This document shows, one piece after another, positions 1-64,000 of a stretch of 64,000 nt of DNA. Under the pieces are notes generated by a model that did not search any database, was not told where the DNA came from, and worked only from the letters and a program-made list of their open reading frames with translations. How positions within the stretch are numbered: the stretch's first letter is position 1; each line of letters begins with the position of its first letter. The translations under genes and the position numbers were made by a program. The DNA lies in assembly GCA_001897515.1 (NCBI GenBank), contig MKTA01000018.1, positions 124,001-188,000 of the forward strand, given 5' to 3'. Source of the stretch: Bacteroidetes bacterium 41-46 (GTDB lineage Bacteria; Bacteroidota; Bacteroidia; Bacteroidales; UBA932).

Positions 1-80
1 AAGACATCCTGTTCAGCTTTGTTCTGCGCCTGTAGCGTTGTTGCCAAAAGCATAAATGTTGAAATAAGAAACAATCTCAT
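1..80 (-). CDS. N-terminus of a secreted protein (partial)
   Basis: The first 26 codons of a leftward gene are visible and the rest lies outside the window. The start ATG is at 80-78. It is preceded by a purine-rich AAGGAGAGAG ribosome-binding site, which is unusually good for this group. The encoded start MRLFLISTFMLLATTLQAQN is a classic signal peptide with a predicted cleavage site after LQA. The gene is divergent from rlmH. In some Bacteroidota a small DUF4783-type secreted protein sits beside rlmH, but too little sequence is visible to name this one. Confidence 0.6.
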   Translation of the reverse strand, partial: MRLFLISTFMLLATTLQAQNKAEQDV

Positions 81-161
81 ATCTCTCTCCTTGTTATCCG
101 ATAAGGTTTCAGCAAGCAAAAATCAAGCCATAAAGAAGTTGCCCCACTTTCAAAATAATCT

Positions 162-169
162 TATTTTTG
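162..169 (+). promoter_or_regulatory. Candidate -7 promoter box for rlmH
   Basis: TATTTTTG fits the Bacteroidota consensus TAnnTTTG. It ends only 5 nt before the rlmH ATG, so a transcript from it would have almost no leader. No clear -33 TTTG lies at the usual distance. Confidence 0.35.
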
Positions 170-174
170 TACTG

Positions 175-648
175 ATGAAGATTACATTTCTGCTTACAGG
201 AAAAACAGAGAGTCCATCCCTTATTAAGGAGATCTCTATATACGAAGAGAGAATAAAAAGATATACAACCTATTGCCGCACAGAGATTCCTGAGCTCAAG
301 AGGGGCTCCTCTTTAAGTAAAGATGAGATAAGACAGAGGGAGGGGGAGCTTATATTAAAAAACATAAAACCTCAGGACCAGGTAGTTCTTCTTGATGTTG
401 CAGGGAGAAGTCTTACATCGGAGGAGTTTGCAGATTTTATTGAAAAAAGGGGGGTATATGGAGCAAAAACCCTCATCTTTGCAGTAGGTGGAGCCTATGG
501 ATTTTCAGAAGAGGTTTATGACAGGGCAGACTACAAACTCTCGCTCTCTCCAATGACCTTCTCTCACCAACTGGCAAGACTTTTGTTTATAGAGCAGCTT
601 TACAGAGCATTTACAATAATCAGGGGAGAGCCCTATCACCACGGCTGA
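175..648 (+). CDS. rlmH: 23S rRNA (pseudouridine-1915-N3) methyltransferase RlmH
   Basis: The 157-residue product matches the usual length of the SPOUT-family methyltransferase that uses SAM to methylate pseudouridine 1915 in helix 69 of 23S rRNA. Visible hallmarks are the start MKITFLLTGKTES, the central LLDVAGRSLTSEEFA segment, the glycine-rich SAM-binding knot loop FAVGGAYGFSEEV, and the C-terminal SPMTFSHQLARLLFIEQLYRAF ending in GEPYHHG, which binds substrate. The reading frame is open upstream to position 19, but family length and the conserved N-terminus place the start at 175. The stop TGA shares one base with the ATG of the downstream kinase, implying translational coupling. Confidence 0.93.
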   Translation: MKITFLLTGKTESPSLIKEISIYEERIKRYTTYCRTEIPELKRGSSLSKDEIRQREGELILKNIKPQDQVVLLDVAGRSLTSEEFADFIEKRGVYGAKTLIFAVGGAYGFSEEVYDRADYKLSLSPMTFSHQLARLLFIEQLYRAFTIIRGEPYHHG

Positions 649-3600
649 TGAACGAATTGGGAGAAAAGCTAATAGCATGGAGAACCACAATTTTGTGGGT
701 GCTGATGTCTCTTATGGCCATCTCATCCTTTATGGAATTCTCCTCCCCCAACTCTATGGACCGCGAGGTTGCAAAGCTTGAGAAGACAATTCACAAGAGG
801 CAAGCAGTACTTGCAGATTATGCAGCCAGAGCACTGGATGTGCCAGACACCCTTTTTCTGGATTTTCCGGGATTGCCTTCAGATATGGTGCTCTACAGAT
901 ATTGCGCAGATACCCTTCAATCCTGGGTGAATCAGCTTCCGGTGTCAAATGATGATATTGACTTTTTCCCATTTGGTTATACTCTCAACCATTTGACGAG
1001 CAGGGGTATATCAAATACTCCTCTGGCATATATCGGAACACGGGAGCAGTATGTTAGCCTTGGATCAGCCTGGTACATTGTAAACTCTTATTCCAGAGGC
1101 AGAGTGACAGTGGTTGCGGCACTGCTAATCCAGACAGACTATAACTCTCAGACATCAGTACTAAGAAGCGAAATTAATCCAAACCTATCTCTTAGCAAAA
1201 GACTCTCAATTGCTCCTGTGACGCACGACGAGTCATACATAGTCAGAGGAATAGAGGGTGATATACTATTCTCAGTACTTAAAAATCTGCCCTCTGAAAG
1301 AGGAGATGCGGGCAATATGTTGAGACTCCTCTCTATGTTGTTTGCAATAGCTGCCCTTTTCAGTGATCTGGCCAGAAGAAAGAGGATGAAACAGTTCTTT
1401 CTGGCATGGGGAGGTCTGACGATTGTGCTTGTTCTATCCCTCTATATGGCTGATGGAGCATCAGGTAACAAGCTATTCTCACCTACTCTTTATGCAGATT
1501 TTGGACTATTCGGTTCTATGGCAGATATGATGATTTGCCACCTATATATCTTCCTTGTCATTCTTGCACTATTTACAGTCAGAAAGAGTCTGGCACTTGC
1601 ATACCTCAGAGGTACTTCAGCTAAAAGAGCCGTTGTATCAGCAATACTTTCGCTGATACCACTCATTGTGGCAGGTTATATACATGTGACTCTTAAGTCT
1701 CTTGCAATGAACTCAAGTATTGTGCTTGAACTTTACATGATTGACGAGATATCTGTATTTACAATACTGGCTTATCTGCTTTATGCTCTTTTATTTGTAT
1801 CGCTTCTCTTCTCTCTTCAGTTGCTAAGACCCATCTTCAGATTCAAAGGCGGCTTCTCTTTTCTGAAGCCTAAAAATATGCTTATATTTCTCTCATTAGT
1901 ATCTCTTTATACACTTATTTCAGTCAGTCGCTACGGATACGAAAAGGAGTTTGAGAGGAACAGGGTGCTTACAACTAAGATGTCAGTTGAGAGAGACCTG
2001 GATGTTGAGATACTCTTGAGAGGGGCTGAAAGGATGATAGAGACAGATCCGCTATTATCTCTCTGGGTACAGGTGAATCAGGGAGAAGAGATGATAAACA
2101 GCATCCTGAACGAACAATATTTCTGGAGTATTCTTCAAAGGTACGACATCAAGATAACTGTTTGCAGAAGAGATGATCCTCTGCTGATTGACAGCGAGTC
2201 ACAACCCCAGCCATGCGGTGCCTTTTTTGATAATGAGATTCTGAGATATGGGATACCCCTGTTTGCTAACTCCCGTTTTCTCTTTATGAATAATTACAAT
2301 GGAAGGATAAGTTATTTGGGATACTTTATCTATCCGGCTTTCGGCGGAAATGTCAATCTTTATATTGAGCTTGATTCCAAGTTTATGAGGGCCAATGCCG
2401 GATATACAGAACTCTTGCTTGATCATAAAAACACAAGCACTCTGAATCTTGGCTCTAGCAACTCGTTTGCAAAGTACCTTAATAACAGAATGATATCATA
2501 CTCCGGGAGGTACAATTATCCAACCATACTGGAGGATAATTATGAGATGGGGTATAAGACTGTCCGAAGCGACGGATATATTCATTTTGTGAACAAGATG
2601 TCCGGAGAAAATATAATAATGATAAGCAGGCCTGAGAGAAATGCATTCCCTTATATTGTGACATTCTCATATGTGATGCTTTTTTTCTCCCTGATAACTT
2701 TCTCTCTTGTAAGAACCAGACACAAAGGTTTTTTCCCAAAGATGCCAAGAAACTCATTCAGGTGGAAAATAACTATACTTATCATTGCCTCTCTTGTGTT
2801 TGCTCTCTTTTTTATGGGGGCAGGAAGTATTTGGTTCTCTCTAAGTTATTTTGATGAGTCAAACAGGATGCAGATGGAGGAGAAGATGCAGTCTGTTCAG
2901 TCAACGCTCTCATATTACAGCCGGCTTGCCAAAAGATATAATGATCCGCAGTTCAACAATATCAGGCTCTTTGAGGCGATGAACAGACTTTCAGACAATA
3001 CTCAGATAGACATTAATATTTACCGACCAGATGGTCAGTTACTCAGAACTACCCAACCAGAGATATACGACAACTATATACTGGGGGCAAGAATGCACCC
3101 TACGGCATATAAAGAGATTGTTTACAACAAGAAAAAGCAGTTTGTCAACAGAGAGAGAATTGCCAGTCTTGATTATTACTCTCTCTATGCCCCTCTTTTC
3201 AATGCAGACGGCAATATGATAGCTATTGCAAACATTCCGTACTTCTCAAGACAATCTGAAATCAGGTCAGATGCTTCAAGTATAATAGCGGCAATTATTA
3301 ACATCTATCTGCTGTTGCTGCTTGGTGCTGTGTTTGGCGGATTTGCCCTCTCTAACTCACTGTCAAAACCTCTTGCAGAGATTAGCAGGAAGATGCAGCT
3401 TCTGGATATATCACAACATCCGGAACACATTGACTACAATAACAGGGATGAATTGGGAATCCTGGTAGCGGCATATAACAAGATGGTTGACGACCTGGAG
3501 TCTAGTACCAACAGACTAGCTCAGGGGGAGAGGGAGCAGGCCTGGAGAGAGATGGCAAGGCAGATTGCCCACGAGATAAAGAATCCACTTACACCAATGA

Positions 3601-4205
3601 GGCTTAGCATTCAGCATTTGATAAGGCTTAAGCAACAGAATGTAGAGGGGTGGCAGGAGAAATTTGACAGACTTGCTAATTCCCTAATTGAACAGATTGA
3701 CATACTATCGGATGTTGCCAGCGAATTCTCCAGCTTCTCCAGATTCTATTCAGAGGAGATTACAATAGTGGATCTTAATAAACTCATAAGAGAGCAGATT
3801 ATTCTCTTCAATACAAGGGATGATATTACCGTTCGCTTTAAGAGTGACGTAAAGGAGGCTATGGTTGCAGTAAGAAAGATGCAAATTACAAGGGTCTTTG
3901 TAAATCTTCTCTCTAATGCAGTGCAGGCTATTGAGCCTCAGAAAGGGGGGAGCGTAATAGTCACCCTTGCACAGGAGGGTGAGATGTATGTAGCAAAAGT
4001 TGAGGATGACGGGCCGGGTGTTCCAGACAATCTAACCCACAGACTATTCAAGCCCAATTTCACGACAAAGAGTAGCGGAACAGGTCTCGGACTTGCAATA
4101 TGCAAAAGTATCCTGGACCAGAGCCGTGGCGAAATCTCTTACGAGAGGTCGTCTGTACTCGGAGGCGCAAATTTTACGATAAAAATTCCGGTTATTTCTG
4201 CCTGA
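648..4205 (+). CDS. Large membrane sensor histidine kinase, NtrY-like
   Basis: This 1185-residue protein is far longer than typical kinases. It has an N-terminal membrane anchor (about residues 12-30), a roughly 190-residue extracytoplasmic part, and a cluster of hydrophobic segments (about 225-430). A second extracytoplasmic region is followed by a helix near 690, another near 725, and a helix near 890 leading into a HAMP-like linker. The catalytic core is complete: a HisKA dimerisation helix with phospho-acceptor His975 in the motif [14 protein letters not shown], an N-box near 1087 ([12 protein letters not shown]), DDGPGVP near 1120 and [12 protein letters not shown] near 1145. The NPLTP sequence after the His is typical of NtrY. 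No response regulator is adjacent, so its partner is unknown. Its 3' end overlaps der on the other strand by 14 bp. Confidence 0.85.
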
Positions 4206-5502
4206 GAAAAACCTGTATAGGAACACCGTTGAAGTCAAAATGTTTCCTAAGCTTATTCTCTAAAAACCTCTTATAATCATCCCTGACATATTGAGGCAGA
4301 TTACAGAAAAACGCAAATGAAGGTGCAGGAGTAGGAAGTTGGGTGATATACTTAATCTTGATATACTTCCCCTTGATAGCAGGAGGCGGGAAATTAGCAA
4401 TCTCCTCCAGCATGGCCTCATTTAGTTTAGAAGTTGCAATCTTCTTTGAGCGGTTTGCATAAACCCTGGCAGCAGCGTCAAGCACATCAAGAATCCTCTG
4501 TTTGTTAATTACTGATGTGAAAATTATAGGCATATCCACAAATGGAGCAGTTTTGTCCTGAATGTCTTTTATAAACTCCTTCATGGTGTTTGCACTTTTT
4601 CCCTCAATGGTATCCCACTTGTTAACCACCAATACACAACCTTTGCGATTCTTAATTATAAGGTTGAATATATTCATATCCTGACCCTCAACTCCGGTAG
4701 AGGCGTCAACCATAAGTATGCAGACATCTGCAGATTCAATGGCCCTTATTGAGCGCATAACAGAGTAGAACTCTAAATCTTCCTTAACCTTTGTCTTTCT
4801 CCTTAGACCGGCTGTGTCAACCAGCATGAATTCATGCCCAAATTTGTTGTAGTAGGTAGAAATAGAATCTCTGGTTGTACCGGCAACGGGGGTTACAATA
4901 TTTCTCTCCTCTCCAAGCAGAGCGTTGGTAAGAGATGACTTACCGACATTTGGTCTGCCAACAATTGCAATATGGGGTATTACCCTCTCTTCATTTTTCT
5001 CCTCCTCCTCAGGGGGAAGCAGCTCTAACACTCTGTCCAACAGATCTCCGGTTCCACTGCCACTGGCAGAGGCGATACAAAATGGTTCACCAAGCCCAAA
5101 TGAGTTAAATATGTGTGAATCAAACATTTTATCGCCTGTGTCCACCTTGTTTGCTACCATTATTACCGGCTTTTTACCTCTTCTGAGAATGTCTGCAATC
5201 ACCTCATCATAATCTGTTATCCCGGTTCCCACATCGCAAAGAAAGAGAACAACATCGCTCTCATCAATGGCCATAAGTACCTGTTTTCTTATTTCGGCCT
5301 CAAAAACATCGTCTGAATTTACGGCATATCCACCCGTGTCAATCACGGAAAACTCTCTTCCGCTCCACTCGCATTTACCGTAGTGACGATCTCGGGTAAC
5401 ACCGGCTATTTCGTCAACTATGGCCTTCCTCATCCCGACAAGGCGGTTGAAAAGTGTCGATTTGCCCACATTCGGGCGTCCTACTATGGCTACTATACTC
5501 AT
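4192..5502 (-). CDS. der: Ribosome biogenesis GTPase Der (EngA)
   Basis: The 436-residue product is a double-domain GTPase needed for 50S subunit maturation. Two P-loops are visible, GRPNVGKST at residues 8-16 and GRPNVGKSS at 182-190. Each is followed by its switch II motif (DTGG near 55, DTAG near 229) and a NKxD motif (NKVD at 118-121, NKWD near 300). The C-terminal KH-like domain ends in [13 protein letters not shown], as in the family. It is the last gene of the engB-prs-nadE operon, 8 nt after the small membrane protein gene. Its 3' end overlaps the histidine kinase gene by 14 bp in a convergent arrangement. Confidence 0.96.
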
Positions 5503-5510
5503 TTTATTCT

Positions 5511-5777
5511 TTATTCACACCCCCCTGAACTGCAGGAGCAACCTCCGCAACCATCAGAAATAGGGTCATATTTAATATTTATCTTCTTGCCTCTGTTGTT
5601 TTTATGCCAGAGTATTCTCTCTTCAGATTTAGCACACATAAGCCCCTTTTTGCGAAGCTCTCTATTTGCTCCAATTTCCGATTCAGGGAATTTGCCTCCC
5701 TTCCTGAAGATAACGTTGAAGGAGAGCAGAAAAACCGCCAGCCCAACAAGAAGAAGAGAAAAAAGTATTATGGTCAT
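5511..5777 (-). CDS. Small membrane-anchored protein with cysteine-rich tail
   Basis: The 88-residue product has one N-terminal membrane helix ([20 protein letters not shown]). A basic stretch ([22 protein letters not shown]) follows, and the tail carries five cysteines within the last 12 residues ([12 protein letters not shown]). Similar short proteins with an FxxGGKFPxxxxGxNxxLRxxG core occur in Bacteroidales from memory, but no function is known to me. The start was chosen at the ATG one base after the nadE stop (TAAATG), which fits translational coupling; the longer open frame upstream lies inside nadE. The terminal Cys cluster could bind metal or sit at a redox surface, but this is inference only. 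Confidence 0.7.
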
Positions 5778-5778
5778 T

Positions 5779-6627
5779 TTATCCGTCAATTTTATAGTAA
5801 ATGCATTTATTGGGAGGAAGAACAGGTGACTCTCCAACCTGAATCATTGGTGGTAGCTGGTGAGCCTTGAATGATGATACATTCATAAGGTGCGTAATCC
5901 TGTTCACCAGACTTATTTCACAACCCATCTCAATCAGCTCGGCAGGACTTCTCTTCTCTTCAATTAAAGAGTGAAGAACCGGATCAAGAAGCGAATACTC
6001 AGGCAGAGTGTCGCTGTCTTTCTGGTCTATGCTCAGTTCTGCAGAGGGCTCCTTCATAAGAATTGATTCAGGTATAATCCTCCTCTCTCTGTTTATATAT
6101 TTTGCAACAGAATAGACTTGTAGTTTATATAGATCTGCAACAACCATCAGTGCTCCTGCAAGATCTCCGTACAGTGTTCCGTACCCCATAGCAATTTCGC
6201 TCTTGTTAGATGTATTTAACAAAAGAGATCCGTTTTGGTTTGTCCATGCCATCAAAGCAACCCCTCTTATCCTTGCCTGAAGGTTTTCAATAACCAGTCT
6301 TTTTGGTTCCTCCTCAAACAGCTCCTTTAGTTCAGATTGAAATTTCTCAAGTATCCCCTCAATTGGCAGTACTCCGTATGAAATTCCCAGATTGTCAGCC
6401 AGCTCAACAGCATCGGTAACAGAGTGAACAGTGGAGTATGGCGATGGCATTAAAATTCCGTAAACATTCTCCTTACCAAGAGCCTCTGTTGCAAGAGCGG
6501 CAACAAGAGCTGAGTCAATTCCGCCCGAGAGTCCAAGTACGGCACGCTCTCTTCCTGCCTCGGCAAAGAATCTCTTTATCGAATATACAATTCTGTCGTG
6601 CAGGGGTTGCGGATTAAGTTCTAGCAT
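5779..6627 (-). CDS. nadE: NAD+ synthetase
   Basis: The 282-residue enzyme performs the last step of NAD synthesis, ATP-dependent amidation of deamido-NAD. The ATP pyrophosphatase P-loop LGLSGGIDSALVAALATEAL lies near residues 31-50. Downstream motifs TSNKSEIAMGYGTLYGDLAGAL and KEPSAELSIDQKDSDTLPEYSLLD are the substrate and metal sites of the family. There is no N-terminal glutaminase (nitrilase) domain, so it should use ammonia, or glutamine-derived ammonia from elsewhere. It lies 2 nt after prs, which is logical because PRPP feeds NAD synthesis. Confidence 0.92.
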   Translation of the reverse strand: MLELNPQPLHDRIVYSIKRFFAEAGRERAVLGLSGGIDSALVAALATEALGKENVYGILMPSPYSTVHSVTDAVELADNLGISYGVLPIEGILEKFQSELKELFEEEPKRLVIENLQARIRGVALMAWTNQNGSLLLNTSNKSEIAMGYGTLYGDLAGALMVVADLYKLQVYSVAKYINRERRIIPESILMKEPSAELSIDQKDSDTLPEYSLLDPVLHSLIEEKRSPAELIEMGCEISLVNRITHLMNVSSFKAHQLPPMIQVGESPVLPPNKCIYYKIDG

Positions 6628-6629
6628 AA

Positions 6630-7580
6630 TTAGAATATAAAGCTTGTACTTATTGATTTGTAGTTGTAAACTTTGTCAATCACATCAGCAAAAATTTCAG
6701 ATACAGAGAGTACCCTAATCTTTGTTGTATCTTGCTCCGGAAGAGCTGCAAGAGGAATTGTATCTGAGATAATTACCTCCTTAAGAGCACTACTTGCAAT
6801 TCTCTCATAGGCAGGTCCTGAGAGCACAGCATGTGTCGCGAGAGCTCTAACGCTCAAAGCCCCCTTCTCCATTAGCATATCCGCAGCCTTTGTTATTGTG
6901 CCGGCGGTATCAATCATATCATCAATGATAATTATGTTCTTTCCCTCAACATCTCCTATGGCTGTCATTGAACCAACAACATTCGCCTTCTCTCTGGATT
7001 TGTGACATATTATCAGAGGACAACCCAAAATTCTAGAATAAGCATTTGCTCTTTTTGCTCCTCCCATATCAGGGGCTGCAATAGACATATTGTCAAGTTT
7101 TAGCTCCCTCAGGTATGGCAGAAAAATTGAGCTTGCATATATGTGGTCAACAGGAATATCAAAAAAGCCCTGGATTTGGTCAGCATGGAGATCCGCGGTC
7201 ATGACGCGATCACATCCGGCAGCCTCCAGCAGATTTGCTACCATCTTTGCCCCTATCGGAACGCGAGGTCTGTCCTTTCTGTCCTGCCTTGCCCAGCCGA
7301 AATAGGGCATCACAGCAATAACCTTGTAAGCAGAGGCTCTTTTGGCAGCATCTATCATTAGTAGCAATTCAAATATATTTTCCACAGGAGGAATTGTGCT
7401 CTGGACAATAAAAACTGTTGCCCCTCTTACACTCTCTTCAAGAGCGGGCTGAAACTCCCCGTCGCTGAAAATTGTAACTGATGACCTCCCTAGCTCAAGT
7501 CCCAGAGAGCTTGCAATCTTCTCTGCAAGATATCTGGAGCTTCTGCAGGAGAAAATCTTAATCTGATGTTGATGATCCAT
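6630..7580 (-). CDS. prs: Ribose-phosphate pyrophosphokinase
   Basis: The 316-residue enzyme makes PRPP from ribose 5-phosphate and ATP, feeding nucleotide, NAD, histidine and tryptophan synthesis. Visible hallmarks are KIFSCRSSRYLAEKIASSLG at the N-terminus, the ATP and divalent-metal region MPYFGWARQDRKDRPRVPIG, TADLHADQIQGFF with its catalytic His, and the PRPP loop IIIDDMIDTAGTITKA near residue 220. The length is standard. It is second in the engB operon, 2 nt from its neighbours on each side. Confidence 0.95.
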   Translation of the reverse strand: MDHQHQIKIFSCRSSRYLAEKIASSLGLELGRSSVTIFSDGEFQPALEESVRGATVFIVQSTIPPVENIFELLLMIDAAKRASAYKVIAVMPYFGWARQDRKDRPRVPIGAKMVANLLEAAGCDRVMTADLHADQIQGFFDIPVDHIYASSIFLPYLRELKLDNMSIAAPDMGGAKRANAYSRILGCPLIICHKSREKANVVGSMTAIGDVEGKNIIIIDDMIDTAGTITKAADMLMEKGALSVRALATHAVLSGPAYERIASSALKEVIISDTIPLAALPEQDTTKIRVLSVSEIFADVIDKVYNYKSISTSFIF

Positions 7581-7582
7581 TA

Positions 7583-8188
7583 TTATCTTCTGTTTTTTTC
7601 TGTCAAAATAGATTCAATATATGAGAGTATCTCTTCTCTTCCGGCACCTGTTTCGGAAGATGAGACAAAAGTTGGCGGTAGCTCCTCCCAATACTCCAGA
7701 AGCTGCTTTGCATTCTCCTCCACTCTTCCCTGCAGTACACTCTTGCCTAATTTATCACCCTTAGTGTAAATAATTGCAAATGGCACCTCCTTCTCTCCAA
7801 GTTCGGTAATGAAGCTAAGATCAATCTTCTGTAACGGGTGTCTGCAATCCAGTAAAACAAATAGAAGCTGCAGCTCCTCAGACTCGTTTATATAGTTGGA
7901 AATAATATCTCCCAGGTTCTTTCTTGACTGCTTGGACATTTTTGCGTAGCCATATCCCGGAAGGTCCACCAGGTACCACGATTCATTTATTTCAAAATGG
8001 TTGACCAACTGAGTTTTCCCCGGGGTTGAGGATGTGTGGGCGAGTTTGCCCTGTCTGCACAATGCATTGATTAGCGATGACTTGCCAACATTGGACCTGC
8101 CAATGAATGCAAACTCAGGCAACCTTTTGGAGGGCTTTTCATTTACCCTCGTTGAGCTGCCGGAAAATACCGCCTTGCTAATTTTCAT
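7583..8188 (-). CDS. engB: Ribosome biogenesis GTPase EngB (YihA/YsxC)
   Basis: The 201-residue single-domain GTPase acts in 50S subunit assembly. The P-loop GRSNVGKSS (residues 30-38), the switch region [11 protein letters not shown], the G3 motif DLPGYGYAK and the G4 motif TKGDK are all visible. It is the first gene of a five-gene leftward operon (engB-prs-nadE-small protein-der) that pairs two ribosome-assembly GTPases with cofactor synthesis. An exact TACCTTTG promoter box lies 17 nt upstream of the ATG. Confidence 0.94.
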
Positions 8189-8205
8189 ACTCTGGAATTA
8201 TGCCG

Positions 8206-8213
8206 CAAAGGTA
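8206..8213 (-). promoter_or_regulatory. -7 promoter box of the engB-der operon
   Basis: TACCTTTG on the minus strand is an exact match to TAnnTTTG, with its 3' end 17 nt upstream of the engB ATG. It lies in a 75-bp divergent intergenic region with a second exact box for xseA on the other strand. No clear -33 TTTG is seen. Confidence 0.5.
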
Positions 8214-8225
8214 CAATTTTATGCT

Positions 8226-8233
8226 TATATTTG
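8226..8233 (+). promoter_or_regulatory. -7 promoter box of the xseA-glycogen-ribF run
   Basis: TATATTTG is an exact match to TAnnTTTG, 30 nt upstream of the xseA ATG. It is the only good promoter match I found ahead of the nine-gene rightward run. Confidence 0.5.
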
Positions 8234-8263
8234 TATGGTGACCATTAAAAAATCCAATATAGT

Positions 8264-9463
8264 ATGAGAGAAGGAAGTAGCGTAGGGCTGCTGGAGTTGC
8301 AGGAGGGTATAAGGGGGCTGCTTGAGAAAGGGCTTGAGAGAAGTTATTGGGTGAGGGCAGAGATTAGCGATATTAAACAACAATCCGTCGGCCATTGCTA
8401 TCTTGAACTTGTTGAGAGAAGGGAGGATGACGAGGGGGTGTCGGCAAGAGCACAGGCAATTATTTGGGCATCATCATTCAGGATGATAAGGCCCTATTTC
8501 ACTTCATCTACAGGTTCAGAGCTGTCAAGAGGGATGCAGATTCTTGTAAAGGCGCAGGTTCAGTACTCACCTTTGTACGGATTGTCCCTCATTATCTCTG
8601 ATATTGACCCATCTTATACTGTCGGTGAGCATGAGCTACAGAGACAGAAGACAATCAACAGGCTTAGAGAGGAGGGGATGTTTGAGATGAACTCAACCAT
8701 TGAACTAACTGCGCTTCCGTCAAGGATAGCAGTAATCTCCTCTGAAAGTGCCGCCGGATTCAGGGATTTTATGAACCACCTCCATAATAATGAGTATCGT
8801 TTTAACTTCAATACGGAACTCTTCAAAGCCTCAATGCAGGGAGCTTCTGCTCCCGGGGAGATTATCTCTGCACTTGATCAGATAGCGGAGAGATACGATG
8901 AATTTGATATGGTTGTCATAATCAGGGGAGGGGGGTCTGTACAGGATTTATCATGCTTTGATGATTACGAGTTATCTGCAAATATAGCACAGTTTCCTCT
9001 TCCTGTAATTACAGGAATAGGCCATGACCATGATGTTCATATTGCAGATTTGGTGGCCTGGCGAGGACTCAAAACTCCGACAGCAGTGGCCGATTTCATA
9101 ATTGAAATGTTCTCTTCAGAAGAGCAGCAGCTCGCCTATCTCCTGCAGAGACTGAGTATGGCTATAAGAGGAAGGGGGGCAGAGGAGCTATCCGCTCTGG
9201 AGAAACTGGAGATGAGAATTTATTCCGTGGCAAAGGAGAGGCTTGCATCTGAAATATACAGAGTTGAACTCTTAAGTCAAAAGGCTGAGTCAGGTAATCC
9301 CCTAACACTTTTAAGAAGGGGTTATGCGGTACCGGTTGTAAAGGGAGAGAGGATAAACAGTGTGGATAGAATTGAGGAGGGGGGCATGATTAAAATTATT
9401 CTGGCTGACGGTGAGGCTGAGTGTAAAATTGAAATAATCAAGAGATATGAAGAAAAAGATTGA
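8264..9463 (+). CDS. xseA: Exodeoxyribonuclease VII large subunit
   Basis: The 399-residue product forms exonuclease VII with XseB, degrading single-stranded DNA to oligonucleotides. The N-terminal OB-fold (about 1-105, with VRAEISDIKQQSVGHCYLEL) is followed by the catalytic domain with PSRIAVISSESAAGFRDF, the motif VVIIRGGGSVQDL, ITGIGHDHDVHIADLVA and KTPTAVADFI. The C-terminal coiled coil is shorter than in proteobacterial versions. The frame overlaps xseB by 17 bp, consistent with coupled expression of the two subunits. Confidence 0.94.
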   Translation: MREGSSVGLLELQEGIRGLLEKGLERSYWVRAEISDIKQQSVGHCYLELVERREDDEGVSARAQAIIWASSFRMIRPYFTSSTGSELSRGMQILVKAQVQYSPLYGLSLIISDIDPSYTVGEHELQRQKTINRLREEGMFEMNSTIELTALPSRIAVISSESAAGFRDFMNHLHNNEYRFNFNTELFKASMQGASAPGEIISALDQIAERYDEFDMVVIIRGGGSVQDLSCFDDYELSANIAQFPLPVITGIGHDHDVHIADLVAWRGLKTPTAVADFIIEMFSSEEQQLAYLLQRLSMAIRGRGAEELSALEKLEMRIYSVAKERLASEIYRVELLSQKAESGNPLTLLRRGYAVPVVKGERINSVDRIEEGGMIKIILADGEAECKIEIIKRYEEKD

Positions 9464-9674
9464 GGCAGAAGGTACAGCCACACCCGGATACAGGGAGGCT
9501 GTTGAAGAGCTTGAGAGTATCGTTGCTAAAATTGAAGATCCCTCCACAAAAATAGAGGAGATATCTTCACTTGTCAAGAGGGCAATGGATCTCGCACAAA
9601 TATGCAAAAAGGAGCTGGGAAGGTATAGAGAGGAGATAGACAAACTTCAGAAAGAACAAGATGGAAGAGCTTAA
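9447..9674 (+). CDS. xseB: Exodeoxyribonuclease VII small subunit
   Basis: The 75-residue helical protein has the family pattern of a short helical hairpin (YREAVEELESIVAKIEDPSTKIEEISSLVKRAMDLAQICKKELG). The PSTKIEE turn stands where other members have the loop between helices. It overlaps xseA by 17 bp and the following branching-enzyme gene by 14 bp. The nuclease genes are therefore physically locked into the glycogen run. Confidence 0.88.
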   Translation: MKKKIEAEGTATPGYREAVEELESIVAKIEDPSTKIEEISSLVKRAMDLAQICKKELGRYREEIDKLQKEQDGRA

Positions 9675-11643
9675 ACTTTGGCAGGATGATCCATGGCTTG
9701 AGCCCTGGAAAAAGGATATCTGGAGACGCCATCAGGCCACAGCAATCAGGATGGCGGAGCTCTCCCGCGGGAGTGAGCGTCTCTCCGATTATGCCAACAA
9801 CCATCTCTATTACTGTACCCATATAGAGGGGGACGAAAGGATTTTCAGAGAGTGGGCTCCCAATGCAACCGCTATACACCTCATTTGCGATAGAAACGGT
9901 TGGAGAAGGGATTCGGCCTATGCCTTCAAATCAACAGGAGACGGGAACTGGGAACTAAGACTCCCTTCAGACCTGCTTGTCCATGGAGATTGCTATAAAT
10001 GGCTGGTGGAGTGGAGCGGGGGAGAGGGAGAACGTATCCCTGCATATGCAGAGAGAGCTGTCCAGGATATGGAGACAAAGATTTTCTCTGCTCAGATTTG
10101 GGACAGAGGGAGGTACAAATGGAGGCACAGGCGGTCGGCCATTAGTGGAGATCCCCTTATTTACGAGGCCCATATAGGAATGGGCACAGAGGAGTACGAA
10201 GTTGGTTCCTACAACAATTTTAGAGAGAAGATCCTGCCATATATTGCTGATACAGGATACAACACAATACAGTTAATGGCAATTCAGGAGCACCCCTACT
10301 ACGGATCATTTGGATATCAGGTCTCCAGTTTTTTTGCCCCCAGTTCAAGGTTTGGAACGCCTGACGAGCTGAAAATGCTTATTGACGAAGCACATGGACT
10401 TGGCCTGAGAGTGATTCTTGATATAGTTCACTCTCACTCAGTCAACAATACAGCCGAGGGAATCTCAGAGCTGGACGGCACACCTGACCTCTATTTCCAC
10501 TCAGGTGAGAGGGGAATGCACCCGGCCTGGGGATCAAGGTGCTTTAATTACGGTAAAGATCAGGTGGTTGCTTTTCTACTTTCAAATTGTAAATTTTGGC
10601 TTGAAGAGTACCATTTTGACGGATTCCGTTTTGATGGTATAACCAGCATGCTCTACTACGACCATGGTCTGGGTAAGAGCTTTACAGATTACTCATCCTA
10701 TTTTTCCGGTAATATTGATGATGACGCTTTTATCTATCTTGCTATGGCAAATAGAGTTATAAAAGAGTGCAATCCTGCAGCAATCACAATAGCAGAGGAT
10801 GTAAGCGGACTTCCCGGTCTGGCGTCTCAATTTCTTAGCGGAGGAGCTGGATTTGATTATCGCATGAGTATGGGTGTGGCAGATTACTGGATTAAGATTA
10901 TAAAGGAGCGCAGAGATGAGGACTGGAATATGGGTGAACTCTACCACGAGCTCACGAGCAAGAGAGATGACGAGCGAACCATTAGCTATGCCGAGTGCCA
11001 TGATCAGGCTATGGTTGGAGACAAAACAATTATTTTCCGGCTTCTGGATGCTGAGATGTACACATCTATGGAGCGAAGTGCTTCAAGCATAACACTTGAC
11101 AGAGGTGTTGCACTGCATAAAATAATAAGACTGATTACGGCATCTGCTGCGGGTGACGGCTATTTAACCTTTATGGGTAATGAATTCGGCCATCCGGAGT
11201 GGATTGATTTTCCAAGAGAGGGGAATGGATGGTCATATCACTATGCAAGACGCCAATGGAGTCTGGCTCACAATCCCCTGCTGAAATACTCAGAGCTGCT
11301 TGCCTTTGAAAAGGAGCTGCTTAAACTAATTAAGCGAGAGAAGATTTATAGAGAGAGACCAGTTAAGGTGTATCAGCACGATGAACGCCAATTGCTGGCA
11401 TATACCAGGGGAGATCTGCTATTTGCATTCAACTTTAGCCCCACAAACTCTTATCCCGGACTTAGGATTGATCTTCCGCCGGGTAGTTATAAACACCTCC
11501 TTGACACAGATATGAAAAGGTTTGGAGGATTTGGAAGGGTTGCCCAAGGGGAGAGACACATTTCGCTTAAGGATGGGATCTCTGACTACATCTCGGTTTA
11601 TCTCCCATCCAGATGCGCAATTGTCTTAAAAAAAGGAAGATGA
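9661..11643 (+). CDS. GH13 1,4-alpha-glucan branching-type enzyme
   Basis: The 660-residue enzyme has an N-terminal CBM48-type domain (about 40-150, with FREWAPNATAIHLICD) and a GH13 barrel. The conserved regions are visible: DIVHSHSV (region I), GFRFDGITSM with nucleophile Asp325, TIAEDVSG with acid/base Glu379, and AECHDQ with Asp448. The order and the DGFRFDGITSMLY motif are those of eukaryote-like glycogen branching enzymes (GlgB/GBE1 type). Its role would be to introduce alpha-1,6 branches during glycogen synthesis. It is the first of five consecutive glycogen genes. Its start lies inside the end of xseB, so the two are translationally linked. Confidence 0.88.
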   Translation: MEELKLWQDDPWLEPWKKDIWRRHQATAIRMAELSRGSERLSDYANNHLYYCTHIEGDERIFREWAPNATAIHLICDRNGWRRDSAYAFKSTGDGNWELRLPSDLLVHGDCYKWLVEWSGGEGERIPAYAERAVQDMETKIFSAQIWDRGRYKWRHRRSAISGDPLIYEAHIGMGTEEYEVGSYNNFREKILPYIADTGYNTIQLMAIQEHPYYGSFGYQVSSFFAPSSRFGTPDELKMLIDEAHGLGLRVILDIVHSHSVNNTAEGISELDGTPDLYFHSGERGMHPAWGSRCFNYGKDQVVAFLLSNCKFWLEEYHFDGFRFDGITSMLYYDHGLGKSFTDYSSYFSGNIDDDAFIYLAMANRVIKECNPAAITIAEDVSGLPGLASQFLSGGAGFDYRMSMGVADYWIKIIKERRDEDWNMGELYHELTSKRDDERTISYAECHDQAMVGDKTIIFRLLDAEMYTSMERSASSITLDRGVALHKIIRLITASAAGDGYLTFMGNEFGHPEWIDFPREGNGWSYHYARRQWSLAHNPLLKYSELLAFEKELLKLIKREKIYRERPVKVYQHDERQLLAYTRGDLLFAFNFSPTNSYPGLRIDLPPGSYKHLLDTDMKRFGGFGRVAQGERHISLKDGISDYISVYLPSRCAIVLKKGR

Positions 11644-11695
11644 AACAGTTTCTTAACATTTTTTTTGTTAAATTGCACAGATAAACATTAACCCT

Positions 11696-13630
11696 ATGGC
11701 CTACTTACAATTCAACAAGGGAGAGCTGGTAAATTTGGAGTACTCGCTCAAAAGAGAGGTGCTCTCCACGAACCACGCCGGCGGATACATGAATACTACA
11801 ATAGTTTGCTGCAATACAAGAAAGTATCACGGATTACTGGTCCTGCCTGTAGCAAACTTCAATAATGATAAGTTTGTACTCCTCTCATCCTTAGATGAGT
11901 CTCTTATACAGCACGGAAAAGCTTTTAACCTCGGAATACACAGATACGGAGATGTTTATGAGCCCAGAGGTCACAAATATATCAGAGATTTTGAGATAGA
12001 CAAATGTATAACCATAACCTACAGGGTTGGTGGAATGGTTTTAAGGAAGGAGATGATGCTGGCAAACAATAAGGCACAATATTTTTCAAGATATACGTTG
12101 CTTGAGGCAAACTCACCAACCATTCTGCAACTTAAACCTTTTCTGGCCTTCAGACATATTCATACTCTGTCAAAAACAAATATGGATGCAGAGAGAAGTT
12201 CCCGGGAGATACCCGGAGGGAGGGCATTCAGAATGTATGAGGGCTTTCCGGACCTTAACCTTCAGTTGTCTGTAAAGTCTGATTTTATCTCAAATCCTGA
12301 CTGGTACTATAACATTGAATACAAAGAGGAGAGGAGGAGAGCGTATGAGTCAACAGAGGATCTCTTTGTGCCCGGTTACTTTGAACTACCTATTAAGAAG
12401 GGGCAGTCAATTATCTTTTCAGCTTCAACAAATGTTGAGAAGCCGGCAGGCTTAAAAGCCGGGTTTGAGAAGTACAAAGAGGCAAGAAGCAGCAGAGAGA
12501 GCTTTGAGAGCTGTCTGAAGATTGCATCAAAACAGTTTATAGTTTCAGATGGAGACAAACTTTCAATATACGCAGGCTACCCGTGGCTAGACAAAAATTC
12601 AAGAGAGACACTTCTTGCCCTTCCGGGAATTGCACTCTGGGGCTTAGGCGACAAACAAAAGTTTAATAAAATACTGGAGGATTTTATAGCGCGAGAGGGC
12701 AGTTTCCCTGACTCAGGCGGCGTCAAACCGGATGTCCCTTTATGGCTCATTTGGAACATTCAGCAGTACTCCATTTACACAGGAAGCACCAAGGGTGTAT
12801 GGCGGGATGCCGGCGGTATTATTAAGGATATTCTCCAAAGGTACAGAGAGGCAAAAGATGGGAGTAGCGTTGTCCTGCATGGGAACGGTCTTCTGTGGGC
12901 AGAGAGGAGAGGGGTTGCACTTAGCTGGATGGATGCCTATGTAAACGGAGCGCCGGTTACTGAAAGGGAGGGTTACCAGGTTGAGCTGAATTCATTATGG
13001 TATAATGCAATTTCATTTGCTCTTGAACTTGCGTCTGCAGCAAAGGAGAGAAGTTTTACTGAGGAGTGGGAGCCGTTGAGAAAACAGGTGGCAAAGAGTT
13101 TTGTTAAGGCCTTCTGGATTGAGCATGGTGATTATCTGGCAGACTATGTCGGACATGAAGGGCAGAATAAATGCGTAAGACCAAATCAGTTATTTACATG
13201 TTCATTTCCTTATTCCCCTTTGACAGAGGTTCAGAGATCCCATGTGCTCAAGAGGGTTCAGCAGGAACTTTTAACAGAGAGAGGTATCAGGACACTTTCA
13301 CCGGTTAGTCCCCATTTCAAAGGGGAGTACGACGGAGATGAGTTCAGCCGAAACTCGGCTTACCACATGGGAACAGCACGTCCATGGCTGCTTGGTTTTT
13401 ATATTGATGCAAATTTTAAACTGCACGGTAATGCCTTTTTAACAAAAGCAGAGGATCTTATCTCTGCATTTGAGGAGGATGTGCAGATTCACTGCATAGG
13501 ATCAGTATCTGAGGTTTACGACGGAGACCCTCCGCATCAGCCTCACGGGTGCACCTCATACTCCATTAGCGTTGCATCTTTACTTTGGGCGATGAGAATT
13601 ATTGAGAACCATAAAAACAGGAAGATATGA
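11696..13630 (+). CDS. Glycogen debranching enzyme (amylo-alpha-1,6-glucosidase, GH133)
   Basis: The 644-residue protein carries the N-terminal domain of bacterial debranchers (FNKGELVNLEYSLKREVLSTNHAGGYMNTTIVCCNTRKYHGLLV). A C-terminal (alpha/alpha)6 barrel follows, with YPWLDKNSRETLLALPGI, SWMDAYVNGAPVTEREGYQVELNSLWYNA and HPHGCTSYSISVASLLW-like motifs. It should hydrolyse alpha-1,6 linked glucose stubs of glycogen. It follows the branching enzyme after a 52-nt gap and overlaps the next gene by 4 nt (ATGA), as expected in an operon. Confidence 0.88.
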   Translation: MAYLQFNKGELVNLEYSLKREVLSTNHAGGYMNTTIVCCNTRKYHGLLVLPVANFNNDKFVLLSSLDESLIQHGKAFNLGIHRYGDVYEPRGHKYIRDFEIDKCITITYRVGGMVLRKEMMLANNKAQYFSRYTLLEANSPTILQLKPFLAFRHIHTLSKTNMDAERSSREIPGGRAFRMYEGFPDLNLQLSVKSDFISNPDWYYNIEYKEERRRAYESTEDLFVPGYFELPIKKGQSIIFSASTNVEKPAGLKAGFEKYKEARSSRESFESCLKIASKQFIVSDGDKLSIYAGYPWLDKNSRETLLALPGIALWGLGDKQKFNKILEDFIAREGSFPDSGGVKPDVPLWLIWNIQQYSIYTGSTKGVWRDAGGIIKDILQRYREAKDGSSVVLHGNGLLWAERRGVALSWMDAYVNGAPVTEREGYQVELNSLWYNAISFALELASAAKERSFTEEWEPLRKQVAKSFVKAFWIEHGDYLADYVGHEGQNKCVRPNQLFTCSFPYSPLTEVQRSHVLKRVQQELLTERGIRTLSPVSPHFKGEYDGDEFSRNSAYHMGTARPWLLGFYIDANFKLHGNAFLTKAEDLISAFEEDVQIHCIGSVSEVYDGDPPHQPHGCTSYSISVASLLWAMRIIENHKNRKI

Positions 13631-14919
13631 AGGTACTGATGTTTGGATGGGAGTTCCCTCCCCACATCTCAGGGGGGTTGGGTACGGCCTGTTACGGCTT
13701 GACGAAGGGTCTTTCAAATTCGGGAGTGGAGGTTCTGTTTGTAATGCCCTCTGCCTCCGGGGATGAAGATCAACGGGCTGTAAAAATAATTAACGCCAGC
13801 GAAGTGGAAATCTCACAGAGAGTAACAGATGTCAGGAGCTTTTTGGAGAATGTACAGTTCCTAAGAGTAGGAACAAATATGGTTCCCTACCTGACCCCTG
13901 AGGAGTTTACCGAGATGGTGGAGAAGAGTAAAAAGGGGCAGGTAAAGGAGTATAAAAATTTTCTTGGTCAGAAATTTAAATTCTCCGGAAAGTATGGTTC
14001 AAACCTTATGGAGGAGGTATCCAGATACGCCATGGTTGCAGCAGAGATTGCATCACAGTATGAATTTGACATTATTCACGCCCACGACTGGCTAACCTAC
14101 ATGGCCGGGGTTGCTGCAAAAAAGCTTACAGGTAAACCACTTGTGGTGCACATGCACGCAACAGAGTTTGACAGGAGCGGGGAGAACATAAACACCCTTG
14201 TTTATGATCTTGAAAAAAGGGGGATGAGGGAGGCCGATATGGTTATTGCAGTTAGCAATCTTACCAGAAATATTGTGATCAACAAATATGGAATTCACCC
14301 CTCAAAGGTTGTTACAGTTCATAATGCCGTTGATTTTGACGGATTTGAGCAGGTGGAGATTGATAATAGAATTGATGAAAAGATAGTAACATTTCTTGGC
14401 AGAATAACTTACCAGAAGGGGCCTGAATACTTTATTGAGGCGGCGGCAAAGGTACTGAAGAGATACCCCAACGTTCGCTTTGTCATGGCCGGAAGCGGGG
14501 ACCTGCTAAATAGATCCATCAGGAGGGTAGCCAAGTTAGGGATTGCAACAAAGTTCCATTTTACAGGATTCTTACGGGGTGAAGATGTGAAGAGGATGTT
14601 TGCATTTTCAGATGTTTATGTAATGCCGTCAGTATCGGAACCATTTGGAATATCACCGCTGGAGGCTATGAGATCAAATGTTCCAACCATTATATCAAAG
14701 CAGAGCGGAGTGGCGGAAGTTCTGCATCACGCCATAAAGGTAGATTTCTGGGATATAGATGCGCTTGCAGACGCAATATACGGACTACTGGCATACCCTG
14801 CGCTGGGTCAAATGGTCACAAAACATGGCCTTGACGAGGTTAATGCCCTGAGATGGGACACTGCAGCGCTCCAGATTAAAGATATTTACGCTCAACTGAC
14901 AAAAAACCAGCTGTTATGA
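13627..14919 (+). CDS. GT4-family glycosyltransferase, glycogen synthase-like
   Basis: The 430-residue GT-B enzyme begins MKVLMFGWEFPPHISGGLGT, resembling starch/glycogen synthases. The nucleotide-sugar site shows as FLGRITYQKGPEYFIEAA followed by the E-x7-E motif in SVSEPFGISPLEAM. It belongs to the family routinely found between debrancher and GH57 genes in Bacteroidota glycogen clusters. The exact donor (ADP- or UDP-glucose) and whether it elongates or primes glycogen cannot be read from sequence. It overlaps both neighbours by 4 nt. Confidence 0.8.
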   Translation: MKVLMFGWEFPPHISGGLGTACYGLTKGLSNSGVEVLFVMPSASGDEDQRAVKIINASEVEISQRVTDVRSFLENVQFLRVGTNMVPYLTPEEFTEMVEKSKKGQVKEYKNFLGQKFKFSGKYGSNLMEEVSRYAMVAAEIASQYEFDIIHAHDWLTYMAGVAAKKLTGKPLVVHMHATEFDRSGENINTLVYDLEKRGMREADMVIAVSNLTRNIVINKYGIHPSKVVTVHNAVDFDGFEQVEIDNRIDEKIVTFLGRITYQKGPEYFIEAAAKVLKRYPNVRFVMAGSGDLLNRSIRRVAKLGIATKFHFTGFLRGEDVKRMFAFSDVYVMPSVSEPFGISPLEAMRSNVPTIISKQSGVAEVLHHAIKVDFWDIDALADAIYGLLAYPALGQMVTKHGLDEVNALRWDTAALQIKDIYAQLTKNQLL

Positions 14920-16175
14920 AAAAAAGCATTTGCATATATTTCCAAGTTCACCAACCCGACAGACTCAGACTGTACAGATTCTTTGACATTGGCAGAGAGT
15001 CTTGGTACTATGATGATTTCGCCAACAGAACAATACTGCAAAGAGTTGCCGAGAGGTGCTATCTGCCGGCAAACAGGATAATTCTTGAGTTGATTAAAAA
15101 GCACAAAGGTGCATTCAGGCTTACTTACTCAATATCAGGAGTGGTATTAGAGCAGTTTGAAAAATATACGCCTCAGGTTATAGAGAGCTTCAAAGAGCTG
15201 GCAAAGACAGGTTGCGTTGAGTTTCTTGCCGAGACTTACGCCCACTCTCTCTCTTCACTTGTTTGCGAGGAGGAGTTCAGGAGACAGGTGAAGATGCACT
15301 CAGAAAAAATTGAGGAGCTGTTCGGAAAGAAACCGGCAATATTCAGAAATACGGAGCTTATCTATTCGGATAAAATAGGGTCACTTGTTGCCGATATGGG
15401 ATTCAAAGGCATGCTGACAGAGGGGGCAAAACACATCCTTGGCTGGAAGAGCCCAAACTATCTCTACACAAACTCTCTAAATCCAAGGTTAAAGCTTCTG
15501 CTTAAAAACTTCCAGCTGAGCGATGATATTGCCTTTAGGTTTTCTGACAGATCCTGGGAGAACTGGCCGCTTACGGCAGACAAATACATAACTTGGCTCT
15601 CACGCTCGCTGGAGAGAGAGGAGATAGTAAACCTCTTTATGGATTACGAAACATTTGGCGAGCATCAGCAAGAGTCCACGGGTATCTTTAAATTTCTTGA
15701 GCATTTACCTGGTGCAATTCTCTCCCAGACAAATTTTGAATTCCTTACTGTATCAGAGGCCTGTAAGAAGCACCAGCCGGTTGCTCCGCTTCATGTTCCA
15801 TATGCAATCTCCTGGGCAGATGAGGAGAGGGATACAAGTGCATGGCTCGGAAACGAACTGCAGAATGAGGCTTTCGGAAAACTCTACGAGGTGAGGGAGC
15901 AGGTTGCAGAATCAGGAGACCCGGACCTTGCAGCAGATTTTCTAAAGCTTCAGGAGAGCGACCACTTTTACTATATGTGCACAAAATTCTTCTCGGACGG
16001 GGCAGTGCACAAATATTTCAACCCCTACGATACTCCTTACGAGGCCTTTATTAATTATATGAATGTTTTGAGCGACTTTTTGGTGAGAGTGCAGAAACGT
16101 TCTCTGGCCACAATGGTAAAAAGTGGAACAGAAATTGCAGTTAAAAAGGGCTCAAAAAAGTTAAAAGGCAGATAA
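14916..16175 (+). CDS. GH57-family alpha-amylase / glucanotransferase
   Basis: The 419-residue protein shows GH57 hallmarks: SICIYFQVHQPDRLRLYRFF at the N-terminus, FRNTELIYSDKIG with the candidate nucleophile Glu, and FMDYETFGEHQ with the acid/base Asp. GH57 enzymes hydrolyse or rearrange alpha-1,4-glucans and retain configuration. No signal peptide is seen, so it should act in the cytoplasm on stored glycogen. It starts within the stop of the GT4 gene and ends 6 nt before the GT3-GT35 fusion. Confidence 0.85.
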   Translation: MKKSICIYFQVHQPDRLRLYRFFDIGRESWYYDDFANRTILQRVAERCYLPANRIILELIKKHKGAFRLTYSISGVVLEQFEKYTPQVIESFKELAKTGCVEFLAETYAHSLSSLVCEEEFRRQVKMHSEKIEELFGKKPAIFRNTELIYSDKIGSLVADMGFKGMLTEGAKHILGWKSPNYLYTNSLNPRLKLLLKNFQLSDDIAFRFSDRSWENWPLTADKYITWLSRSLEREEIVNLFMDYETFGEHQQESTGIFKFLEHLPGAILSQTNFEFLTVSEACKKHQPVAPLHVPYAISWADEERDTSAWLGNELQNEAFGKLYEVREQVAESGDPDLAADFLKLQESDHFYYMCTKFFSDGAVHKYFNPYDTPYEAFINYMNVLSDFLVRVQKRSLATMVKSGTEIAVKKGSKKLKGR

Positions 16176-16181
16176 ACAGCT

Positions 16182-19100
16182 ATGTCAGAAAAAATACAGA
16201 TGCACCCCGACTATTTGTTTGAGGTGAGTTGGGAGGTGTGTAATAAGGTAGGCGGGATACATACGGTTATCGCAACGAAGGCTCCGTACCTCACCGGAAT
16301 TAAGGAGGGAAACCATATATACATAGGACCGGATGTGTGGAGAGAGACTGAGGTAAATCCGGAGTTCAGCGAAGATCCGGCTCTGTTCAAATCATGGAGG
16401 GCTAAAGCAGCAGAGGAGGGTGTCAGAGTCAGAACAGGAAGGTGGAATATCCCCGGCTCTCCGATAGCCATTCTGACAGATTTCAGCCCTTTTATAACAA
16501 AAAAGGATGAGATTCTGACGAATTTTTGGAAAAAATTTGGTGTTGACTCTCTTAGCGGTCATTGGGACTATATTGAGAGTGCTCTATTTGGGTACGCTGC
16601 CGGCAGGGCAATTGAGAGTTTTGTAAAATACAACCTCTCTCCCAGTCATAGAATTGCAGCCCATTTTCATGAATGGATGACAGGGGCTGGTCTTCTGCAC
16701 TTAAAAGAGAGCAAATTACCTATAGCCAAAGTATTCACAACCCACGCAACAACAGTTGGACGCTCAATAGCGGGCAACAATCTTCCCCTTTACGAAAGAG
16801 AGAGGTGGGGAGATCCAGATAAGAGAGCTGCTGAGTTAAATGTTACTGCGAAGCATTCGCTTGAAAAGAGAGCAGCTATAGAGGCGGACATCTTTACCAC
16901 AGTCAGCGATCTGACAGCATCTGAGTGTGCCCATTTTTTGGGCAGAGAACCGGAGGTGGTTACTCCAAACGGCTTTGACCCAAAAATTGCACCGGAAGGA
17001 GATGCATTAAAGAGTCTAAGAGGTGAAAACAGAGAGCTCCTCAAGAGAGTAGCAGGAGCAATGACAGGAGGCTTAATTGGTGATAATACGCTATTTCTGG
17101 GGACTAGCGGAAGATATGAATTTAGGAATAAAGGGCTTGATCTTTTTCTGGACTCACTTGCAATTTTAAGAGAGTTAAAACCTGAGAGGGATATTGTAGC
17201 ATTTATCTTTGTTCCTGCAGGACACAACGGCCCAAACAGAGAGCTGCTGGCAAAGATGGAGGGCGGTGGAGATTTCAGGACAAACATTACCCATCTTTTA
17301 AGTGAACCTGAATGGGATCCGATTGTCAGGAAAGTCAGGGAGCTTAAGTTGAACAACAAACCGGAAGATAGAGTAAAGGTACTTTTTGTACCCTCTTATC
17401 TCAATGGAAACGATGGAGTTTTCAATAAAAGGTATTATGACCTGCTTTCGGCTTTAGACCTTACACTCTTTCCCTCATATTATGAGCCATGGGGTTATAC
17501 TCCTCTGGAGAGTCTTGCCTTCTCAGTTCCTGCCATAACTACCAATCTTGCGGGATTTGGATTGTGGATAAAGGAGCATATGGGGGATGGACATTTGGGA
17601 GTTGAGATTGTTGACAGGAGTGACAGCAACTATACAGAGGCTGCATCCAGAATAGCAGAGATTATTCTAGGCATGACAAAAGAGAGCGAGTCTGAGGCTG
17701 AAAAAAGGAGAGAGGGGGCAAAGAGGGCCTCAGAGACGGCATTATGGGAAAAACAGATAGATAAATATAATAAAGCATATTCAATGGCACTTCAAAATAT
17801 ATCAGGAGAGAACTCTGGATTTGTACAGACACACGACGAAAGGGACAGACTTAGCTTCAAGGTTAACGTGGCAAACTCGCCAAACTGGTCCTCAATAATA
17901 ATCAACAAACAGTTACCAGAGAGGATCAAAGCTCTGGATACAATTTCAAAAAACCTTTGGTGGAGCTGGAATGAAGAGGCTATTGAACTCTTTAAGATGG
18001 TTGACCTAGATCTCTGGAGAGAGAGCCATGGTAATCCCATCATGATGCTTGATGCAGTGACTCTCAGCAAAGCAAGAGAGCTGGCAAAGGATCCAAAGTT
18101 CCTGAGAAAACTTGACTCAGTTTATGCAAGTTTTAACGAATACATGGCTGCAAGGCCAGATCAGGAAGAGGCCACTGTATCCTACTTTAGTATGGAGTAC
18201 GGACTTGACCAGTCGCTAAAGATTTACTCTGGCGGGTTAGGTATACTGGCAGGAGACTATCTTAAAGAGTCAAGCGACAAACTGGTTCCTATAACAGGAG
18301 TTGGGCTCCTGTACAGATATGGATACTTTACTCAGAAGCTATCCTCTTCCGGGGATCAGGTCGCTGAATATGAGGCCCAGGATTTTACGAAGTTGCCTGT
18401 GTCACCGGTGAGGGATATTGAGGGTAACTGGATTATTGTAAGCGTAGCACTACCGGGAAGAGTGCTTAAGGCCAGAGTCTGGAGGGCAGATGTAGGTAGA
18501 ACCCCACTCTATCTTCTTGATACAGACTTTGAGGAGAACACTCCTGAGGACAGAACAATAACCCACCACCTCTACGGCGGGGACCTTGAGAACAGATTAA
18601 AACAGGAGATGCTGTTAGGTATAGGAGGTATTAGAGCCCTGAGGATGCTTGGGGTAGAGTCAGATGTTTACCATTGTAACGAGGGTCACGCAGCATTCAT
18701 AGGATTGGAGAGGCTTCGTGAATATATAAACGATAAGAATCTTACATATATGGAGGCACTTGAGGTTGTCAGGGCATCATCCCTGTTCACAACCCACACC
18801 CCTGTTCCTGCCGGACACGACTCCTTTCCGGAGGATTTACTAAGGGGTTACATGTCCCACTACCCTTCCAGACTCAAGATTTCATGGGAGATGATGATGT
18901 CGCTGGGTAAAATTGATCCCTCAAACCCTAACGAGAAGTTCTCAATGAGCAATCTGGCATGTAACCTCTCACAAGAGGTGAATGGTGTGAGCTGGCTTCA
19001 CGGAAAGGTGAGCAGAGATATACTTGCTCCGCTATGGCCCGGTTATCTGCCAGAAGAGCTACATGTGGGACACGTAACAAATGGAGTTCACTACCCAACA

Positions 19101-20420
19101 TGGACATCAAGTGAATGGAAACAGATACATTCAGAGGTTTTTGGAGATGATTTCCAATCTCACAACTATGATAAAAGCTGTTTTGAAGGAGTCTATAAAG
19201 TTGACGACCAGAGAATATGGACACTGAGAAACAGGCTCCGCAGGAGATTGATTGATAAAATTAAAGTTACACTTTCAGACCCTATCTCTACTGCACACTA
19301 CACTCCTCAGCAGGTAGTTCAGATTAAGGAGAGCCTAAGAGACGATATTCTTACTATTGGCTTTGCAAGAAGATTCGCAACCTATAAAAGAGCACACCTG
19401 CTCTTTAGAAATCTGGAGCGGCTTGATAAAATTGTCAACAATCCAAAAATGCCTGTCCAGTTCATTTTTGCCGGTAAGGCCCACCCTGCAGATAAAGCGG
19501 GTCAGGATCTTATAAGACATATTGTTGAGGTCTCTCTGATGCCTCAGTTTATTGGTAAGATAATCTTTGTTCCGGGTTACGATATGACGATAGCCAAGAG
19601 GCTTGTTCAGGGTGTGGATATCTGGATGAACACCCCGACAAGACCGCTGGAGGCATCCGGAACAAGCGGAGAGAAAGCTGTCATGAATGGGGTTATGCAC
19701 TTCTCTGTTTTAGACGGATGGTGGGTTGAGGGCTACAAAGAGGGTGCAGGATGGGCATTGCCTATGGAGAAGACATACGAAAATCAGAACTATCAGGACG
19801 AGTTGGATGCTGCCACAATTTACAATATGCTGGAAAACGAAATTGCTCCTGTATTTTATGATACAGACAAGGAGAGCGGGGTGCCCAGATATTGGGTTAA
19901 CATAATTAAGAATACCATTGCAAAAGTTGCCGGTAACTTCACAACAAACAGAATGATTACCGATTATGTTGAGCAGTATTACAAACCTCTCTCTGTAAGG
20001 CATGCACGAGCCATCTCAAATGACTACTCACATGCAAGAGAGATGGCATTCTGGAAGAGAAAAATGCGTACGGAGTGGCCACATATAGAGGTGAAAAGCA
20101 TATTGAAGCCGGATAATTCAAGGGTAAATTTATCTATCGGGAATGAATATCACGCAGAGGTTGTATTATCTTTGGGCTCTCTTACATCAAGTGAAATTGG
20201 GGTAGAATTTGTCCTTGCCACATATGACCAGAACCTAAAAAGGATGCTGATTGCAGAGAGGCACGAATTCGTCCCTGAGAGCAGCAATGGAGGAGATGTA
20301 AGATATATATGCAATATGTTGCCGGAGAAAGCCGGAGCCTATAATGTTGCTGTAAGGATGTTTGCAAAGCATCCGGATCTCCCTCACAGGCAAGATTTTG
20401 ATTTAGTAAGATGGTTGTAG
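16182..20420 (+). CDS. Fused glycogen synthase (GT3) and alpha-glucan phosphorylase (GT35)
   Basis: A 1412-residue two-enzyme fusion. Residues about 1-560 are a GT3 glycogen synthase, with [48 protein letters not shown] and [15 protein letters not shown]; GT3 enzymes normally use UDP-glucose. From about 590 a DUF3417-type segment ([18 protein letters not shown]) leads into the phosphorylase ([41 protein letters not shown]). The pyridoxal-phosphate lysine is Lys1165 in [14 protein letters not shown]. Synthesis and breakdown activities are thus in one polypeptide. Similar fusions occur in other Bacteroidales to my knowledge. It overlaps ribF by 10 bp. Confidence 0.9.
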   Translation: [1412 protein letters not shown]

Positions 20421-21325
20421 CAGCTACAGGTTTTTTTGATGGTGTCCACAGAGGTCACCGTGCAGTGCTGGATAAGATATGCGCACTAGCCACTTCGCAG
20501 GGCGATACCTCGGCAGTAATTACCCTGTGGCCTCACCCCAGGACGGTACTTCAGCAAGATGCGGCAAAATTCAGACTTCTGAATTCAATTGAGGAGAAGA
20601 TATCACTTCTGAAAAACTACGGAATTGAGGAGGTACACACACTGCCGTTTGATAAAGAGTTTGCATCTCAGACCACAGAGGAGTATTTCAGAAACTATCT
20701 TATTGAAAAATTTAATGTAAGGACACTTGTTATCGGATATGATCACAGGGTAGGGAAAGACACTAACCAGACCCAGGAGGAGATGATGGAGATCGCCAGA
20801 ACTCTTGGAATTACTCCCGTAAGGGTTAATGAGTATATGGAGAGTGAGTCCGGGCTTGTAATTAGCTCCACAAAAATCAGAGAGATGCTCCAGCTGGGAG
20901 ACATAGAGTCAGCAAACAGCCTTTTAGGATACCGCTACGGGCTTGAGGGCGTAGTTGTGGAGGGGATGAAGATTGGGCGAGGAATTGGATTTCCCACTGC
21001 GAATATGCGCCTGTATGAACCTCTGAAAGTTTTACCATCTGACGGCGTGTATGCGGTCTGGATAGAGAGCTCAGGAAAGGTTTACAGAGGGATAACAAAC
21101 ATAGGTAAGAGACCAACAGTCGGAATTAACAATGAGAGAACCATTGAGACACACATTCTCAACTTTGACGAGGATATTTATGGTTTGAGTATAAAAATTG
21201 AGTTTGTTGCCAAAATGAGAGATGAGGTGGCATTCTCGTCACTAGAGGAGTTAAAGAGTCAGCTTTATAAAGACAGAGAAAATTCCTATCTTTACCTCCA
21301 TGAGAAAAAAATAAGAATGAGATAG
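20411..21325 (+). CDS. ribF: Bifunctional riboflavin kinase / FAD synthetase
   Basis: The 304-residue protein converts riboflavin to FMN and FAD. The N-terminal nucleotidyltransferase carries GFFDGVHRGHRAVL (residues 7-20) and VISSTKIREMLQLGDIESA. The C-terminal flavokinase shows KIGRGIGFPTANM, GVYAV and GITNIGKRPTV. The annotated ATG leaves only six residues before the GFFDGVH motif, fewer than usual. A slightly upstream alternative start inside the phosphorylase gene is possible. It overlaps that gene by 10 bp and is followed after 1 nt by a small membrane protein gene. Confidence 0.92.
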   Translation: MVVAATGFFDGVHRGHRAVLDKICALATSQGDTSAVITLWPHPRTVLQQDAAKFRLLNSIEEKISLLKNYGIEEVHTLPFDKEFASQTTEEYFRNYLIEKFNVRTLVIGYDHRVGKDTNQTQEEMMEIARTLGITPVRVNEYMESESGLVISSTKIREMLQLGDIESANSLLGYRYGLEGVVVEGMKIGRGIGFPTANMRLYEPLKVLPSDGVYAVWIESSGKVYRGITNIGKRPTVGINNERTIETHILNFDEDIYGLSIKIEFVAKMRDEVAFSSLEELKSQLYKDRENSYLYLHEKKIRMR

Positions 21326-21326
21326 A

Positions 21327-21806
21327 ATGGATGCCAGCACAATAATATACATAGTACTAGGTTTGGGAGCCCTCGTTCTTCAGGGATACATTGAGAAGAA
21401 GAAGAAGGAGCAGGCCAGACAGAGAAGAGAGTCAGCTCCCCATGAGGAGGAGCCCGAACCAGCTTTTGATATCCATAAAGAGCTCTTTGGGTTTCACAGA
21501 GATCACCTGGATTTTGAAGAGAGGGGGGAGGAGATTGAAGTCAAAGAGGAAGAGACTATCCCGGCTTTTGAAGAGCGTGCGGCAGGTTTTGAAGAGCGTG
21601 CCAAATATGGACATGTGAAGGGAGCCAGGATAGAGTATGAGATGATAGACATACCTGTTGCAGAGGAGGGGATCTCGGCATTCCGCCATGAGGCGAATGT
21701 CGCTCCGGATGAGCAGGAGCAAAGGGCTGAGGCTCCTGAGTTTATTATTGACCCTAAGAACCTGATTCTCTATTCAGAGATTATGGCACCCAAATTCAGG
21801 GACTAA
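21327..21806 (+). CDS. Small acidic membrane-anchored protein, unknown function
   Basis: The 159-residue product has one N-terminal hydrophobic helix (IIYIVLGLGALVLQGYI), a basic stretch (EKKKKEQARQRR) that should face the cytoplasm, and a long acidic tail rich in Glu. A short imperfect repeat, PAFEERAAGFEERAKYG, lies mid-protein. The C-terminus DPKNLILYSEIMAPKFRD looks conserved-like. I do not recognise the family. It is the last gene of the xseA-to-ribF run, before the greA promoter and hairpin. Confidence 0.6.
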   Translation: MDASTIIYIVLGLGALVLQGYIEKKKKEQARQRRESAPHEEEPEPAFDIHKELFGFHRDHLDFEERGEEIEVKEEETIPAFEERAAGFEERAKYGHVKGARIEYEMIDIPVAEEGISAFRHEANVAPDEQEQRAEAPEFIIDPKNLILYSEIMAPKFRD

Positions 21807-21829
21807 TTTCATTATTAAGGAATATTTTT

Positions 21830-21837
21830 TATCTTTG
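21830..21837 (+). promoter_or_regulatory. -7 promoter box for greA
   Basis: TATCTTTG is an exact TAnnTTTG match, 48 nt upstream of the greA ATG. The expected start site lies just before the hairpin at 21845-21865, placing that hairpin in the greA leader. Confidence 0.5.
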
Positions 21838-21844
21838 TAACAAA

Positions 21845-21871
21845 GAGTCCAGTCCCGCTGGATTCTTTTTT
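21845..21871 (+). terminator. Leader hairpin with U-tract ahead of greA
   Basis: An 8-bp stem (GAGTCCAG / CTGGATTC, one G-U pair) with a 5-nt loop is followed at once by six T. It has the form of an intrinsic terminator. It could end the upstream ribF run, or attenuate greA because it lies downstream of the greA -7 box. Confidence 0.5.
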
Positions 21872-21885
21872 AATTTTTTCAAGTT

Positions 21886-22359
21886 ATGTCAAAAATACAC
21901 TATTTAACATCGGAAGGGCTGGAGAAACTCAAGGCTGAGTATCATCAACTGGTATCTGTGGAGAGGCCTGCAATATCAAGACAGATTGCAGAGGCGAGAG
22001 ATAAGGGAGACCTCTCTGAAAATGCTGAATACGATGCGGCAAAGGAGGCACAGGGACTTCTTGAACTCAAGATAGCCAAGCTTGAGGATATGATTGCAAA
22101 TGCAAGGATCATTGACGAATCCAGAATCAACACAACCCATGTTCAGATTATGAACAAAGTAAAACTTAAGAACCTCACAAACAATACAGAGGTTGAGTAC
22201 ACTCTTGTTGGAGAGACCGAGGCAAACCTCAGGGAGGGTAAGCTGGCGGCTGCCACTCCAATTGGTAAGGCTCTTATAGGAAAGAGTAAGGGAGAGGTTG
22301 TGGAGGTAAAGGTTCCTTCAGGTGTTATTAAATTTGAGATACTGGAAATTTCAAAATAA
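21886..22359 (+). CDS. greA: Transcription elongation factor GreA
   Basis: The 157-residue factor rescues backtracked RNA polymerase by stimulating transcript cleavage. The N-terminal coiled coil carries the acidic tip ARDKGDLSENAEYDAAKEAQ, with the D/E pair that coordinates Mg in the secondary channel. The C-terminal FKBP-like domain shows YTLVGETEANLREGKLAAATPIGKALIGKSKGEVVEVKVPSG. The length is standard. It is transcribed with the HIT-family gene that begins one base after its stop. Confidence 0.95.
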   Translation: MSKIHYLTSEGLEKLKAEYHQLVSVERPAISRQIAEARDKGDLSENAEYDAAKEAQGLLELKIAKLEDMIANARIIDESRINTTHVQIMNKVKLKNLTNNTEVEYTLVGETEANLREGKLAAATPIGKALIGKSKGEVVEVKVPSGVIKFEILEISK

Positions 22360-22360
22360 G

Positions 22361-22759
22361 ATGTCATCAATTTTTTCAAAAATTGCATCCGGCGAGATAC
22401 CATCATACAGAGTGGCGGAAGATGAAAGTCATTACGCATTCCTTGATATAAACCCTCTCGCTCAGGGGCATACTCTTGTTATACCAAAACGGGAGGTTGA
22501 TTATATTTTTGATCTTGAAGAGAGTGAGCTACAAGATCTCTTTGCCTTTGCCCAAAGGGTGGCAAAGGGAATTAAAGCTGCTATCCCATGCAAAAGGGTG
22601 GGTATGGCTGTTATTGGACTGGAGGTCCCTCATGCTCACATTCACCTGATTCCAATAAACTCAGAATCCGATATGGACTTCAGAAGGCCGAAACTCAAGC
22701 TGGAGAGTGAGGCTATGTTAAATACAGCAAAAGAGATCTCTTCTAAAATTCAATTCTGA
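22361..22759 (+). CDS. HIT-family nucleotide-binding hydrolase
   Basis: The 132-residue protein begins MSSIFSKIASGEIPSYRVAE, with the usual FxKIxxGEIP N-terminus of HinT-type proteins, and has AFLDINPLAQGHTLVIPKRE. The histidine triad is visible as HAHIHLIPI. HIT proteins hydrolyse phosphoramidate or AMP conjugates. The start at 22361 was chosen over an earlier in-frame codon inside greA because of this conserved N-terminus. It lies 1 nt after the greA stop. Confidence 0.9.
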   Translation: MSSIFSKIASGEIPSYRVAEDESHYAFLDINPLAQGHTLVIPKREVDYIFDLEESELQDLFAFAQRVAKGIKAAIPCKRVGMAVIGLEVPHAHIHLIPINSESDMDFRRPKLKLESEAMLNTAKEISSKIQF

Positions 22760-22767
22760 CAACAATT

Positions 22768-23910
22768 ATGAGAAAACTTCTCCTATTATCGGCGGTAGCT
22801 ATTATGGCTCTCTCCTGCTCATCTGACAAAGCGACAATCAAGGCAAAAATAGACGGTTTGAATAATGGCCGGGTAGTGCTGAAAGTACTTCGTCTGAACA
22901 CACAGGTTGTAGCAGATACAATTAAAACAGACAATGAAGGTTCATTCGTTTACAAAGCAAAAAATCTGTCTGAGCATCCGGAGTTCTATTATCTGTATTA
23001 CAAGGAGAACAGGATAGCATCTCTTCTTCTGGCTGGTGGTGATAAAATTTACCTTACCACCGATACTCTTGGTTCTGAGATCTCTGTAGAGGGTTCAAAC
23101 GAGAGCTCTTTGCTGAATGAGTTAGAGGGTTATCTAGCAACAAAAGATTCAGAGTTCAGGAATGCGCTTCTTGAGAGGTCGGCTGCGCTCAACAGTAAAA
23201 ACACAGCCCTCGCAGATTCGCTTAACTACAGATTAGGGTCAATGTTTGTAAAATACAAGCAAGACGCAATAAAACATCTCTATTCACACCCAAACTCCTT
23301 AACTAACGTTTATCTTCTCTACCATAAGCTCCCCGGAGATTTGCCCCTATTTGGAGACATGAGAGATATTCTGCTGTACAGACGTGTTTACGACTCCCTT
23401 AGCAACAGTTATCCCGGTTCGGTATATCTGAATCCTCTGCTGGACGAGATCTCCCTTAGGGAGAAAAGTGAAGCTATCTCTTCAAAGCTTCTGGATGCAT
23501 CAGAAGTCGGATTCCCGGACTTAAGACTACCTGATGCAAAATCAAAAATGAGAACCCTTTCAGAGCTTTCAGGAAAGCCATTTATACTTGTGTTTTGGTC
23601 AATAACAGATGTAAATCAGAGACTCTTTAACAGGGATCTGCTAGAGCTTTATGATAAATATTCTGCTGCCGGGCTCCAAATCTATCAGGTCTGTGTGGAT
23701 ACCGATAAGACAGCGTGGGCAAGAGCCGTTGCAGAGCAGGGGCTGCCATGGATCAATGTATGCGACGGATTAGGTTCAGCCTCATCTGCCGTTTCTACAT
23801 ATAATATTGTAGAGGTGCCCTCATTGTTCGTAATAGATAAAAGTGGTACAATAGTAGCAAGAGATGTCTTTGATTCTCAGCTGGAGAAGCTTATAGCAAA
23901 GATTTTTTAG
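22768..23910 (+). CDS. DUF4369 / thioredoxin-fold lipoprotein without CxxC
   Basis: The 380-residue lipoprotein has a lipobox at Cys17 (IMALSC). A DUF4369-type N-terminal domain covers about 22-120 (ATIKAKIDGLNNGRVVLKVL), then a helical linker, then a TlpA/AhpC-like thioredoxin fold from about 245. Where redox-active members have WCxxC, this one has FILVFWSITDVNQRLF, so both active-site cysteines are absent. The conserved cis-Pro loop is present (VEVPSLFVIDKSG). Classical disulfide chemistry is therefore unlikely; a binding or structural role in the periplasm or outer membrane is inferred. Its 3' end overlaps tsaB by 20 bp. Confidence 0.75.
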   Translation: MRKLLLLSAVAIMALSCSSDKATIKAKIDGLNNGRVVLKVLRLNTQVVADTIKTDNEGSFVYKAKNLSEHPEFYYLYYKENRIASLLLAGGDKIYLTTDTLGSEISVEGSNESSLLNELEGYLATKDSEFRNALLERSAALNSKNTALADSLNYRLGSMFVKYKQDAIKHLYSHPNSLTNVYLLYHKLPGDLPLFGDMRDILLYRRVYDSLSNSYPGSVYLNPLLDEISLREKSEAISSKLLDASEVGFPDLRLPDAKSKMRTLSELSGKPFILVFWSITDVNQRLFNRDLLELYDKYSAAGLQIYQVCVDTDKTAWARAVAEQGLPWINVCDGLGSASSAVSTYNIVEVPSLFVIDKSGTIVARDVFDSQLEKLIAKIF

Positions 23911-24598
23911 AGACTCCGGCAATAAAATCCTTTAAATAGAAAGGTTCGAAGTATGCCACATCGGCAAATTCGGACCTTTTATATTTCTCCTCGGCGGGTA
24001 TAAGCATGCCTTTTGCAGATGCCCAACCCTCTATAAATAACGCGTTTGGATGGTTGACAATGGATTTGAACTTCTCTGCCCCATCTCCTGTAAAGATTAC
24101 TCTCCCCTCTGCCAGAAACTCTTTGTAACTCTCCTCAGTTAATATATGAGCCTCAGTTTTAGTCAGCTGCGTGCACTCCTCATCAAAAAGGGCGGTGTAA
24201 ACCTCCATCCTCCTTGCATCTATCATTGGAGCAATTCTGTACGGAGCCTCAATATCCTTGATTTTTTCATGTACCACCCTTGCAATCAGCTCAAGCGAGC
24301 CCACTGCTATTAGAGGCAGATTTGAACCGTAGCAGAGACCCTTTGCAACAGATACCCCAACCCTTAGTCCGGTATATGAACCAGGCCCTTCACTTACAAC
24401 CACTGCGCTGCAATCTTTAAGCAGAATATCCGATTCAAGAAGTACCTCCTCAATAAAACCTGCGATAACCCTCGCATGGGCTTTGTGCTCCTTTATCTCA
24501 CGCTGAGCCGCAATCTCGCCACCGACACTTAGAGCTACAGAACAGACCTCTGTACTTGTTTCAATAAGAAGGAGATTGATACTATTTCTTCTTGCCAT
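23891..24598 (-). CDS. tsaB: tRNA threonylcarbamoyladenosine biosynthesis protein TsaB
   Basis: The 235-residue protein is the scaffold partner of TsaD in the t6A37 tRNA modification. It shows the ASKHA-fold N-terminus LLLIETSTEVCSVAL, the conserved HARVIAGFIEEVL segment and VVVSEGPGSYTGLRVGVSVAKGL. The C-terminal half is more variable, as usual. It overlaps the adaptor gene upstream by 17 bp, so it may be read from the export-system transcript. The 3' end overlaps the convergent lipoprotein gene by 20 bp. Confidence 0.9.
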   Translation of the reverse strand: MARRNSINLLLIETSTEVCSVALSVGGEIAAQREIKEHKAHARVIAGFIEEVLLESDILLKDCSAVVVSEGPGSYTGLRVGVSVAKGLCYGSNLPLIAVGSLELIARVVHEKIKDIEAPYRIAPMIDARRMEVYTALFDEECTQLTKTEAHILTEESYKEFLAEGRVIFTGDGAEKFKSIVNHPNALFIEGWASAKGMLIPAEEKYKRSEFADVAYFEPFYLKDFIAGVSKKSLL

Positions 24599-25811
24599 CC
24601 CATGTCACCTTTGTTCCGGATTTCAGGGTTTTACTTATAGCAGAATATGGTCCGGTTACAATTCTCTCACCCTCATTAAGCCCTGAAAGAATCTCAATAT
24701 TTGTTATGTCCTGGATCCCTGTTTTCACCTCTCTTACCTCAAGTGTGTTATCCTCTTTAACAATAAATACCTGCTCAGCAAGTTCATCCCCCTTCCTGGC
24801 AAGCGTATCGGTAGTCAGATCCTTTCTTGTAGTAATAGTTTGAACAGGAATAGAGATAATGTTATCTCTCCTCTCTGTCTGTATAGAGGCTGTTGCAGAC
24901 ATACCGGGACGAAACGGATTAACACCCTTCTCAACTAAGTCTGAATAGGATTCCGGAAGGATAAGAATTTTAACCTCAAAGTTGGTTACCTGCTCAATAG
25001 CAGAGCCAATATTCTTTGCAGAGTTAGCAATTTGCGTTACCAAACCTGTAAATTTTCTGCCCGGGTACGCATCAACCTCAACCATTGCCGTATCCCTCTC
25101 CTCTATCCTGATAATGTCATTCTCATTTACATCAACAAGCACCTCCATTTGGTGAAAATTGGCTATTCTAAGCATTTCAGTACCTGCCATCTGACTTGTG
25201 CCCACAACCCTTTCACCCTTCTCTACATTCATTTTTGAAATGATTCCATCCATTGGTGCATAAATTGTGGTTTTAACAAGATTCTCCTGAGCCTCCTGCA
25301 GAGCAGCGGTAGCACTTTTTACATTAAACTCAGCAGCCTTAATCTGCTCCTTTGCCACATTATACTGTGACTGTGCGCTCTCATAGTCAGCCTCTGATAT
25401 AGCCTTCTGCTCAAACAAGGTTTTGCTTCTGAGATATGATTGCTCAATCTGCCTGAACTGAGCCAGTTGCTGGGTAAGCTGTGCCTTAACCGAGTTCAGC
25501 GAAGCCTCTGCGCGGTCTCTCATTGAGATATAGACATCCTGCTTAATTTTAATTATAAGTTCTCCTCTCTTAATTTCATCACCCTCCTTGAAGTATAGTT
25601 CAACAATCTCTCCGGATACGTCAGGAGATATCTTAACCTCAACAACAGGCTTGATCTTTCCGTTTGCAGGAATCACCTCTGTTATAGTTCCCTTTGCAAC
25701 AATCTGTGTGGTAACCTCCACGCCCTTATTGCTGTTCTTTCTTCCAAAAACTACAAGCACAACAATCAGTACAACAGCTGCGCCTATTATCCATTTAAAA
25801 CTCTTCTTCAT
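24582..25811 (-). CDS. Periplasmic adaptor (membrane fusion) protein, HlyD/MacA type
   Basis: The 409-residue protein has an N-terminal membrane anchor (WIIGAAVVLIVVLVVFG). Next comes a lipoyl-like half motif (ISPDVSGEIVELYFKEGDEIKRGELIIKI), a long alpha-helical hairpin (about 95-185) and the second lipoyl half (IYAPMDGIISKMNVEKGERVVG). Beta-barrel and membrane-proximal domains follow. It would join an inner-membrane ABC exporter to TolC. The family resembles MacA-type adaptors, which usually partner MacB; no MacB is present here. The nearest ABC exporter is the C39 transporter of the same leftward series. It lies 2 nt after the TolC gene. Confidence 0.85.
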   Translation of the reverse strand: MKKSFKWIIGAAVVLIVVLVVFGRKNSNKGVEVTTQIVAKGTITEVIPANGKIKPVVEVKISPDVSGEIVELYFKEGDEIKRGELIIKIKQDVYISMRDRAEASLNSVKAQLTQQLAQFRQIEQSYLRSKTLFEQKAISEADYESAQSQYNVAKEQIKAAEFNVKSATAALQEAQENLVKTTIYAPMDGIISKMNVEKGERVVGTSQMAGTEMLRIANFHQMEVLVDVNENDIIRIEERDTAMVEVDAYPGRKFTGLVTQIANSAKNIGSAIEQVTNFEVKILILPESYSDLVEKGVNPFRPGMSATASIQTERRDNIISIPVQTITTRKDLTTDTLARKGDELAEQVFIVKEDNTLEVREVKTGIQDITNIEILSGLNEGERIVTGPYSAISKTLKSGTKVTWDGKKK

Positions 25812-25813
25812 CT

Positions 25814-27136
25814 TTATAGTGTTATGGGGTTACCCTTATAGAAATCTATTATTTTTTCCTGAAATATGAACTGATATTTTGCCTGCAAATAGTCAGAGCG
25901 GCTCCTGAAAAGGTTGTTTTTTGCAACGGTGTAGTCAGTTGCGTTCAGAACACCAACATCAAATTTCTGCTGAACATATCTGAAAGACTCCTCCATCGCT
26001 TTAACGTTCCTTTCGGTTGCCTTGTATCTTGCATAATAGGAACCTGCATCACTGACTGCCTGCTGAATCTCTTTATAAAGCATCTGCTCTCTGCTTCTCG
26101 TCTCAATTTCAGAGTTCATTACCCCAAGTTTGGCATTCTTTATAGCAGTGTTTGTTCTCCAAGAATTAAATATTGGGATGTTTATACCAAAAGAGATAGA
26201 GGGGTTTCTGTTTTCGTTGAACTGATCCATAAAACTCTCCTCTCTGCTGTCCGCATAGTAAGATCCATAGCCTGCCCTGAAAGAGAGTGAAGGGTAGGAC
26301 TGCCCCTTTGCAATTGCCAGTTGCAGCTCTGAATTCTTTTTATTAAGCCTTGCAACCTCCATTTGTGGAAGGTCCAAAGATGAATTGAAAAGCTCATCTA
26401 TACTCTCTCCTTTGAATTCTCCAACCCTTAGATTCTCTCCGGGAGATGCTACATCAAAAGAGTTCTCACCAGGAAGATCAAGCAGCTGCTTAAGCATCAA
26501 GAGGGCAGTTGACACCTGATTTTTTGCATTTGTCTGCTGAACAAGTTCGCTTGCATATTGTGCTTCAATTTCAAGAAGAGCACTATATGCCTGGCTTCCG
26601 GCATCCACAAACTTTCTTGTCCTCTCCACCTGCTCTGCAGTACTCTCAAGGCTGGAATTAGCCGAGACAAGAATCTCTCTTGCCAGCAGTACCTGAAGAT
26701 ATGCCCTAGCAATCTCTATTGATATATCATTTTTTATCCTGCCAATCTCCTGCCTGGCAATCTCTCTCATAACCCCCTTGCTTTTGAGTTCATTGTTTTT
26801 AACTAAACCCTCAAATAGCATAACAGAGGCACTGGCAGAGGCGTTTGTGCTCTGGCTGAGTTTATTCTCAATAATCTGAAGGTCGTTCATGTTGACAGAT
26901 CGGCCCCAGTTCATACTGTGTCCTAAAGAGGCATTCAGCGAGGGAAGATAGTTCATCTTCGCCTGGAATAGGTTATTCTCGCTCTGCTCTACAGCAAGCT
27001 CCTGTTGTTTGATTCTTAAGTTGTTGTCCCATGCATATCTTATGCACTCCTCAAGACTCCATAACTTCTGCTGTGCAGAAATCACAGTAGGGATAAAGAT
27101 GAGGATAAAAACGGGGAGTTTCAAAATACTTTTCAT
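25814..27136 (-). CDS. TolC-family outer membrane efflux protein
   Basis: The 440-residue product has a signal peptide (MKSILKLPVFILIFIPTVISAQQ) and two repeated OEP domains. The typical helical repeats include WSLEECIRYAWDNNLRIKQQ, the first-repeat AYLQVLLAREILVSA and the second-repeat YKEIQQAVSDAGSYYARYKATERN...VGVLNATDYTVAKNNL. It forms the trimeric outer-membrane channel for adaptor-linked exporters. The start at 27136 was chosen over an in-frame ATG 33 nt upstream because it begins the signal peptide and lies just after a strong -7 box. It is 68 nt downstream of the second leader-peptide gene. Confidence 0.88.
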   Translation of the reverse strand: MKSILKLPVFILIFIPTVISAQQKLWSLEECIRYAWDNNLRIKQQELAVEQSENNLFQAKMNYLPSLNASLGHSMNWGRSVNMNDLQIIENKLSQSTNASASASVMLFEGLVKNNELKSKGVMREIARQEIGRIKNDISIEIARAYLQVLLAREILVSANSSLESTAEQVERTRKFVDAGSQAYSALLEIEAQYASELVQQTNAKNQVSTALLMLKQLLDLPGENSFDVASPGENLRVGEFKGESIDELFNSSLDLPQMEVARLNKKNSELQLAIAKGQSYPSLSFRAGYGSYYADSREESFMDQFNENRNPSISFGINIPIFNSWRTNTAIKNAKLGVMNSEIETRSREQMLYKEIQQAVSDAGSYYARYKATERNVKAMEESFRYVQQKFDVGVLNATDYTVAKNNLFRSRSDYLQAKYQFIFQEKIIDFYKGNPITL

Positions 27137-27142
27137 AAGATA

Positions 27143-27170
27143 CAAAGGTATAATTATTTTTTTATGCAAA
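27143..27170 (-). promoter_or_regulatory. Internal promoter ahead of the tolC-adaptor pair
   Basis: TACCTTTG (27150-27143) is an exact -7 box and TTTG (27170-27167) is a possible -33 element, but the spacer is 16 bp, shorter than the usual 19-21. The box ends 6 nt before the ATG, so transcripts would be nearly leaderless. It would let export parts be made without the peptides. Confidence 0.45.
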
Positions 27171-27204
27171 CTCCCCGAAGACTCCTTATTTAAGTCATCC
27201 CTGG

Positions 27205-27420
27205 CTATTTATAGATGACCATAGTCCTGCTTTGAGCCTCATACAGATTCTTACTTAGAAAACTCAGCATTCTGACAAACTTTTTTGCACCGTATCCTAT
27301 GCCAAATCCAATACCTCTGACAATCTCCTTATCCCAGGTGCCATCGCCTCCCCTTAAGGATATGCACTCATTCTCATCCAGACGAACAAGGCATAAATCT
27401 CTCTCGTTAAACTTTTCCAT
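27205..27420 (-). CDS. Double-glycine leader peptide B (candidate secreted peptide)
   Basis: A 71-residue product. Residues 1-25 (ending ENECISLRGG) read as a double-glycine leader: Leu at -12, Glu at -8, Leu at -4 and Gly-Gly at -2/-1. The predicted 46-residue mature peptide starts DGTWDKEIVR and contains a glycine-spaced hydrophobic run, GIGFGIGYGAKKF, as in pore-forming class II bacteriocins. A basic, hydrophobic tail follows (VRMLSFLSKNL). The ATG overlaps the stop of peptide A by one base (TAATG). The C39 exporter that would cut such leaders is encoded just upstream. I do not recognise the mature sequence. An in-frame ATG 15 nt upstream exists but lies inside peptide A. Confidence 0.68.
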   Translation of the reverse strand: MEKFNERDLCLVRLDENECISLRGGDGTWDKEIVRGIGFGIGYGAKKFVRMLSFLSKNLYEAQSRTMVIYK

Positions 27421-27608
27421 TATGCCTTCTCCCATCCCTCTTTAAGTCCCTCACTGAAGCTTGGCCAGTACTTCTCTGCCTTCTCAATAAGTTTAATGAG
27501 CTCTTCAATTGCCTCAAGAAGCCTCTTAAGTTTGCCTCCTCCACAGATAAGAAGTTCTCTCTCTTCAAGTGGGGTTACTCCCCACATCTCCAACTCTTTT
27601 CTTTCCAT
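27420..27608 (-). CDS. Double-glycine leader peptide A (candidate secreted peptide)
   Basis: A 62-residue product. The leader (MERKELEMWG VTPLEERELL ICGGG) has the ExxEL-x(3-4)-GG pattern of C39 substrates. Three glycines in a row leave the cut site after residue 24 or 25. The 37-residue remainder begins KLKRLLEAIEELIKLIEKAE, a strongly amphipathic helix with alternating charged and Leu/Ile positions. It continues KYWPSFSEGLKEGWEKA with two Trp. The only Cys is in the leader, so the mature form has no disulfide. It starts 17 nt after the exporter stop and is coupled to peptide B by a one-base overlap. Function is inferred from leader and neighbourhood only. Confidence 0.68.
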   Translation of the reverse strand: MERKELEMWGVTPLEERELLICGGGKLKRLLEAIEELIKLIEKAEKYWPSFSEGLKEGWEKA

Positions 27609-27625
27609 AGTAGTTTATTTTATTA

Positions 27626-29731
27626 TCACCCGCATAACGGCGTGCAGGAATCGCCCGGGGCAAAGCATTGCCCCATTTTGTAAACTCTGTCAGCTATATT
27701 TTTTGTGTTCTCTTTATGCGACACAACAATTACAATCTTTCCCCGGTCTCTCTCAGACTTAATAACCCTATCAGCAAGAAGCTCAGATTCTCGGTCCAGG
27801 TTTGATGTTCCCTCATCAATTATAAGAACAGGTGCATCCCTGTATATGGCTCTGGCAATAGCTACTCTCTGCTGTTGTCCTCCCGACAGCGTTGCCCCTC
27901 CCTCTCCGATATTGCTCTCCACCCCCAATGGAAGACTCTTGATTAGATTAGAGAGTCCCAAATCTCTACATATCAAGGCAATTCTTTTTCTGTCAGGCTC
28001 CTCTATGCCCGGAGCGATGTTTTCCATAAGTGTCCCTGCAAATAGTGAAGGGCATTGGGGAACAACAGCAATGAGCTCTCGCCAGTACTTCAGATTAATA
28101 TTTTCAATATTAACATCGTCAGCGGTTATATGCCCCTCTGTCGGCTTTCTGAGACGTGTAAGCAGAGACACGAGCGTGCTTTTGCCACAACCACTATCTC
28201 CCGTTATGAGCGAAATCTCTCCTCGCCTGAACTCCATCTCAGCCTCTCTGAAGAGGGTTGCCCTTCCCGGGTATGAGAATCCAACTCCGCATAATTTTAA
28301 TGATTGGGGAGTGTTACTGGACAAAACAACTCCCCCTTCAAAAGACTCCGCCTCAAGATCAAGAATTTCAAAGAGACGTGAGGCTGCTACTGTCCCCTCT
28401 CTTATCTCCGGACTGGAGGTTGCAAGTTCGCAAAGAGGTGTTGTGAACAGAGAAATTATTGTGAAAAATGCAACAAGTTCTCCTATGCTTATATTTCCCT
28501 TCATCACCTCAACTCCTCCCATCCATAGGACAAAGACAACCAATAATCTTGATGTAAATTCTGCAGCTGCACCGGAGATGATTGCTCCTCTTGCTCCCCT
28601 CTCGGCACTCTCCAGGAGATGTGAAAGAGCGTCCATGCATTTGCCGGCAAAATAGTTCTCCCCGCCGGAGTATTTAATAGTAAGATATGACTTTACAGTC
28701 TCTATAATTCTGTTTTCAAATGTTGCCCCTCTCTCCATAATTGTCCTCCGCACTCTTTTGTTAAACCTGTCTGCAATTCTGAACTGTATAATGAAGAGGG
28801 GTATTGCAGCCAGAGAGGGTATAGCCATTGCGGGAGATATTGCAAACATAGCGACAAGCGAAAACAGCAGCATAAATACTGAGATAGCTACTGTAGAAAG
28901 AGTTCCGGTTATACAAGACCTTATCTTTGCCGCATCTGATATTCTTGATGTAATCTCACCGGTCTCCCTTGCATCATAGAAGATACCCGGCAATTTAACC
29001 ATATGTATAATATATTTTCCAATCAGTTCTTTGTCTATTTTCAACCCAACCTTAACCAGAATAGTACTTCTGACCCATGTTAATAAAAGCGAGATTGCAA
29101 AAACAAGTGCTATTAGAATAGAGGCTGTTGTCAGGCCGACTCTCTCCCCCGAAGGGATAATCCGGTCCAGAATTATCTTCATAAAGAGAGAGATGGCAAA
29201 AGAGGCCATAGTAAAGAGGAGGGATGTGATAAAGGCCTTTGCCAGTCTCTCTCTGTTTGAAGTAACTAATTTCACCATTCTTGCAACTACAGACTCTCCG
29301 CTCGCTCCCTTTTTAAAGTCTTTTGCCGGTGTGAGTAAAATAACTCTACCGCTCCACTCCTGCAGAAACTCCTCCATCTTGATTGTGTGCATCTCCCCGT
29401 CCAGCGGGTCCATTATATTTACCTTGCCCTCTTTTGCGCCGTAAAGAACAGCATAGTGAAGAAGTCCGCTCCTCTTTTCAAGGTGTACAATAGATGGGTT
29501 GGGAATTTTGTACAAAGAGGCCTCCTGTGCCCTGAACCCCTCTGCATAAAAACCAAAAGCCCTAGCAGCATCAACTATACCTTTGATTGTTGTACCTCTG
29601 CTGTCGGTGTTGCTGAATAGCCTTATTTTGGCAATTGGAAGTCTTAGTCCCCAATATGCAGATACAGATGCAATGCATGCTGCTCCGCAATCGCTTATGT
29701 CGTGTTGTCTTATTTTAACTGAATATCCCAT
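27626..29731 (-). CDS. Peptidase-containing ABC transporter (C39 peptidase-TMD-NBD)
   Basis: The 701-residue protein combines leader cleavage and export. The N-terminal C39 domain (1-125) shows QHDISDCGAACIAS with catalytic Cys15 and oxyanion Gln9, then His92 (LLHYAVLYG) and Asp108 (IMDPLDG), so the triad is intact. An ABC exporter transmembrane domain follows (about 160-450), then an NBD with Walker A GDSGCGKST (near 510), signature LSGGQQQR (near 615), Walker B VLIIDEGTS and H-loop VVSHK. Such proteins remove double-glycine leaders and export the core peptide. Two such peptides are encoded immediately downstream. The start at 29731 places the C39 domain at the very N-terminus; in-frame ATGs up to 84 nt upstream cannot be excluded. 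Confidence 0.9.
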   Translation of the reverse strand: MGYSVKIRQHDISDCGAACIASVSAYWGLRLPIAKIRLFSNTDSRGTTIKGIVDAARAFGFYAEGFRAQEASLYKIPNPSIVHLEKRSGLLHYAVLYGAKEGKVNIMDPLDGEMHTIKMEEFLQEWSGRVILLTPAKDFKKGASGESVVARMVKLVTSNRERLAKAFITSLLFTMASFAISLFMKIILDRIIPSGERVGLTTASILIALVFAISLLLTWVRSTILVKVGLKIDKELIGKYIIHMVKLPGIFYDARETGEITSRISDAAKIRSCITGTLSTVAISVFMLLFSLVAMFAISPAMAIPSLAAIPLFIIQFRIADRFNKRVRRTIMERGATFENRIIETVKSYLTIKYSGGENYFAGKCMDALSHLLESAERGARGAIISGAAAEFTSRLLVVFVLWMGGVEVMKGNISIGELVAFFTIISLFTTPLCELATSSPEIREGTVAASRLFEILDLEAESFEGGVVLSSNTPQSLKLCGVGFSYPGRATLFREAEMEFRRGEISLITGDSGCGKSTLVSLLTRLRKPTEGHITADDVNIENINLKYWRELIAVVPQCPSLFAGTLMENIAPGIEEPDRKRIALICRDLGLSNLIKSLPLGVESNIGEGGATLSGGQQQRVAIARAIYRDAPVLIIDEGTSNLDRESELLADRVIKSERDRGKIVIVVSHKENTKNIADRVYKMGQCFAPGDSCTPLCG

Positions 29732-29812
29732 AAAAAACAGAGGGCGGCATTCTCGCTCACAACTCCCGGCCCCATCAGGAGATTCCATCACCCCTGCCGC
29801 CACTCTGCAATG

Positions 29813-29820
29813 CAAATATG
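29813..29820 (-). promoter_or_regulatory. Possible -7 box ahead of the exporter gene
   Basis: CATATTTG on the minus strand matches TAnnTTTG at 7 of 8 fixed or allowed positions and lies 81 nt before the chosen exporter start. It is the best promoter candidate in the cvpA-exporter gap. Confidence 0.25.
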
Positions 29821-29883
29821 GAGAGGGTAATCAAGTAGATTATGCTCAATGGTAAAAAGATGGATGAATTTATCCCGAGTGTA

Positions 29884-29912
29884 GAATTTTCTGAATGTTA
29901 AAGAGAAAATTC
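29884..29912 (-). terminator. AT-rich hairpin after cvpA
   Basis: Nine-bp perfect arms (GAATTTTCT / AGAAAATTC) with an 11-nt loop lie 6 nt past the cvpA stop. There is no clear U-tract, so it may be only a weak terminator or an RNA end-stabilising hairpin. It separates cvpA from the export locus. Confidence 0.3.
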
Positions 29913-29917
29913 AGAAA

Positions 29918-30418
29918 TCAGAGGTGCGATACTAGATTTTTAAGGTATGGAAAAATTGCGGGAGCTATTTTTGAAAGATATCCGTATAAAACAGAGTTAT
30001 CAAGAGTCTCTCTTGGCAAAAATTCAAGAATTTCATCAAGCGATTCCAGAAGATAGACTATGATGCTGAAGACAAAGGCGTATTTCACAAGAGCAAAAAT
30101 AACTCCTGCCAGTTTGTCCAGCCATCCCAGGAGAACCATCTTGACAATCCCCTCAGCCGCTCTTCCTGCAAGATTCACAAGTATCAGAACTACTATGAAA
30201 ATTGCAGCGAAAGAGATAATGTTAAGTATATTCTGATCAGTATCTATCCAGGAGATAAGTTTGCTGCTTACAAAATCTGAGAAGTGGTATCCGGCCCAAA
30301 CCCCCAGTATAAGAGCAAGAACAGCAGCTACCTGACGAACTAAACCCTTCATAAAACCGGCGAAAAGGGCAGGAATCAGGCAAACAAGTATTATTATATC
30401 CGCTGCATTTAATGACAT
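29918..30418 (-). CDS. CvpA-family membrane protein
   Basis: The 166-residue protein has four hydrophobic segments (about 5-25, 28-48, 62-85, 100-125). The family-typical N-terminus is ADIIILVCLIPALFAGFMKGLVRQVAAVLALILGVWAGY. CvpA proteins are inner-membrane proteins linked to colicin V export and envelope stress in E. coli, but their biochemical role is not settled. Its position next to a peptide exporter is suggestive, yet CvpA is a widespread housekeeping gene and the two are separated by a hairpin. An ATG 9 nt upstream is an alternative start. It is divergent from ileS. Confidence 0.82.
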   Translation of the reverse strand: MSLNAADIIILVCLIPALFAGFMKGLVRQVAAVLALILGVWAGYHFSDFVSSKLISWIDTDQNILNIISFAAIFIVVLILVNLAGRAAEGIVKMVLLGWLDKLAGVIFALVKYAFVFSIIVYLLESLDEILEFLPRETLDNSVLYGYLSKIAPAIFPYLKNLVSHL

Positions 30419-30453
30419 AACATTCAAATTTTTTCAAAAGTAGTGAATAATCG

Positions 30454-30461
30454 TATCTTTG
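30454..30461 (+). promoter_or_regulatory. -7 promoter box for ileS
   Basis: TATCTTTG is an exact TAnnTTTG match, 22 nt upstream of the ileS ATG. No T-box leader is present between them. Confidence 0.5.
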
Positions 30462-30483
30462 CAAATTCAAAAAGAATTGCAAA

Positions 30484-33400
30484 ATGAGGTTTACCGAGTA
30501 TAAAAATCTTGATCTTGTAGAGATTAACAATACTGTTCTGAACAAATGGAAGAGAGAGAGTTGCTTTGAAAAGAGCATCTCAGAGAGAGAGGGGGCACCC
30601 CTTTTTATTTTCCACGAAGGGCCTCCTTCGGCAAACGGCATGCCCGGTATTCACCATGTCATGGCAAGGGCTATCAAGGATGTTTTTTGCAGGTATAAAA
30701 CTCAGAGAGGCTTCCAGGTTCAGAGGAAAGCGGGTTGGGATACACACGGCCTCCCTGTGGAGCTTGGAGTGGAAAAAAGCCTCGGCATAACAAAAGAGGA
30801 TATTGGCAAAAGCATATCCGTAGAGGAGTATAATGCCGCCTGCCGCAAAGAGGTGATGAAATACACAAAAGAGTGGGAGGGGCTGACCGAACAGATGGGC
30901 TACTGGGTTGATATGAACAATCCTTACATCACCTATGATAACAGATATATAGAGACTTTATGGTATCTTCTGAAAAATATTTATGGCAAGGGTCTGCTCT
31001 ATAAGGGTTACTCTATACAGCCATTTTCCCCTGCAGCAGGAACGGGCCTGAGCACTCACGAACTCAACCAGCCCGGATGTTACAGAGATGTAAAGGATAC
31101 AACCTGCGTTGCTCAGTTTAAGGTTATTAGAAATCAAGCATCTGAAAAACTTTTCTCCCAGGTGGCTGAAGTGAGAGGAGAGGAGCTTCCCGTATATATG
31201 CTGGCATGGACAACAACTCCATGGACACTCCCTTCAAATACCGCTCTATGCGTAGGTCCTGAGATTAAATATTCTATGGTTATCTCGCAAAATCCATACA
31301 GCAATCAGAGGGCCCTCTATATATTGGCAGAGGAGTTGGTTAGCGCCCACTTTGGGGCCAAAGGTGCGGAGTTTGAGATATTCGGAGAGAGCCTAAAGGG
31401 TAGCGAACTTTGTGGTATTGAATATGAGCAGCTGATCCCATGGATCAAAGCAGCTCCCGGTGCAATGAGGGTAATTCAGGGTGATTTCGTTACCACAAGC
31501 GACGGTACAGGGATAGTGCATATAGCACCAACTTTTGGAGCGGATGACGATAAGGTAGGTAAAGCTAATGGTGTTCCACCGTTAATTGTTATAGATGCAA
31601 ACGGAATAAGACAACCGTTGGTTGACAGAACAGGTAAATTCTACAGGGTTGAGGATCTTGATTCAGGATTTGTTAAGGAGAGTGTGAATGAGTCTTACAG
31701 AGAGTTTGCCGGGAGGTTTGTAAAGAATGCCTATGACCCCGGTCTTAGCGAGAGCGATGCCACTCTTGATGTTGATATTGCAGTTATGCTCAAGCAGCAG
31801 GGGCTGGCATTTAAAATTGAAAAACAGACTCACTCATATCCTCACTGTTGGAGAACGGACAAACCGGTGCTCTATTATCCGCTTGACTCGTGGTTCATTA
31901 GGACTACAGCTGTTCAGGAGAGAATGATTGAGCTTAACAAAACTATAAACTGGAAGCCGGAGGCGACAGGAAGCGGCAGGTTTGGAAAATGGCTGGAAAA
32001 CCTTCAGGACTGGAACCTCTCCAGGAGCCGTTATTGGGGAACTCCGCTCCCAATCTGGAGGAGTGAGGATGGCAGAGAGGAGCTTTGCATAGGCTCTGCA
32101 AAAGAGCTTTATGAGGAGTTGGAGAGAGCTGTTGTTGCAGGTTTTATGAAAAGCAATCCTTTGAAAGACAATGGATTTGTGCCGGGGGATTTTTCCGGGG
32201 AAAATTATAAAAAGATTGACCTCCACAGGCCATATGTAGATGAGTATATTTTGGTCTCACCATCGGGTAAGCCGATGAAGAGAGAGCTTGACCTTATTGA
32301 CGTATGGTTTGATTCCGGAGCGATGCCTTTTGCTCAGGAGGGACTTGAGAAGCTCGGAGGCGATTCTTTTGGCAAAACAGCCGACTTTATCGCTGAAGGG
32401 GTGGACCAGACAAGGGGATGGTTTTTTACTCTCCATGCAATCTCAACTATGGTGAGCGACAAGGTGGCCTTCCGCACGGTACTGTCAAACGGACTTGTAC
32501 TTGACAAGGATGGGAACAAGATGAGTAAGAGGCTCGGTAATGCAGTTGATCCATTTAAAACTCTTGGGGAGTACGGAGCAGATGCTCTCAGATGGTACAT
32601 GCTTACTAATGCCCAGCCATGGGATAATCTGAAGTTTGATATTGGGGGAGTGGACGAGGTTAAAAGGAAATTTTTTGGCACGCTCTATAATACCTACTCT
32701 TTCTTCGCTCTCTACGCAAATGTGGATGGTTTTGACAACTCAAAACCACAGGTTGCACTATCTGAGAGGCCTGAAATTGACAGATGGATAATTTCACTTC
32801 TCAATACTCTTATCAAGGATGTTAAGGCTGCATATGAGGATTACGATGTGACCTCTGCTGGAAGGATGATTCAGGACTTTGTAAACGACAACCTTAGCAA
32901 CTGGTATGTGAGACTAAACAGAAAGCGTTTCTGGGGTGGGGTAATGGACAGCGATAAACTGTCGGCCTATCAAACACTATACCAAGCGCTTGAAACGGTA
33001 GCTATACTGTCGGCTCCTGTTGCTCCTTTCTTTATGGAGAGGCTGTTTCTGGATTTGAACGAGGTGTCGGGAAAGTATAAAGAGAGCTCTGTGCACCTGG
33101 TAATGATGCCTGAGGCAGATGAGAGGGCTGTGGACAAAGGGCTTGAGGAGAGGATGGAGCTGGCCCAGAGAGCGTCATCTATGATTCTGGCTCTAAGACG
33201 AAAGGTCAATATTAAGGTAAGGCAACCGCTTGCTAAGATATTGGTTCCTGTGTTGGATAACAGACTTAAAGAGCAGTTTGAGCTTGTAAGGGCTATTGTG
33301 CTTGGGGAGGTTAATGTTAAAGAGGTAGAGTATATTCATGATACAAAAGGTTTGATAACCAAAAAGATAAAGCCCAATTTTAAAACTTTGGGCAAGAGAT

Positions 33401-33879
33401 ATGGTAAGCAGATGAAGGAGATTTCGGCTTCATTCGGCACCTTTGACCAGGAGATGATATACGCTATTGAGGCCTCTGATAAATATGTACTTATGCTCCC
33501 TTCAGGAGAGGTGATTCTTGAGAGGGATGATTATGAGATTATCTCAGAAGATATGCCTGGATGGCTGGTTGCTGTGGATGGCAAACTTACAATAGCTCTG
33601 GATATTAAAGTTAGTGAGGAGTTGCGAAGAGAGGGTACAGCTAGAGAGCTAGTTAACAGGATACAAAACCTCAGAAAGGAGAGCAAGTTTGATGTTACAG
33701 ATAAAATTTCTGTAGAGATTGAGGAGTTGCCGGAAATTGCAGAGTCACTTGAGTATTTTGCTGAATATGTATGTAATCAGACACTTGCCAGAGAGATTAA
33801 GCTTGTTGCTAAGCCAAATGGAGGAGCTGAAATTGAGTGGGACGAGGGTACACTTGCAATTAAGCTGATAAGACTTTAA
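30484..33879 (+). CDS. ileS: Isoleucyl-tRNA synthetase
   Basis: The 1131-residue class I synthetase shows the HIGH-equivalent GMPGIHHVMARAIKD near residue 60, WDTHGLPVE, and the editing domain signature AWTTTPWTLPSNTAL near 245. DGNKMSKRLGN follows near residue 680. The C-terminal part (TARELVNRIQNLRKESKFDVTDKI) is the longer type lacking the zinc-binding end of the E. coli enzyme. This corresponds to the eukaryote-like clade that also occurs in Bacteroidota and is often less sensitive to mupirocin; the drug point is inference. The length fits that clade. Confidence 0.96.
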   Translation: MRFTEYKNLDLVEINNTVLNKWKRESCFEKSISEREGAPLFIFHEGPPSANGMPGIHHVMARAIKDVFCRYKTQRGFQVQRKAGWDTHGLPVELGVEKSLGITKEDIGKSISVEEYNAACRKEVMKYTKEWEGLTEQMGYWVDMNNPYITYDNRYIETLWYLLKNIYGKGLLYKGYSIQPFSPAAGTGLSTHELNQPGCYRDVKDTTCVAQFKVIRNQASEKLFSQVAEVRGEELPVYMLAWTTTPWTLPSNTALCVGPEIKYSMVISQNPYSNQRALYILAEELVSAHFGAKGAEFEIFGESLKGSELCGIEYEQLIPWIKAAPGAMRVIQGDFVTTSDGTGIVHIAPTFGADDDKVGKANGVPPLIVIDANGIRQPLVDRTGKFYRVEDLDSGFVKESVNESYREFAGRFVKNAYDPGLSESDATLDVDIAVMLKQQGLAFKIEKQTHSYPHCWRTDKPVLYYPLDSWFIRTTAVQERMIELNKTINWKPEATGSGRFGKWLENLQDWNLSRSRYWGTPLPIWRSEDGREELCIGSAKELYEELERAVVAGFMKSNPLKDNGFVPGDFSGENYKKIDLHRPYVDEYILVSPSGKPMKRELDLIDVWFDSGAMPFAQEGLEKLGGDSFGKTADFIAEGVDQTRGWFFTLHAISTMVSDKVAFRTVLSNGLVLDKDGNKMSKRLGNAVDPFKTLGEYGADALRWYMLTNAQPWDNLKFDIGGVDEVKRKFFGTLYNTYSFFALYANVDGFDNSKPQVALSERPEIDRWIISLLNTLIKDVKAAYEDYDVTSAGRMIQDFVNDNLSNWYVRLNRKRFWGGVMDSDKLSAYQTLYQALETVAILSAPVAPFFMERLFLDLNEVSGKYKESSVHLVMMPEADERAVDKGLEERMELAQRASSMILALRRKVNIKVRQPLAKILVPVLDNRLKEQFELVRAIVLGEVNVKEVEYIHDTKGLITKKIKPNFKTLGKRYGKQMKEISASFGTFDQEMIYAIEASDKYVLMLPSGEVILERDDYEIISEDMPGWLVAVDGKLTIALDIKVSEELRREGTARELVNRIQNLRKESKFDVTDKISVEIEELPEIAESLEYFAEYVCNQTLAREIKLVAKPNGGAEIEWDEGTLAIKLIRL

Positions 33880-33908
33880 AAAAGTTTAGAATTTAATAAG
33901 TGAAAGAG

Positions 33909-34382
33909 ATGGAAAAGAGGGAGATATTTATGAGAGAGGCTATAGGGCTGGCCGGAAGGAACGCCTCCTCTGTTACAGGAGGTCCGTTCGGAGCGTTGAT
34001 TGTTAAGGACGGAGAGATAATCTCAGCCAGAACCAACAGTGTAACTCCGGATAAAGATCCTACTGCCCATGCAGAGGTTAATGCTATAAGAGAGGCCTGC
34101 AGGAAGTTGAATACGTATGATCTTTCAGGTTGCACACTATACACATCATGTGAACCATGTCCTATGTGCCTATCTGCGGCATATTGGGCTAAGGTGGACA
34201 AGATATATTTCGCAGCCGGAAGAGATGATGCGGCCGACGCAGGATTCAGCGATGCATTTATCTACGATGAATTCACAAAGTCAATGGAGGAGAGGAGTAT
34301 TCCCATTGAGCAGATAATGCCAACTGAGGGTAGAGAGCCGTTTGAACTTTGGAAAAAGAACGAGGATAAGATACCCTATTAG
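33909..34382 (+). CDS. guaD: Guanine deaminase-like cytidine deaminase-fold enzyme
   Basis: The 157-residue protein has the zinc deaminase motifs TAHAEVNAIREA (His and catalytic Glu) and TSCEPCPMCLSAAYWA (two Cys). The segment AGRDDAADAGFSDAFIYDE, the following EERSIPIEQI and the aromatic C-terminus resemble the B. subtilis-type guanine deaminase (GDEase), not tRNA adenosine deaminase TadA. The reaction would be guanine to xanthine. The ATG at 33909 gives the normal family length; a GTG 9 nt earlier is possible. It follows ileS by 29 nt. Confidence 0.82.
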   Translation: MEKREIFMREAIGLAGRNASSVTGGPFGALIVKDGEIISARTNSVTPDKDPTAHAEVNAIREACRKLNTYDLSGCTLYTSCEPCPMCLSAAYWAKVDKIYFAAGRDDAADAGFSDAFIYDEFTKSMEERSIPIEQIMPTEGREPFELWKKNEDKIPY

Positions 34383-34410
34383 AGGGAGATTGGAATATCG
34401 ATTATATTAT

Positions 34411-34418
34411 TATCTTTA
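34411..34418 (+). promoter_or_regulatory. Possible -7 box for the dksA-like gene
   Basis: TATCTTTA matches TAnnTTTG at all but the last position, 24 nt before the ATG at 34443. Confidence 0.25.
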
Positions 34419-34442
34419 CATATTTATTTAACTAATGTGGCT

Positions 34443-34850
34443 ATGACAAAGAAAAGCAAACCTGCAGAGGAGGTAAGAGAGAAAGTTCGCTACAGCGACG
34501 AGGAACTGCAGATGTTCAAGGAGCTGATTCAGCAGAAGCTTCGCGCTGCCCAGGCAGAGTACGAGCAACTGAAGGCTGCTGTAACACACAGCTCCAGCAA
34601 CGATACTGAGGACACCTCTCCTACATTCAAAGTTCTTGAAGAGGGGGCATCCGCTCTTTCAAAGGAGGAGGCCGGACAACTTGCTCAAAGACAATACAAG
34701 TTCATCAGATCCCTAGAGGCTGCCCTCGTGAGGATTGAGAACAAATCATACGGCATATGCCGGGAAACAGGAAAGCTTATCCCTAAGGAGAGGCTTCTTA
34801 TAGTACCTCATGCGACTCTTAGCGTTGAGGCAAAGAACAAAAGAGATTAA
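34443..34850 (+). CDS. TraR/DksA-family protein with incomplete zinc finger
   Basis: The 135-residue protein has an N-terminal coiled-coil region (about 20-85) and a C-terminal DksA-type globular part, IENKSYGICRETGKLIPKERLLIVPHATLSVEAKN. Only one of the four zinc-finger cysteines (YGIC) is present; the other positions hold Thr, Val and Ala. This is typical of Bacteroidota homologues from memory. DksA proteins bind the RNA polymerase secondary channel and, with ppGpp, adjust transcription of rRNA and stress genes. An in-frame GTG 6 nt upstream is less likely. It lies 3 nt before lspA. Confidence 0.82.
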   Translation: MTKKSKPAEEVREKVRYSDEELQMFKELIQQKLRAAQAEYEQLKAAVTHSSSNDTEDTSPTFKVLEEGASALSKEEAGQLAQRQYKFIRSLEAALVRIENKSYGICRETGKLIPKERLLIVPHATLSVEAKNKRD

Positions 34851-34853
34851 CCG

Positions 34854-35474
34854 ATGCGCCTTACCCCCGGAAAACAGGTTACACTCATAGTTTTTATTCT
34901 GCTCCTTATAGATCAGGCGGTCAAAGTCTGGATCAAGACTCATATGACCATTGGTGAGAGTATTCCGGTGTTTGGTAACTGGTTCCAAATCTATTTCATT
35001 GAAAACAATGGAATGGCTTTTGGTATGCAGTTTGGAGGTTCGGTGGGTAAATTTTTGCTAACCGCTTTACGACTTGTCCTTATAAGCATAATAATCTACT
35101 ATGTTAAAAAGTTGATTGAGGGAGGTGCCACAAGGGCTTTCCTTTCAGGTATAGCTCTTATACTGGTAGGTGCAATAGGCAATGTAATTGACTCTATGTT
35201 CTACGGACTGATATTCTCTGAGTCTAATTTTACAGAGGTTGCCACACTGTTCCCGGATGGGGGTGGATATGCTCCTTTCATGTTTGGCAAAGTAGTTGAT
35301 ATGCTCTACTTTCCACTAATAGATACTGTCCTGCCAGACTGGGTCCCTTTTTGGGGAGGCGAGCAATTTATCTTCTTCAGACCCATTTTTAACATTGCCG
35401 ACTCATGTATAACAGTAGGAGTTTTTTATCTCCTTCTATTCAAGAGAAGAGAGTTGATTCACGCATTGAAGTAA
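34854..35474 (+). CDS. lspA: Lipoprotein signal peptidase (signal peptidase II)
   Basis: The 206-residue membrane protease cleaves prolipoprotein signal peptides at the lipobox. Four membrane segments are visible. The active-site aspartates lie in GAIGNVIDSMFYG and FRPIFNIADSCITVG; the substrate-contacting ENNGMAFGMQF motif is also present. It is about 40 residues longer than E. coli LspA because of an extracytoplasmic insertion (about 120-160), a known Bacteroidota feature. It should process the several lipoproteins encoded in this window. Confidence 0.93.
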   Translation: MRLTPGKQVTLIVFILLLIDQAVKVWIKTHMTIGESIPVFGNWFQIYFIENNGMAFGMQFGGSVGKFLLTALRLVLISIIIYYVKKLIEGGATRAFLSGIALILVGAIGNVIDSMFYGLIFSESNFTEVATLFPDGGGYAPFMFGKVVDMLYFPLIDTVLPDWVPFWGGEQFIFFRPIFNIADSCITVGVFYLLLFKRRELIHALK

Positions 35475-35499
35475 TGTCCGGATATCAAAGTAGAGGATG

Positions 35500-35568
35500 G
35501 ATTGCAATGTTGTGACTGGATAGCGATAGCAATGTTACGGATAGATTGCAATGTTGTGACTGGATAGC
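35500..35568. repeat. 25-bp perfect direct repeat, two copies
   Basis: Copies at 35500-35524 and 35544-35568 are identical over 25 bp (beginning GATTGCAATGTTGTGACTGG). The 19-bp spacer contains a further partial copy (GCAATGTT). No inverted structure is obvious. It could be slipped-strand duplication or a protein-binding array. Confidence 0.7.
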
Positions 35569-35642
35569 AATAAGTATTTGTGGGACGGCTGGCAAAGTAT
35601 AAAGCTGGCAAAAAATTAAACAGGCAAAACATAAAATAATAA

Positions 35643-35670
35643 GGCTGACTAAATATCTATTTAGCCAGCC
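35643..35670. terminator. Hairpin terminator between lspA and the sigma-factor gene
   Basis: Thirteen-bp arms with one mismatch (GGCTGACTAAATA / TATTTAGCCAGCC) flank a 2-nt loop. On the minus strand it is followed by TTATTATTTT, so it best fits a terminator for the leftward sigma-factor gene. On the plus strand the T-tract is poor. Confidence 0.5.
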
Positions 35671-35689
35671 TCTTCATTAATATATAATA

Positions 35690-35741
35690 GTTACAAAATT
35701 ACTTGAATATAAAACAGTTGCAAAATTACATGAATATAAAT
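35690..35741. repeat. Imperfect AT-rich direct repeat
   Basis: Two copies of a unit of the form GTT(A/G)CAAAATTAC(T/A)TGAATATAAA start at 35690 and 35717. A partial copy (TGCAAAATTAC) lies at 35772-35782. The period is 27 bp for the first pair. Confidence 0.5.
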
Positions 35742-35820
35742 AGCAGCAAGATTTCTCTAATATTCAATACCTGCAAAATTACCCTACTCTCTCTACCTAT
35801 TTGATCCTTCTCTGCTTATT

Positions 35821-36312
35821 TTATCTTTCAATTTTCTCCATCAGTTTCTTTCGTGAGAAGTGAATCCTGCTTTTAACAGTTCCCAAGTGAAGCCCCAGCT
35901 CCTCTGCAATCTCCTGGTACTTGTACCCATTGTCATGCATCTGGAACGGAATCCTGAATTCAGGTTCAAGATCGTTTACAATTGATGTCAGCTCCCTGAA
36001 TCCAAACTCCTGTTCAGGGCCCATATCAGAGGGACGGTTATTTATGACAAAATCGTGAACATCCTCACTGAAAAGACTCTGACGCTTGGTTCTTCTTCGG
36101 TAGTCATTAATGAAGGTATTCTTCATTATTGTGTAAACCCAGGCCTTGATATTTGTGTGTTCGTTAAATTTATCCTGATTGTTCAGCGCCTTAAAAAAAG
36201 TCTCCTGAACCAGGTCTTTAGCATCATCTCTGTTTGAAGTTAAACTGTATGCATATCTGGAGAGGTTATCCTCAAGCTCCAGAATCTCTTTCTCAAATGT
36301 CTTCGACTTCAT
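35821..36312 (-). CDS. ECF-type RNA polymerase sigma factor
   Basis: The 163-residue protein has sigma region 2 (LSRYAYSLTSNRDDAKDLVQETFFKALNN...NIKAWVYTIMKNTFINDYRR) and region 4 with a helix-turn-helix (YKYQEIAEELGLHLGTVKSRIHFSRKKLME). There is no region 3, so it is group 4 (ECF). No anti-sigma gene is adjacent, unlike the FecR-linked ECF factors that control SusCD loci. It resembles the stand-alone ECF factors common in Bacteroidota. Target promoters cannot be inferred here. Confidence 0.88.
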   Translation of the reverse strand: MKSKTFEKEILELEDNLSRYAYSLTSNRDDAKDLVQETFFKALNNQDKFNEHTNIKAWVYTIMKNTFINDYRRRTKRQSLFSEDVHDFVINNRPSDMGPEQEFGFRELTSIVNDLEPEFRIPFQMHDNGYKYQEIAEELGLHLGTVKSRIHFSRKKLMEKIER

Positions 36313-36623
36313 AAAATTGAGTGGTATTAATTATTATTAGTCGCGATTACAGTGGTGTTTGTTATTAGCGAATTCAAAATTACAATTAAATAAATTAAAT
36401 TGCAATCTATCGGAAAATAGAAATTATCTATAACTTAACACTAGCATCTTTTTTCATCAGAACAAATAATTAACAACAAAAACCCTGCCTAAACCAAGGT
36501 GGTAAGATAGCTTTGTGATAAAATAGCTTTCCGTCACTCAGCCCTTACTCTGCCTTCACTCTGCAGGTACGCACATTCTATGCACATGGCACGCATATAT
36601 TGCTCACATGGCACGTTGCTGAC

Positions 36624-36659
36624 AGGTCTTGGCGTGCTGCCAGCAGCACGCCAAGACCT
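36624..36659. repeat. Perfect 16-bp hairpin
   Basis: Arms AGGTCTTGGCGTGCTG (36624-36639) and its exact complement (36644-36659) flank a CCAG loop. It is GC-rich, far stronger than nearby structures, and shares its last bases with the first arm of the next inverted repeat. Confidence 0.85.
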
Positions 36660-36760
36660 CAGGGGTAAAGTGTCAAATAATTAATAATGAGCTATATAGT
36701 AATAAATGATAAAACCTTTATACCCCTGATTATATGATGTTTGACACTTTACCCCTGAGG
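36657..36760. repeat. 21-bp perfect inverted repeat flanking 62 bp
   Basis: Arm 1 is 36657-36677 (starts CCTCAGGGGTAAAGTG) and arm 2 is 36740-36760, an exact reverse complement. Inside, a third short copy (TACCCCTG at 36721-36728) can pair with arm 1 instead, so two alternative foldings exist. The AT-rich interior has no ORF. Confidence 0.85.
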
Positions 36761-36774
36761 TGGTCTCTCTTTTT

Positions 36775-36805
36775 TTTGCACACACAGAAAAAATACATAT
36801 CTTTG
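36775..36805 (+). promoter_or_regulatory. Promoter of tRNA-Ser
   Basis: TTTG at 36775-36778 and TATCTTTG at 36798-36805 are separated by 19 bp. This is the textbook Bacteroidota -33/-7 promoter and the best match in the window. The -7 box ends 15 nt before the tRNA. Confidence 0.7.
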
Positions 36806-36820
36806 CAACCCTAAACAAAC

Positions 36821-36905
36821 GGAGAGGTGGCAGAGTGGTCGATTGCGGCGGTCTTGAAAACCGTTGAACTGAGAGGTTCCGGGGGTTCGAATCCCTCCCT
36901 CTCCG
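36821..36905 (+). tRNA. tRNA-Ser (anticodon UGA)
   Basis: An 85-nt class II tRNA. The 7-bp acceptor stem pairs GGAGAGG with CCTCTCC, the anticodon loop CTTGAAA carries TGA between CGGT/ACCG arms, and there is a long variable arm. The T-arm shows GGGGGTTCGAATCCC. CCA is not encoded after discriminator G. It reads UCA and related Ser codons. Confidence 0.93.
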
Positions 36906-36916
36906 CAAAAACAGAG

Positions 36917-36947
36917 AAACCCGGTAGCGTAAGCAGCCGGGTTTTTT
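36917..36947 (+). terminator. Intrinsic terminator after tRNA-Ser
   Basis: The stem AAACCCGG / CCGGGTTT has a 12-13-nt loop and is followed by TTT. It begins 12 nt after the tRNA end. Confidence 0.75.
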
Positions 36948-36983
36948 CATTTCCCTCCGCGCAAGCATGCTTGCAAGAGGAAG

Positions 36984-37119
36984 ATGCCTTGCCACCCCTC
37001 CTTGTACATTTGTCTGTAATACAAGCTGTTGATTTTTTAAAATTCCTAAAAAAATCAAAATTTGCAACTTGTTACTAGCAGATTACCAATGCATTGTACA
37101 AGGAGGGGTGGCAAGGCAT
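36984..37119. repeat. 25-bp perfect inverted repeat flanking 86 bp
   Basis: Arm 1 is 36984-37008 (starts ATGCCTTGCCACCCCTCC) and arm 2 is 37095-37119, an exact reverse complement. The interior is AT-rich and non-coding. Arm 2 ends 4 nt past the stop of the leftward AraC-type gene. The layout parallels the 21-bp inverted repeat on the other side of tRNA-Ser, but the arm sequences differ. A separate 14-bp palindrome (GCAAGCATGCTTGC) is at 36961-36974. Confidence 0.85.
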
Positions 37120-37123
37120 TTCT

Positions 37124-38092
37124 CTACTTTAACGGAACATAAATCTCGGTCTTAAGCTTTACGGGCTCTGTTCTGGAGGGATCGCTGATATACTTTTCAA
37201 AAAGGGGCTCGTCTCTTAATTGCTCTCCGCTTTCGGGCAACCATTTTGAAAATATTGTGTCGTAAACGACGCCTAAGTTGTTATAAGGGCCTTGATAAGA
37301 GAAAATTGCGTATTTACCACCAGCAATATCCTTCACACCTATCTCCCCGTGAGGTTCAGCAGGTTTGCAAATCACCAGGCACACATCTGAGCGTAGTTTT
37401 TCAACCTCAGTTACCTTAGGATCGTTGTGATAAATACCAATATGTTCAATGCCGGCTGAAAATAATTTTCTCTCTTTAACATATGACCATAGTTTTGCAA
37501 ATGTTCCGGGAAAATCCAGATTGTTGTATGCACCGTTTAGACGGATGTAAATTGCTCGTTTGGAGTCTAATTCACAAATTTTAGGTGCTTTTAGTTTAAA
37601 ATCAGAATTCTGGTTAGCCACAGGGTTGTTAATCAGAGAGTGGTTAGCCACAGGGTTGTTAATCACAGAATGGTTAGCCACAGGATTGTTAATCACAGAA
37701 TGGTTAGCCACAGGATTTGTCTCAATTTTTTTCATGATAAAAAAGTTTTTGTCTGCCCGGTACTCTTTTGGAGAGATTCCATACAGTTGTTTAAATGATT
37801 TTGACAAAGATGAGGGGACCTCATATCCGACCTTGTATGCAATCTCCTCAATAGTCATTTCGGAATACCGAAGTTCATGAGCAGCCCTCTCAAGACGCAG
37901 CCGCGTAATATAGGTGCCCAGCGGCTCACGGATGAAGGCCTTAAATATTCGGTGGAAATGATATTCAGAGAAATTGGAAATCTCAGACAGAGTCTTCAAA
38001 TCTATTGATTCACCAAGATTGCGGTTGATGTGCTCAATCACAATATTAAGCCTCTTTAGGTACTCCTCTTGTGTTGTTTGTTTTGTATTCAT
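37124..38092 (-). CDS. AraC-family regulator with GyrI-like effector domain
   Basis: The 322-residue protein has an N-terminal AraC DNA-binding domain with two helix-turn-helix units (about 10-112: LKTLSEISNFSEYHFHRIFKAF and IEEIAYKVGYEVPSSLSKSFKQLYGISPKEYR). A C-terminal GyrI-like small-molecule domain follows (about 165-322). Such SoxS/Rob/BmrR-like regulators sense drugs or other ligands. Between the domains (about 124-160) sits a tandem repeat of the decamer NNPVANHSVI, encoded by a 30-bp DNA repeat, which should act as a flexible spacer of variable length. Divergent from the downstream methyltransferase by a 435-bp gap. Confidence 0.87.
   Translation of the reverse strand: MNTKQTTQEEYLKRLNIVIEHINRNLGESIDLKTLSEISNFSEYHFHRIFKAFIREPLGTYITRLRLERAAHELRYSEMTIEEIAYKVGYEVPSSLSKSFKQLYGISPKEYRADKNFFIMKKIETNPVANHSVINNPVANHSVINNPVANHSLINNPVANQNSDFKLKAPKICELDSKRAIYIRLNGAYNNLDFPGTFAKLWSYVKERKLFSAGIEHIGIYHNDPKVTEVEKLRSDVCLVICKPAEPHGEIGVKDIAGGKYAIFSYQGPYNNLGVVYDTIFSKWLPESGEQLRDEPLFEKYISDPSRTEPVKLKTEIYVPLK
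37611..37717. repeat. 30-bp in-frame minisatellite inside the AraC-type gene
   Basis: Three full units start at 37611, 37641 and 37671, with a partial unit at 37701-37717. The units begin TGGTTAGCCACAGG and are nearly identical. Because the period is a multiple of three, copy-number changes would lengthen or shorten the protein linker without frameshift. Confidence 0.9.
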
Positions 38093-38096
38093 AATG

Positions 38097-38104
38097 CAAA
38101 TTTA
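38097..38104 (-). promoter_or_regulatory. -7 promoter box of the AraC-type gene
   Basis: TAAATTTG (minus strand) is an exact TAnnTTTG match ending 4 nt before the ATG, so the transcript would be leaderless or nearly so. Confidence 0.4.
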
Positions 38105-38182
38105 GAGAGATGCTCTTCTCCTGGCTTTTCCTGAGTTGCTAATTTGATATTCTTAAATGCTAATTTAAATAAACATTTTTTC

Positions 38183-38190
38183 TACATTTG
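38183..38190 (+). promoter_or_regulatory. Orphan -7 box upstream of the methyltransferase
   Basis: TACATTTG is an exact match, but it lies 337 nt before the methyltransferase ATG. It may drive a long leader spanning the 62-bp repeats, or a small RNA. Confidence 0.35.
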
Positions 38191-38340
38191 TAAGTCTAAA
38201 ATAATTGGATGTTTATTTCTAAATCGGATCTGGTGTAAAAACTGTTAAACTGGGGTTTCTTCCTTAGTTGACAGAAATTTTTTTTAAAATTTCAGGTATC
38301 AATTGCCTGGAGAGGTTTGTTATTTAAATTAATCAATCAA

Positions 38341-38464
38341 GCGGTAAGTGAATAAGTTAATCAAGCTTTTGTTTGATAAGTGAATAAATTATTGCTTGCT
38401 GAGCGGTAAGTGAATAAGTTAATCAAGCTTTTTTTTGATAAGTGAATAAATTATTGCTTGCTGG
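38341..38464. repeat. 62-bp tandem duplication
   Basis: Units 38341-38402 and 38403-38464 differ at two positions (one G/T in the poly-T part and the last base). Each unit contains two copies of AAGTGAATAA and a small dyad TCAAGC...TTTGA. The first unit is preceded by TTAATCAATCAA, which resembles a decayed end of a further copy. Confidence 0.85.
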
Positions 38465-38527
38465 TTAGTATAACAGCTTTAAAACTAAATAATAAAAAAA
38501 CATTATACAGATTAATAGATTTACATC

Positions 38528-39301
38528 ATGAGTAACGAAATAAAATCAATTACAGAATTTGACTTTGACCTTATTTGCGAATATTTTTCATTAGTTGAAA
38601 GACAGGGGCCGGGTAGTCCCGAGGCGACAATTAAGGCTTTGAGTTTTATTGATAACCTTAATGAAAATTCAAAAATTGCCGATCTTGGCTGCGGAACCGG
38701 AGGTCAGACAATGGTACTTGCGCAAAACGCACCCGGTACAATTACTGCGATAGATCTCTTTCCAAAATTTATTGAAATCTTCAATGATAATGCCAGGAGG
38801 CTATCCCTTCATAACAGAGTAAAGGGAATTACCGGCTCTATGGATGAGTTGCCTTTTGCTAAAGGGGAACTTGACCTTATCTGGTCTGAGGGGGCTATTT
38901 ACAACATCGGCTTTAAAAAGGGGCTGAGCTATTGGAAGCAATTTCTTAAAACCGGGGGATATTTAGCGGTAACTGAAGCCTGCTGGTTCACTCCGGAGAG
39001 ACCGGACGAGATCAATAGGTTTTGGGTAGAGGCCTATTCCGAGATAGATACTATTCCGGTAAAAATAGCTCAAATTCAGGAAGCCGGATATGTGCCTGTT
39101 GCCTCATTTATACTTCCGGAAACATGTTGGACCGACCACTACTTTCTGCCACAGAGGAGCTCTCAGACAGAATTTCTGAAAAGATACCCGAATAACAAGA
39201 CTGCCGAGGAGCTCGTGGCAAACGAACGCAGAGAGGTGTACCTGTATGATAAATACAGGGAGTATTACGGGTATGTATTCTTTATTTGTTCTTCCAGGTA
39301 A
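38528..39301 (+). CDS. Class I SAM-dependent methyltransferase
   Basis: The 257-residue protein has the Rossmann SAM motif [16 protein letters not shown] (about 56-71), motif [15 protein letters not shown] and motif [16 protein letters not shown]. It resembles small-molecule methyltransferases annotated as UbiE-like or methyltransferase 11. The substrate is unknown. The AraC-GyrI regulator is divergent, which could mean regulation, but the gap is long. The 3' end overlaps the convergent orphan gene by 20 bp. Confidence 0.85.
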
Positions 39302-39743
39302 CGCTACCCCCGACAAGGGCGGCAATACCTCCGTCTGTACTTGCAACGGCAACAATATTTGAACTTTTGTCAAATAAAATGCAGTCTGTCGCAGCACCAA
39401 TATAAGCGTCATCCGGCAGACTGCTGCCGCTGCAAATCATACAACTATCAACATTTGAGTAGAGATCCTCAATTCGCTCAAATGTTGATATTATTGAACA
39501 ACTGTGATTCCATCCGGCAACACCTATTCCTCCAAATGCACAATATGCATATTTGCTTCCATTAGATGGAATAACCTTTAGCCATCCTCCAAATATTATA
39601 CATCCCCCCTCCATTTTTCCACTGCCAAGGTGGTTCCATTTTGGGCCACCCAACGCATTTGATGCGTAAAATGATTTTTTAATCTTTACAACCTCCTCGC
39701 GCAACTCTTTGTTGCGATCTGAGTCTTTTCTGATTAGTCTCAT
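39282..39743 (-). CDS. Hypothetical protein, glycine/serine-rich
   Basis: The 153-residue product is not recognised. It starts with a charged helix ([22 protein letters not shown]). A glycine-rich probably beta-structured body follows ([47 protein letters not shown]) with five cysteines. No signal peptide or membrane helix is visible. Codon use looks like that of the neighbours, favouring a real gene. It is convergent with the methyltransferase, overlapping by 20 bp, and divergent from the SusC operon. Confidence 0.5.
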
Positions 39744-39931
39744 AGTAAATAATTTAAAGTTAATCTGTATTTAGATTGTTTGATTTTAAATTGTCTTATA
39801 AAAAATTAATTTTCCTATTAAAAATATTGCAATTTAAAAATATTTCCATTATTCGCCCAGGCTTTTGCAGAATAGAGGTAAAACGCAACATATTTTCGCA
39901 AGAAGTTCCATCCCTACATATAGGTACTAAC

Positions 39932-39971
39932 AAAGGCGTAATCACCACTAGTGGGGATTGCGCCTTTTTAT
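39932..39971 (+). terminator. Strong hairpin with short T-tract before the susC-like gene
   Basis: A 12-bp stem (AAAGGCGTAATC with GATTGCGCCTTT, one G-U) continues past one mismatch into CCAC/GTGG with a minimal loop and is followed by TT then ATATAT. It lies 35 nt upstream of the SusC start. It may be an attenuator in the leader or an upstream insulator; the operon start site is unknown. Confidence 0.5.
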
Positions 39972-40005
39972 ATATGTGGGGACCTTTGCACCGTTTAAAG
40001 GACCA

Positions 40006-43000
40006 ATGTTTAAAAACAAAACGATGTACAGGTTATTTTCAAAAACAATTTTTCTGTCCGTGCTTGCATTTGCTGCCGGGATGATATTGTCTGCTACGGC
40101 ATCCGGTCAGGCGGATCTATCACTTACCGGCGTTGTTCTCTCTGAGGAGGATGGCAAACCGGTATCATATGTAACTGTTAATATCAAGGGCACAAACCGA
40201 CACACGATGACGGACGACAACGGGAGGTTTGTAATTCCCGGAACAATAGGCGACACAATATTTATCTCGTCACTAGGGTACAATCCGGTGCTTGTGGCCG
40301 CAGACAATCACAATCTCAATGTAAAGATAAAACCCTCCTCATTTGTCCTGGATGAGCTAAAGGTTGTAGCCACAGCCCTGGGAATCAAAAGGGCTCCGAA
40401 AGAGCTTGGGAGCTCCACTGAGGTAATAAGAGAGGATGAGCTGACGCAGGGTTCTCCTCTCAATCCTCTTACAGGCCTTACAGGAAAGGTGGCAGGGTTG
40501 AGAGTAAATATGTACGACAGTAAGGTGGACCCGAATTTTCAGATAACAATGCGAGGTTCGCGCTCCATCACAGGAAACAACTCTCCTCTCTATGTAGTTG
40601 ACGGAGTCCCTGTTCCGGATATCAGCAGGTTAAATCCGGGCGATATTGAGAGCATTACAATACTAAAAGGAGCAAATGCAGCCGCACTCTACGGTTCAGA
40701 GGGTGTGAACGGAGCCCTGATTATAGTTACAAAAAGCGGAGAGGGGAGCAACGGCAGAGTCAGCTTCAGACAATCAACTTCACTCTCAGAAGTTTATTTG
40801 CTTCCGACAGCACAGAATATGTTTGGGCAGGGAGTAGATGGAGTATATAGCCCCACGGAGTATCAGTCCTGGGGGGCTGCTTTTGACGGAACTATAAAGA
40901 AGGTAAATTCCTCGGCCGGAAAAGGGGATGTCCGACGAAATCTATTCACCACCGGGATGAATATTCAGAACGACCTCTCATTCTCCAAAGAGACTGGTGA
41001 TGACAGATACTACCTCTCACTTCAAAATGTTACAGTAAAGGGGATTATCCCAAAAGACAGAAGTTCACGTAACGGAGCAAGATTCAATACAGTTCAGAAT
41101 ATAGGAAAACTTAGGATAAGTTCAGCTATCAGCTACAACCATATTAACACAAACACCACCCCTGACGGACCCTGGGTCTCTATGTACAAGATGCCTGCAA
41201 ACTTCCCTCTTCAGGAGATGGTAAACTGGAGAGATCCAAGCTCTCAGGGCAATCCAAACAACTTTTTTACAACAGTTGTTAAAAACCCCTATTTCCTCAT
41301 TGATACATACAGAAATGAATCCATTCAGCAGGTGGTAAATGGTAAAGTTGAGGCTGAGTATCCCATTACAAGCTGGCTGAAAGCGATGTACAGATTAGGA
41401 TTGTACAGCAATTCGCTGCAGACAAGAAACACAGTGGAGAGGTTTGATTCTGAACGAGCAGGGGCGAGCCAGCAGGGCAGCGTAACAGACGGAACATCAA
41501 ATTTCCGCAGACTCAACGGAGACCTTATCCTATCGGCAGAGAGAGAGTTCGGCAAGGTTAAGCTAAATGCAATTGCAGGGCACAACTTCCGTGAGGAGAT
41601 GACAAAAACGACAAATATCGGGGCCTCAAATCTCCTGTTCCCAAATCTTTTCAATCAGGGAAGCAGATCAGGAAACCTCACCGGAGGGTCGGCAATGCTG
41701 ACAGAACGCCAGTACTCCATATATGCAGAGGTTACTGCCGGCTATTCGGGCTACCTCTTCCTGACCCTTACCGGCAGGAGGGACAAAACCTCACTGCTGC
41801 ATCCCGACAACAGCTCCTACTTCTATCCTGGAGCAAGTGCCTCTTTCATCATTACCGATGCCTTTCCTGCCATCCGTGAAAATAGCGTAACCGATTACCT
41901 TAAGCTCTACACATCATATAACAAGACAGGAAACGTAAACCTATCGCCATATTCTTTGAATCTTACCTATTCACAGGCAGGAGGCTTTCCGTACGGAGAT
42001 ATTACGGGATTCATCCCATCATCAAAGAATCCAAATCCTGATATCAGACCGGAATTTGTACGCTCCTTTGAGGCGGGTGTTCAGTGGAGCCTACTAAAGA
42101 GAAGACTGAACGCAGAGCTAGCTTATGTCTATTCAAACTCTCAGGGGCAGATATTTGCATCTACCTCATCTGCTGCAACAGGGTACACAACATCTGTAGT
42201 GAATCTCGGAGAGCTGGAAAACAATATAATAGAGTTCTCAGTTGACGGTGACATCGTAAGGAGCAGAGAGTTCCGGATTAACGCAGCTTTCAGCTATACA
42301 TACATAAATAATGTAGTTAAGGATTTATATGGCAGCGGAGAGGCAGAGGAGTATAACATCTTCCGCCAGTCTTACGCAATCAAAGGCATGCCCTATCCAA
42401 GCCTGAAAGTGACTGATTACAAAAGAGATGATCAAGGCAGGATTATAGTGGATGCGCTGACCGGACTTCCTTCGGCCTCTACTGAACCTACCTATAAAGG
42501 GACGATGGTTCCACCACACCAGATGGGCCTTCAGGCAACCATCAGATACAAAGGAGTTTCACTTTACGCCGACTTTGACTGTCGTCTGGGAGGATGGATG
42601 TATTCCGAGGTGGCCAATGCAATGATACAATCCGGAACACATCCGATGACTACCCAATACGGCAGAAAGGAGTTTGTGATTCCAAATTCAGTTATCGCTG
42701 TAAGCAATCCGGATGGTTCGGTTACCTATCAGCCTAATACATCCGTCGTTGCCAAAGGGAGCGGAAACTCAGCCTACTGGAACAAATATGTAGCCGGTTA
42801 CTCGGTAAACTACGCTGCTCCTGGAGACTATCTGAAGATGAGGACGCTCTCTGTCAAGTACACCCTGTCAAGAGCAGCAATTGCTAAACTAAAGATATTC
42901 AAGGAGGTGACAATTGGAGCTGAGGCTACAAACCTGTTTATTATACGTCACAGGGACAACGATTTTGGTGATCCCGAGTATCTCTACAATAACACAGCCG

Positions 43001-43068
43001 GATACTACAGTTGGCGTCAGGTTCCTCCATACAGAACAGTTGGATTTACTGCAAACATAGTTTTCTAA
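40006..43068 (+). CDS. SusC/RagA-type TonB-dependent outer membrane transporter
   Basis: A 1020-residue transporter. It has a signal region (residues about 10-35), an N-terminal carboxypeptidase-regulatory-like domain (GVVLSEEDGKPVSYVTVNIKG...DDNGRFVIPG), a plug domain (GKVAGLRVNMYD, MRGSRSITGNNSPLYVVDGVPV, ILKGANAAALYGSEGVNGALIIVTKSG) and a C-terminal 22-strand barrel ending in aromatic YRTVGFTANIVF. The start at 40006 was chosen for its AAAGGA ribosome-binding site; an ATG 18 nt later and an upstream one at 39958 are alternatives. It is first of a SusC-SusD-PepSY operon. The substrate is not readable from sequence; the PepSY partner points towards iron or siderophore over glycan. Confidence 0.9.
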   Translation: MFKNKTMYRLFSKTIFLSVLAFAAGMILSATASGQADLSLTGVVLSEEDGKPVSYVTVNIKGTNRHTMTDDNGRFVIPGTIGDTIFISSLGYNPVLVAADNHNLNVKIKPSSFVLDELKVVATALGIKRAPKELGSSTEVIREDELTQGSPLNPLTGLTGKVAGLRVNMYDSKVDPNFQITMRGSRSITGNNSPLYVVDGVPVPDISRLNPGDIESITILKGANAAALYGSEGVNGALIIVTKSGEGSNGRVSFRQSTSLSEVYLLPTAQNMFGQGVDGVYSPTEYQSWGAAFDGTIKKVNSSAGKGDVRRNLFTTGMNIQNDLSFSKETGDDRYYLSLQNVTVKGIIPKDRSSRNGARFNTVQNIGKLRISSAISYNHINTNTTPDGPWVSMYKMPANFPLQEMVNWRDPSSQGNPNNFFTTVVKNPYFLIDTYRNESIQQVVNGKVEAEYPITSWLKAMYRLGLYSNSLQTRNTVERFDSERAGASQQGSVTDGTSNFRRLNGDLILSAEREFGKVKLNAIAGHNFREEMTKTTNIGASNLLFPNLFNQGSRSGNLTGGSAMLTERQYSIYAEVTAGYSGYLFLTLTGRRDKTSLLHPDNSSYFYPGASASFIITDAFPAIRENSVTDYLKLYTSYNKTGNVNLSPYSLNLTYSQAGGFPYGDITGFIPSSKNPNPDIRPEFVRSFEAGVQWSLLKRRLNAELAYVYSNSQGQIFASTSSAATGYTTSVVNLGELENNIIEFSVDGDIVRSREFRINAAFSYTYINNVVKDLYGSGEAEEYNIFRQSYAIKGMPYPSLKVTDYKRDDQGRIIVDALTGLPSASTEPTYKGTMVPPHQMGLQATIRYKGVSLYADFDCRLGGWMYSEVANAMIQSGTHPMTTQYGRKEFVIPNSVIAVSNPDGSVTYQPNTSVVAKGSGNSAYWNKYVAGYSVNYAAPGDYLKMRTLSVKYTLSRAAIAKLKIFKEVTIGAEATNLFIIRHRDNDFGDPEYLYNNTAGYYSWRQVPPYRTVGFTANIVF

Positions 43069-43089
43069 CAGAATTAGAAATTGAAGAAA

Positions 43090-44607
43090 ATGAAAATCAG
43101 CACATCATATTTTGCTATTATTGTAATAGCCCTTTTATCAGTCTCTTGTGAAAAGTATCTTGATATAAACAAAGACCCGAACAACCCTGTAGAGGAGTAC
43201 ATTTCCGTAGAGCAGAGACTTCCGGCTGCAATATACCACACATCACTTCAGGAGGTAACACAACTTAACCAGTTAGGCTCATTCTGGGGGGGATACTGGG
43301 GGACATCAACTGAAGGAAGCAACACCTATAAGAAAGAGCAACTCTACAACGGCCCGGCAATTATGGCAAAACGAGACGGGATTCCCATTTGGGAGAATGG
43401 ATATACATATCTTAATTACTACGAACTTCTCAGGATTGATGCAGAGGGGGAGGGGGCTCCTGCATACAAAGCCATTGCAATGGTTATGCAGGCATGGCAC
43501 TACATGAGACTTGTAGACACATACGGAGACATACCCTTTACACAGGCTCTTCAGGGGCAGAAGTACCCAAGACCTGTTTACGATAACGGAGCCGATGTTT
43601 ACAAATCATCCATAGATATGCTCTCAACTGCAGTTGAGCTCCTTGGCAGGAGCCCCCTCCCCTCAGAAAAGCGTCCGGGCAAGGATGATATTCTCTTTAA
43701 CGGCGACCTCTCTAAATGGATAAAATTTGCAAACACAATTAAACTCAGAGCACTTATGAGAGGGAGTGAGGTAAACAGCAGCAGTTACATTCAGAGCGAG
43801 ATATCAAAAATCCTAACTGCTCCATCAGTCAGTACTACAGCTTCTGTATTTCTCACAGAAACAGCACAGGTTCAGCCGGGCTTTAACGCAACAAACCTCA
43901 ATCCATTTTGGAGCACATACTACCGCAACAGTTCAAACAAAACTACAAACGGATACATTCACATAAGGCCTACACAGTTTGCAATAGACAGTTATAAGTT
44001 GCTTTCTGACCCAAGATTGTCAAGACTCTATGCAAAGACAAAAAGCGGCGAGTATAAAGGGGTGATATTTGGATACGAGGGTAGCGACGCAGAGTACAAT
44101 AAAGACAACACCTCCCCGCTTCTGGGTCCATCAGAGAACGGAGGCAAGGCTGCGGCAATCCTTAAAAGCCAGACACAGCCAATAATACTTCTCAGTGCAG
44201 CAGAGAGCTGGTTCCTTTTAGCAGAGGCAGCTCACAGAGGCTGGATCTCTGGCGATGCGGCAGAGTATTACAGAAACGGAATATCGGCCTCAATGCAGCA
44301 AATGGAAGTGTCTTCATCAGAGAGAGATACATATCTATCCCGTCCTGATGTAGTCTATAACAATACCCTTGAGAGGATTATCCTTCAGAAGTGGCTGGCA
44401 CTAAATTCAATATCTGGTTTTGAAGCCTGGAGCGACTACAGAAGGGTAGGCCTTCCTGAGATTCCAAACACCCCGGGTGCCTCACCTGATGAAAGGCCAC
44501 GCAGACTCCTCTACCCCGAGACCGAAGTGCAGACAAACATTGCCGAAGTCACAAAAAGGGATGTGTCAGATATTACTACTGCCAGAGTTTGGTGGGACAA
44601 AGAGTAA
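43090..44607 (+). CDS. SusD/RagB-type surface lipoprotein
   Basis: The 505-residue lipoprotein has a lipobox at about Cys20 (LLSVSCEKYLDINKDPNNP). The helical TPR-rich SusD_2-like fold is visible in KAIAMVMQAWHYMRLVDTYGDIPFTQAL and AAESWFLLAEAAHRGWISGDAAEYYRNGISASM. It forms the lid of the SusC barrel and binds substrate at the cell surface. The start is the ATG at 43090; a TTG 9 nt upstream is less likely. It lies 21 nt after the SusC gene. Confidence 0.9.
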   Translation: MKISTSYFAIIVIALLSVSCEKYLDINKDPNNPVEEYISVEQRLPAAIYHTSLQEVTQLNQLGSFWGGYWGTSTEGSNTYKKEQLYNGPAIMAKRDGIPIWENGYTYLNYYELLRIDAEGEGAPAYKAIAMVMQAWHYMRLVDTYGDIPFTQALQGQKYPRPVYDNGADVYKSSIDMLSTAVELLGRSPLPSEKRPGKDDILFNGDLSKWIKFANTIKLRALMRGSEVNSSSYIQSEISKILTAPSVSTTASVFLTETAQVQPGFNATNLNPFWSTYYRNSSNKTTNGYIHIRPTQFAIDSYKLLSDPRLSRLYAKTKSGEYKGVIFGYEGSDAEYNKDNTSPLLGPSENGGKAAAILKSQTQPIILLSAAESWFLLAEAAHRGWISGDAAEYYRNGISASMQQMEVSSSERDTYLSRPDVVYNNTLERIILQKWLALNSISGFEAWSDYRRVGLPEIPNTPGASPDERPRRLLYPETEVQTNIAEVTKRDVSDITTARVWWDKE

Positions 44608-44631
44608 ATATTCACCAATAGTCAACTAAGA

Positions 44632-45804
44632 ATGAAAAAGATAATCCTCAAACTCCACCTCTGGATTTCACTCCCCTTTGGACTGATAATAGCACTTATA
44701 TGCTTTACAGGCTCCATTATGGTCTTTGAAAAAGAGATTAATGAATTGGTTTATAAAGAGAGGTACAAAGCAGCCTCGGTAAGTGGAGAGAGGATAACTC
44801 CGGCCGAGGCGGTCGCTGCTGCGGCCGCCCTCCTGCCAGATACATTGAGGATAGCATCGGTGCAGATACCTTTTGACAAAGAGGCCACCTACGCAGTCTC
44901 AACACCGGGGCGCAGGAGGATAACAGTATATGTTGATCCCTACACCGCAAAGGTTACCGCAATTCAAAATCCCGGAGACGGCAAGTTTTTCTCAACCGTC
45001 AGAGAGCTCCACAGATGGCTGTCATTCAGAGGAGAGAACAGAACATTAGGCAAAAGAATCACCGGCGTCACCACCTTTGCAATGGTTGTGATACTTATTA
45101 CCGGACTGATCGCCTGGATCCCAAAAAGCAGAAGAGGGCTCAAAAACCGACTCCGAATCAGCTTAAGCCACGGACCACGACGCCTCTTGCACGACCTACA
45201 CGTCGCAGGTGGTTTCTACTCAATGCTCCTTCTGCTCCTAATGAGCCTTACAGGACTAACCTGGTCATTTGACTGGTACCGCGATGCCACCTACAAACTC
45301 TTCGGTGCCGAGCCGCCTGCAGCTGCCGCTCCGGTAGCTGCCGCTCCGGCAACTGCCACTCCTGCTCCTGCCATCGCTCCTGCTCCTGAACAGAAAACCT
45401 CACCGGCTGCCACCTCCCCTGAACACCAGCCGGCACCCCGGGCTACCGATTTTACAGTTTGGGAGACCGCTCTTGTTGAAGTTCTTAAGGTGGCACCGGC
45501 CTGGAAAACCATAACTATCACAGACGGTTCTATACAGGTTGTTCCAGACAAACCATTCGGCAACAGCCGTGCATCAGACAGATATAAGTTTGATAAAAAG
45601 AGTGGACATATAACCGATGCCGAGCTTTACCAAGACCAACCCAAAGCCTCAAAACTCAGAGGCTGGCTCTACTCTCTCCATACAGGCTCCTGGGGCGGAG
45701 CTGTTGTTAAGGGAATTTATCTTCTCGCCGCACTTATGGGAGGTGTTCTCCCTCTTACAGGCTACTATATGTATGCAAAACGGGTATTTCGTAAAAAATT
45801 CTAA
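44632..45804 (+). CDS. PepSY-domain membrane protein
   Basis: The 390-residue inner-membrane protein has four predicted helices (about 8-30, 150-170, 195-215, 360-380). The PepSY_TM pattern is LHLWISLPFGLIIALICFTGSIMVFEKEI, then HRWLSF and HDLHVAGGFYSMLLLLLMSLTGLTWSF. Conserved His residues in the helices could bind heme, as in ferric-siderophore reductases of this family. An unusual Ala/Pro-rich insertion of about 45 residues (about 225-270) sits in the extracytoplasmic loop. It is third in the SusC-SusD operon. In Bacteroides XusABC a PepSY protein also accompanies a TonB transporter. Confidence 0.85.
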   Translation: MKKIILKLHLWISLPFGLIIALICFTGSIMVFEKEINELVYKERYKAASVSGERITPAEAVAAAAALLPDTLRIASVQIPFDKEATYAVSTPGRRRITVYVDPYTAKVTAIQNPGDGKFFSTVRELHRWLSFRGENRTLGKRITGVTTFAMVVILITGLIAWIPKSRRGLKNRLRISLSHGPRRLLHDLHVAGGFYSMLLLLLMSLTGLTWSFDWYRDATYKLFGAEPPAAAAPVAAAPATATPAPAIAPAPEQKTSPAATSPEHQPAPRATDFTVWETALVEVLKVAPAWKTITITDGSIQVVPDKPFGNSRASDRYKFDKKSGHITDAELYQDQPKASKLRGWLYSLHTGSWGGAVVKGIYLLAALMGGVLPLTGYYMYAKRVFRKKF

Positions 45805-45835
45805 TTAACCCAGGGGTATGCAGCAGAGATAGTAC

Positions 45836-45876
45836 AGTATTTTATACTACGAGTAACAAATAGTATAATTTATACT
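45836..45876. promoter_or_regulatory. Two palindromic operator candidates
   Basis: AGTATTTTATACT (45836-45848) and AGTATAATTTATACT (45862-45876, 7-bp arms) share the AGTAT...ATACT form, with centres 27 bp apart. The second abuts the -7 box at 45877. Such pairing is expected of a dimeric repressor or activator. Confidence 0.5.
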
Positions 45877-45884
45877 TACATTTG
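45877..45884 (+). promoter_or_regulatory. -7 promoter box of the M64 peptidase gene
   Basis: TACATTTG is an exact TAnnTTTG match, 19 nt upstream of the ATG at 45904 and directly after the second palindrome. Confidence 0.5.
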
Positions 45885-45903
45885 TAAGCAAATATTCAAA
45901 ATT

Positions 45904-48819
45904 ATGAAAGGTTATATGAGGTTAGTTGCAGTGGCCTCCCTTTTCATCTTGTTCTTTTGCCTGGGATGTAATAAAGAGATTCCTCTGCCGGATTCAATCA
46001 CATTAAGGGGAGGCACACCGGATTCACTTGCTACAAGTGCAGCCGGAGGAGAGTTTTCTGTTAAATTCAATTCATCATCTACCTGGGGGATGTCACTCTC
46101 AGCTTCATGGATTGAGAACTTGTCTAACAGTAGGGGAGATGCCGGAGATGCAGAAATTATCCTAAAGGTAAACACAAATACGGAGCACAATGATCGTAAA
46201 GGGTATATTACTCTCACTTGCGGAAAGGCTTCTGTAAGGATCGTGGTCTATCAGAATGAAGCTGGTGCAATAATCCTTACACAGCGGAATTATACGCTAG
46301 ATGCAAAAGAGGCAAAAATTGTAGTTGAGTTTAAAACAAATATTGAATATGAAGTAATTATGCCCTCTGTTGACTGGGTCCGCGAAAACTCAACCAAGGC
46401 ATTAACAACATACACAAAAGAGTTTATAATTTCCGGGAGTAATCAGGAGGAGAACCGGAAAACATCAATAATAGTTAAAGCAAAAAGTTCAAATCTTGCC
46501 GATACAATAAAAATACTCCAGACAGGCCTGGCGATTGAGAGGGAGAGAGCTGCCCTTGTTAATATTTACAATAAACTGAGCGGGGAGAGATGGACCTCTA
46601 AGCAAAACTGGCTTACAAACAGGCCTGTAGGTGACTGGGAGGGAGTCACTGCAGACAATGAGGGAAGAGTAATAGGGCTTGATCTTAGAACAAATTGGCT
46701 TATAGGAGAGTTCCCTAAGGAGATATGTACCTTTGCAAAACTCAGAGAGCTCAGGATGGGTGGAAGCGGCACAATGTTTGGTGAATTACCCAAAGAGATA
46801 GGCAATCTTAAATCAATTACTCTTTTAGACCTTTCCGGAAACAGGCTTTCAGGACCTATTCCGTCTGAAATATGCACGCTGTCAAATCTGAAGAATCTTG
46901 ATTTAACATCAAATTCATTTAGCGGAGAGATTCCTTTAAGTATTGGAAACCTTTCAAATCTGGAGTATCTACACCTTGAGGACAACACACTCTCCGGCTC
47001 AATTCCTCAAAGTATATCCAGCTTGACAAAAATCTACTCAATAATATTAAATAAAAACCAGTTAACCGGCTCAATTCCTGCCGCAATTTTCAACCTTCCA
47101 AAACTTGAGAATCTAGGTCTAGAAAACAATCAGCTTTCAGGCTCAATACCTGCTACAATAGGCAATGCCACAAAAATAGCCAGACTCTCTTTTAATAACA
47201 ATAATCTAACAGGAGTAATCCCGGAGGAGTTCACCCAAATAGCTGATAAATTAGACTGGAATTCATACCACTATGTAAATACAGGAATTTGTGGCAACAG
47301 ATTATCGGGTTCTATTCCGCAATCTTTGGTTAATCACCCAAAGTGGGCAAAGATATGGAGGAGGGTAGTTCCACAGCAGGATGGTTATGGCCTTAACCTG
47401 AATTCTGTTCCACTAGCCGGATACAGTTTTACATTCAGGGATGTAAACCATAGAAATCAAATTCTTACAGATATTTATAAACAAAATAAATATACTGTTC
47501 TCCTCCAGTGGGATAAAGAGAACTATCTGATGTACCAGCTAGCTAAAGCGCTTGAAGAGTATAAAGATTCTGGTTTGCAGGTGATTGCCTTTGATAATGG
47601 GTCGCTGATGGAGAGTACAACCAAAAACATTGTGAGCAGTTCAGCTCTAAAGAGTTTTATTAATTTTCTGAGTTTTGACCATAGCAGCTTTAATCCGGGA
47701 GATCCCAGTGAGGAGGTATTCAACGCAATTAAAAACAGCGGATGTAAGAGCGTACAGGCCGAAGTTCTGGATAAAGACGGGAATATCATCTTCTCTTACC
47801 TTAAAGGGATGGGTGGCGACAGCAGGTTTGGCAGGGACACACAGAGTGAGCTTATTCCTTTCCTTGCTGGTTTGCTGGGAAGCATCTCCACACCATTTTA
47901 TGAGTCAACCGATTTCTCCGAGGATGGTAAGGTTATAACAATCCAGCAGGCTACAGTCGGAAGAGGGATAGATTTGGTGGTAATGGGAGATGGCTTTACC
48001 GACAAGGATATGGCTGTAAACGGAAAGTATGAGAGCTGGACCAAGGAGGCTATTGAACATTTCTTCTCAGTTGAGCCGACAAAGAGTTTCCGTAACAGGT
48101 TCAATGTTTATATTGTTAAGGCTGTGTCAAAACATCAGGAACTCATTGCAGGGGCTCATACAGCTCTGGGTACAAAATTTGGGTCAGAGATAAGCGAGAA
48201 CCAAAGAAAGATAAGTGGGGATGCTAATAAATGCTGGGTATATGCAGAGAAGATAGTAAGAGGAGGTACACATTTAGATGCCAATAAAGCAATAATAATT
48301 AATGTAATCAACTCCACAGTATGGGCCGGTACTGCAAATATGTTCCCTGGCCTTACAGGAACAATAGCACACTGTTCACACCCTGTAGAGAAGGGAGATG
48401 ATTTTAAGCATATCGTAGTACACGAAGCTGTCGGTCACGGCCTTGGCAAGCTGGCGGATGAATATTATGCCCCTGGTTCTCCCTGGTATATGCCTGAATG
48501 GAAGCAGCAAGAACTTAAATCTCTTTACCAAAACTGGGGATGGTATTCAAATATTGACTTTACAAACGACCCGCAAAAAATCAGATGGAGCTGGTTCCTT
48601 TCAGACGAAAGGTACAAATCTTCAGTCGGAATATTTGAAGGAGCTTTTGTAGATTATACTAATGATGTATTCAGACCATCAGAGAACAGTATGATGAACT
48701 CATACTCAACAGTTTTCAATGCTCCGTCAAGACTTGCAATTTATAAATTTATAATGGAGCGTTCAGGAGAGGAGTATAAATTTGAGAACTTTATAAAGCA
48801 TGATGAGGTTTCTCTGTAA
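45904..48819 (+). CDS. Surface lipoprotein: BACON domains, leucine-rich repeats, M64 metallopeptidase
   Basis: A 971-residue mosaic. The lipobox is at about Cys22 (FFCLGC). Two BACON-like domains follow (about 35-118 and 120-200), then plant-type leucine-rich repeats (about 215-470; repeated LSGSIP, LTGSIP, NLxxL). A thioredoxin-like domain without CxxC (about 490-655) leads to a C-terminal M64 (IgA-peptidase-like) zinc protease. Its motif HEAVGHGLGKLADEY has ligands His840 and His844 and catalytic Glu841. It is probably surface-exposed and host- or partner-protein directed. Its promoter carries two palindromes. The 3' end overlaps the GH92 gene by 29 bp. Confidence 0.85.
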   Translation: MKGYMRLVAVASLFILFFCLGCNKEIPLPDSITLRGGTPDSLATSAAGGEFSVKFNSSSTWGMSLSASWIENLSNSRGDAGDAEIILKVNTNTEHNDRKGYITLTCGKASVRIVVYQNEAGAIILTQRNYTLDAKEAKIVVEFKTNIEYEVIMPSVDWVRENSTKALTTYTKEFIISGSNQEENRKTSIIVKAKSSNLADTIKILQTGLAIERERAALVNIYNKLSGERWTSKQNWLTNRPVGDWEGVTADNEGRVIGLDLRTNWLIGEFPKEICTFAKLRELRMGGSGTMFGELPKEIGNLKSITLLDLSGNRLSGPIPSEICTLSNLKNLDLTSNSFSGEIPLSIGNLSNLEYLHLEDNTLSGSIPQSISSLTKIYSIILNKNQLTGSIPAAIFNLPKLENLGLENNQLSGSIPATIGNATKIARLSFNNNNLTGVIPEEFTQIADKLDWNSYHYVNTGICGNRLSGSIPQSLVNHPKWAKIWRRVVPQQDGYGLNLNSVPLAGYSFTFRDVNHRNQILTDIYKQNKYTVLLQWDKENYLMYQLAKALEEYKDSGLQVIAFDNGSLMESTTKNIVSSSALKSFINFLSFDHSSFNPGDPSEEVFNAIKNSGCKSVQAEVLDKDGNIIFSYLKGMGGDSRFGRDTQSELIPFLAGLLGSISTPFYESTDFSEDGKVITIQQATVGRGIDLVVMGDGFTDKDMAVNGKYESWTKEAIEHFFSVEPTKSFRNRFNVYIVKAVSKHQELIAGAHTALGTKFGSEISENQRKISGDANKCWVYAEKIVRGGTHLDANKAIIINVINSTVWAGTANMFPGLTGTIAHCSHPVEKGDDFKHIVVHEAVGHGLGKLADEYYAPGSPWYMPEWKQQELKSLYQNWGWYSNIDFTNDPQKIRWSWFLSDERYKSSVGIFEGAFVDYTNDVFRPSENSMMNSYSTVFNAPSRLAIYKFIMERSGEEYKFENFIKHDEVSL

Positions 48820-51800
48820 CCATCAGCACTTCATCAATAAAGATAAAGCCTTCGCCACCGGCTCCTTCGTGCCAACCTTCATCCGGGATGGTGCCATAAT
48901 TCTTGGCGAAGATCTTAATATAGCGTGCAGAGTGATTATTGCCGGGAGTGTCCATCTCTCCGGCTTTGCTTAAGTCAAGAACCAAATCTTGTATCTGCAG
49001 TCTCCAGTCCTGCTCGCCTACTTTGTTTTCAACCCGGCCAAGGAGTTTGAAGTTGACTCCGTCATCTGAGATAAAGAAATCAACATACCTTGGCATCCAT
49101 ATCCAGGAGCGTGCATCCTGCAGGAAGCCTGCACCAACTTTGGAAATCCTTTTCACGCTCCCCAGATCTACAATTGCAGTGAAATCTGTATTCTGATAAC
49201 CCTGCCATCCACCAAGCCTGAAGTTTTCTGTACCGCGTACTCCGTCAATGAGCCCTTCGTCGCCGCCGGCATTGTACTGACGATTGTATTTTGAGAGAAG
49301 TGTAATTTTCCATTCGCTGTTTACCTTTCTTAATGAGCAGGTTGTGGAAGGGCTTTGTTTGCCTGCACTATTAACTGAGTACGCCTCAAGCACTGCACTC
49401 TCTTTTAAGATTACAGGAGTTGAGTACTCAGAATATTTATCAGAATAGAAATCAGTTGCAGCCTCTCCTTGGTCATCTCTCTTAACCACCCTCCAGAAGA
49501 GTCTCTCACCATCGCCTCTGCCCACCAGCTTCACAATACTTGAGTCTTTGAAGATATACTCAGATGCCTCAAACCAGGGAACAAGCGGAATCTCCTCTGC
49601 CGCCATCCTTGATACCGGCCTGTCACCCTTTTCAACTCCAAAATTAAATGATGGAGTGTCAGATGTTTCAAAAATCAGTTCGCCACCATTCTCAATATTT
49701 TTATGAGTTATATAGCTCTTCGTGTAGTTTTTACCATTCAGCTTAAGTGCATTTACATATATGTTTTTGTCCGCATTGTTGATTTCCCCTTCAGTCTTTA
49801 CAGTAAAAACTTTACCACTCTCCAGATTTATCGTTGCACTTTTAAACAGAGGAGAGCCAACGGTATAAATGGGGTCTCCCGGAGTTACCGGATAAAATCC
49901 GAGAGCACTCATCACATACCAGGCACTCATCTGACCACAGTCCTCGTTGCCACTAAGCCCATCAGGGGCCGATGAGTAGAGTTCGGCCATTATCCGCCTC
50001 ACCATCTGCTGAGTTTTCCAGGGTGCCCCCGTATAGTTGTATAGGTAAGCGATATGATGACTCGGCTCATTCCCGTGGGCATACTGGCCTATTAACCCTG
50101 TGATATCCACCTGAGTCCTGCCTGTTGTCTGCTGAGGAGCTGAAAATAGTGCGTCCAGCCGATCAATATATGCACTCTCTCCCCCAAGCATCTCAATATG
50201 GTTCTCCACATCATGGGGCACATAAAAACTATACTGCCAGGAGTTAGCCTCGGTAAAATGGACGTTCACCTCTGAGGGGTCAAAAGGTGTAAGCCAGCTA
50301 CCATTTACCCTCGGCCTCATAAACCCGGTCTGCGGATCAAAAATGTTTTTCCAGGATTGCGCCCTCTTTGTGTACTCGGCATAGATTCCCTGTTCGCCCA
50401 GCTCCTTAGCCATCATTGCTATACACCAGTCATCGTATGCATATTCAAGTGTCTTTGAGACCGATTCGTGCTCCATATCTGCAGGCAGAAAACCCTGCTT
50501 CATATACTCCCTGATGCCATATTCATCTTTACGTGAGCTCTCAACCATTGCGTTCAAAGCCTCCCTCTTGTCAAAACCCCCAATCCCCTTCATAACGGCA
50601 TCTGTAATGACCGAAACCGAGTGGTAGCCTATCATACAGTTGGTCTCATTACCGGCCAGTTCCCAAATAGGGAGCTTCCCGCCCTGTCTGAACATTGCAA
50701 GCATAGATTGTATAAAGTGCGACGTCCTCTCCCTCTCAATTATTGTCATTAGCGGATGGAGAGTTCTGTAAGTATCCCAAAGTGAGAATACAGTATAGTG
50801 CTCATATCCCTCAGCTTTGTGAATCTTCCTGTCCATTCCTCTGTATTCACCATTAACATCCGAGAGAAGATTAGGAGCAATTGCAGTGTGGTATAGCGCT
50901 GAATAAAAGGTTTTCAGGTGTTCCTCGTTTTCACTCTCCACTTCAATTTTTCCCAGAAAGGCATTCCATGCCCTCTCAGTTCCCCTTCGCAGTCCATCAA
51001 TGTCCCAGTCCCTGCACTCGGCCTCCAAATTCAATTTTGCATTGTCGGTTGAGACAGACGATATCCCCACCTTCACCATCAGAGGATTATTCCCATTTGA
51101 AATACCTGTTTGTGAACCATCAGCAAATTGCAACAGCACTTTACGCTTCATCTCACGCATCTTTACCTTAGAAAATGGCTCTGAAAACTCCATAAAGAAA
51201 TAGACCACCTGGTCAGTCGCCCACGAGCGAGAGCGTCGGTATCCCTTAAGTGCATTTGTCCCGGCAATCTCCACATTCCACTCAATCAGCGGATCCCTGT
51301 GGGCAAGATCAAGCACCACCTCCCTGCTGCTCCCAGGCTTATATGTATATTTATGAAGGCCGACTCTCCTTCCGGCTGTCAGCTCCACCTTCACCCCCCA
51401 TTTATCAAGGAATACCTCATAAAATCCGGGTGTGGCCTTTTCGCTACTCTTTTGGAAAGAGGATTTATACTCCTCGTTAATGATCTCCTCCCCCGTATAG
51501 CCACTCACCGGCATCAGCAGAATGTCACAATAATCTGCCACCCCCGTTCCGCTCAGGTGTGTGTGACTAAAGCCATATATTGCGCTATCAGAATAGTGGT
51601 AGCCCGAGCATCCGTCCCATCCCGTAAGGCGAGTATCCGGGCTCAACTGAACCATACCAAAAGGGTAGGTGGCTCCAGGAAAAGTGTGGCCGTGAAAATC
51701 GGTCCCCACAAAAGGATTTACATATTTTGAAAACTCTTTTTCAGATTTGGGCTCATTTGCTGATTTGCCGGAAAGAGGCGCAAGCATAAGCAGTAATGCA

Positions 51801-51832
51801 AATGCAGTTGCCATTGAGGTAATTTTTTTCAT
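48791..51832 (-). CDS. GH92 alpha-mannosidase with C-terminal discoidin domain
   Basis: The 1013-residue secreted enzyme has a signal peptide (MATAFALLLMLAPLSGKSA). The GH92 N-terminal domain is visible in YVNPFVGTDFHGHTFPGATYPFGMVQLSPDT and GFSHTHLSGTG. The catalytic barrel shows FSLWDTYRTLHPL, GYHSVSVITDAVMKG, and NEDCGQMSAWYVMSALGFYPVTPG with the catalytic acid. A chitobiase-C-like segment and an F5/8 type C (discoidin) domain (about 870-1005) follow. GH92 enzymes remove alpha-mannose from N-glycans in a calcium-dependent, inverting reaction. It is a single gene, not obviously in a larger polysaccharide locus. Confidence 0.92.
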   Translation of the reverse strand: MKKITSMATAFALLLMLAPLSGKSANEPKSEKEFSKYVNPFVGTDFHGHTFPGATYPFGMVQLSPDTRLTGWDGCSGYHYSDSAIYGFSHTHLSGTGVADYCDILLMPVSGYTGEEIINEEYKSSFQKSSEKATPGFYEVFLDKWGVKVELTAGRRVGLHKYTYKPGSSREVVLDLAHRDPLIEWNVEIAGTNALKGYRRSRSWATDQVVYFFMEFSEPFSKVKMREMKRKVLLQFADGSQTGISNGNNPLMVKVGISSVSTDNAKLNLEAECRDWDIDGLRRGTERAWNAFLGKIEVESENEEHLKTFYSALYHTAIAPNLLSDVNGEYRGMDRKIHKAEGYEHYTVFSLWDTYRTLHPLMTIIERERTSHFIQSMLAMFRQGGKLPIWELAGNETNCMIGYHSVSVITDAVMKGIGGFDKREALNAMVESSRKDEYGIREYMKQGFLPADMEHESVSKTLEYAYDDWCIAMMAKELGEQGIYAEYTKRAQSWKNIFDPQTGFMRPRVNGSWLTPFDPSEVNVHFTEANSWQYSFYVPHDVENHIEMLGGESAYIDRLDALFSAPQQTTGRTQVDITGLIGQYAHGNEPSHHIAYLYNYTGAPWKTQQMVRRIMAELYSSAPDGLSGNEDCGQMSAWYVMSALGFYPVTPGDPIYTVGSPLFKSATINLESGKVFTVKTEGEINNADKNIYVNALKLNGKNYTKSYITHKNIENGGELIFETSDTPSFNFGVEKGDRPVSRMAAEEIPLVPWFEASEYIFKDSSIVKLVGRGDGERLFWRVVKRDDQGEAATDFYSDKYSEYSTPVILKESAVLEAYSVNSAGKQSPSTTCSLRKVNSEWKITLLSKYNRQYNAGGDEGLIDGVRGTENFRLGGWQGYQNTDFTAIVDLGSVKRISKVGAGFLQDARSWIWMPRYVDFFISDDGVNFKLLGRVENKVGEQDWRLQIQDLVLDLSKAGEMDTPGNNHSARYIKIFAKNYGTIPDEGWHEGAGGEGFIFIDEVLMVTEKPHHAL

Positions 51833-51871
51833 AGGTATAGATTGTTTTTAGCCAGGGGTCGATGGCCTACA

Positions 51872-51879
51872 CAAATATA
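51872..51879 (-). promoter_or_regulatory. -7 promoter box of the GH92 gene
   Basis: TATATTTG on the minus strand is an exact match, about 40 nt upstream of the GH92 ATG, within the 62-bp gap after the preceding gene. Confidence 0.45.
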
Positions 51880-51894
51880 CCTAATTACACTATT

Positions 51895-53061
51895 CTAATT
51901 ACCCTCTGCCAGTGAAAAAATTTGCCTCCAGATCTGTGATTCACCCTTTATCCTCTCAACACACCCATCTGCAGGGGTGCGGTCCATTCCCGGGTTGGAT
52001 GTAAGAAACATTACAGTCATAAAATTTATTCTCTCAGAGCTCTGCTTCAAAGCCGGATTAAGCTTATAGAGAGGGGTGCCATGCTCTCGCATATTATCAG
52101 GAACCAGTCCGGAGTATCTTCCTGTTATCTCCTGTGCCCCCTGAGACCACACGGCCTGCTTAGCCCTCTCAGCAGGAGACATCCCATTCAGCTCTTCTTC
52201 AAGAGATCTTACAACCTCTTTGTGATAAGTATACTCTGGGCTATTCTTTGCCTCGTTCGCAAAGTCCCGGGAGGCGCTATTCTCGAGCTCCTTAATAACC
52301 AGCTCCATCCCCTTAACTGACTCCATCAGTATGGCAGCCTGCTCAGGGTCGCTCTTCTTTTTTGCCTCAGCCATCTTTTTCATCTCGGCATACTCACGTT
52401 TAATATCCTTAAGACCCTCGTCAATAGACTCCTTCTCACTGGATCCGTCATTTTCAGCAGATTCAAACATCTTCATCTTCTCCCTTTCATCTTTAACCAT
52501 ACCTCTGATTAAATCCTCCTTTGTACATGGAAGAAAAGGGTTGCTCACCCCTGGAGCCACCAAGGCATAAATGTAGATTTCACAGTCGTAAAGGGGATAG
52601 CCATGAAATTCCCCAACCTTTACCGGTAGTTTAAAAAAGTTGTTAATTATGTTTCCCGATGCGCTCTGGGGGTCATTAATATAGACATTAACAGAAGAAG
52701 AACCCTTGTGATAATACTCTCCGGGAGGATCACCCTCACTCCTTGCAAGATTTTGAAAACTAAGGTCAACATTTGTGAACTCTGATACGCTTCCGTATGC
52801 CTCAATATCCACACCCTTCGCCCCCTTTACTGTCTCAGAGGAGAGCAATATTGATGCGATTTTATTCAGGCTCCCCTTAAGAAACTCTGGTGACTCTCCC
52901 GGGAACATCTCTCTAAATGTATAGCTGATATCTGACCGAGATTTTACGCTCCCTTTCCTATCTTTTGCAAAGGTGTAGCCCTCCTGAGCTGATATAACAG
53001 ATGACATCGAAAGCAGGCCAATCAGCAGGGCGATTTTAAGATTGTAGCTAACTCCTTTCAT
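51895..53061 (-). CDS. Secreted protein of unknown function
   Basis: The 388-residue product has a signal peptide (IALLIGLLSMSSVISAQEG). A mixed N-terminal part mentions no known motif. A charged helical central region (about 195-280: KDIKREYAEMKKMAEAKKKSDPEQAAILMESVKGMEL) is a likely coiled coil. The C-terminal part has two cysteines. I do not recognise a family. It is the last of three secreted-protein genes read together (433-, 305- and 388-residue products), 9 nt after its upstream neighbour, so it may act with the OmpA-like protein at the outer membrane. Confidence 0.65.
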   Translation of the reverse strand: MKGVSYNLKIALLIGLLSMSSVISAQEGYTFAKDRKGSVKSRSDISYTFREMFPGESPEFLKGSLNKIASILLSSETVKGAKGVDIEAYGSVSEFTNVDLSFQNLARSEGDPPGEYYHKGSSSVNVYINDPQSASGNIINNFFKLPVKVGEFHGYPLYDCEIYIYALVAPGVSNPFLPCTKEDLIRGMVKDEREKMKMFESAENDGSSEKESIDEGLKDIKREYAEMKKMAEAKKKSDPEQAAILMESVKGMELVIKELENSASRDFANEAKNSPEYTYHKEVVRSLEEELNGMSPAERAKQAVWSQGAQEITGRYSGLVPDNMREHGTPLYKLNPALKQSSERINFMTVMFLTSNPGMDRTPADGCVERIKGESQIWRQIFSLAEGN

Positions 53062-53070
53062 CTTTGTTTA

Positions 53071-53988
53071 TTATTCTTCAAATTTTCCACACCTGTATGC
53101 ATATGCACCTCTGAGCGCATCTGCATACTCCTCAACAGCAGCCACAGCATACAGATTCTCATCCTGAACAATTGCAGCGGTCAACCCCTGTATCGTAGAA
53201 ATTTCATTATCAACCTCGCAAAGCTTTCTGTACAGAGGTATAGCATATTTAAGTCCGGTCAGATACTTTGTAATATAATCAAGCATCAATGGAGACATAG
53301 TACTACAATAGTCACTTTCACACTGATAAATCTGTTTTTTAAATTTGAGGTCTACAGCAGGATCCTGCATCAAAGCCCTTGGTGGCCAGGGCGCATCGGC
53401 CCATGCTTTCTCAATGGATTTAATTTTTGCATTTTTTTTGCGTGTTTCAACAGTATCACGTGCAATGAGCTCCTGATTCATCACCTTTATTCTGTTATAT
53501 ATTGCATCAATCTCACCCTTTACCTTCATTCTCTCCTCATTAAGATTATATAATCTCTTTGCCCTGTCTGCGTTTTCACCGGCTACCGGTTTCCCTGCCT
53601 TTGCCGATGCAACCTGTTTGGCTGCATACTCCTGAGCCCAGCGCTCCTGCTCTGCCTCACTCATATTTGCAAGCTTCATAAGCTCTGCCTGAGAAATCCC
53701 TGTCATTGAAGAGGTTGATGCATAAGCCTCTTTAACAGCCTGCTTTTCATTCACACCTGAGGCCATACTCACTCTGTCTGAATACTCCTGTATTTTCCCT
53801 TTGACCAGAATTATCTGATCAATGAAGGCATCAACGTCTGATTCATCATTGGTGCATACAGAGGATGGAATAACTGGAAGAAGCCCTAAAAAGGCCTCCG
53901 GCGTGCTTTGAGCCTTAATTTGAGCAGAAAAAGCAACCAGCAGCAGAAGAGCCGCAGCGGCTCCTCTCAAATAAAATATTCTTTTCAT
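53071..53988 (-). CDS. Secreted helical protein of unknown function
   Basis: The 305-residue product has a signal peptide (GAAAALLLLVAFSAQIKAQ) and is largely alpha-helical, with charged heptad-like stretches (NLNEERMKVKGEIDAIYNRIKVMNQEL). Four cysteines at roughly 43, 224, 229 and 257-301 could form disulfides. No family is recognised. It sits between the OmpA-like gene (4 nt upstream) and the 388-residue gene, in a clear three-gene operon. Confidence 0.65.
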   Translation of the reverse strand: MKRIFYLRGAAAALLLLVAFSAQIKAQSTPEAFLGLLPVIPSSVCTNDESDVDAFIDQIILVKGKIQEYSDRVSMASGVNEKQAVKEAYASTSSMTGISQAELMKLANMSEAEQERWAQEYAAKQVASAKAGKPVAGENADRAKRLYNLNEERMKVKGEIDAIYNRIKVMNQELIARDTVETRKKNAKIKSIEKAWADAPWPPRALMQDPAVDLKFKKQIYQCESDYCSTMSPLMLDYITKYLTGLKYAIPLYRKLCEVDNEISTIQGLTAAIVQDENLYAVAAVEEYADALRGAYAYRCGKFEE

Positions 53989-53992
53989 AACT

Positions 53993-55294
53993 CTATAGTT
54001 TAATGAATTCTACCCTTCTGTTCTTTGCCTTATTTTCCGGTTTATCATTAGGTGCAACCGGCTGCTGCTCGCCCAAACCATCGGTTTGAACTCTATCTGC
54101 TGCTATTCCGAACTCCTTCTCAAGGAACCTTTTAACAGCTAAAGCTCTTCTTTTTGAGAGATCAAGATTAAGTGCATCATCACCATCACTATCAGTATGG
54201 CCCACAACCTTGATTTTTACATCGGGATTCTCCTGAAGAACTGTAGCAATCTCTTTTACAGAACCATATGATTCCGGTTTAACCACATCCTTTCCGGAAT
54301 CAAAATAGATACCGTAAGAGACAATTTTACCCTCCGTCAGAAGTTTACTCCTCATGTCCGGAGCAGCGGTTGTTATTTTTAAATTTGATATGAACGGATG
54401 GCTATTCCTGTCCCATCCGGAGAACCTGAATCTGTTAAATGCTACACCCGGATAGATGTTTGTTGGAGCATCCAATACTTTAGCTCCAGCGTGATATATT
54501 CTTATGCGTCTGTTCTGCACCCAAATTATTACATGGTTGCTCTCCTCAATAACAACAGGGTTCTTACTTGCACGGGCTCTCAGCCAATCGTTGCTCTCCT
54601 TGTATCCAAGGGTTTCCCACTCATTGCTTCCCAGCATAATGTGTATTCCCGCCAAACCTGGATAGAGATCGTCATCTGCAACCTCTGTATTATCTGACAT
54701 GTCTTGGTATAATGTAAATATAATACCATCCAGAGAATACTCTTTATCAGGAATCAGATCAAACTCCACGATAAAATTTGTTGGGAATTCTATCTTCCTC
54801 ATATAGCAGTAAACAGCATCCTCTCCATTCAGATGCAGCCATTTACCGGGAGCTATGCTCACACTCTTTACCTCTCCGCTACCGTTAGAGGTCCAAAGTG
54901 CAGGGAAGTCACCAATTGCATCCTGTGAGAAGTCCTCAAAATAGAGAATCTTGTCTCCGGGGACAAAGTCATACTGAGTAAATGACTCAAGAGATTTTTT
55001 CTGCTGAGGAGCATTTTTCACCGTAACGGCTTTTTCCTCCCCCTCTTCTCCCTCTTCTCCCTCTTCTCCCCCTTCCCCCTCTTCTCTCTTCTCTCCCTTC
55101 TCACTCTTTACCCCCTTTTCAACTTTCTCAAAGCCCCTCTCCATAACCTCCTCAGTTTTCTCCTCCACTTTTTGTTCCACTTTCTCTTTTGCTTTCTCCT
55201 TAGCTTTGTTACCCAAAGAGTTAAGCCAGCTTTGCCCGTTTGCCTCACTTACAACAAACAGCATAATTCCCAGAATAATTAATAATTTTTTCAT
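53993..55294 (-). CDS. OmpA-family envelope protein with lectin-like middle domain
   Basis: The 433-residue protein has a signal peptide (LLIILGIMLFVVSEANGQ). A Lys/Glu-rich coiled segment (about 30-70) runs into a low-complexity GEEGEEGEEGEE tract encoded by a 9-bp DNA repeat. A concanavalin-like beta domain covers about 105-310 (ILYFEDFSQDAIGDFPALW; IEFPTNFIVEFDLIP). A C-terminal OmpA peptidoglycan-binding domain follows (about 320-433: GIYFDSGKDVVKPESY, VVGHTDSDGDDALNLDLSKRRALAVKRFL, NRRVEFI). It should anchor to peptidoglycan. It leads a three-gene operon of secreted proteins. Confidence 0.85.
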   Translation of the reverse strand: MKKLLIILGIMLFVVSEANGQSWLNSLGNKAKEKAKEKVEQKVEEKTEEVMERGFEKVEKGVKSEKGEKREEGEGGEEGEEGEEGEEKAVTVKNAPQQKKSLESFTQYDFVPGDKILYFEDFSQDAIGDFPALWTSNGSGEVKSVSIAPGKWLHLNGEDAVYCYMRKIEFPTNFIVEFDLIPDKEYSLDGIIFTLYQDMSDNTEVADDDLYPGLAGIHIMLGSNEWETLGYKESNDWLRARASKNPVVIEESNHVIIWVQNRRIRIYHAGAKVLDAPTNIYPGVAFNRFRFSGWDRNSHPFISNLKITTAAPDMRSKLLTEGKIVSYGIYFDSGKDVVKPESYGSVKEIATVLQENPDVKIKVVGHTDSDGDDALNLDLSKRRALAVKRFLEKEFGIAADRVQTDGLGEQQPVAPNDKPENKAKNRRVEFIKL

Positions 55295-55310
55295 AGCCGT
55301 GCATTTTTTT

Positions 55311-55318
55311 TAAAGTTA
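55311..55318 (-). promoter_or_regulatory. Weak -7 box for the OmpA-like operon
   Basis: TAACTTTA (minus strand) matches TAnnTTTG except at the last base, 16 nt before the ATG. Confidence 0.2.
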
Positions 55319-55379
55319 TAATGCACAGACTCAATTTAATTGTAAAAAAACGACAAAAAGGGAGTTAAGTAGAAAATAA

Positions 55380-56411
55380 TCAGAAGAGTGAGGGGTGTGA
55401 TGAGTACCATTCATAAAGTTTGGTTATCCCTGTTTTGAGAGGGGTTGAGGGGCTGTATCCAAATCTCTCTTTAAGAGCGGTTGTATTTGCATAAGTTTGA
55501 TAAACATCGCCCGGCTGCATCTCTGTAAACTCTTTTGTGATCTCCTTTCCTGTTACCGACTCCAGAGTGTTAATAAAATCAAGTAACGCAACTGGTTGAC
55601 TGTTGCCGATATTGAATATTGAGTGGGCAGCACCTCCCCTTTCAGAGTCTGGAACGGGAGCTGACCCCTCTGCAACAGCAGATATCCCCTCTACAATATC
55701 ATCAATATATGTAAAGTCTCTGTAGAGTTCACCATTGTTGAAAACCTTTACAGGCCTCCCTTCAACTGCCGCTTTCATAAAGAGCATGGGAGCCATATCC
55801 GGTCTCCCCCAGGGACCGTAAACTGTGAAAAATCTCAGCCCCGTAACCGGAATTCCGTAGAGAGAAGAGTATGAGTGAGCCATCACTTCGTCTGCCTTCT
55901 TAGTGGCGGCATAAAGACTTACCGGCTCGTCAGTACTGTCAGTTTCTCTGAAAGGAACCTCTCTGTTCATTCCGTAAACGCTGCTTGAACTGGCGTAAAT
56001 GAGGTGTTTAACCGGATATTTCCTGCAGGCCTCCAGAATAGAGAGAAATCCCACAATATTTGACTGAATGTATGAGAATGGGGCCTCAAGAGAGTACCTC
56101 ACCCCGGCCTGAGCTGCCAGATTGCATACTATGTCAAATTTCTCATCTCTAAACAGTCCCTCTAAAAAAAGAGACTCAGATATATCCCTCTTAATGAACC
56201 TGAAGTTTGGATATTTTGCACTCTGAACCATCTCTCCGCTCTCCAGTTGCTCCACAGTAAAACCACACTCAGCTGCACGGGCATACTTAAGCCTTACATC
56301 GTAGTATCGGTTCAGATTGTCTATCCCCACAACCTCGTGCCCAGAGGCAACAAATTTCATTGCGGTGTAAAAACCGATAAATCCAGCGGAACCGGTTACC
56401 AGTATCCTCAT
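55380..56411 (-). CDS. NAD-dependent nucleotide-sugar epimerase (UDP-glucuronate 4-epimerase-like)
   Basis: The 343-residue short-chain dehydrogenase-type epimerase has the NAD motif GSAGFIGFYTA (residues 7-17), NLAAQAGVRYSLEAP, and the catalytic SSSSVYG...YAATKK with Tyr and Lys. The C-terminus has DGELYRDFTYIDDIVEG-like motifs. N-terminal and YSLEAPFSYIQSN features resemble UDP-glucuronate 4-epimerases (LPS/capsule). It follows the ArnT-like gene by 13 nt and is last in the envelope-modification cluster. Confidence 0.85.
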   Translation of the reverse strand: MRILVTGSAGFIGFYTAMKFVASGHEVVGIDNLNRYYDVRLKYARAAECGFTVEQLESGEMVQSAKYPNFRFIKRDISESLFLEGLFRDEKFDIVCNLAAQAGVRYSLEAPFSYIQSNIVGFLSILEACRKYPVKHLIYASSSSVYGMNREVPFRETDSTDEPVSLYAATKKADEVMAHSYSSLYGIPVTGLRFFTVYGPWGRPDMAPMLFMKAAVEGRPVKVFNNGELYRDFTYIDDIVEGISAVAEGSAPVPDSERGGAAHSIFNIGNSQPVALLDFINTLESVTGKEITKEFTEMQPGDVYQTYANTTALKERFGYSPSTPLKTGITKLYEWYSSHPSLF

Positions 56412-56424
56412 TTCTTGATAATTT

Positions 56425-57990
56425 CTATAAAGTTATACAAAAGAAGTATCCAGATACTCTTCTCTCCCTCCCCTCAAGCAGTGCAGCCAGCTCAGGCACC
56501 TCCTCCAAAGAGCTCTGTTTGACTATTAAAATTCCATCTCCACCACTCTCAACAATCTTCCTGAGTCCATCCAAAGATATCTCCTCAGGTGACTTTCCCA
56601 GATAGACATCAGCATTTTCAGCCCTTGGGATATCATAAACATAAAAAACCTCAACACCGCTCTCTTTTGCCATTGCTGACGCCACAGATGTTACCGCACC
56701 CATTCCCAGGTGGGGATTATATCGGGGTATATAGAATGAGATAGTAAATACAGCAAGCAATACTCCGGTGCCTATTGATATTATTGTCCTGTTTGGAGCA
56801 CTCCCTACCTGCCTCAATGCGATAAATCCTGCGACAGATAGTACCGTTGCAGCAGCCGGAATCCATATAGACTCAAAAACAGGAAACAGATTCATCAACC
56901 CTGCAGCAACAACTCCAGGGAGTGAGAGCAACAAAATAGCAGAAGGAATTATCAAAGCTGTTTTTACAACGGCTCCCCTTGAAAACCTTCCCATCCATAA
57001 TACAGTAATCCACACAAAAAACGGGAATGAAGGGAGAAGATATATCTGAATTTTTGAGCTAACCAGAGACATCATTACGAAAGTACCAAGCGATGCGATG
57101 AGGAATATCCTCTCCATATCAGTCCTGATAATCCTTTTGAACACTCCGGTGAACAAAACCGACAAAATAATGAAGACCCAGGGGGCAAGTGAGTACCATA
57201 TTGCTACCATATAGTACCAGAAGGGCTCTTTATGGTGGAAGGAGTCAACAGCTCTGTTTATTGTCTGGTTGAACAGCAGGTTGTTCATATACTCATTGCC
57301 ACCCTCTGCCCACGCAGATCCAAACCAGAGAGCGCAGAGTAATAGAAGGGTTCCGATAGTCCTTAAGCCCCAAAATTTTCCTATTAATCTCCACTCCCTC
57401 TTAACTAAAAGAAAAACAATTGTAGTCATCAGAGGAACCATTATTCCTACAGGTCCCTTAGAGAATATTGCAAGAAAGATATAAACTGGGAACAGCCATC
57501 TGTCCCATCTCCTCTCTTTCCCGGTGTATATTTTATAAAATGTATATAAAGAGAGCGTTATGAACATACACATAAGCATATCCATCCTCAGTACAACTGC
57601 AGAACCAAGGAAAAAGACAGATGTAAGAAGCATCAGCTCTCCGGCAACCCTCTCCATAGGTGAGGTTACGCTCCTGCTCCATCTGTTCATGATCCACATA
57701 ACAACCAGAGCCGGAATATATGAGAAGAGAGCCAGAAAAAGCATGCTATGGGTTCCGAAAATAAGTTTCCCCGCCATCACTATCCACAGGTAAAGAGGTG
57801 GTTTATCCGCATAGTGGACTCCGTGGTTTGTGAATGTAAAAATGTTACCGTTGCGGATAGCTTCGTCTGCTATGCTCAGATACCTCAATTCGTTATTCCT
57901 TGTAAAGTCTCTGGCCAGAAACATAGGTATCAGCGCAAGAATATAGAGGAGATATCTATATCTGTATATCGTTTTGCTTAACTTTTCCAT
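56425..57990 (-). CDS. ArnT-like GT39 glycosyltransferase
   Basis: The 521-residue polytopic protein has about 11-12 membrane helices. The N-terminal periplasmic signature is ARDFTRNNELRYLSIADEA with acidic residues, and HYADKPPLYLWIVMAGK is typical of the ArnT/PMT superfamily. Such enzymes transfer a sugar from an undecaprenyl carrier to lipid A or protein on the periplasmic face. The sugar is unknown. It overlaps the LAB_N gene by 35 bp, and ArnC-like and epimerase genes flank it, forming a lipid-linked sugar pathway. Confidence 0.85.
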   Translation of the reverse strand: MEKLSKTIYRYRYLLYILALIPMFLARDFTRNNELRYLSIADEAIRNGNIFTFTNHGVHYADKPPLYLWIVMAGKLIFGTHSMLFLALFSYIPALVVMWIMNRWSRSVTSPMERVAGELMLLTSVFFLGSAVVLRMDMLMCMFITLSLYTFYKIYTGKERRWDRWLFPVYIFLAIFSKGPVGIMVPLMTTIVFLLVKREWRLIGKFWGLRTIGTLLLLCALWFGSAWAEGGNEYMNNLLFNQTINRAVDSFHHKEPFWYYMVAIWYSLAPWVFIILSVLFTGVFKRIIRTDMERIFLIASLGTFVMMSLVSSKIQIYLLPSFPFFVWITVLWMGRFSRGAVVKTALIIPSAILLLSLPGVVAAGLMNLFPVFESIWIPAAATVLSVAGFIALRQVGSAPNRTIISIGTGVLLAVFTISFYIPRYNPHLGMGAVTSVASAMAKESGVEVFYVYDIPRAENADVYLGKSPEEISLDGLRKIVESGGDGILIVKQSSLEEVPELAALLEGRERRVSGYFFCITL

Positions 57991-58597
57991 AGTTGTTTTT
58001 GTGCAAAATTATGTTTCTGATATATGTCACCATCCCTGGAATCTGTCCTACCAGAAGCACAGGGTCTCTTCTGATTATCCCGTAAACAATTATTGCTGCC
58101 GATCCTGTAACACTAATGATCCAGAATCCAATAGGTAAAAGAGATTCCTTTCTTCTGTATGAATATATCAGTTGATAGACAAATCTTAAGGTGAAAATCA
58201 TCTGCCCCAGAGATCCAAAAACCAGGAGCCACAAAGGGACTCTGGAGTTTTTTAGAAAAGTTGCGACAAAAGTAGCTGCATCTCCCGATGCCAGAACAAT
58301 TGCAGCAACAGGAGTTCCCACCAGAATAATCCTAAGTTCAATCGGAATTTTTCTCCAGACCCCCTTTGCATCAAGATTCCAAATATAGATATAGTAGGAG
58401 ATCAGTTGCCCCAGAATTATGGCAAAATCCTCCCTCATCCATCCGTAAATAAAGAAGAGCCAGGAGGCCACCATACTCAGAATCCAGAAGATAGAAGGAG
58501 AGAGACTTTTTCTTGCCCTCTCTGACATAACCCACTGAATAAGAGTTCTGGCCCCAAAAAATATCTGGGCGGTAAGACCAATTGCGTAGATAAGCAT
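57956..58597 (-). CDS. Membrane protein with two LAB_N (lipid-A-disaccharide synthase N-terminal-like) domains
   Basis: The 213-residue protein is a tandem of two similar three-helix units (about 1-80 and 115-200). Compare AQIFFGARTLIQWVMSERARKS...FWILSMVASWLFFIYG with GQMIFTLRFVYQLIYSYRRKES...FWIISVTGSAAIIVYG. LAB_N domains are small membrane modules seen near or fused to lipid A and GT39 genes. A flippase or carrier role for lipid-linked sugar is plausible but unproven. It overlaps the GT2 stop by one base (TGATG) and the GT39 start by 35 bp. Confidence 0.85.
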   Translation of the reverse strand: MLIYAIGLTAQIFFGARTLIQWVMSERARKSLSPSIFWILSMVASWLFFIYGWMREDFAIILGQLISYYIYIWNLDAKGVWRKIPIELRIILVGTPVAAIVLASGDAATFVATFLKNSRVPLWLLVFGSLGQMIFTLRFVYQLIYSYRRKESLLPIGFWIISVTGSAAIIVYGIIRRDPVLLVGQIPGMVTYIRNIILHKNNYGKVKQNDIQI

Positions 58598-59331
58598 CAG
58601 CCTAAATTATTATCAGATATTGAGTAATTTATATACCTTTTCTTCATCCATCTATAGGCGAACGTGTCCATAAATGGACCCACAAGCCTGTTAAAGAGGT
58701 GGAATTTTGAGACACCTGCAACCCTCGGGTGGTGCTCTACCGGAACCTGTTTGATTTTGCCTTTCTGAAGCATCATCAGTGCGGGAAGAAATCTGTGCAT
58801 TCCATTGAACATAGGAATCCGCTTAGCATAAGATGTTCTGATAATCTTTAACGGACACCCTGTGTCTTTAACATCATCTCCTGTCATAGCCCTTCTGAAC
58901 CCATTGGCAATTTTTGAGGAGATTGCCTTTACAACAGTATCTTTCCTGTTCTGTCTAATTCCCATCACCAGCTCATAATCGTTTGTAAATGGTATCAGGA
59001 GTTTGAAATCCTCAGGGGCAACCTGAAGGTCAGCATCAATATAGCCGGTAAATTCTGAATTTGCATAGTCAAATCCGGCCTTAAGCGCAGCACTCAATCC
59101 AAAGTTGCGTTCAAATTTCAGATAGAAAAAGTTCTCTCTTGTACTGCAAATCTCCTTGATAAGCTTAAGGCTGCCATCTGTTGAGCCATCATCTACAAAG
59201 AGGTAACATATTGGAAAGTCTGGGCAGGAGATGGCCAGTGAGTCAAGTCTTCTTGCAAGGGATGGTAAATTATCCTCCTCATTTAATACTGGTATAGTGA
59301 CTGTCAGTTTAAAAGCACCGGTTTTGTTCAT
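58597..59331 (-). CDS. GT2 polyprenyl-phosphate glycosyltransferase (ArnC/Dpm1-like)
   Basis: The 244-residue GT-A enzyme shows LTVTIPVLNEEDNLPSLARRL, the DDGSTDGS motif (about 47-54), FERNFGLSAALKAGFDYA and the metal-binding YIDADLQ. HHPRVAGVSKFHLFNR at the C-terminal region is typical of dolichol/undecaprenyl-phosphate sugar transferases. It lacks C-terminal membrane helices, as in Dpm1-type enzymes. It should charge undecaprenyl phosphate with a sugar later used by the GT39 enzyme. First gene of the cluster. Confidence 0.88.
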   Translation of the reverse strand: MNKTGAFKLTVTIPVLNEEDNLPSLARRLDSLAISCPDFPICYLFVDDGSTDGSLKLIKEICSTRENFFYLKFERNFGLSAALKAGFDYANSEFTGYIDADLQVAPEDFKLLIPFTNDYELVMGIRQNRKDTVVKAISSKIANGFRRAMTGDDVKDTGCPLKIIRTSYAKRIPMFNGMHRFLPALMMLQKGKIKQVPVEHHPRVAGVSKFHLFNRLVGPFMDTFAYRWMKKRYINYSISDNNLG

Positions 59332-59356
59332 TAGAGTTGATGATAAAAAGAGGGTG

Positions 59357-59364
59357 CAAATATA
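59357..59364 (-). promoter_or_regulatory. -7 promoter box of the GT2-LAB_N-GT39-epimerase cluster
   Basis: TATATTTG (minus strand) is an exact match, 25 nt upstream of the GT2 ATG. Confidence 0.5.
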
Positions 59365-59387
59365 GAGAGATGCATCCTAAAATTTAC

Positions 59388-59395
59388 TAAATTTG
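59388..59395 (+). promoter_or_regulatory. -7 promoter box of the proline dehydrogenase gene
   Basis: TAAATTTG is an exact match, 28 nt upstream of the ATG at 59424. It is divergent from the box at 59357-59364. Confidence 0.45.
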
Positions 59396-59423
59396 GTAAC
59401 TTTTAAACACTAAAACAAATATC

Positions 59424-60599
59424 ATGCTAGATTTCAACAATACAGAGATTGCATTCGCATCAAAAAGCAATAACGACCTGCGAAATGCATACATATTATT
59501 TCAAGCCATGTCAAGTAATACGGTTGTAAAAGCCGGTAAAGGGCTGACACAGTTTGCAACAGGGATTGGTTTTCCCCTTTCCTGGGCGGTTAAGCCGACG
59601 CTGTACAGACAGTTTGTCGGAGGGGAGACCCTGAACGAGGCCTCCCGTACTGTCGGAACCCTTATGAGGGATGGAATTTATTCTGTTTTGGACTACTCAG
59701 CAGAGGGCGGACAGGAGCTTTCAGATGTTGAGAGAACTTACAACGAAGTTATGCGCTCAATAGAGAATGCAAAGGGTAACGAAGCCATTGCATTTACTGT
59801 ATTTAAACCAACAGGTTTAATTGTTGGCTCTGTTTTAGAGGTGGCAACACTCAAAGGGGCTGAACTTAACGATATTGAGAGAGCGGAACTTGAGAATTTT
59901 AAAACAAGATTCTTTGCTTTGTGCAGAAGAGCAGCTGAGAACGGAGTCAGGATACTGGTTGATGCAGAGCACTACTATTGTCAGGAGCTGTTTGATGAAC
60001 TTACAGAGAGGGCTATGGCCGAATTCAATAAAGACCGCGTCACAGTGTTCCATACCCTTCAAATGTACAGGCATGACAGACTGGATTATTTAAAGAGAGT
60101 CCATAAGGAGGCAAAGGAGATGGGTTATAAAATAGGGATAAAATTTGTCCGGGGAGCGTATATGGAGGAGGAGCGGGAGAGAGCGGTGAGAATGGGCTAT
60201 ATATCACCTATTTGTGCCAGCAAAGAGGAGACAGACATAAATTATGACAACGGCCTGAGATACGTAGTTGACAACATTGAAGATATTGAACTCTTCAGCG
60301 GAACGCACAACTATGCAAGTAACTATCTTCTTGCGGAGCTTATAAACACAAAGAGGCTTGAGAGAGGGGACAAGAGAATATGGTTCTCACAGCTATATGG
60401 AATGAGTGACAATATTACATATGCTCTGGCAAAAGAGGGATTCAATGTTTGCAAATATATTCCCTACGCCCCTGTTAAAGAGGTTCTCCCATACCTGTTA
60501 AGAAGGGCCGAGGAGAATACTTCAATGGCAGGTCAGACCGGAAGGGAGCTCGGACTAATTCGTGAAGAAATGAACAGAAGGGGTATCAGACTTGTTTAA
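59424..60599 (+). CDS. Proline dehydrogenase
   Basis: The 391-residue FAD enzyme oxidises proline to pyrroline-5-carboxylate. Barrel motifs visible are GIYSVLDYSAEGGQ, ILVDAEHYYCQELFDEL, VFHTLQMYRHDRLDYLK, KFVRGAYMEEERERA, the NYDNGLRYV segment, GTHNYASN, and the substrate-gripping C-terminus RRAEENTSMAGQTGREL. The partner P5C dehydrogenase (aldehyde dehydrogenase part of PutA) is not fused and not nearby. Confidence 0.92.
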   Translation: MLDFNNTEIAFASKSNNDLRNAYILFQAMSSNTVVKAGKGLTQFATGIGFPLSWAVKPTLYRQFVGGETLNEASRTVGTLMRDGIYSVLDYSAEGGQELSDVERTYNEVMRSIENAKGNEAIAFTVFKPTGLIVGSVLEVATLKGAELNDIERAELENFKTRFFALCRRAAENGVRILVDAEHYYCQELFDELTERAMAEFNKDRVTVFHTLQMYRHDRLDYLKRVHKEAKEMGYKIGIKFVRGAYMEEERERAVRMGYISPICASKEETDINYDNGLRYVVDNIEDIELFSGTHNYASNYLLAELINTKRLERGDKRIWFSQLYGMSDNITYALAKEGFNVCKYIPYAPVKEVLPYLLRRAEENTSMAGQTGRELGLIREEMNRRGIRLV

Positions 60600-60631
60600 A
60601 ACTCATTAATTCCTAAGATAAATTTTTGATC

Positions 60632-60913
60632 ATGGGTGAAAATATCACGCACAACAAATCTGAACACAGATTTGAATATGTTGCTACTGAGGCAACGGCA
60701 TATATTGAATATGAAATGGATGGTGAGGTAATGGACCTGACCCACACAATTGTCCCAAAGGCTCTTGAGGGAAGAGGTCTTGGAGGCTCTCTTGTAAAAC
60801 ATGCTTTGAACTACGCAAGAGAAAACGGCTTTAAAATAAAGCCTACATGCTGGTTTGTAGATAAATTTATAAAGAAATTCCAGGATTATCAGGACATGAT
60901 CCAGAATACTTAA
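60632..60913 (+). CDS. Small GNAT-fold N-acetyltransferase (YjdJ/Gtn10 type)
   Basis: The 93-residue protein has the compact single-domain pattern of this family: FEYVATEATAYIEYEMDG, then the hallmark MDLTHTIVPKALEGRGLGGSLVKHALNYARENGFKIKPTCWFVDKFI with the acetyl-CoA loop (EGRGLGG) and Cys/His-type active site. The physiological substrate is unknown. The ATG at 60632 was chosen; a TTG 6 nt upstream is unlikely. It lies between proline dehydrogenase and the DUF438 gene. Confidence 0.85.
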   Translation: MGENITHNKSEHRFEYVATEATAYIEYEMDGEVMDLTHTIVPKALEGRGLGGSLVKHALNYARENGFKIKPTCWFVDKFIKKFQDYQDMIQNT

Positions 60914-60940
60914 CGCTATAATTATACTTAACATACATAT

Positions 60941-62215
60941 ATGAGCGAATATATAAACAATTCAAGTCAGAGGAAAGAGCTCCTCAAACATATGCTTCTT
61001 GAACTTCACAAAGGGGAGGCTCCTGAACAGGTTCAGGAGAGGGTTAAATCACTGCTTAAACAGATTCCCTACAATGAAGTTGTGGAGGTGGAGCAGCAGT
61101 TAATTGCCGAGGGCCTTCCTGAAGAGGAAATTTTGAAATTCTGTGACCTTCACAGTGCAGTACTTGAGGGGAGTCTTACCGGACACGATGCAGTGGTTCC
61201 AGAGGGACATCCTGTAGATACTTTTAAGAAGGAGAACAGAGAGATAGCAAAAGTGATTGAGAAGATAAGGACATTGCTTGTAAGAATGGAGATTCTTAAA
61301 GGGATGCCGGAAGACAAAGACTTTATAAATGCTCTTGTTATAGATCTTAAAAGAGAGTTCAATATGCTCTCTGATGTTGATAAACACTACAAGCGCAAAG
61401 AGTACTTACTCTTCCCGTTCCTTGAGAAGGCAGGGATTACCGGACCGCCAAAGGTAATGTGGGGCAAACATGATGAGATAAGAGAGCTCCTATCTGCTGT
61501 TCATGAGGCTTTGGTTCTGGGCGGTGAAATAAGCGGCAACGATCTCTATGCACTTGGAGACCTACTTATCAGGCCAGCCATTGAACAGACTGAGAGTATG
61601 ATTATGAAGGAAGAGGAGATTCTTTTTCCAATGTGTCTTGAGACCCTTAAACAGAAGAATTGGATTCAGATTTACAACGAGACAGGAATATACGGCTACT
61701 GCATATTTGACCCTAAGGCAGAGTGGAAACCTGAGCCGGAGGAGGGAGAAGAGAGGGAAGAGAGTGGAGTGTCGGCCTCAGTAGAGTACTCAACAGGCGG
61801 TCCTGTGAGACTTTCATCGGGAAGCTTTGACCTTAAGGAGCTGGAGGCACTCTTTGTAACACTACCAGTTGATATAACATATGTTGATGCAAACGATAAG
61901 GTGAAGTTCTTTTCTCACAGTCCAAACAGGGTCTTTGAGAGAAACCGTTCAATAATTGGCAGGGATGTCAGACTCTGTCATCCTCCGGGAAGTGTACATA
62001 TTGTTGAGCAGATTCTTACAGATTTTAAGAGTGGAAAGGAGAACCAGGCTAAATTTTGGCTGAGCAACTTTATGGGGAGGTTCGTTTATATTGAGTACAC
62101 CGCGCTGAGAGGAAAGGAGGGTGAATATCTTGGAGTTATTGAGATTACCCAGGATATATCTGAATTTAGAAAACTTGAAGGGGATCAGCGTCTCCTCTCA
62201 TATTCTAAAAAGTGA
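60941..62215 (+). CDS. DUF438 hemerythrin-PAS protein
   Basis: The 424-residue protein has an N-terminal DUF438 domain (about 5-75: KELLKHMLLELHKGEAPEQVQERVKSLL). Next is a hemerythrin-like HHE domain (about 95-235) with candidate ligands in VDKHYKRKEYLLFPFLE, WGKHDEIR and MKEEEILFPMCLE. A C-terminal PAS domain (about 295-415) follows. The layout matches DUF438-HHE-PAS proteins thought to sense oxygen or nitric oxide or to work in iron-cluster repair. Its stop shares one base with the DUF1858 gene start, so the two are coupled. Confidence 0.87.
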   Translation: MSEYINNSSQRKELLKHMLLELHKGEAPEQVQERVKSLLKQIPYNEVVEVEQQLIAEGLPEEEILKFCDLHSAVLEGSLTGHDAVVPEGHPVDTFKKENREIAKVIEKIRTLLVRMEILKGMPEDKDFINALVIDLKREFNMLSDVDKHYKRKEYLLFPFLEKAGITGPPKVMWGKHDEIRELLSAVHEALVLGGEISGNDLYALGDLLIRPAIEQTESMIMKEEEILFPMCLETLKQKNWIQIYNETGIYGYCIFDPKAEWKPEPEEGEEREESGVSASVEYSTGGPVRLSSGSFDLKELEALFVTLPVDITYVDANDKVKFFSHSPNRVFERNRSIIGRDVRLCHPPGSVHIVEQILTDFKSGKENQAKFWLSNFMGRFVYIEYTALRGKEGEYLGVIEITQDISEFRKLEGDQRLLSYSKK

Positions 62216-62736
62216 TGAAAGAGATAACTTTAGATACAAAAATATCTGAAATTCTAAACGAGTGGCCGGAGCTCGAGCATACTCTGCTCGGGCTCTCGCC
62301 CTCATTTGCCAAACTGAACAGCCCGCTACTTCGCAGGACAGTTGCGAAAGTGACCTCAGTCAGACAGGCGGCTTCAATAGCGGGGATAGACTCCGGGCAT
62401 ATGCTGACTATGCTGAGAAAAGGTGCCGGAATGGAGCCGATGAACGCTTCAGATGAGAGCGAAGAGGCGAGGGATATACTGGCAGCACCTCGTCCTGGCT
62501 GGTTTGCGGAAGAGAGGATTGTATCAAGATTTGATGCTGCGAAAGTTCTGGAGTTGGGAAGCGTTCCAATGGCTAAAATACTGGAGGAGTCAAAAAGGCT
62601 TTCAGAGGGGGAGATATTCCAGTTCTCCACCCCTTTTGTACCGGCTCCCATAATTGAAATATTAATTAACAGAGGATATGATGTGTGGTGCAGACGGATT
62701 GAGGATGTTGTTGAAAATTACGTAATAAAGCAATAG
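62215..62736 (+). CDS. DUF1858 and DUF2249-like protein
   Basis: The 173-residue protein has an N-terminal DUF1858 domain (about 1-70: KEITLDTKISEILNEWPELEHTLLGLSPSF). A C-terminal TusA-fold DUF2249-like part (about 105-173) carries LELGSVPMAKILEESKRLSEGEIFQFSTPFVPAPIIEILINRGYDVW. DUF1858/DUF542-like modules are joined to hemerythrin domains in RIC (YtfE/ScdA) proteins; here the two halves are in adjacent coupled genes. A role in nitrosative or oxidative damage response is inferred. The ATG overlaps the preceding TGA by one base. Confidence 0.82.
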   Translation: MKEITLDTKISEILNEWPELEHTLLGLSPSFAKLNSPLLRRTVAKVTSVRQAASIAGIDSGHMLTMLRKGAGMEPMNASDESEEARDILAAPRPGWFAEERIVSRFDAAKVLELGSVPMAKILEESKRLSEGEIFQFSTPFVPAPIIEILINRGYDVWCRRIEDVVENYVIKQ

Positions 62737-62747
62737 TAGTTAAGTCT

Positions 62748-64000
62748 ATGAAAAGAGTATATCCTGTAACAAATATGAGTTGTGCGGGCTGTGCGGCAGG
62801 GGTGGAGAAGACCCTCCAGGCCCAGCCCGGGGTTTTATATGCCTCGGTTAACTTTGCAGATTCAAGTGTCCTTCTGGAGACAGATCCAAAGATAACAACC
62901 CCCGAAAGGCTAAGGGAGATAGTAAGGGCGATGGGGTATGATATGATAATTGAGGAGCCGGAAGAGGCACGAACCCTTAAAGAGAGCATTGAGGAGAGCA
63001 ACTATGTTAAGTTAAAGAGAAACACGCTCTTTGCCTGGATATTCTCAATTCCGGTTATGATACTATCCATGCTATTTATGAAGCATACCGAGTCGCACGG
63101 GGACATTAGCATGCTCAATGTCATACTTATGCTTCTCTCTTTTCCTGTTCTGGCTTTTTTTGGCAGAAGCTTCTTTATCAGGGGTTTCAAACAGGCAGGA
63201 ATGTTTAAGGCAAATATGGATACTCTTGTTGCATTAAGCACTTCAATAGCATTTTTATTAAGCACATTCAATACACTATGGCCATCATTCTGGATTGACA
63301 AAGGTCTGGAGCCAATGGTCTATTATGAGGCTGCTGTTATGATAATTTCATTCGTCCTTTTGGGGAAATTTCTGGAGGAGAGAGCAAAGGGCAACACAAC
63401 AGCATCCATTAAAAGACTTATGGGTCTGGCACCCAAAGTAGCCACGGTAATAAGGGGAGGTGAGAGGGTAGAAATTCCTGTCTATACAATAAAGGTTGGT
63501 GAAATTGTTGTTGTGAAGCCAGGAGATAAGATACCCGTAGATGGAGTAGTAACCGAAGGCGACTCATACGTTGATGAGAGTATGATTACCGGAGAGCCCA
63601 TAGGGGTTCTGAAGCAGAGAGGCGAAAGAGTACTTGCCGGCACAATCAATCAAAAGGGCAGCTTCAATTTTGAGGCAGATAAGGTAGGCAGTGAAACAGT
63701 GCTTGCTAAAATTATTGAGATGGTCAAAGAGGCACAGGGGAGTAAGGCTCCGGTCCAGAGAATAGTTGACAAGATTGCATCAATATTTGTCCCTGCCGTT
63801 TTGGTTATATCTATTATTACACTCGCTGTATGGCTTACTATTGGAGGTCAAAGCCACTTTTTCCACGCCCTTATATCTGCTGTATCAGTTTTGGTAATTG
63901 CATGCCCCTGCGCATTGGGTCTTGCAACACCCACAGCTCTTATGGTGGGAATCGGGAAGGCCGCAGAGGAGCACATACTTATCAAAGATGCCGCGGCACT
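62748..64000 (+). CDS. copA: Copper-translocating P-type ATPase, CopA type (3' end outside window)
   Basis: 417 residues are visible and the frame is still open at the window edge. The N-terminal heavy-metal domain carries MSCAGC (Cys12, Cys15). P1B-type helices follow. The actuator domain TGE motif appears in DESMITGEPIGVLK. The transmembrane metal site CPC is Cys386-Pro-Cys388 (VIACPCALGLATPTALMVG). CPC plus the single N-terminal domain indicates Cu(I) export. The DKTGT phosphorylation site lies beyond the window. It follows the DUF1858 gene by 11 nt, suggesting that copper and nitric-oxide or iron-cluster stress may be handled together. Confidence 0.92.
   Translation, partial: MKRVYPVTNMSCAGCAAGVEKTLQAQPGVLYASVNFADSSVLLETDPKITTPERLREIVRAMGYDMIIEEPEEARTLKESIEESNYVKLKRNTLFAWIFSIPVMILSMLFMKHTESHGDISMLNVILMLLSFPVLAFFGRSFFIRGFKQAGMFKANMDTLVALSTSIAFLLSTFNTLWPSFWIDKGLEPMVYYEAAVMIISFVLLGKFLEERAKGNTTASIKRLMGLAPKVATVIRGGERVEIPVYTIKVGEIVVVKPGDKIPVDGVVTEGDSYVDESMITGEPIGVLKQRGERVLAGTINQKGSFNFEADKVGSETVLAKIIEMVKEAQGSKAPVQRIVDKIASIFVPAVLVISIITLAVWLTIGGQSHFFHALISAVSVLVIACPCALGLATPTALMVGIGKAAEEHILIKDAAA

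Follow-up and report, generated by a model that had tools for sequence, protein, structure and literature searches.

The peptides of class IIb bacteriocins are encoded by adjacent genes and carry leaders that end in a double glycine (GG), and pheromones, too, can have GG leaders and leave through C39 exporters. Two-peptide bacteriocins are described as Gram-positive products whose two peptides are required in equimolar amounts, together with a dedicated immunity protein (PMC6957408), and plnJ and plnK are reported to be co-transcribed with the immunity genes plnLR (PMC4985602). Among the Bacteroidetes, the class IIa-like bacteroidetocins are described as having a GG leader, a double-glycine peptidase exporter and no obvious immunity gene, each being a single peptide that has two or more cysteines and whose locus includes a gene for a transmembrane protein and mostly also one for a thiol oxidoreductase (PMC6671954). 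A full export set of exporter, adaptor and outer-membrane channel has already been described in BGC4, a Bacteroidales RiPP cluster, and the same source gives the colicin V (microcin V) system CvaAB-TolC as a peptidase exporter, adaptor and TolC that export one small antibacterial peptide (PMC10352776). Cdz of Caulobacter is described as a contact-dependent bacteriocin made of two adjoining small proteins (PMC5380434).

Locus organization and the C39 exporter

In the window, by which we mean the whole 64,000-nucleotide stretch of DNA analysed, five genes run on the minus strand in the order exporter (27626–29731, 701 residues), P1 (27420–27608, 62 residues), P2 (27205–27420, 71 residues), a TolC-family outer-membrane channel (25814–27136, 440 residues counted from the ATG at 27136, which we took as the start, the ORF list beginning at TTG 27169) and a MacA/RND-type periplasmic adaptor (24582–25811, 409 residues), all with the order, strand and coordinates given in a first-pass annotation of this sequence. 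The exporter and P1 are 17 bases apart, P1 shares 1 base with P2 (its stop and the P2 start lie within TAATG), and gaps of 68 and 2 bases precede and follow the TolC gene. Missing from that annotation were tsaB (23891–24598, minus strand; tRNA threonylcarbamoyladenosine factor), an old neighbour that belongs to the same run and has 17 bases in common with the adaptor gene; cvpA (29918–30415; Colicin_V production protein family), which lies upstream of the exporter on the same strand; and a conserved RNA element (27629–27674, minus strand) just upstream of P1. A structured leader before the exporter (29725–29920) was considered and rejected, its fold z being -1.15, and a scan for sigma-70-type promoters and terminators gave a result near shuffled expectation.

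Pfam searches matched the exporter to Peptidase_C39 (99.8 bits), ABC_membrane (138.2 bits) and ABC_tran (101.6 bits), and its Walker A, LSGGQ, DE and H-loop motifs were all intact. Intact, too, as previously annotated, were the catalytic residues Cys15, His92 and Asp108; Cys15 was invariant in all 45 aligned sequences covering that position, and His92 and Asp108 in all 47, the window copy among them. Judged by its peptidase domain fused to an ABC exporter and by these motifs, the protein is a C39 peptidase-containing ABC exporter (PCAT). Since it scored under the cut-off of NCBIfam model TIGR01193 (389.5 bits against 523.85), we assigned no subfamily. The last exporter codons overlap the RNA element.

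Two conserved GG-leader peptides

P1 and P2 do each begin with a leader ending in GG, as had been annotated: LLICGG in P1 (leader codons 27537–27608, mature part 38 residues) and SLRGG in P2 (leader codons 27346–27420, mature part 46 residues). All 21 aligned P1 and all 21 aligned P2 sequences have GG ahead of the mature part (one P2 row was off by one residue, yet reads AGG), figures to be read with the G[GAS] filter under which the peptide ORFs were listed, so that distant members were partly selected by the GG feature itself. When syntenic loci were selected by the exporter and nothing else, all 31 encoded both peptides; six of these loci are in other genera, with both peptides at L057, L058, L060 and L063, and P2 at L053, picked by eye from the ORFs and then entered in the profiles; a second set of 20 loci, chosen by a match to P1 or P2, was excluded from this count. 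The first-pass annotation had named homologous loci without the peptides, or without a conserved GG, as what would tell against its proposal, and none appeared among the 31. This retention of both peptides with the exporter strongly supports the suggestion that P1 and P2 are its cargo, which on this comparative evidence they very probably are. Three related exporters (G030, G033 and G037) had no peptides, and no matching neighbourhood either.

Profile searches of 60 genomes recovered a single P1 and a single P2 in 31, both at the locus, which argues that the pair is not a chance one; genome G045 gave a weak match to P1 only (E-value 3.4e-4). When 299 genomes of the family were searched, P1 was found in 145 and P2 in 152, and the two adjoined in all 131 genomes with places listed for both (the P2 matches of G122 and G223, listed by genome and not by place, are omitted). 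Within the genus the pair was single-copy at the same site in 25 of 25 genomes, a universal presence unlike that of most bacteriocin loci. The stop/start overlap was found in all 25 genus genomes and in 31 of 50 pairs overall, leaving out L138, where a single ORF matched both profiles. For P1 and P2 alike dN was well below dS; purifying selection acts on both. Structure models of low to moderate confidence predicted a helix at residues 25–61 of P1 (mean pLDDT 64) and 28–70 of P2 (mean pLDDT 74).

Similarity to class IIb two-peptide bacteriocins

Both mature peptides contain a GxxxG motif, at G54–G58 in P1 and G38–G42 in P2. The motif occurred in the mature part of 49 of 50 P1 sequences (shuffle mean 10.0) and 44 of 49 P2 sequences (shuffle mean 14.6; L131, with a wrongly set P2 start, left out), and in 46 of 47 and 41 of 46, respectively, when identical mature parts were counted once. 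In a comparison with class IIb peptides that was picked post hoc, once a resemblance had been noticed, and that used bacteriocin sequences verified against PDB entries, none of 1942 protein windows and none of 500 shuffles attained the local alignment score of PlnJ with P1; for PlnK with P2 the numbers were 0 of 1912 windows and 0 of 500 shuffles, and for LcnG-alpha with P2 0 of 1887 windows and 1 of 500 shuffles. Each of the four swapped pairings had a score equalled by 28 to 521 windows. LcnG-beta matched P1 weakly (equalled by 14 of 1902 windows and 95 of 500 shuffles), PlnE and PlnF had no clear match to P1 or P2, and several wrong pairings with P2 fell in the upper few percent (LcnG-beta, 28 of 1902 windows; PlnJ, 38 of 1942; PlnE, 34 of 1910). 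Earlier alignments had given LcnG-alpha with P2 a score equalled by 0 of 1000 shuffles and 0 of 2423 real-protein windows, and LcnG-beta with P1 one equalled by 193 of 1000 and 20 of 2423. By these scores the apparent resemblance of P1 to plantaricin J, and of P2 to both plantaricin K and lactococcin G-alpha, is greater than that of any control window. The likeness exceeds the controls, yet Pfam and PDB profiles give no match: searches of Pfam and NCBIfam with P1 and P2 returned no credible match, and PDB searches weak matches only (best E-values 0.17, 0.047 and 0.21). The NCBIfam SdpC toxin family was considered for P2 and rejected as a weak match (E-value 0.043, 13.7 bits against 99.2).

The locus thus has two different peptides encoded by adjacent genes and GxxxG in both mature peptides, as class IIb bacteriocins do, and no dedicated immunity gene in the gaps of the 21 genus loci; we therefore call it class IIb-like and not a member of class IIb. 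The two gaps of these 21 loci held ten ORFs of at least 28 residues, none in more than two genomes, in agreement with the remark already made that no immunity gene was obvious. We rejected cvpA as a dedicated immunity gene and treat it as context, since it is found in relatives without the exporter. A class IIb-like two-peptide pair is a reading that the first-pass annotation did not contain, and the sequence features suggest it with better support than the signalling role that was raised there.

A conserved RNA element upstream of P1

The RNA element folds as a hairpin (27657–27674), which contains a palindrome, followed by an H-type pseudoknot in which 27652–27655 pairs with 27639–27642 (stem 1) and 27643–27648 with 27629–27634 (stem 2); its end lies 20 nt upstream of the start codon of P1. 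The pseudoknot was found upstream of P1 in 46 of 48 distinct sequences (50 less two duplicates) against 101 of 960 shuffles; MAFFT fails to align stem 2, so this stem was counted by a script that takes the best fit for each sequence, favours pairing and may shift the register. When stem 2 strands were swapped as a control, the own strand fitted best in 37 of 46. In fixed alignment columns the paired cells and covariation score exceeded all 500 shuffles, and the number of further pair types was not above them (equalled by 401 and 213 of 500). A first unconstrained scan of 50 sequences gave other folds in a few, and the pseudoknot was absent in four (L040, L056, L057 and L143). A strict descriptor matched 21 times at the target and 5 times elsewhere in 1.31 Mb, with 14 matches in reversed sequence. 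Scanning with model R1, which was built mostly from loci later recovered with it and scored 150 first-look candidates in most genomes, found a single strong copy in each of the 25 genomes. Rfam gave no match over the gathering score and two at chance level (E-values 2.6 and 4.7). The element may control peptide output.

The TolC and adaptor genes

The channel matched PF02321 with 172.9 bits. Of the label HlyD/MacA-type given earlier to the adaptor, the MacA/RND part held (TIGR01730, RND_mfp, 180.5 bits, above the cut-off of 94.9) and the HlyD part did not, the score against the HlyD-type T1SS model TIGR01843 being 60.2 bits, under the cut-off of 208.65. The accompanying proposal, in which the exporter works with this adaptor/TolC pair, is plausible. 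In the first set, 30 of 31 loci have TolC and the adaptor after the peptides, and a contig end truncates the other one; in the second set 16 of 20 have them, 2 lack them and 2 are truncated. In L058, L060 and L063, where cvpA and ileS are elsewhere, the exporter, peptides, TolC and adaptor are still found with tsaB. Set against this is a rather unlikely alternative, in which TolC and the adaptor serve another transporter, of the MacB type, and are adjacent only through the position of the exporter module in front of an old tolC-adaptor-tsaB run: that trio occurs with neither exporter nor peptides in 6 of 20 loci around tsaB (L076, L079, L081, L088, L090 and L091), L131 and L133 have the exporter and peptides but no TolC or adaptor between P2 and tsaB, MacB-type permeases were found in 13 of 13 genomes searched, and the adaptor is of the RND/MacA type while a second C39 exporter in the genome is followed by an adaptor that matches HlyD best (84.1 bits against the cut-off of 208.65). 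One of the six loci with the trio alone is from the same family. Gene order makes it likely that the exporter uses the adaptor/TolC pair.

Proposed role and alternatives

We propose that the locus is, with somewhat better than even probability, an operon for the export of two peptides that form a class IIb-bacteriocin-like pair, and its features make it quite likely that P1 and P2 act as a pair. The pseudoknot would set translation of P1 and translational coupling would hold P2 near equimolar with it; the C39 domain would cleave after GG, and the mature helices would leave through the adjoining adaptor and TolC. Once outside, these helices, both amphipathic, could pair through GxxxG and hit a membrane target of related bacteria. 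That killing other cells is the main role we judge, from the sequence, to have an even chance.

The main alternative is that the pair serves the producer's own population, because it is in all the genus genomes examined and under purifying selection. Here the peptides would be a conserved physiological agent acting on that population or its envelope, for example in controlled lysis, adhesion or membrane remodelling. The single copy at one site in 25 of 25 genus genomes, the selection on both peptides and the lack of any further ORF conserved across the gaps of 21 loci fit such an agent, and a precedent is offered by the gonococcal Nap peptides, described as bacteriocin-like, with undetectable antimicrobial activity, and as promoting autolysis (PMC11798529). 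It is nevertheless doubtful, as P1 and P2 resemble the killing peptides plantaricin J/K and roughly half of the family genomes sampled had no match, so that the pair is dispensable at family level. Less probable still is a pheromone pair for cell-cell communication, which the GG leaders, C39 exporter and lack of an immunity gene would suit: the signalling role found no support, since no sensor or receptor gene, neither histidine kinase nor peptide-responsive regulator, was seen in the conserved block, and overlapping genes and GxxxG helices better suit a two-peptide membrane agent. A Cdz-like surface toxin, whose peptides aggregate on the producer surface for contact killing, shares two adjoining small exported peptides, type I-like export and glycine motifs with this locus; we consider it very improbable, because GxxxG is short here and there is no immunity gene, whereas Cdz has extended GxxxGxxxG zippers and CdzI, and because many Cdz-like loci are described as apparently horizontally acquired, while the present one is syntenic throughout.

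Returning to the class IIb-like pair, we tentatively suggest that an immunity-free, plantaricin JK-like pair is a conserved trait of this lineage in an outer-membrane host, its output set by a private, non-Rfam pseudoknot RNA that possibly senses a ligand or the state of exporter translation. If so, class IIb bacteriocins, known from Gram-positive bacteria, would be tied to a Gram-negative tripartite exporter whose adaptor is of the MacA type. More generally, the proposed operon, if real, would extend two-peptide bacteriocin architecture to the outer-membrane envelope type, and it raises the question of why all the genomes examined in a genus keep a bacteriocin-like pair under purifying selection with no adjoining immunity gene. 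Whether C39 exporters can work with MacA-type adaptors is a further question that it prompts, and the new RNA element, with clear covariation and one target operon, has a function that should be easy to test.

Comparison with known systems

Like P1 and P2, plantaricin JK of Lactobacillus plantarum and lactococcin G have helical mature parts with GxxxG in both peptides; unlike them, the present locus is in an outer-membrane host with a TolC channel, and is syntenic and chromosomal, with a pseudoknot upstream and no adjoining immunity gene. The compact H-type pseudoknot is a form shared with the preQ1, SAM/SAH and guanidine-III riboswitches as these are described, whereas our element has no Rfam match and one strong copy per genome, at the P1 locus. 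Bacteroidetocins have in common with this locus the GG leader, peptidase-domain exporter and lack of an obvious immunity gene; here, however, there are two peptides, with a mature-part cysteine in 3 of 50 P1 and 10 of 49 P2, and neither the cysteine-bearing class IIa-like peptide nor the accompanying genes for a transmembrane protein and, mostly, an oxidoreductase were found. Bacteroidales RiPP clusters encode modification enzymes, and the present block encodes none. Cdz is likewise a Gram-negative, two-component system with glycine motifs; it uses type I secretion and, as described, has CdzI immunity, long glycine zippers and a TolC homologue outside the cluster. Colicin V is similar in export, with a peptidase-bearing exporter, adaptor and TolC as here, its adaptor being of the HlyD family; that system exports one peptide and has TolC encoded elsewhere, whereas in the present locus TolC adjoins and the adaptor is of the MacA/RND type.

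Gene block and its conservation

On the minus strand, from 29731 down to 24582, the window carries in order the genes for a C39 peptidase-ABC exporter (27626-29731), two double-glycine peptides that we call P1 (62 residues) and P2 (71 residues), a TolC-family protein and a periplasmic adaptor (24582-25811). The cvpA gene lies upstream of the exporter on the same strand, and tsaB continues the run, overlapping the adaptor gene by 17 bases; the adaptor scored above the cut-off as RND/MacA type and far under it as HlyD type. The catalytic residues named in the first-pass annotation were correct, Cys15 being invariant in all 45 aligned exporters that cover that position and His92 and Asp108 in all 47 aligned. 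The exporter signature motif (residues 615-619) departs from LSGGQ in close to half of the aligned exporters, with R at 617 in 22 of 50 and E at 619 in 23 of 50.

Using the exporter as query against 60 genomes, we took 40 stretches for locus comparison. A strong match lay in a syntenic block beside ileS, cvpA or tsaB in 31 genomes, and both peptides were present at all 31 of these loci (25/25 genomes of the source genus and six from other genera), which bears out the association of exporter and peptides in the first-pass annotation; the gene arrangement described there holds, and is wider than was first thought. The block was divided between contigs in two genomes of the genus (G003 and G008), and for the most divergent members position, size and GG served to identify the peptides among the ORFs. 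Three genomes (G030, G033 and G037) had exporters of similar similarity without the peptides, in a different neighbourhood, and weaker exporters without them, also outside the neighbourhood, were found in G031, G024 and G048, as a second exporter in G030 and as one in the source genome (G000). One ORF in G048 gave a weak P2 profile match, on a short contig (L069) with a more distant C39 exporter. In G099 two GG-type small ORFs, diverged from P1 and P2, lie between exporter and TolC genes (L138:4263-5379).

In a sample of 299 genomes of the source family, P1 was found in 145 (12 of 25 genera) and P2 in 152 (11 of 25 genera), and in all 131 genomes with places listed for both the two lay within 400 bases on one contig. 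The pair is therefore a trait of about half of the family's sampled genomes, held at one site. Each genome of the genus had a single match to each peptide; a weak second P1 match occurred in three other family genomes and a second P2 match in one. A phylum-wide search of 395 genomes, which covered P1, returned two matches, the source genome and one marginal (E = 9.8e-4).

Features of the peptide pair

The GG divides leader from mature part in all 21 aligned P1 and all 21 aligned P2 sequences, and the P1 stop overlaps the P2 start in 25/25 genomes of the genus; counting all pairs, 31 of 50 show this overlap. GxxxG motifs are present in 49 of 50 P1 mature parts (shuffle mean 10.0) and 44 of 49 P2 mature parts (shuffle mean 14.6), and AlphaFold predicted a single long helix after the GG in both P1 (mean pLDDT 64) and P2 (mean pLDDT 74). 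Among eleven locus pairs compared for dN/dS, one of them without peptide differences, dN was far under dS for both peptides, e.g., P1 0.013/0.31 and P2 0.015/0.28 in L059-L065, and P1 0.028/0.25 and P2 0.030/0.32 in L045-L046. The P2 leader changed faster than the mature part in 9 of 10 pairs, at least two-fold in six. Exporter dN exceeded TolC dN in 9 of 10 informative pairs (exception L036-L037); in L059-L065 exporter dN was 0.111, with TolC at 0.024, the adaptor at 0.022 and ileS at 0.030.

Profile searches found no family for P1 or P2. We compared six known peptides with the P1 and P2 sets, with windows of real proteins and shuffles as controls; lactococcin G and plantaricin JK, their sequences verified in PDB, were chosen after a resemblance had already been noticed. 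No window (0 of 1942) or shuffle (0 of 500) attained the score of plantaricin J against P1, and none (0 of 1912 windows, 0 of 500 shuffles) attained that of plantaricin K against P2. Since these scores lie beyond all controls, each peptide appears by sequence to resemble the corresponding half of plantaricin JK, in a comparison that is post hoc. Lactococcin G-alpha against P2 was matched by 0 of 1887 windows and 1 of 500 shuffles, and lactococcin G-beta against P1 was weaker (14 of 1902 windows, 95 of 500 shuffles). Between 28 and 521 windows attained the scores of the four swapped pairings, and between 34 and 1496 attained those of plantaricins E and F; certain mismatched P2 pairings therefore rank in the upper two percent.

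RNA element upstream of P1

Ahead of P1 on the minus strand (27629-27674) lies a hairpin followed by a compact H-type pseudoknot, a pattern that recurred when the sequence ahead of P1 was compared in 50 loci, with the pseudoknot ending 17 to 27 nt ahead of the start codon. It fits 46 of 48 distinct upstream sequences (misfits L058 and L143) vs 101 of 960 shuffled ones. By best-fit counts, compensating changes occur at all ten pairs, and in 37 of 46 sequences the downstream partner is matched best by the stem 2 strand of that same sequence. On fixed columns, 5 of 8 pairs of the hairpin and stem 1 are altered on both sides within the genus, as are 3 of 4 stem 1 pairs across all 48 sequences; the covariation score was above 500 of 500 shuffles for both sets, and the number of pair types was not above all 500. 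By a covariance model of hairpin and stem 1, each of the 25 genomes of the genus contained a single strong copy, with E values between 1.1e-24 and 8.4e-13; every copy lay upstream of P1, and all remaining hits scored no better than E = 2.0e-4. The element had no above-chance match in Rfam; the sole Rfam match within the window is a tRNA gene (36821-36905).

In the window the exporter frame passes through the element, with its stop directly after. Of the 48 sequences, 24 have the exporter stop over 66 nt ahead of the P1 start and the other 24 have it nearer, so ribosomes ending the exporter could touch the element in about half. We infer that the RNA may control translation of the peptides. In many loci from other genera (L053, L063, L128, L129, L131, L132, L134, L135, L139, L140 and L141) the hairpin forms a perfect 12- to 16-base palindrome, which could also act as a binding site for a protein on DNA or as a loop through which the RNA dimerises.

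Export path

TolC and adaptor genes follow the peptides in 30 of the 31 loci picked via the exporter and in 16 of 20 picked for a P1 or P2 match; three exceptions are cut by contig ends and two lack the genes. The block stays intact in L058, L060 and L063, though cvpA and ileS are located elsewhere. In L131 and L133, from part of one genus, the exporter, P1 and P2 adjoin tsaB and TolC and adaptor are missing. The best remaining adaptor homologue in G061, which has such a locus, is 29% identical, and MacB-type permeases, possible alternative partners, were present in 13 of 13 genomes searched. Around tsaB, 6 of 20 loci (one from the same family) had the tolC-adaptor-tsaB trio without exporter or peptides, 12 had tsaB without TolC and adaptor, one had TolC alone and one was cut. 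The exporter therefore likely uses the adjacent adaptor and TolC, as the first-pass annotation proposed, though this pair is not needed everywhere. The source genome has a second C39 exporter (L072:8268-11761, contig G000:C2), after which comes a 439-residue adaptor, HlyD-like though under the family cut-off.

Comparison with known systems

No description of the system was found among the open-access literature matches listed for bacteriocin, double-glycine and C39 topics in Bacteroidales or Gram-negative bacteria, or among the best 12 of 327 matches on pseudoknot RNA in Bacteroidales. The two peptides of plantaricin JK act jointly at equimolar dose, as amphiphilic helices in contact via GxxxG, and their genes are co-transcribed with immunity genes (PMC4985602), whereas the present pair has none beside it. 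That no immunity gene was obvious had been noted before; in 21 loci of the genus, the gaps that separate cvpA from the exporter and P2 from TolC had no conserved immunity ORF, the ten ORFs of at least 28 residues each occurring in at most two genomes. Because an immunity gene is a defining feature of class IIb, we term the pair class IIb-like. Bacteroidetocin loci are alike in having no obvious immunity gene, and their producers are self-inhibiting (PMC6671954), so the absence of such a gene is compatible with killing. The system is a variation on a known kind: a two-peptide pair of class IIb-like character with a C39 exporter, retained at one site by a lineage, with no immunity gene beside the pair and an RNA pseudoknot outside Rfam ahead of it.
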